A stretch of DNA of 15,567 nucleotides from Acidobacteriota bacterium (GTDB lineage Bacteria > Acidobacteriota > Terriglobia > Terriglobales > Acidobacteriaceae): contig JAJYAE010000065.1 of NCBI GenBank assembly GCA_021779695.1, positions 1-15,567 of the forward strand, written 5' to 3'. The position numbers were made by a program, and so were the translations under genes. Of the stretch, positions 1-15,567 are shown piece after piece. The notes under the pieces were generated by a model, which saw only the letters and a list, made by a program, of their open reading frames with translations, searched no databases and was not told where the DNA came from. Positions within the stretch are counted from its first letter, which is position 1. Every line of letters starts with the position of its first letter.

Positions 1-231
1 CTGGCGGCGGACGTGAATTTCACCCTTGAGGATGAGGATCATGTGCTCGGCGGCGGTGCCTTCCTCGAAGAGAATATCTCCCGGCTCGGCAACAAACTCT
101 TCGCCGTGGCGCGCGAGCCAAAGACGATCCTCAAACGGAAGGCCATGGAGCGGGCCGATGCGTTCTATGGCTTCGGCGATTTCCTCTGGCGGCGTGGGAT
201 GGGTGGGGGGCTTGAAGGTGAGGGTGAGCAT
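1..231 (-). CDS. Cyclic nucleotide-binding domain protein, N-terminal part (cut by the window edge)
   Basis: The minus strand is open from an ATG at 231 to the left edge, giving 77 residues with no stop. A GGAGG Shine-Dalgarno lies 4 bases before the ATG. The N-terminus is proline-rich (FKPPTHPTPPEE). From about residue 29 the sequence looks like the start of a cNMP-binding fold: PLHGLPFEDRLWLARHG is the entry helix, and GDILFEEGTAAEHMILILKG holds the first beta-roll strands with the typical G-D-x-(L/I)-F-x-E-G-x-x-A pattern. In Crp/Fnr proteins, sensor kinases and some thioredoxin reductases this domain senses cAMP or another ligand. Whatever follows it lies outside the window, so the full protein type is unknown. 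My weak guess is a sensor histidine kinase with an N-terminal cNMP domain, because acidobacterial proteins of that architecture start similarly. The gene is divergent from the alpha-galactosidase. Confidence 0.75.
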   Translation of the reverse strand, partial: MLTLTFKPPTHPTPPEEIAEAIERIGPLHGLPFEDRLWLARHGEEFVAEPGDILFEEGTAAEHMILILKGEIHVRRQ

Positions 232-372
232 GAGGCCTCCGAGGGTGGAAACAGGATAGCTGATGGGTGAGCGGAGGGCTGTGAATGAATTGGGATGGGG
301 ACCTGCCATCGTTGCGGGGGAGCTGGCGGAGGCAGGCCTCCATGTTGCGGGTAAAGGGAATGCCTGAGCGGG

Positions 373-381
373 TGATATGAT
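373..381 (+). promoter_or_regulatory. Putative extended -10 promoter element for the alpha-galactosidase
   Basis: TGATATGAT fits the extended -10 pattern TGnTATAAT with one mismatch in the hexamer (376-381). It would start transcription near 388, about 28 bases before the chosen ATG at 416. No -35 hexamer is seen at normal spacing; TTGCGG at 345-350 is 25 bases away, too far. The element overlaps the in-frame ATG at 377, which argues against that ATG as the translation start. Assigned by eye only. Confidence 0.3.
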
Positions 382-415
382 GGGCCGGTTGATTGCGAGA
401 AGTGAGGTTGGTGCG

Positions 416-2629
416 ATGATGAAAGCCTTTACATGGGTGGCGCTACTGGCGACTGGAGTGGCTGCGATGGCACAGACAGCGACGTTCGATGCGGCGGCGA
501 AGGTCTTCCGGCTGAATGGCGGCAATGCCTCCTATGTCTTTGGCGTCAACGAGCGCGGCGAGCTGCAGCAGATGTACTGGGGTGGCAGGCTGGGCGCAGA
601 GGACACGTTTCCTCAGGCGAAGCCAATGATGGGGTGGAGTTCATTTGATTCGTCGTATACGACAACGCCGCAGGAGTATGCGGGATGGGGCGCCGGGTTG
701 TTTGTGGAGCCCGCGCTCAAAGTGACGTTTCCGGACGGAAACCGCGATCTGGTGTTGCACTATGCGAGTCATACGATGGCGGCCAGCGGCGTGGATGTGG
801 TGATGAAGGATATCGAGCGGCCGGTGTTTGTGACGCTGCATTATGCGATGGACCCGGCGAGCGGAATCCTGGCGCGGTCGGCGACGATTGAGAACCGCGG
901 CACGACCCCGGTGACGGTGGAGCAGGCGGCCGCGGCGGCGTGGGCGCTGCCCGCCGGGCACTACACGCTGGATTACCTGACAGGGCGCTGGGCAGGCGAA
1001 TGGACGCTGACACAGGAGACACTGCATCCGGGGGCGCGGGTGATTGAAAGTCGGCGCGGAACGACTGGACACCAGGCGAATCCCTGGTTTGCGATTCAGG
1101 CGGGTGCCCCGAGCGAAGACGCGGGCGAGGTGTGGTTCGGCGCGCTGGCGTGGAGCGGGTCCTGGCGAATCACGGTGGAGCAGGACCAGCTGGATGCGGT
1201 GCGGGTGACCGGCGGCTTTAATCCGTTTGATTTTGGCTATGTTCTGCATCCGGGCGAGAAACTGGAGACCCCTGTGTTCTATGGCGGCTATTCGGCGCAC
1301 GGCATGGGAGGCGCGTCTCGTCTGTTGCATCACTACGAGATTGCGCACATCTTGCCGCACCGAATTGGCACGGGCGAAGACGCAGCGCCCAAGCCTCGGC
1401 CGGTGATCTACAACTCGTGGGAGGCGACAGAGTTCAACGTAAGCGAGGCCGGGCAGATTGCGCTGGCGGAACGTGCAGCGGCGCTGGGCGTAGACCGCTT
1501 CGTCATGGACGATGGGTGGTTTGGGCAGCGGAAGGATGACCACGCGGGCTTGGGAGACTGGTATGTGAATCCGCAGAAGTTTCCGCATGGACTGAAGCCG
1601 CTGATCGACAGGGTGCATGCACTGGGGATGGATTTTGGGCTGTGGGTGGAGCCGGAGATGGTCAATCCAAACTCGGACCTGTATCGCAAACATCCAGACT
1701 GGGTGCTGAACTTTCCGGGGCGTCCGCGGACGGAGCAGCGCAATCAATTGGTGTTGAACCTGGCGCGGCCGGATGTGAAGGAATATGTGCTGAACCTTCT
1801 CGATAAATTGCTCACGGAGAACGATATCGCTTTCCTGAAGTGGGACTACAACCGCAACTGGAGCGAGCCGGGCTGGGACCAGCTACCGCCTGCGGAGCAA
1901 AAGAGGGTCTACGTGGCCTTTACAGAGAATCTGTACAGCATTCTTGCAGAACTGCACAAACGGCATCCGAAGGTGGAGCTGGAATCGTGCTCTGGCGGGG
2001 GCGGACGCGTGGACCTAGGAATTCTGCGTTATGCGGATGAGGTGTGGCCTTCGGACAACACGGATCCTTTTGACAGGCTCACGCAGCAGTATGGTTTCAC
2101 CTATGCGTACACGCCGCAGATCATGATGGCGTGGGTGACCGACTCACCGCACTGGCTGAACAAGCGAAGCACTTCGCTGACCTACCGGATGCTGAGTTCG
2201 ATGGAAGGCTCGCTGGGGATTGGGGCAGACATCACGAAGTGGAATGACGAAGAGATGGCCACGGCCAAGCGCCTGATTGCGGCTTATCACCAGGTGCAGA
2301 GGACGATTGTGCAGGGCGACCAGTACCGGCTGATTTCGCCGTTGAATGGGAGCGAGTTCAGCGCCACGCAGGCGGTGAACCAGGACAAAAGCCAATCGGT
2401 GGTCTTCCTGTACATTCATTCGACACAGGAGGGGCGCATATTTCCGTTGCTGAAGCTGAAGGGGCTGGACCCGAAGGCTCAGTACACGCTGACCTCGATT
2501 GAGGGCAAGGCTCTGGCGGAGACGCCGGCGGTGGCGAGCGGGGCGTGGTGGATGAACCATGGCCTTCAGATGGATGGCGACTTCCGCGGGGACTTTCAGG
2601 CGGCGGCCTTCCGGCTGGACCGGAAGTAG
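416..2629 (+). CDS. Secreted alpha-galactosidase, glycoside hydrolase family 36
   Basis: This 737-residue enzyme should release terminal alpha-galactose from raffinose-type sugars or galactomannan. It is exported: residues 1-19 are a signal peptide (MMKAF, a hydrophobic run, cleavage likely at AMA|QT). An N-terminal beta-sandwich is followed by the GH36 barrel, with D365-D366 in DDGWFG, the nucleophile D477 in KWDYNR, the CSGGGGRVD signature from C525, and the acid/base D547 in SDNTDPFDR. A small C-terminal beta domain follows. The length fits GH36 enzymes. I chose ATG 416 (419 is possible) because GTGAGG at 402-407 is suitably spaced and the signal peptide then begins correctly. An in-frame ATG at 377 would add 13 residues before it. 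It is convergent with a LacI-type regulator that may control it, though I found no clear operator upstream. Substrate range cannot be read from the sequence. Confidence 0.93.
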   Translation: MMKAFTWVALLATGVAAMAQTATFDAAAKVFRLNGGNASYVFGVNERGELQQMYWGGRLGAEDTFPQAKPMMGWSSFDSSYTTTPQEYAGWGAGLFVEPALKVTFPDGNRDLVLHYASHTMAASGVDVVMKDIERPVFVTLHYAMDPASGILARSATIENRGTTPVTVEQAAAAAWALPAGHYTLDYLTGRWAGEWTLTQETLHPGARVIESRRGTTGHQANPWFAIQAGAPSEDAGEVWFGALAWSGSWRITVEQDQLDAVRVTGGFNPFDFGYVLHPGEKLETPVFYGGYSAHGMGGASRLLHHYEIAHILPHRIGTGEDAAPKPRPVIYNSWEATEFNVSEAGQIALAERAAALGVDRFVMDDGWFGQRKDDHAGLGDWYVNPQKFPHGLKPLIDRVHALGMDFGLWVEPEMVNPNSDLYRKHPDWVLNFPGRPRTEQRNQLVLNLARPDVKEYVLNLLDKLLTENDIAFLKWDYNRNWSEPGWDQLPPAEQKRVYVAFTENLYSILAELHKRHPKVELESCSGGGGRVDLGILRYADEVWPSDNTDPFDRLTQQYGFTYAYTPQIMMAWVTDSPHWLNKRSTSLTYRMLSSMEGSLGIGADITKWNDEEMATAKRLIAAYHQVQRTIVQGDQYRLISPLNGSEFSATQAVNQDKSQSVVFLYIHSTQEGRIFPLLKLKGLDPKAQYTLTSIEGKALAETPAVASGAWWMNHGLQMDGDFRGDFQAAAFRLDRK

Positions 2630-2696
2630 GCAGAGCGATTCGGCTGTGCGAAACTCCGGAGCAAGCCTGTCTGAGATTGCGAAATGGGGTGGGATG

Positions 2697-2716
2697 GACG
2701 GCGGACCGCCGCCGTC
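2697..2716. terminator. GC-rich hairpin between convergent genes, possible bidirectional terminator
   Basis: A perfect 8-bp inverted repeat, GACGGCGG and CCGCCGTC, is separated by a 4-base ACCG loop. It lies between the alpha-galactosidase stop (2629) and the LacI-family gene stop (2728), where a shared terminator would be expected. Neither strand has a T-run after the stem, so it is not a canonical intrinsic terminator. It could act as a pause or mRNA-end-protecting structure. Confidence 0.4.
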
Positions 2717-2727
2717 ATGATGGAGAT

Positions 2728-3786
2728 CTATGGCCCGTTTTCCGATGGTGGCGTCCCGGTTGAGCCGCGTGCGACCAGGCTGGTTGAAACCAGGAATTCG
2801 CGCTGGATCTTTTCGCCACTGGTTTTCTCTGCCTGTTGACGAAGCGCCTCAAACGCGGATCGTGCAAGATCGACACGGGAAAGTCGAATGGTGGTGAGCG
2901 GGGGAAGTGTGAATTCGGCAAAGTCAATGTCGTCCAGGCCGACGACGGAGAGATCCTGGGGGACTTTGAGCCCTTTCAGATAAGCGGCGCGCAGCACGCC
3001 GATGGCGGTCATGTCATTCGAACACAGGATGGCTGTGGGCCGCGAGGAGAGTGATTGGAGGCGCTCAAAGCCCGCCACGCCGCCTTTGAGAGTGTGATTG
3101 CACTCAATAATCCAGCTTTTGTGAACGGTGAGCCCTGCATCTTCCATGGCGGCACGGAAGTCATTCTCGCGTGTGACTGCGGAGTGGATGGTGTGCGGGC
3201 CGGCGAGAAATCCGATCCGGACATGACCTAAGTCCGCAAGATGCTGAATGGCAGCTCGAATGCCGGTGGAGTAATCGAGGAGGATGGTACTGGCTTTTGG
3301 GTCGTCGAGATGGAACTCTGCAAGCACCATGGGAATGTCGTGGTAGGCAAGCTGCTCCAGGACTGGTTCCTCTTCGCCGAAGGTGAGTACGGCGACACCC
3401 TCGACCTTTCGCTCAATCATACGGCGCACACAGGTGGTGAGGATCGCGGGGTCACTGTTTGACGAGCTGACGAGAATCTCATATCCATTTGCAACTGCAA
3501 TTTCCTCGAAACTCTGGATAAGTTCGGGAAAGAATGGATTGGTGATGTTCTCGACGATAATGCCGAGGATGCGGCTGCGCCCGGAAACGAGGCTGCGTGC
3601 CATCGTATTCGGAAAATAGTTGAGCTGTTCAATGGCTGCCCAAACGCGCTTGGCCAGCCTATCGCTGACAACGGGTGCGCCATTGATAGTCCGGGAGACC
3701 GTGGCAATGGAGACCTTGGCAAGGGCAGCCACGGCACGAATATCGGGGGCTTTGTCGGGGACCTTGCGAATCGCTCGTCGAGCCAC
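2728..3786 (-). CDS. LacI/GalR-family transcriptional repressor
   Basis: This 352-residue regulator has the standard LacI layout. The N-terminal helix-turn-helix covers about residues 15-35 (DIRAVAALAKVSIATVSRTI), and the hinge helix is around YFPNTMARSLVSGRS (57-71). A periplasmic-binding-protein-like sensor domain begins at ILGIIVENITNPFF (73-86) and includes ILCSNDMTAIGVLRA (253-267) and VVGLDDIDFAE (281-291). Such proteins usually bind palindromic operators and are released by a sugar ligand. The start is GTG at 3786. Only a weak AGGA lies upstream, and no later Met would keep the HTH, so GTG is the likely start. The gene is convergent with the alpha-galactosidase and 88 bases downstream of the glycerate kinase on the same strand. 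Either could be its target; galactoside control is my inference. The effector is unknown. Confidence 0.93.
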   Translation of the reverse strand: MARRAIRKVPDKAPDIRAVAALAKVSIATVSRTINGAPVVSDRLAKRVWAAIEQLNYFPNTMARSLVSGRSRILGIIVENITNPFFPELIQSFEEIAVANGYEILVSSSNSDPAILTTCVRRMIERKVEGVAVLTFGEEEPVLEQLAYHDIPMVLAEFHLDDPKASTILLDYSTGIRAAIQHLADLGHVRIGFLAGPHTIHSAVTRENDFRAAMEDAGLTVHKSWIIECNHTLKGGVAGFERLQSLSSRPTAILCSNDMTAIGVLRAAYLKGLKVPQDLSVVGLDDIDFAEFTLPPLTTIRLSRVDLARSAFEALRQQAEKTSGEKIQREFLVSTSLVARGSTGTPPSENGP

Positions 3787-3874
3787 GGCCTAATCCTAAA
3801 ACAACTACCCTCGAATTGCGAAAGTTGAATCGAAGGCAGTGGCCCTGGGGTCCACTGCGGAGCGTCGCCAGATT

Positions 3875-5326
3875 TCAGTCCGCCTGGGCAAGAAAGAGCC
3901 GAAGGTCCCGGAGGTTATGTCCGGTGGGGCCTGTGACCACAGCATCACCCAAGGCTGTAAAGAGCGGGCAGGCATTGAATGCTTGCAGGGACTCCTCGGG
4001 GCTGAAGCCGAAGGCCCGGGCGCGGCTGACCGTCGTGGGATCCACAATTGCGCCAGCGTTCTGCGTGTTTCCATCGATGCCATCTGAGCCAGCGCTGAGG
4101 ATTGCAAGAGTCTGGCCTGGATACTTTGCCAGTTCGAGCGCGCAGGCCAGGGCAAATTGCTGATTGCGGCCCCCAGCGCCGGGCGCCCGGTCCAGAGTGA
4201 CCGTGACTTCGCCGCCGGAAATGAGGCAGAAACGGGGATGAATGGCGCGGAGCTCATGGAACCGGCTAAGCAGGTATTGTGCGGCGTCGGCATAATCCCA
4301 GTCATCGCAGGAGTTGTCGACCGCAACAAAGTAGCCGGCCTTCTGTGCGAGCAGGCGTGCATTCTCAACGAGATCATGGCCGGAGAGCAAGATTTCAAAG
4401 ACGGAGTCGCGAAAGGCCTTATTTTCCCCGTCCATTGATTTTGCGGAGGTGATGCGGCGGAACTGTCCAGCGCCGCGGGTTGCTCGATTCAGGAACGGCG
4501 GAAGCCAGCCTTTGTTGCCGGGGGATTCAGGAAGATCAGGGCGCTCCAGAAAAGCGCGGACGGCGGGCGGCAACTTCTCCGCGATTTCGTATTTGAAGAG
4601 GATCTCACGGACTTCAAGCACGGTGGTGTGATCGGGAGAGGTGGGTCCCGACGAGAGTGCATCCAGAGAGCGCAACGGTACATCGGGCACAAGGAGATTG
4701 ATCTTGGTGGCATCCGGCGCAGCCATGGCCAGACGCCCACCCTTGACGGCAGAAAAGTGTTTACGCAGGGTATTGATCTCCTGAATGGGAGCTCCGGAGG
4801 CGAGCAGAGCTTCGTGAAACTTCTGCGTGTCTTCCAGGGAGATGCCGGGGTCAAGAGGCAGATCAAACATAGCTGATCCACCGCCCGAAATCAGGAAGAA
4901 AACGATGGTATCCTTCTTTGCCTTTCGGAGCAGGGCGAGCGCCGCGCGTGCCGCGGCAAAGGAATCCTCGTTGGGCAGAGGATGTCCACCCCCGAAGTAG
5001 CGAAAGCGCCAGTTGCGCTTGGCGGGCCCAAACTTGGAACAGTAAATTCCGCGAAGGCCCTTGCGGCGTTTCATTCGGCTGAGTAGGACATCCAGCATGG
5101 TGCCGGCAGCTTTGCCGAGGGCGATAACGAAGACTCGCTTGAAGCCGGCCAGGTTAATTTCGTCCGGGCCACTCCCGTCTGGCAAGAGCCGCTTGAGCAC
5201 GTTGCCTTCGAATTGAAATCGACGATCAAAAGCGGAGGAGATGTCGCAAGCGGCGAGAGCGCCGGAAAAGATCTCAGAGATTGTGAGGTGCAGGGGGTCA
5301 AGCATCGGATCGCTGACGGTGTTCAT
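3875..5326 (-). CDS. Glycerate 2-kinase (DUF4147/MOFRL family)
   Basis: The predicted 483-residue cytoplasmic enzyme phosphorylates D-glycerate with ATP, probably to 2-phosphoglycerate, feeding lower glycolysis. The family signatures are present in order: FVIALGKAAGTML (66-78), GGGHPLPNE (112-120), FFLISGGGSAMFDLP (143-157), LVPDVPLRSLDALSSGPTSPD (LVPDVP starts at 212), SGGEVTVTL (370-378), GGRNQQFALA (385-394), and the MOFRL-domain motif SAGSDGIDGNTQNAGAI (411-427), ending with TGPTGHNLRDLRL (465-477). I chose the ATG at 5326 because AAGGAG sits 8 bases upstream and its ATGA overlaps the hydrolase stop. An in-frame ATG at 5350 would lengthen the overlap to 28 bases and lacks this support. 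Translational coupling with the hydrolase is likely. Glycerate may come from sugar-acid, glyoxylate or serine breakdown; no other enzyme of those routes is in view. Confidence 0.9.
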   Translation of the reverse strand: MNTVSDPMLDPLHLTISEIFSGALAACDISSAFDRRFQFEGNVLKRLLPDGSGPDEINLAGFKRVFVIALGKAAGTMLDVLLSRMKRRKGLRGIYCSKFGPAKRNWRFRYFGGGHPLPNEDSFAAARAALALLRKAKKDTIVFFLISGGGSAMFDLPLDPGISLEDTQKFHEALLASGAPIQEINTLRKHFSAVKGGRLAMAAPDATKINLLVPDVPLRSLDALSSGPTSPDHTTVLEVREILFKYEIAEKLPPAVRAFLERPDLPESPGNKGWLPPFLNRATRGAGQFRRITSAKSMDGENKAFRDSVFEILLSGHDLVENARLLAQKAGYFVAVDNSCDDWDYADAAQYLLSRFHELRAIHPRFCLISGGEVTVTLDRAPGAGGRNQQFALACALELAKYPGQTLAILSAGSDGIDGNTQNAGAIVDPTTVSRARAFGFSPEESLQAFNACPLFTALGDAVVTGPTGHNLRDLRLFLAQAD

Positions 5327-6015
5327 CCCAATTGCTCCTTGAGCCAGCACGCGAGGGCGTTCTGCATCGCATCAAGCTGGCCGGCGAAAAAGTGATCGGC
5401 GCCGGGTAGGAGCACCAGAGTTTTGGGCGGGGCAGCGTCGGTGACAATCTGCTCCAGATCCTGCTTCGGGGCGTACATGTCCTGGTCTCCACTGAGGAAT
5501 AGCTTGGGCAGAGAGCAGTGACGGAGAAAGGTGAAAGGATAATGCCGGTTTTCAGCCTGAGTAGGAAGTCCAAGAGCCACCAACGCGCGCAGGTTTGCGG
5601 CGGGCGGTTGAGACTGGCAAGCGGCGGAGAGGGCCATCGCGGCTCCGAAGCTGAAACCAGCGAGGAGAATGGGCAGGTTCAATTCGGTTTGAATCCAATG
5701 CAGAGCGGTGAGGACGTCGTCGGATTCCGCGCGCCCGTCGTGCGTGCCTTCGCTTCGTCCTGTCCCGCGAAAATTAAAGCGCAGGACGGGCAGGCAGAAG
5801 CCCCATTCGCGTGCGTTCAGGACCTTCATGGCATGGTAGACAACCTTGTTGTGCATGGTGCCGCCACCCTTGGGGTGGGGGTGGCAGACCAGCGCTGCGC
5901 ACACGGCATGGGGAGATCCTTCGTTAAGCAGAGCTTCAAGCCGGCCTGCGGGGCCTGCAAGTTCGACGCTGCGCACCCGAGCGGCAGCTGGTGAAGATGC
6001 GTCTGAAGAGATCAT
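5323..6015 (-). CDS. Alpha/beta hydrolase (COG2945-like predicted hydrolase)
   Basis: This 230-residue protein has the alpha/beta-hydrolase fold without a signal peptide, so it is probably cytoplasmic. Visible motifs are CHPHPKGGGTMHNKVV (44-59), typical of the COG2945 group, RFNFRGTGRSEG (79-90), and the nucleophile elbow GFSFGA with S122. GDQD follows, with D179 the likely acid, and GADHFF carries the likely catalytic H208. The natural substrate is not predictable; family members are generic esterases or peptidase-like hydrolases. The stop codon overlaps the glycerate kinase start as ATGA, so the two genes form a coupled pair. The start at 6015 has only a weak GGGCTGA upstream. A TAAAAT on the minus strand at 6025-6030 could be a -10, which would leave almost no leader. 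The gene is divergent from the M20 hydrolase. Confidence 0.87.
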   Translation of the reverse strand: MISSDASSPAAARVRSVELAGPAGRLEALLNEGSPHAVCAALVCHPHPKGGGTMHNKVVYHAMKVLNAREWGFCLPVLRFNFRGTGRSEGTHDGRAESDDVLTALHWIQTELNLPILLAGFSFGAAMALSAACQSQPPAANLRALVALGLPTQAENRHYPFTFLRHCSLPKLFLSGDQDMYAPKQDLEQIVTDAAPPKTLVLLPGADHFFAGQLDAMQNALACWLKEQLG

Positions 6016-6051
6016 TCAGCCCATATTTTACGCGCGTGGGTCTGGCCGGCG

Positions 6052-6063
6052 TGTGCGCGCACA
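6052..6063. promoter_or_regulatory. Perfect 12-bp palindrome in the divergent promoter region
   Basis: TGTGCGCGCACA equals its own reverse complement and lies in the 150-base gap between the divergent hydrolase and M20 genes. A dimeric regulator could bind here, but alternating GC runs also arise by chance in GC-rich DNA. A second, 10-bp palindrome (ATGCCGGCAT) lies at 6120-6129. No regulator can be named. Confidence 0.25.
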
Positions 6064-6165
6064 AGCAGAATCGCTCGCGGAGGGATGGTGCGCTGCTGGG
6101 CTGGACTCAAACGATAAATATGCCGGCATGTTGCCCGCCACGTCATGCGATATTCTGTGGGCATC

Positions 6166-7200
6166 ATGCCAGAGTTAGCGCCGATTGATCCGATCCGGCT
6201 CACCCGCGAACTTGTTGCGGTTGAATCAACAACGTATCACGAGGGAGCCGTAGGCCGGTACCTTAACGAATATCTGTTGCAGCGCGGCTGGGTAGTGGAC
6301 CGAACTCCCGTGCCGCAACCGGGGGACAGCGGGTCAACGGACGAGCGCTGGAACATCTACGCGGGAGTGTTTGGGCAGCAACCTGATCTGGTTTTTTCAA
6401 CCCACATGGACACCGTGCCTCCTTACATCCCGTTCCGCGAGGACGAAGAGTTTCTTTACGGGCGCGGAGTTTGTGATGCGAAGGGCATCATTGCAGCACA
6501 GATTGTGGCTGCGGAGGCGCTGCGCGCAGCCGGCCTGCACGTGGGCATGCTGTTTGTGTCAGGCGAGGAGCGGGACTCAGCGGGTGCAAAGGTGGCGAAT
6601 CAGTCGCCGAAGGGCAGCCGATTCCTGATCAACGGTGAGCCGACCGATAACAGGCTTGCGCTGGCGTCCAAGGGCGCGCTGCGCACGGTGCTGCGGTCCA
6701 GCGGCAAGATGGGCCACTCGGCATATCCCGAATTGGGGGAGAGTGCCGTGCACAAGCTCGTCACGGCATTGAACAAGCTTCTGGCGCTGGAGCTTCCGGT
6801 GGTTGACGATGTGGGACCAAGCACGTTGAACATTGGCCAGGTGCATGGCGGCTACGCTCCGAATGTGATTGCCGACCACGCTGAGGCGCAAGTCCTGGTG
6901 CGCCTGGTGGGGAATTCGGCGCCGGTGCGCAAAGCGATTGTGGAAGCGGTGGCGGGACTGGCGGAGGTGGACTTCACGCTGGAGATTCCCTTTGTGCGCC
7001 TGCGGGCGGTGGATGGCTTGCCCACAATGATCGCGAAGTTCACAACAGATATCCCGCAGTTGAGCAACTGGGGCGAGCCTCTTCTGCTGGGGCCGGGGTC
7101 GATTCACGTGGCGCACACACCCCATGAAAGGCTGGCGAAGAAAGAATTGCTGGAAGCTGTGGACTTGTATGTGCAGCTTGGCAAGAAGCTGCTGGTCTAA
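6166..7200 (+). CDS. M20-family metallohydrolase (peptidase/deacylase)
   Basis: This 344-residue zinc hydrolase belongs to the ArgE/DapE/CPG2/ACY1 group, which cleaves N-acyl or dipeptide bonds. Metal-site motifs are visible: STHMDTVPP with H80 and D82 (68-86 region), YGRGVCDAKG with the bridging D104, SGEERDSAGA with E135/E136, and GEPTDN with E158. GHSAYPE (H184) marks the dimerisation lid domain, and HTPHE near 317-321 gives the last ligand. Length is at the short end for M20 but the domain set appears complete. I prefer ATG 6166, which begins MPELAPIDP, over the in-frame ATG 6145. Neither has a strong Shine-Dalgarno. The glutathione peroxidase starts 28 bases downstream, probably in the same transcript. 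Whether it is an amino-acid biosynthesis deacylase or a peptidase cannot be decided, as no biosynthetic partner is nearby. Confidence 0.88.
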   Translation: MPELAPIDPIRLTRELVAVESTTYHEGAVGRYLNEYLLQRGWVVDRTPVPQPGDSGSTDERWNIYAGVFGQQPDLVFSTHMDTVPPYIPFREDEEFLYGRGVCDAKGIIAAQIVAAEALRAAGLHVGMLFVSGEERDSAGAKVANQSPKGSRFLINGEPTDNRLALASKGALRTVLRSSGKMGHSAYPELGESAVHKLVTALNKLLALELPVVDDVGPSTLNIGQVHGGYAPNVIADHAEAQVLVRLVGNSAPVRKAIVEAVAGLAEVDFTLEIPFVRLRAVDGLPTMIAKFTTDIPQLSNWGEPLLLGPGSIHVAHTPHERLAKKELLEAVDLYVQLGKKLLV

Positions 7201-7216
7201 AACTTAATTGCAAAGT

Positions 7217-7221
7217 GGAGG
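7217..7221 (+). promoter_or_regulatory. Shine-Dalgarno fixing the glutathione peroxidase start
   Basis: GGAGG lies 7 bases before ATG 7229. The frame also opens earlier with TTG at 7208, but that would place the ribosome site inside the coding region, so 7229 is preferred. Confidence 0.7.
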
Positions 7222-7228
7222 TCGTAGG

Positions 7229-7783
7229 ATGGCTGTGTCAGTGTATGAGATTCCCCTGCAGACGATTAACGGTGAGGCCGCGACACTGGGTGCGTACCAG
7301 GGCAAGGTTGTGCTCGTGGTGAATGTGGCTTCAAAATGCGGTTTGACGCCGCAGTATGAAGGGCTGGAGGCCCTTTACGAACGCTTCAGCGGGCAGGGCT
7401 TTGTAATTGCCGGATTTCCGGCCAATGACTTCAAGAGTCAGGAGCCGGGCACCAACGAAGAGATTCAGACTTTTTGCTCGATGAACTACGGCGTGACGTT
7501 TCCGCTCTTCAGCAAGATCACAGTGGTGGGACCGGAAAAGCACCCACTTTACGCTGCCTTGATTGCAGCTCAACCCAAGGCGGTAAGCACGGCCGAAGTT
7601 CCTTTTGCGCAAAAGCTAAGAGGCTACGGAATCGAGACGAATGCCGAGCCGGAGATCCTGTGGAACTTTGAAAAGTTTCTTCTCAGCAGGAGCGGTGAGG
7701 TCGTGAAGCGCTTCTCGCCGGACACCGCACCGGACGCTCCTGAGCTTGTGTTAGCGATTGAAGCGGAGTTGGCGAAAGGCTGA
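7229..7783 (+). CDS. Glutathione peroxidase family thiol peroxidase, Cys type
   Basis: The 184-residue protein reduces hydrogen peroxide and organic peroxides. The active-site motif is NVASKCGLTPQYEGL with peroxidatic C37 (cysteine, not selenocysteine). The remaining catalytic residues are Q71 in SQEPGTNEEI, and W145 and N146 in LWNFEKFLL. The signature GFPANDF is present at 62-68. C83 in TFCSMNYGV sits where non-animal, thioredoxin-dependent GPx enzymes often carry the resolving cysteine, so thioredoxin may be the real reductant. That last step is inference from the family. There is no signal peptide, so it is cytoplasmic. It is the last gene of a two-gene unit with the M20 hydrolase and is followed by a terminator hairpin at 7810. 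BtuE is the E. coli relative. Confidence 0.94.
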   Translation: MAVSVYEIPLQTINGEAATLGAYQGKVVLVVNVASKCGLTPQYEGLEALYERFSGQGFVIAGFPANDFKSQEPGTNEEIQTFCSMNYGVTFPLFSKITVVGPEKHPLYAALIAAQPKAVSTAEVPFAQKLRGYGIETNAEPEILWNFEKFLLSRSGEVVKRFSPDTAPDAPELVLAIEAELAKG

Positions 7784-7809
7784 GGGGATTGTAGCTCGGT
7801 GCATGCATC

Positions 7810-7840
7810 AGGCAGCCGGTTCAAGAGCCTGCTGCCTTTT
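7810..7840 (+). terminator. Rho-independent terminator after the glutathione peroxidase
   Basis: AGGCAGC (7810-7816) pairs with GCTGCCT (7831-7837). After one C/T mismatch, GGTT and AGCC add four inner pairs (one G-U) around a CAAG loop. Four T residues close the stem and continue as CATTCT. It starts 26 bases after the peroxidase stop, as expected for the end of the M20-peroxidase unit. It also shows that the next gene's translation start must lie downstream of it. Confidence 0.72.
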
Positions 7841-7924
7841 CATTCTGTCCTTCGATGTGCGGCGGGTCTCCGACTGCGATATGCTCAGCGCATGCGATCG
7901 GATTCTTCCCCCGTCTCTGGACCA

Positions 7925-10048
7925 ATGAATCAGCTTGAACATGCGGCCTCGTCCTATCTGCGTTCCGCGCGACATCAGCCCGTTCACTGGCATGCGTGGG
8001 GGACGTCAGCTTTTGCACGTGCACAGTCCGAGGACAAGCCGATTCTGCTGGACATTGGCGCGGTGTGGTGTCACTGGTGTCACGTGATGGATCGCGAGTC
8101 CTATGAGGATGAGGAGATCGCGCGGATCATCAACCAGCAATATGTCGCGATCAAGGTGGATCGCGATGAGCGTCCTGATGTGGATGCGCGTTATCAGGCG
8201 GCGGTGTCGGCGATCAGCGGGCAGGGCGGATGGCCTTTGACGGCTTTCTTGACGCCGGATGGACGGCCGTACTTTGGGGGGACGTATTTCCCGCGGGATG
8301 ACCGCTATGGGCGCCCCGGCTTTGGCCGAGTGTTACTGACGATGGCGCAGGTATGGCGCGAGCGGCGCGAAGAGGCGCTGGAGTCGGCGTCGAGTGTAAT
8401 GGCTGCGATTGAGCAGAACGAGAGCTTCTCCTCGCGTGGTGATGAACTGACCCGCGCGCTGACGGAGAAGATCTCGAAGTCGACGCTGGCGATGTTTGAT
8501 CCGCACCACGGCGGCTTTGGGTCGCAGCCAAAATTTCCGCATCCCCCTGCATTGGATTTGCTGCTTCATATCGCAGTCCATGATGGCAACAAGCAAGCGC
8601 GCGAAGCGGTCCAGGTGACCCTGGACAAGATGGCGCACGGAGGTGTGTACGACCAGCTCGCCGGAGGGTTTCACCGTTACAGCGTGGACGAGCGGTGGGT
8701 GGTGCCGCATTTCGAAAAGATGTTGTACGACAACACGGAACTGCTGCGGAATTATGTGCACGGATTCCAGAGCTATGTCCGGGAGGATTTTCGGCAAACG
8801 GCGCTGGAGATTGTCGGCTGGCTCGACGGGACATTGACGAATCGGGAGCACGGTGGCTTCTACGCTTCTCAGGATGCCGATATCAATCTTGAGGATGACG
8901 GCGACTACTTTACCTGGACCCTGGATGAGGCTCGTGCGGTACTGACGCCAGAGGAAATGGATGCAGCCGCGCGGTATTACGACATCGGGGAGCTGGGCGA
9001 CATGCATCACGACCCTGCGAAGAACGTGTTGCACCGCAAATATGCGTTGGCCGATCTGGCCGGGGACATGGGCAGAACTCCGGAGGAGTTCGAGAGGATA
9101 CTGGCCGCGGCGCGGCGCAAACTTATGCAGGCGCGCTTGCTGAGACCAACGCCCTTTGTCGATCGGACGATTTATACGGGCTGGAATGCGATGGCGGTGA
9201 CTTCCTATCTGGAAGCGGCGCGAGTGCTGCGGGTGAGCGAGCCGCGAGAGTTTGCCATCAAGACGCTGAACCGGCTTTTGGCTGAGGCGTGGGATGGTGG
9301 CAGCATGCTGTATCGGGTGATTGCGTATCACGATGGAGCACCACCGGCGGAAAAAGTAGAGGCAAATCTGGACGATTATGCATTTATGGTTCATGCCTGC
9401 GTGGATGGATGGCTGGCAACGGGAGACATGCGCTTTTATGACGCGGGGCGGAAGCTGGCGGATGCGATGATCGAGCGATTTTATGACCGCGCGGCGGGGG
9501 CGTTTTATGACACCGCAACAAAGCAGAATGGAGCTGCGCCGCTCGGCGCACTCAGCGCGCGACGCAAGCCGCTCCAGGATTCGCCGACGCCGGGAGGTAA
9601 TCCGACTACCGCTACGGCGCTCCTGCGGCTGGAGAATTTGAGCGGAAATCGCACATATCGTGAGATTGCCGAGGATACCCTGGGGTCCTTCGCGGGCGTT
9701 GTGGAGCATTTTGGACTCTATGCCGGAAGCTACGGGCTTGCTTTGGAGCGCCTGTTGCTCGATCCGGTGGAAGTCGTGGTGGTGGGGTCTGGAATTGAGG
9801 CCGATCAACTGGAGGCGCTTGCATTGGCAGGATTTTCGGTGAACAAGACAGTGGTCCGTCTGACGCCGCAACAGGTGAAAGCCGGGGAGCTTCCCGGGGC
9901 ATTGGCGGAAACCGTCCTGCAAGTGCCAGAGCAGGCGGGGCCCCGTGCGTGGGCGCTGGTGTGCAAAGGGCGCACCTGTCTGCCGCCGATTGTTGATGCA
10001 GACGAGCTGTTGCGTGCGCTCACGGCTTCAAGTGGCGAAGGTGCATGA
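7925..10048 (+). CDS. DUF255 thioredoxin-domain protein (YyaL/spermatogenesis-associated protein 20-like)
   Basis: This 707-residue protein has an N-terminal thioredoxin-like DUF255 domain and a long alpha/alpha six-hairpin region resembling glycosidases. The CxxC redox motif is VWCHWCHVM, with C49 and C52. Other family marks are HQPVHWHAW (18-26), DRDERPDVD (79-87), GGWPLTAF...GGTYFP (101-123), GGFGSQPKFPHP (196-207) and GGVYDQLAGGFHRYSVDE (239-256). The family is broadly conserved, but its true reaction is not established. I set the start at ATG 7925 because homologues begin with a similar MN.L...(S)YL segment. ATG 7892 (11 more residues) is possible. The frame is open back to 7799, but that part contains the terminator and has no family resemblance. 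No good Shine-Dalgarno is seen for either start. The stop is one base from the stop of the convergent MscS gene. Confidence 0.9.
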   Translation: MNQLEHAASSYLRSARHQPVHWHAWGTSAFARAQSEDKPILLDIGAVWCHWCHVMDRESYEDEEIARIINQQYVAIKVDRDERPDVDARYQAAVSAISGQGGWPLTAFLTPDGRPYFGGTYFPRDDRYGRPGFGRVLLTMAQVWRERREEALESASSVMAAIEQNESFSSRGDELTRALTEKISKSTLAMFDPHHGGFGSQPKFPHPPALDLLLHIAVHDGNKQAREAVQVTLDKMAHGGVYDQLAGGFHRYSVDERWVVPHFEKMLYDNTELLRNYVHGFQSYVREDFRQTALEIVGWLDGTLTNREHGGFYASQDADINLEDDGDYFTWTLDEARAVLTPEEMDAAARYYDIGELGDMHHDPAKNVLHRKYALADLAGDMGRTPEEFERILAAARRKLMQARLLRPTPFVDRTIYTGWNAMAVTSYLEAARVLRVSEPREFAIKTLNRLLAEAWDGGSMLYRVIAYHDGAPPAEKVEANLDDYAFMVHACVDGWLATGDMRFYDAGRKLADAMIERFYDRAAGAFYDTATKQNGAAPLGALSARRKPLQDSPTPGGNPTTATALLRLENLSGNRTYREIAEDTLGSFAGVVEHFGLYAGSYGLALERLLLDPVEVVVVGSGIEADQLEALALAGFSVNKTVVRLTPQQVKAGELPGALAETVLQVPEQAGPRAWALVCKGRTCLPPIVDADELLRALTASSGEGA

Positions 10049-10049
10049 G

Positions 10050-11051
10050 TCATTCGCCTGTGAATGGATTGCCCTCTGGAGCTTTGCTGGCCGTCGGATC
10101 GTGCCGGGCGGGGGCTTCCTGCGAGACGCTGCGGGCGATGTTTTTCGCGCTGTCCAATGTTTTGTTGAAGACGCGATAGGGGTCACCGGGCAGCAGGTTC
10201 TTTTCTTCGAGCGCGAGACGCACGCGGCGCCGGAACTCACGAACGGGAGCAAACTGCCGGGTTGCGCGCGTTTTGAACACGACGGGAAAAATCATCTCCG
10301 AGCCTTTGACGGCATCCACTCCCAGGATTTGTGGATCGGCAATAAAATCATCACGAAAAATCTCACAGTTTCGAACATCCATGGCGATCTGCCGGAGAAG
10401 CGCGAGGACGGAGTCTGGATTAGCGGAGTAGTCGACACTGACGTTGATGGTGGCGATGGAGTAGTCAATGCTCTGGTTGGCGACGGTCGTGATTTGCGAG
10501 TTGGGGATCACATAGAGGGTTCCGTCGGAGTCGCGTACAGTGGTTCGTCTTAGGGTCATACTTTCGACCACTCCTCCGACGCCGGCAATGCGTACGGTAT
10601 CCCCAACGTTGAATTGGTCTTCAATCAGGATGAGAATGCCGTTCAGCATGTCGCGGACGATGTTCTGGGCGGCGAGGCCGATGGCCACCCCGGCAACACC
10701 TGCTGAGGCAAGCAAAGGGGCCATGTCGACGCCCACGGCGGCGAGGAACTGCATGCCGGCGATGGCGGCAATAATGGCCAGTCCGGTGGTACGGATGACA
10801 CCGGCTAAAGTCTTGACCTGACCCATGCGGGCGGGACCTGCCGCATGCTGCTCGGCGACGTAGACCATTCGAGCTGTGAATGCGCGAAGCAACCGATTGA
10901 GAATAAAGGCGATAATTGCCACCATGATGAGGTGTGGCAACTTGATGTGGAGGAACTCCTGCGTGTCGTCTATCCACTCATCCAGCACCTTGCCCATGAA
11001 TTGCCCACGGGTAAGCCATGCCGTGCCGGCCGCAAGTAAAAAGGGATGCAT
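10050..11051 (-). CDS. MscS-family mechanosensitive ion channel
   Basis: The 333-residue inner-membrane channel should open under membrane tension and release solutes during osmotic downshock. A first membrane helix lies near 39-60 (LPHLIMVAIIAFIL). A second is near 82-105. The pore-lining TM3 covers about 109-145, with the small-residue stretch ASAGVAGVAIGLAAQN followed by LIEDQFNVGDTVRI. The cytoplasmic beta domain includes TTVRDSDGTLYVIPNSQI (170-187). The size and three membrane helices match the small MscS class rather than the long MscK or YbiO forms. The start ATG 11051 is supported by CAGGAGA about 5 bases upstream. The last 30 or so residues are polar and unlike the fold, as is common. 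It is divergent from three small secreted proteins and convergent with the DUF255 gene. Confidence 0.92.
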   Translation of the reverse strand: MHPFLLAAGTAWLTRGQFMGKVLDEWIDDTQEFLHIKLPHLIMVAIIAFILNRLLRAFTARMVYVAEQHAAGPARMGQVKTLAGVIRTTGLAIIAAIAGMQFLAAVGVDMAPLLASAGVAGVAIGLAAQNIVRDMLNGILILIEDQFNVGDTVRIAGVGGVVESMTLRRTTVRDSDGTLYVIPNSQITTVANQSIDYSIATINVSVDYSANPDSVLALLRQIAMDVRNCEIFRDDFIADPQILGVDAVKGSEMIFPVVFKTRATRQFAPVREFRRRVRLALEEKNLLPGDPYRVFNKTLDSAKNIARSVSQEAPARHDPTASKAPEGNPFTGE

Positions 11052-11163
11052 CGCAATCTCCTGTTTTCTAGACTAGACTGTGCGCAGACAGCTTCGGGGC
11101 GTATTCGATCCGAGATCCCCAGGTTTGAGAAATTGCCCCGGACGTGAGGGAAGTGCAGGCCGC

Positions 11164-11170
11164 AGGAGGT
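11164..11170 (+). promoter_or_regulatory. Strong Shine-Dalgarno of the first small secreted paralogue
   Basis: AGGAGGT, a near-perfect anti-16S match, lies 4 bases before ATG 11175. An in-frame GTG at 11169 falls inside this motif and is therefore unlikely as the start. Confidence 0.65.
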
Positions 11171-11174
11171 GCGC

Positions 11175-11642
11175 ATGACTTTCCATCGCAAAGGCAGACT
11201 CATCTGTCGAATCGTGAAGGTTCCTCATTATCTTCAGCAATCGAAGACACGAAGGACGATGTTGCTGTCTTGGACTGCGGCGACTGTCTTCCTGTCCTGG
11301 GCAACCTGGATAGCGTGCCAAACACCGTCCACGCCTGCCGCACACCACGAGACGAGTGGGAACTCGGTTGCAACGGGAGCGGTAGCGAAGGGCAATCCGG
11401 CAGCTGCGAAAGCGCATGCGGCTCCGCAAAAGCCACCGGGCCCTGCAGAAATTGCGCACCGGCAAAAGATGGTGGCTGAAAGCACGCAGATGCTGAGCCT
11501 TGCTGTTGCACTGAAGGCGGCTGTAGATAAGACCAATAAAGACACGCTGTCGCTGAATGTGATCCGCCGAGCGAATGAATTGGAACGGCTTGCGCACAGC
11601 ATGAAGGAGGAACTGCGACAAACGGGAGGACCGGGCAGTTAG
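11175..11642 (+). CDS. Small exported protein of unknown function, paralogue 1 of 3
   Basis: This 155-residue protein is not one I can name. A basic N-terminus (1-28) precedes a hydrophobic segment (29-47, MLLSWTAATVFLSWATWIA) and C48. The WIAC site resembles a weak lipobox, so it could be a lipoprotein or a signal-peptidase-I substrate. An Ala/Pro/His-rich linker follows (51-92). The C-terminal domain (95-150) aligns without gaps to both downstream paralogues. It is predicted helical, two helices split by a short loop near 119-126, with L109-A110, A115, L125, I130, E137 and L139-A140 invariant. The strong AGGAGGT favours ATG 11175. ATG 11259 (MLLSW) would give a normal short signal peptide and has GAAGGA just upstream, so it remains possible. 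It is divergent from MscS and 102 bases before paralogue 2. An envelope location is inferred. Confidence 0.7.
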   Translation: MTFHRKGRLICRIVKVPHYLQQSKTRRTMLLSWTAATVFLSWATWIACQTPSTPAAHHETSGNSVATGAVAKGNPAAAKAHAAPQKPPGPAEIAHRQKMVAESTQMLSLAVALKAAVDKTNKDTLSLNVIRRANELERLAHSMKEELRQTGGPGS

Positions 11643-11744
11643 GCCCATGGGGCTGAAGAAGAAAGCGCAAGCTGCGCGCACTCAAGCCAATTGGAGCGGA
11701 CCTTTGGATTTGCGGGATATGAAGGTGATCGCGTGGAGGCTGCA

Positions 11745-12209
11745 ATGAAATTCTGCTGGCACCAATTCAGGCGGGTAATGGTGGGGCCGGGATCGAATCC
11801 TGGGAAATATGGGGGAACCTCCAGGTGGGCGATGATGATTGCCGGCGCGCTGATGCTGCTCTTGGCTCCCACTGTTTGCGCGCAGGGGGGGCAGACGGCC
11901 AACGGTCCTCCGAAGCCTCTCGGATACGTCCTGCCAGAAGCGAATCGCCCGCCCGATGCAAACGACCGGATGGTGATGCAGCAAGAGCATAAGAAGGCTG
12001 AAGACTTCGAAAGAGTGAATGCCGCGCGGCTTCGCCAAATCAACGATGAAAGTACCAAGCTGGTGATTCTGGCACGGGATGTAAAGGCCAAGATGGATCT
12101 GGCTGGAACGAAGCCGCTTCCGCCGGAACTGATCAAGGAGGCGGAGGTGATCGAACTGCTGGCCCATGATGTACAGCAAAAGATGAAGCTGACCGTGGGT
12201 GGGGGCTAG
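11745..12209 (+). CDS. Small exported protein of unknown function, paralogue 2 of 3
   Basis: The 154-residue protein is unnamed. It has a long N-region (1-28), a hydrophobic core (29-44, MMIAGALMLLLAPTV) and a likely cleavage at VCA|QGG near 46. A Pro-rich stretch (55-72) leads to a charged segment and then the shared domain at 95-150, at exactly the same residue numbers as in paralogue 1. The ending LLAHDVQQKMKLT matches the others. GGAGG at 11735-11739 lies 5 bases before ATG 11745 and decides the start. An in-frame TTG at 11691 is too early. ATG 11832 would leave a short signal peptide and is the alternative. The next paralogue begins 3 bases after the stop, so the two are surely one transcript and probably translationally coupled. 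Function is unknown. Confidence 0.72.
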   Translation: MKFCWHQFRRVMVGPGSNPGKYGGTSRWAMMIAGALMLLLAPTVCAQGGQTANGPPKPLGYVLPEANRPPDANDRMVMQQEHKKAEDFERVNAARLRQINDESTKLVILARDVKAKMDLAGTKPLPPELIKEAEVIELLAHDVQQKMKLTVGGG

Positions 12210-12212
12210 GGG

Positions 12213-12716
12213 ATGCGTTTTTTTACGAGCCGTCGAAGGGATTTTTTTGAGGCAGACAAGGTGGCTTCGTCCGAAGCTGGAAGTGGTGCCTGCCTATTCT
12301 CAGCGCTTGTACGCTCCTTGGTGGTGTTGTGCTTTCTCTGCGACGGACTGCTCTTTGGCCCTAATCTCGGGCGAGCGCAACAGCCGTCTGGAAGGCCTCC
12401 GATGATGGGCAGAATGGGCTACCCAGGCAATGACATCCCGGCCACGGATCCTGTGCTTCAGGCAAAGCAGGTGCGGGCGTTGAATGAGCAGCGGCAGAAA
12501 CAGATGGTTTCAGATGCTGAGAAGCTGTTGGAACTCGCGCGCGAGCTGCACGCTGCCATTGGAGCGAGCCCGGATTCGTCTCTGACCGCCGACCAGATCC
12601 GAACGATCGAGCGGATTGAAAGGCTGGCAAGGAGCGTGAAGGACAAGATGAGCTTCAGCGTAGTGGATGGACTCCCACCGCAGGTTCCGGGTGCAACGAG
12701 GCTTCCATTTCCGTGA
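12213..12716 (+). CDS. Small exported protein of unknown function, paralogue 3 of 3
   Basis: The 167-residue protein is unnamed. A basic start (RRRD, 7-10) and a long N-region precede a hydrophobic stretch (29-49, SALVRSLVVLCFLCDG...), with possible cleavage near GRA|QQ at 55-56. A Met/Gly/Pro-rich linker (60-80, GRPPMMGRMGYPG) is followed by the shared helical domain at 94-149, with L108-A109, A114, L124, I129, E136 and L138-A139 matching the invariant positions of the other two. A short Pro-rich tail (154-167) is unique to this copy. It starts 3 bases after paralogue 2; GGGGG and AGGGG just upstream may serve as the ribosome site. The linkers and N-termini differ while the C-domain is kept, as expected for old tandem duplicates under selection on the domain. 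Confidence 0.73.
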   Translation: MRFFTSRRRDFFEADKVASSEAGSGACLFSALVRSLVVLCFLCDGLLFGPNLGRAQQPSGRPPMMGRMGYPGNDIPATDPVLQAKQVRALNEQRQKQMVSDAEKLLELARELHAAIGASPDSSLTADQIRTIERIERLARSVKDKMSFSVVDGLPPQVPGATRLPFP

Positions 12717-12757
12717 CGCGAGGGCGAGAGAACTGGGCGCATGGCGGGGGAGTTGAT

Positions 12758-12766
12758 TGCTACAAT
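12758..12766 (+). promoter_or_regulatory. Putative extended -10 promoter for the fused E1 gene
   Basis: TGCTACAAT matches the extended -10 form TGnTATAAT with one change in the hexamer (12761-12766). Transcription would begin near 12773, leaving about 38 bases of leader before ATG 12811. No convincing -35 is seen. If real, the E1 gene is not wholly dependent on the upstream paralogue transcript. It overlaps an in-frame TTG at 12757, which argues against that codon as a start. Confidence 0.35.
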
Positions 12767-12810
12767 CATGGAGGTCCGAACCAGAGTACGGGTGTTTGGG
12801 AGACAAACGA

Positions 12811-14979
12811 ATGGGAGCTGCGGTTTCCAGCGCACGCAAGCCTAGAGAAGGTGCCGGGCTGGCTGCCGAACAACTGATTGAAATCTACAGATTGATATAT
12901 CTTTCGCGCCGCATTGACGACCGCGAAATCATGCTGAAGCGTCAGCAGAAGATATTCTTCCAGATATCAGGCGCGGGCCACGAAGCTTTACAGGTGGCGG
13001 CGGCGCTGGCGCTCAAACCGGGTTACGACTGGTTCTTCCCCTACTATCGAGACCGTGCGCTTTGCCTGGCGCTCGGTGTTTCGCCGTATCAGATGTTTCT
13101 GCAGGCTGTTGGATCAGCCGAGGACTCAGCCAGCGGCGGACGACAGATGCCAACGCACTGGAGCAGCACGCAACTGCATATTGTGAGCACCTCTTCATCG
13201 ACAGCGACCCAGGTGCTGCATGCGGTAGGGTGTGCGGAAGCAGGGCGGTATTTCAGCCGGCATCCGGAAGCCGCCGTAAAGGCAAGCGGGGATTATCGGG
13301 CATTCCACGATGTGCAGTTTCAAGCGGACGAGGTCGTTCTGACGACCATTGGCGAAGGGTCTACGTCCCAGGGAGAGTTCTGGGAAGCGCTGAGCGCGGC
13401 GTCAAACAAGAAACTGCCAGTTATCTTTTGTGTGGAAGATAATGGGTATGCAATTAGTGTTCCGGTGGAAGTGAATACCCCTGGCGGGAACATCTCGCGG
13501 CTGGTGGCTAATTTCCCGAATTTCTTTTTTGCGGAAGTAGACGGGACGGATCCGGAAGCATCGCTTCGGGCGTTCGAAACTGCGGCTGCGCATTGCCGGG
13601 CTGGTCTTGGGCCTGCCTTTATCCACGGGCATTGCATCCGGCCTTACTCGCACTCGCTTTCAGATGACGACAAGCTCTATCGCTCTGCGGCGGAGCGCGA
13701 GGCGGATGCACTCCGCGACCCACTGACCAAAATGCAGATGCGCCTGCTACGCGAGGGTATTCTGACTGCGGAGCAGATTGCCGAATTGGAACAGGCTGCC
13801 GACCGAGAAGCCGCCGAGGCCGCAGAGAAGGCGCTAGGCGCTGCACTGCCAGAGATCGCGAGTATTCCGCGGCATGTGTATTCGGAAGACCTGGATCCAG
13901 TTCATGCCGACTTTGCGACGGAGATGCCGAAGGCGCCGAACGGCAAAGGCACCGCGCCGAAGACGATGGCGGACCTGATCAACGCGTGCCTGCACGATGA
14001 GATGCGGCGCGATCCGCGCATCGTGGTCTATGGCGAAGACGTGGCAGACGCGAGTCGCGAGACCGCCCTCACTGAGGTCAAGGGCAAGGGCGGCGTCTTC
14101 AAGCTGACAGCGGGTCTGCAGACAAAGTTCGGCTCCGAACGGGTCTTCAATTCTCAACTTGCCGAAGCCAACATCGTCGGCAGAGCCGTGGGATATGCGG
14201 TGCGCGGCATGAAGCCGGTGGTGGAGATCCAGTTCTTCGATTACATCTGGCCGGCGATGCACCAGATCCGCAACGAGCTTGCCCTGATGCGGTGGCGGTC
14301 AAACGGAACATGGGCCGCACCTGCGGTGATGCGTGTGCCGATCGGCGGATACTTGACCGGCGGAGCAATCTATCATTCGCAGTCCGGCGAGAGCATGTTT
14401 ACGCATATTCCGGGCCTGCGCGTGGTCTTTCCGTCGAATGCGCTGGACGCGAATGGACTACTGCGAACGGCGATTCGATGTGATGACCCGGTGTTGTTCC
14501 TCGAGCACAAGCGGCTTTATCGAGAGACCTATGGCCGGGCGGCATATCCGGGACCGGATTTTGCCATTCCGTTTGGCAAGGCAAAGATTGTGCGGCCGGG
14601 CAAGGATCTGACCCTGGTCACCTATGGCGCCGTGGTGCCGCGGGCTCTGCAGGCTGCTGAACGCGCGCATCGTGAGAACGGCATCGACGTGGAGATTCTG
14701 GATCTGCGCACGCTCAGCCCGTATGACTGGGAGGCGATTGCGACCTCGGTTCACAAGACGAGTCGCGTGATTGTGGCGCACGAGGACATGCTGAGCTGGG
14801 GCTATGGGGCGGAGATTGCAGCGCGGATTGCGGATGAGCTCTTTGAGGATCTGGATGCGCCGGTGAAGCGTGTGGGATCGATGGATACGTTTGTGGCGTA
14901 TCAGCCCCAACTGGAGGATGCGATCCTTCCGCAGCCGGAGACCATTTTGAGGGCAATTCGCGAACTGCGGGCTTATTAA
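12811..14979 (+). CDS. Fused E1 alpha/beta subunit of a 2-oxo acid (probably branched-chain) dehydrogenase
   Basis: This 722-residue thiamine-diphosphate enzyme decarboxylates 2-oxo acids and passes the acyl group to an E2 lipoyl protein. The alpha half (about 20-345) contains SGAGHEAL (53-60), FPYYRDRAL (76-84) and GGRQMPTHW (109-117). The ThDP/Mg motif runs from G181-E-G to N211 ([10 protein letters not shown]...VEDNGYAIS), followed by the loop [11 protein letters not shown] (277-287). The beta half (about 384-722) contains VYGEDVA (407-413), [16 protein letters not shown] (446-461), YHSQSGE (521-527) and [11 protein letters not shown] (630-640). The two are separate proteins in many bacteria and are joined by a roughly 40-residue linker here. 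The branched-chain type is my best guess; pyruvate or acetoin dehydrogenase is possible. GGGAG 8 bases upstream supports ATG 12811. No E2 or E3 gene is in the window. Confidence 0.9.
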
Positions 14980-15563
14980 CGCGAACGGAGCAGCGCAGCG
15001 ACGGCCTCGGCAAGCGAAGACAATTGTAGATCGGCAAGCGACGCGGCCTGCTCCGCGCCTGCCTTCTGATGCTCCTTGTCTCCATGGATGAAGATGCTGA
15101 GCATGCCGATGGCGCGGGCGAACTGAATGTCGGATAACGAGTCGCCAATCATGGCGCTGGTGGCAGCGTCGATGTTCGCAAAGTCGCGCTGAGCCTGGTG
15201 GAACATGCCGGGGCGCGGTTTGCGGCAATCGCAGCCAACTTTGTCATGGGGGCAAAAGTAGAAACGGTCGATGTGTGCGCCGTGCTGCGTGAGGAATTCC
15301 TGAAAGCGCGCATGGATTTCTTCCACATCGCGGACACTGCAGAGGCCCTTGGCGATGCCGCGCTGGTTGGAGACCACAATGACGCAGATGCCGGCTTCGT
15401 TCAAGCGGCGGATTGCTTCGACGACGCCGGGAAGGACTTCGAATTCACCCCACCGGGTTACGTAATTGCCTTCGGGCATTTTGCGATTGAGGACGCCGTC
15501 GCGGTCGAGAAAACACGTATGGATTCGCGACATGCGCGATGCGGATGAATTCGAAGAATCCAT
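14976..15563 (-). CDS. HAD-superfamily phosphatase, GmhB/HisB-N type
   Basis: The 195-residue protein resembles D-glycero-D-manno-heptose-1,7-bisphosphate 7-phosphatase, which acts in lipopolysaccharide core or S-layer glycan precursor synthesis. HAD motif I is FLDRDGVLN with D20 and D22, motif II is VVSNQRG with S65, K115 sits in CRKPRPG, and motif III is IGDSLSDI with D141 and D145. A zinc site with a short loop is visible in [10 protein letters not shown] (C104, H106, C111, C113), as in GmhB and HisB-N. The histidinol-phosphatase HisB-N is the alternative, but no his gene is near. The start is uncertain: ATG 15563 is 4 bases from the window edge and could itself be internal, while ATG 15533 ([13 protein letters not shown]) gives the usual family N-terminus but has no visible Shine-Dalgarno. 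The stop overlaps the convergent E1 gene by 4 bases. Confidence 0.85.
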
Positions 15564-15567
15564 GAGT

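Follow-up and report, generated by a model that had tools for sequence, protein, structure and literature searches.

Periplasmic proteins of the Spy/CpxP (LTXXQ), ZraP, and CnrX types are exported, are built on a helical hairpin unit, and form oligomers; Spy/CpxP proteins are defined by two LTxxQ motifs. Here, we describe three tandem genes (copies A, B, and C) in an acidobacterial window (the whole stretch of DNA that was analyzed, 15,567 nucleotides), whose family shares with these systems a predicted export and a predicted helical hairpin. The likeness in fold is weak, and copies A, B, and C differ from these systems in having a smaller domain and no metal ligands such as Cys. The profiles LTXXQ (PF07813) and Metal_resist (PF13801) did not match A, B, or C at an E value of 1, and where the Spy/CpxP definition calls for two motifs, copy C has one (LTADQ) and A and B have none. 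WXG100/EsxA proteins are described as small exported helical hairpin proteins (PMC11217815), which is also what is predicted for A, B, and C. The copies differ from this group in their signal-like N terminus, and because there is no Trp in any of the three hairpin domains, there is no WXG turn. The profile and motif tests place the family in neither Spy/CpxP/ZraP nor WXG100.

Acidobacteria abound in soil, and little of their own gene repertoire has been characterized. A sequence-only reading of the window had proposed that three consecutive genes encode paralogues sharing a C-terminal domain, and all three open reading frames (ORFs) were found where it had placed them (Table 1). The ungapped alignment of 56-residue stretches was reproduced, with 16 identities for A-B, 17 for A-C, and 18 for B-C by hand count, and L109, A110, A115, L125, I130, E137, L139, and A140 are identical in all three copies. 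Pairwise domain scores were 72, 83, and 70 for the three pairs. None of 2,000 full shuffles reached the score of any pair (z scores of 10.2, 12.0, and 10.6), and among 5,000 shuffles that kept the hydrophobic/polar pattern, 0, 1, and 0 did so. Because pattern-keeping shuffles almost never reach the domain scores, the likeness exceeds what helical composition would give. The dN/dS values of the domains (Table 1), calculated against the nearest relative (genome G001), are close to that of the neighboring mechanosensitive channel gene (0.07), whereas those of the N-terminal halves are 0.42 (A), 0.36 (B), and 0.44 (C); this contrast indicates that the genes are translated and that the C-terminal domain is constrained. 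It could be argued that these are not real genes, or that helical sequences resemble each other by chance, since in this GC-rich DNA long frames occur on the opposite strand too. The purifying selection on the domain, the rarity with which pattern-keeping shuffles match its scores, the presence of the family in most sampled genomes of the class, and the retrieval of all three copies by a profile that excludes the window and G001 (both detailed below) have already refuted this argument, to which we assign next to no probability. Three consecutive genes share a constrained C-terminal domain of approximately 57 residues.

Table 1. Features of the window, with positions, strand, and the basis of each assignment
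Feature	Positions	Strand	Basis
Copy A, 155 aa, MscS-side paralogue	11175..11642	+	ORF, tree, family profile
Hairpin domain of copy A (predicted fold), residues 93-150	11451..11624	+	dN/dS 0.07; AlphaFold2 helices 90-119, 127-151
Copy B, 154 aa, middle paralogue	11745..12209	+	ORF, tree, family profile
Hairpin domain of copy B (predicted fold), residues 93-150	12021..12194	+	dN/dS 0.09; alignment
Copy C, 167 aa, last paralogue, distinct subtype	12213..12716	+	ORF, tree, family profile
Hairpin domain of copy C (predicted fold), residues 90-149	12480..12659	+	dN/dS 0.13; alignment
MscS-type mechanosensitive channel gene, divergent from array	10050..11051	-	Pfam PF00924, 70.4 bits (cut-off 20.2)
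Divergent intergenic region between MscS gene and copy A, 123 bases	11052..11174	no strand	ORF coordinates
Fused E1-type dehydrogenase gene, one frame for alpha and beta parts	12811..14979	+	Pfam PF00676, PF02779, PF02780

The array lies between a divergent MscS-type channel gene and a gene for an E1 component of a 2-oxoacid dehydrogenase, whose alpha and beta parts form a single frame of 722 amino acids. Against NCBIfam, both neighbors matched models of the expected kind (MscS and E1, respectively) with scores under the model cut-offs only. The intergenic region upstream of copy A presumably holds the promoters of both the MscS gene and copy A; no sigma-70-like consensus site was found in it. 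By eye, purine-rich stretches resembling Shine-Dalgarno sequences lie 5' of the ATGs at 11175 and 11745. Searches of the window with Rfam at gathering thresholds and with ARAGORN for tRNAs gave no match.

Each copy consists of a signal-like segment, a fast-evolving linker, and the C-terminal domain. By simple rules (a hydrophobicity rule rather than SignalP), a strongly hydrophobic segment precedes the domain in 123 of 131 family members, an AxA-like site is found in 118, and a lipobox in 3; no Cys was found in 80 domains examined. The helical hairpin suggested by the sequence-only reading reappeared in an AlphaFold2 model of copy A (90 sequences), which placed two helices in the domain (Table 1) and a third, at residues 25 to 48, over the signal segment. 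By block, pLDDT was 74 to 85 over residues 91 to 150 and 44 to 64 over residues 1 to 80, for an overall pLDDT of 65 and a pTM of 0.37. The same hairpin was predicted for a class-level relative (helices 39-77 and 85-105; blocks of 73 to 92; 74 sequences). Comparison of the fold to the PDB with Foldseek revealed no significant match (best E 1.6). Export of the family proteins and their hairpin fold are thus predictions from these rules and models. Both helices of the hairpin carry a pattern resembling [LI]x[KR]LAxx[LV]Kxx[VM], and when columns were shuffled, 2 of 2,000 free shuffles and 20 of 2,000 pattern-keeping shuffles reached the observed score, which is only suggestive of a helix duplication within the domain. 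By eye, 6 of the 14 last-type copies, copy C of the window (residues 124 to 128) among them, also have an LTxxQ string ahead of helix 2; this string is possibly a chance helix cap.

No match above cut-off was obtained for A, B, or C in Pfam or NCBIfam, and a search of the PDB by sequence returned no family covering the domain (best E 0.083). When 90 members were scanned against Pfam at an E value of 0.1, 32 families matched some member; among the 25 of these that were listed, none occurred in more than 6 of the 90 members (best E 0.00058) and PF07813 was absent. PF13801 matched one of the 90 (E 0.032). We read these scattered matches as noise. A 45-row profile that left out the window sequences and G001 retrieved all three copies from the 72 ORFs of the window (A, 1.1e-19; C, 2.7e-25; B, 4.2e-19) and nothing beyond them at an E value of 1, in keeping with the proposal that the domain defines a new family. 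Copy C as a lone query also recovered the other two copies of G001 but was a poor seed, reaching one related locus in genome contigs and 5 database proteins, two of which carry no source, as would be expected of the window's own proteins. Profile searches of 5.8 billion proteins returned at least 839 and at least 2,465 proteins at an E value of ≤1e-3, counts that are lower bounds because about 8,000 candidates were scored in each search. The few names among the 120 matches listed per search were hypothetical proteins assigned to Terracidiphilus, Terriglobales, or Acidobacteria; these public clusters belong to the same family as A, B, and C, and in the matches listed they carry no function, name, or Pfam domain. 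Among the papers listed in a literature search of an open-licence library, none dealt with the family. PMC10875860 describes small acidobacterial hypothetical proteins in methanol-dehydrogenase clusters. As a kind, the small exported helical protein is familiar; a family with class-wide spread and linkage to MscS appears undescribed within the libraries searched.

To define the spread of the family, we searched samples of genomes of at least 85% completeness with a 13-row domain profile that included the three window copies; the kinship of the window genome was judged from its nearest relative, G001. The family was found in 127 of 150 genomes (39 of 44 genera) of the order and in 324 of 399 genomes (128 of 141 genera) of the class. 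In the phylum sample, 25 of 198 genomes had a match, 21 of them in the window's own taxonomic family; of the rest, one came from a different order of the class, and three were weak matches elsewhere in the phylum (E 1.2e-4 to 8.3e-4), which may be due to chance. Beyond the window's order, the matches listed were mostly one per genome, with weaker E values. A, B, and C are members of a class-wide family of small proteins, as yet without a name, whose relatedness is seen in sequence and whose export and fold are predicted.

In the window's genus, this family has expanded into an array of 0 to 6 copies. Tandem copies precede the fused E1 gene in the window and in 13 further loci of the genus, so that the expected recurrence of tandem copies beside the same neighbors held at this level. 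Of the 14 arrays, 13 comprise 2 to 6 copies, and one (L035), near a contig end, has a single copy. The E1 gene follows in all 14 arrays read, the window included, and a divergent MscS gene flanks 12; the other two are L035, where the contig ends, and L038, where no MscS match was seen. Five more loci of the genus (L024, L026, L027, L029, and L034) have copies but no adjoining MscS or E1 gene. At one of these (L027:7698-9870), two stand-alone copies adjoin a gene for a multihaem cytochrome (PF13435, PF14522) that is encoded on the strand they occupy. No family match was obtained in one genome of the genus (G019), and at L163 to L166, from genomes in which the genome-wide family search used copy C only, MscS directly faces E1 with no array between them. 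In a tree of 43 copies (62 columns), all 14 last-position copies and 2 middle ones fell on one side (support, 99/94) and five middle copies, including B of the window, clustered together (98/95); 20 of the 40 inner branches of this tree were open, and its bootstrap had not converged. As judged from this tree, the last copy represents an old and separate paralogue. Copy order and subtype have for the most part been kept, an argument against simple dosage.

The neighbor most consistently conserved beside the family gene is an MscS channel, and we know of no periplasmic MscS partner family of this kind. An MscS orthologue (E < 1e-40) was present in 120 of the 150 genomes of the order sample, and 103 of these also had listed family coordinates. 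A copy and the channel gene lay within 2.5 kb of each other in 95 of the 103, divergently in 94 of the 95; these loci share descent and so do not count as independent trials. The eight exceptions (G022, G028, G030, G062, G079, G081, G094, and G119) rest on the family matches listed, and weaker further copies may exist in those genomes. Paired MscS proteins were as low as 36% identical to that of the window (G117). We also read 70 further loci that had been chosen for a family match, 40 from the window's taxonomic family (33 genera) and 30 from other families (29 in the class and one elsewhere in the phylum). An MscS gene lay within 3 kb in 30 of the 40 and in 5 of the 30, and in all 35 cases it was upstream on the opposite strand. 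With neighbors counted evenly at the same distance in the 40 loci, membrane pyrophosphatase was found in 21, DUF255 in 9, E1 in 6, and every other window gene in 0 or 1, indicating that the link to the channel outlasts the rest. Conserved synteny in other Acidobacteriota, as anticipated by the sequence-only reading, therefore stood for MscS and less so for the downstream gene. E1 (6 of the 40 loci, and 0 of the 30 elsewhere) was rejected as a functional partner.

Presence of the two genes across the 150 genomes was less strict. Both were present in 107, the family only in 20, MscS only in 13, and neither in 10 (hand counts; Fisher P = 0.0045, uncorrected for kinship). We examined 16 readable MscS loci from genomes without the family (12 readable of 13 fetched, and L163 to L166). 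None contained a family match even at an E value of 1, and a sensitive scan of 12 loci of this type, with short flanks, found no remnant (best E 1.9). In 13 of the 16, E1 was no more than two genes away from MscS, and in 9 it directly abutted the channel gene. Because E1 keeps close to MscS in these loci, DUF255-MscS-E1 is itself an inherited block that lost the family. An obligate partnership with MscS was rejected, since lineages without the family keep MscS and co-presence is loose.

The second recurrent neighbor, a membrane pyrophosphatase (PF03030), lay within 3 kb in 4 of the 30 loci outside the window's taxonomic family, in addition to the 21 within it. It was downstream of the family gene in all 25 loci and convergent in 22. 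One or both of MscS and pyrophosphatase were within 3 kb in 35 of the 40 loci and in 8 of the 30; the remaining 22 of the 30 had neither. Best matches to three reference proteins divided the pyrophosphatases into groups of 15, 9, and 1 loci; eight were checked against NCBIfam, where the single member of the third group scored under the cut-off of its best model. Pyrophosphatases of the three subfamilies lie downstream, mostly convergently, at L102, L106, L133, L138, L142, and L159, among others. At L159, a locus of another family of the class, the family gene stands between MscS and the pyrophosphatase. At L193, in the family-less genome G099, a pyrophosphatase directly precedes MscS, with E1 beyond, so the two transporters can adjoin without a family gene.

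Other genes were found beside the family gene as well. Outside the window's taxonomic family, they include genes for D-Ala-D-Ala ligase, homoserine dehydrogenase, or glyceraldehyde-3-phosphate dehydrogenase. At all four loci from two other families of the class, f75 and f74 (L145, L150, L153, and L154), the family gene is followed in convergent orientation by a gene of one cluster. NCBIfam identifies the L145 representative of this cluster as a D-Ala-D-Ala ligase, a link to the cell wall. A subtilase-type peptidase gene (PF00082) of one cluster is beside or near the family gene at 7 loci in two families (e.g., L094:8961-10586 and L134:3745-5118).

Because the family gene lies back to back with MscS and is often convergent with an ion-pumping pyrophosphatase, a role in the envelope response to osmotic or ionic stress is the most likely one, and to an exported hairpin that oligomerizes in the periplasm and serves this response we tentatively give a probability of about 0.4. 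The protein would begin with a signal-like segment, continue through a disordered linker, and end in a C-terminal two-helix hairpin, whose Leu/Ala-rich faces would most likely pair between chains to form a periplasmic helical bundle. The family gene and the channel gene may be expressed from the same divergent region. In the genus array, the first and last members, as different old paralogues, could be subunits of a mixed oligomer, which fits that difference better than an extra dose does. Against this reading stand the genomes that have only one of the two genes, the loci outside the window's taxonomic family that lack both transporters nearby, and the absence of a promoter consensus from the divergent region; some of the block is, moreover, plain inheritance of gene order. 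A family protein may also bind the MscS channel. A more specific proposal, which we regard as unlikely, makes the family a dedicated periplasmic module for ion and volume control within one bacterial class: its hairpin oligomers would tune MscS and, in other lineages, work alongside pyrophosphatases, and lineage-specific arrays would provide mixed oligomers of different sensitivity.

The same gene order could instead have been inherited around a general envelope protein, for example, one that associates with the cell wall or the outer membrane, with no particular tie to the channel and with arrays that reflect lineage-specific surface needs. We consider this nearly as likely as the osmotic or ionic role. 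It would account for a near class-wide presence that nonetheless leaves most loci outside the window's taxonomic family without either transporter within 3 kb, for the retention of the DUF255-MscS-E1 order in genomes without the family, and for the fast evolution of the N-terminal part. It is harder to reconcile with an MscS pair that persists through the order sample though other neighbors are mostly gone, and that is also seen in two further families of the class (L136, L140, L141, and L148 in one; L159 in the other).

Two further explanations follow from the predicted protein itself. A small helical hairpin that is exported and forms oligomers might be a periplasmic stress chaperone or metal binder like Spy, CpxP, ZraP, or CnrX, and CnrX (E 2.3) and ZraP (E 3.8) do appear, weakly, among the generic hairpins matched by Foldseek, while the LTxxQ string of some last-type copies, C of the window included, recalls the Spy/CpxP motif. 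We nevertheless find this improbable, given that no Foldseek match was significant, that neither the LTXXQ nor the metal-resistance Pfam model matched A, B, or C, that the domains lack Cys, and that 8 of the 14 last copies have no LTxxQ string. With an export signal, no membrane anchor, and no lipobox in 128 of 131 members, and with a variable copy number, the protein could also be released from the cell, e.g., into an intercellular matrix in which the hairpin is the assembly unit; its conserved neighbors are inner-membrane transporters, however, and we think this very improbable.

The divergent MscS neighbor makes an unknown function open to concrete tests, and in a genus whose copy number ranges from 0 to 6, natural losses and expansions can be compared.
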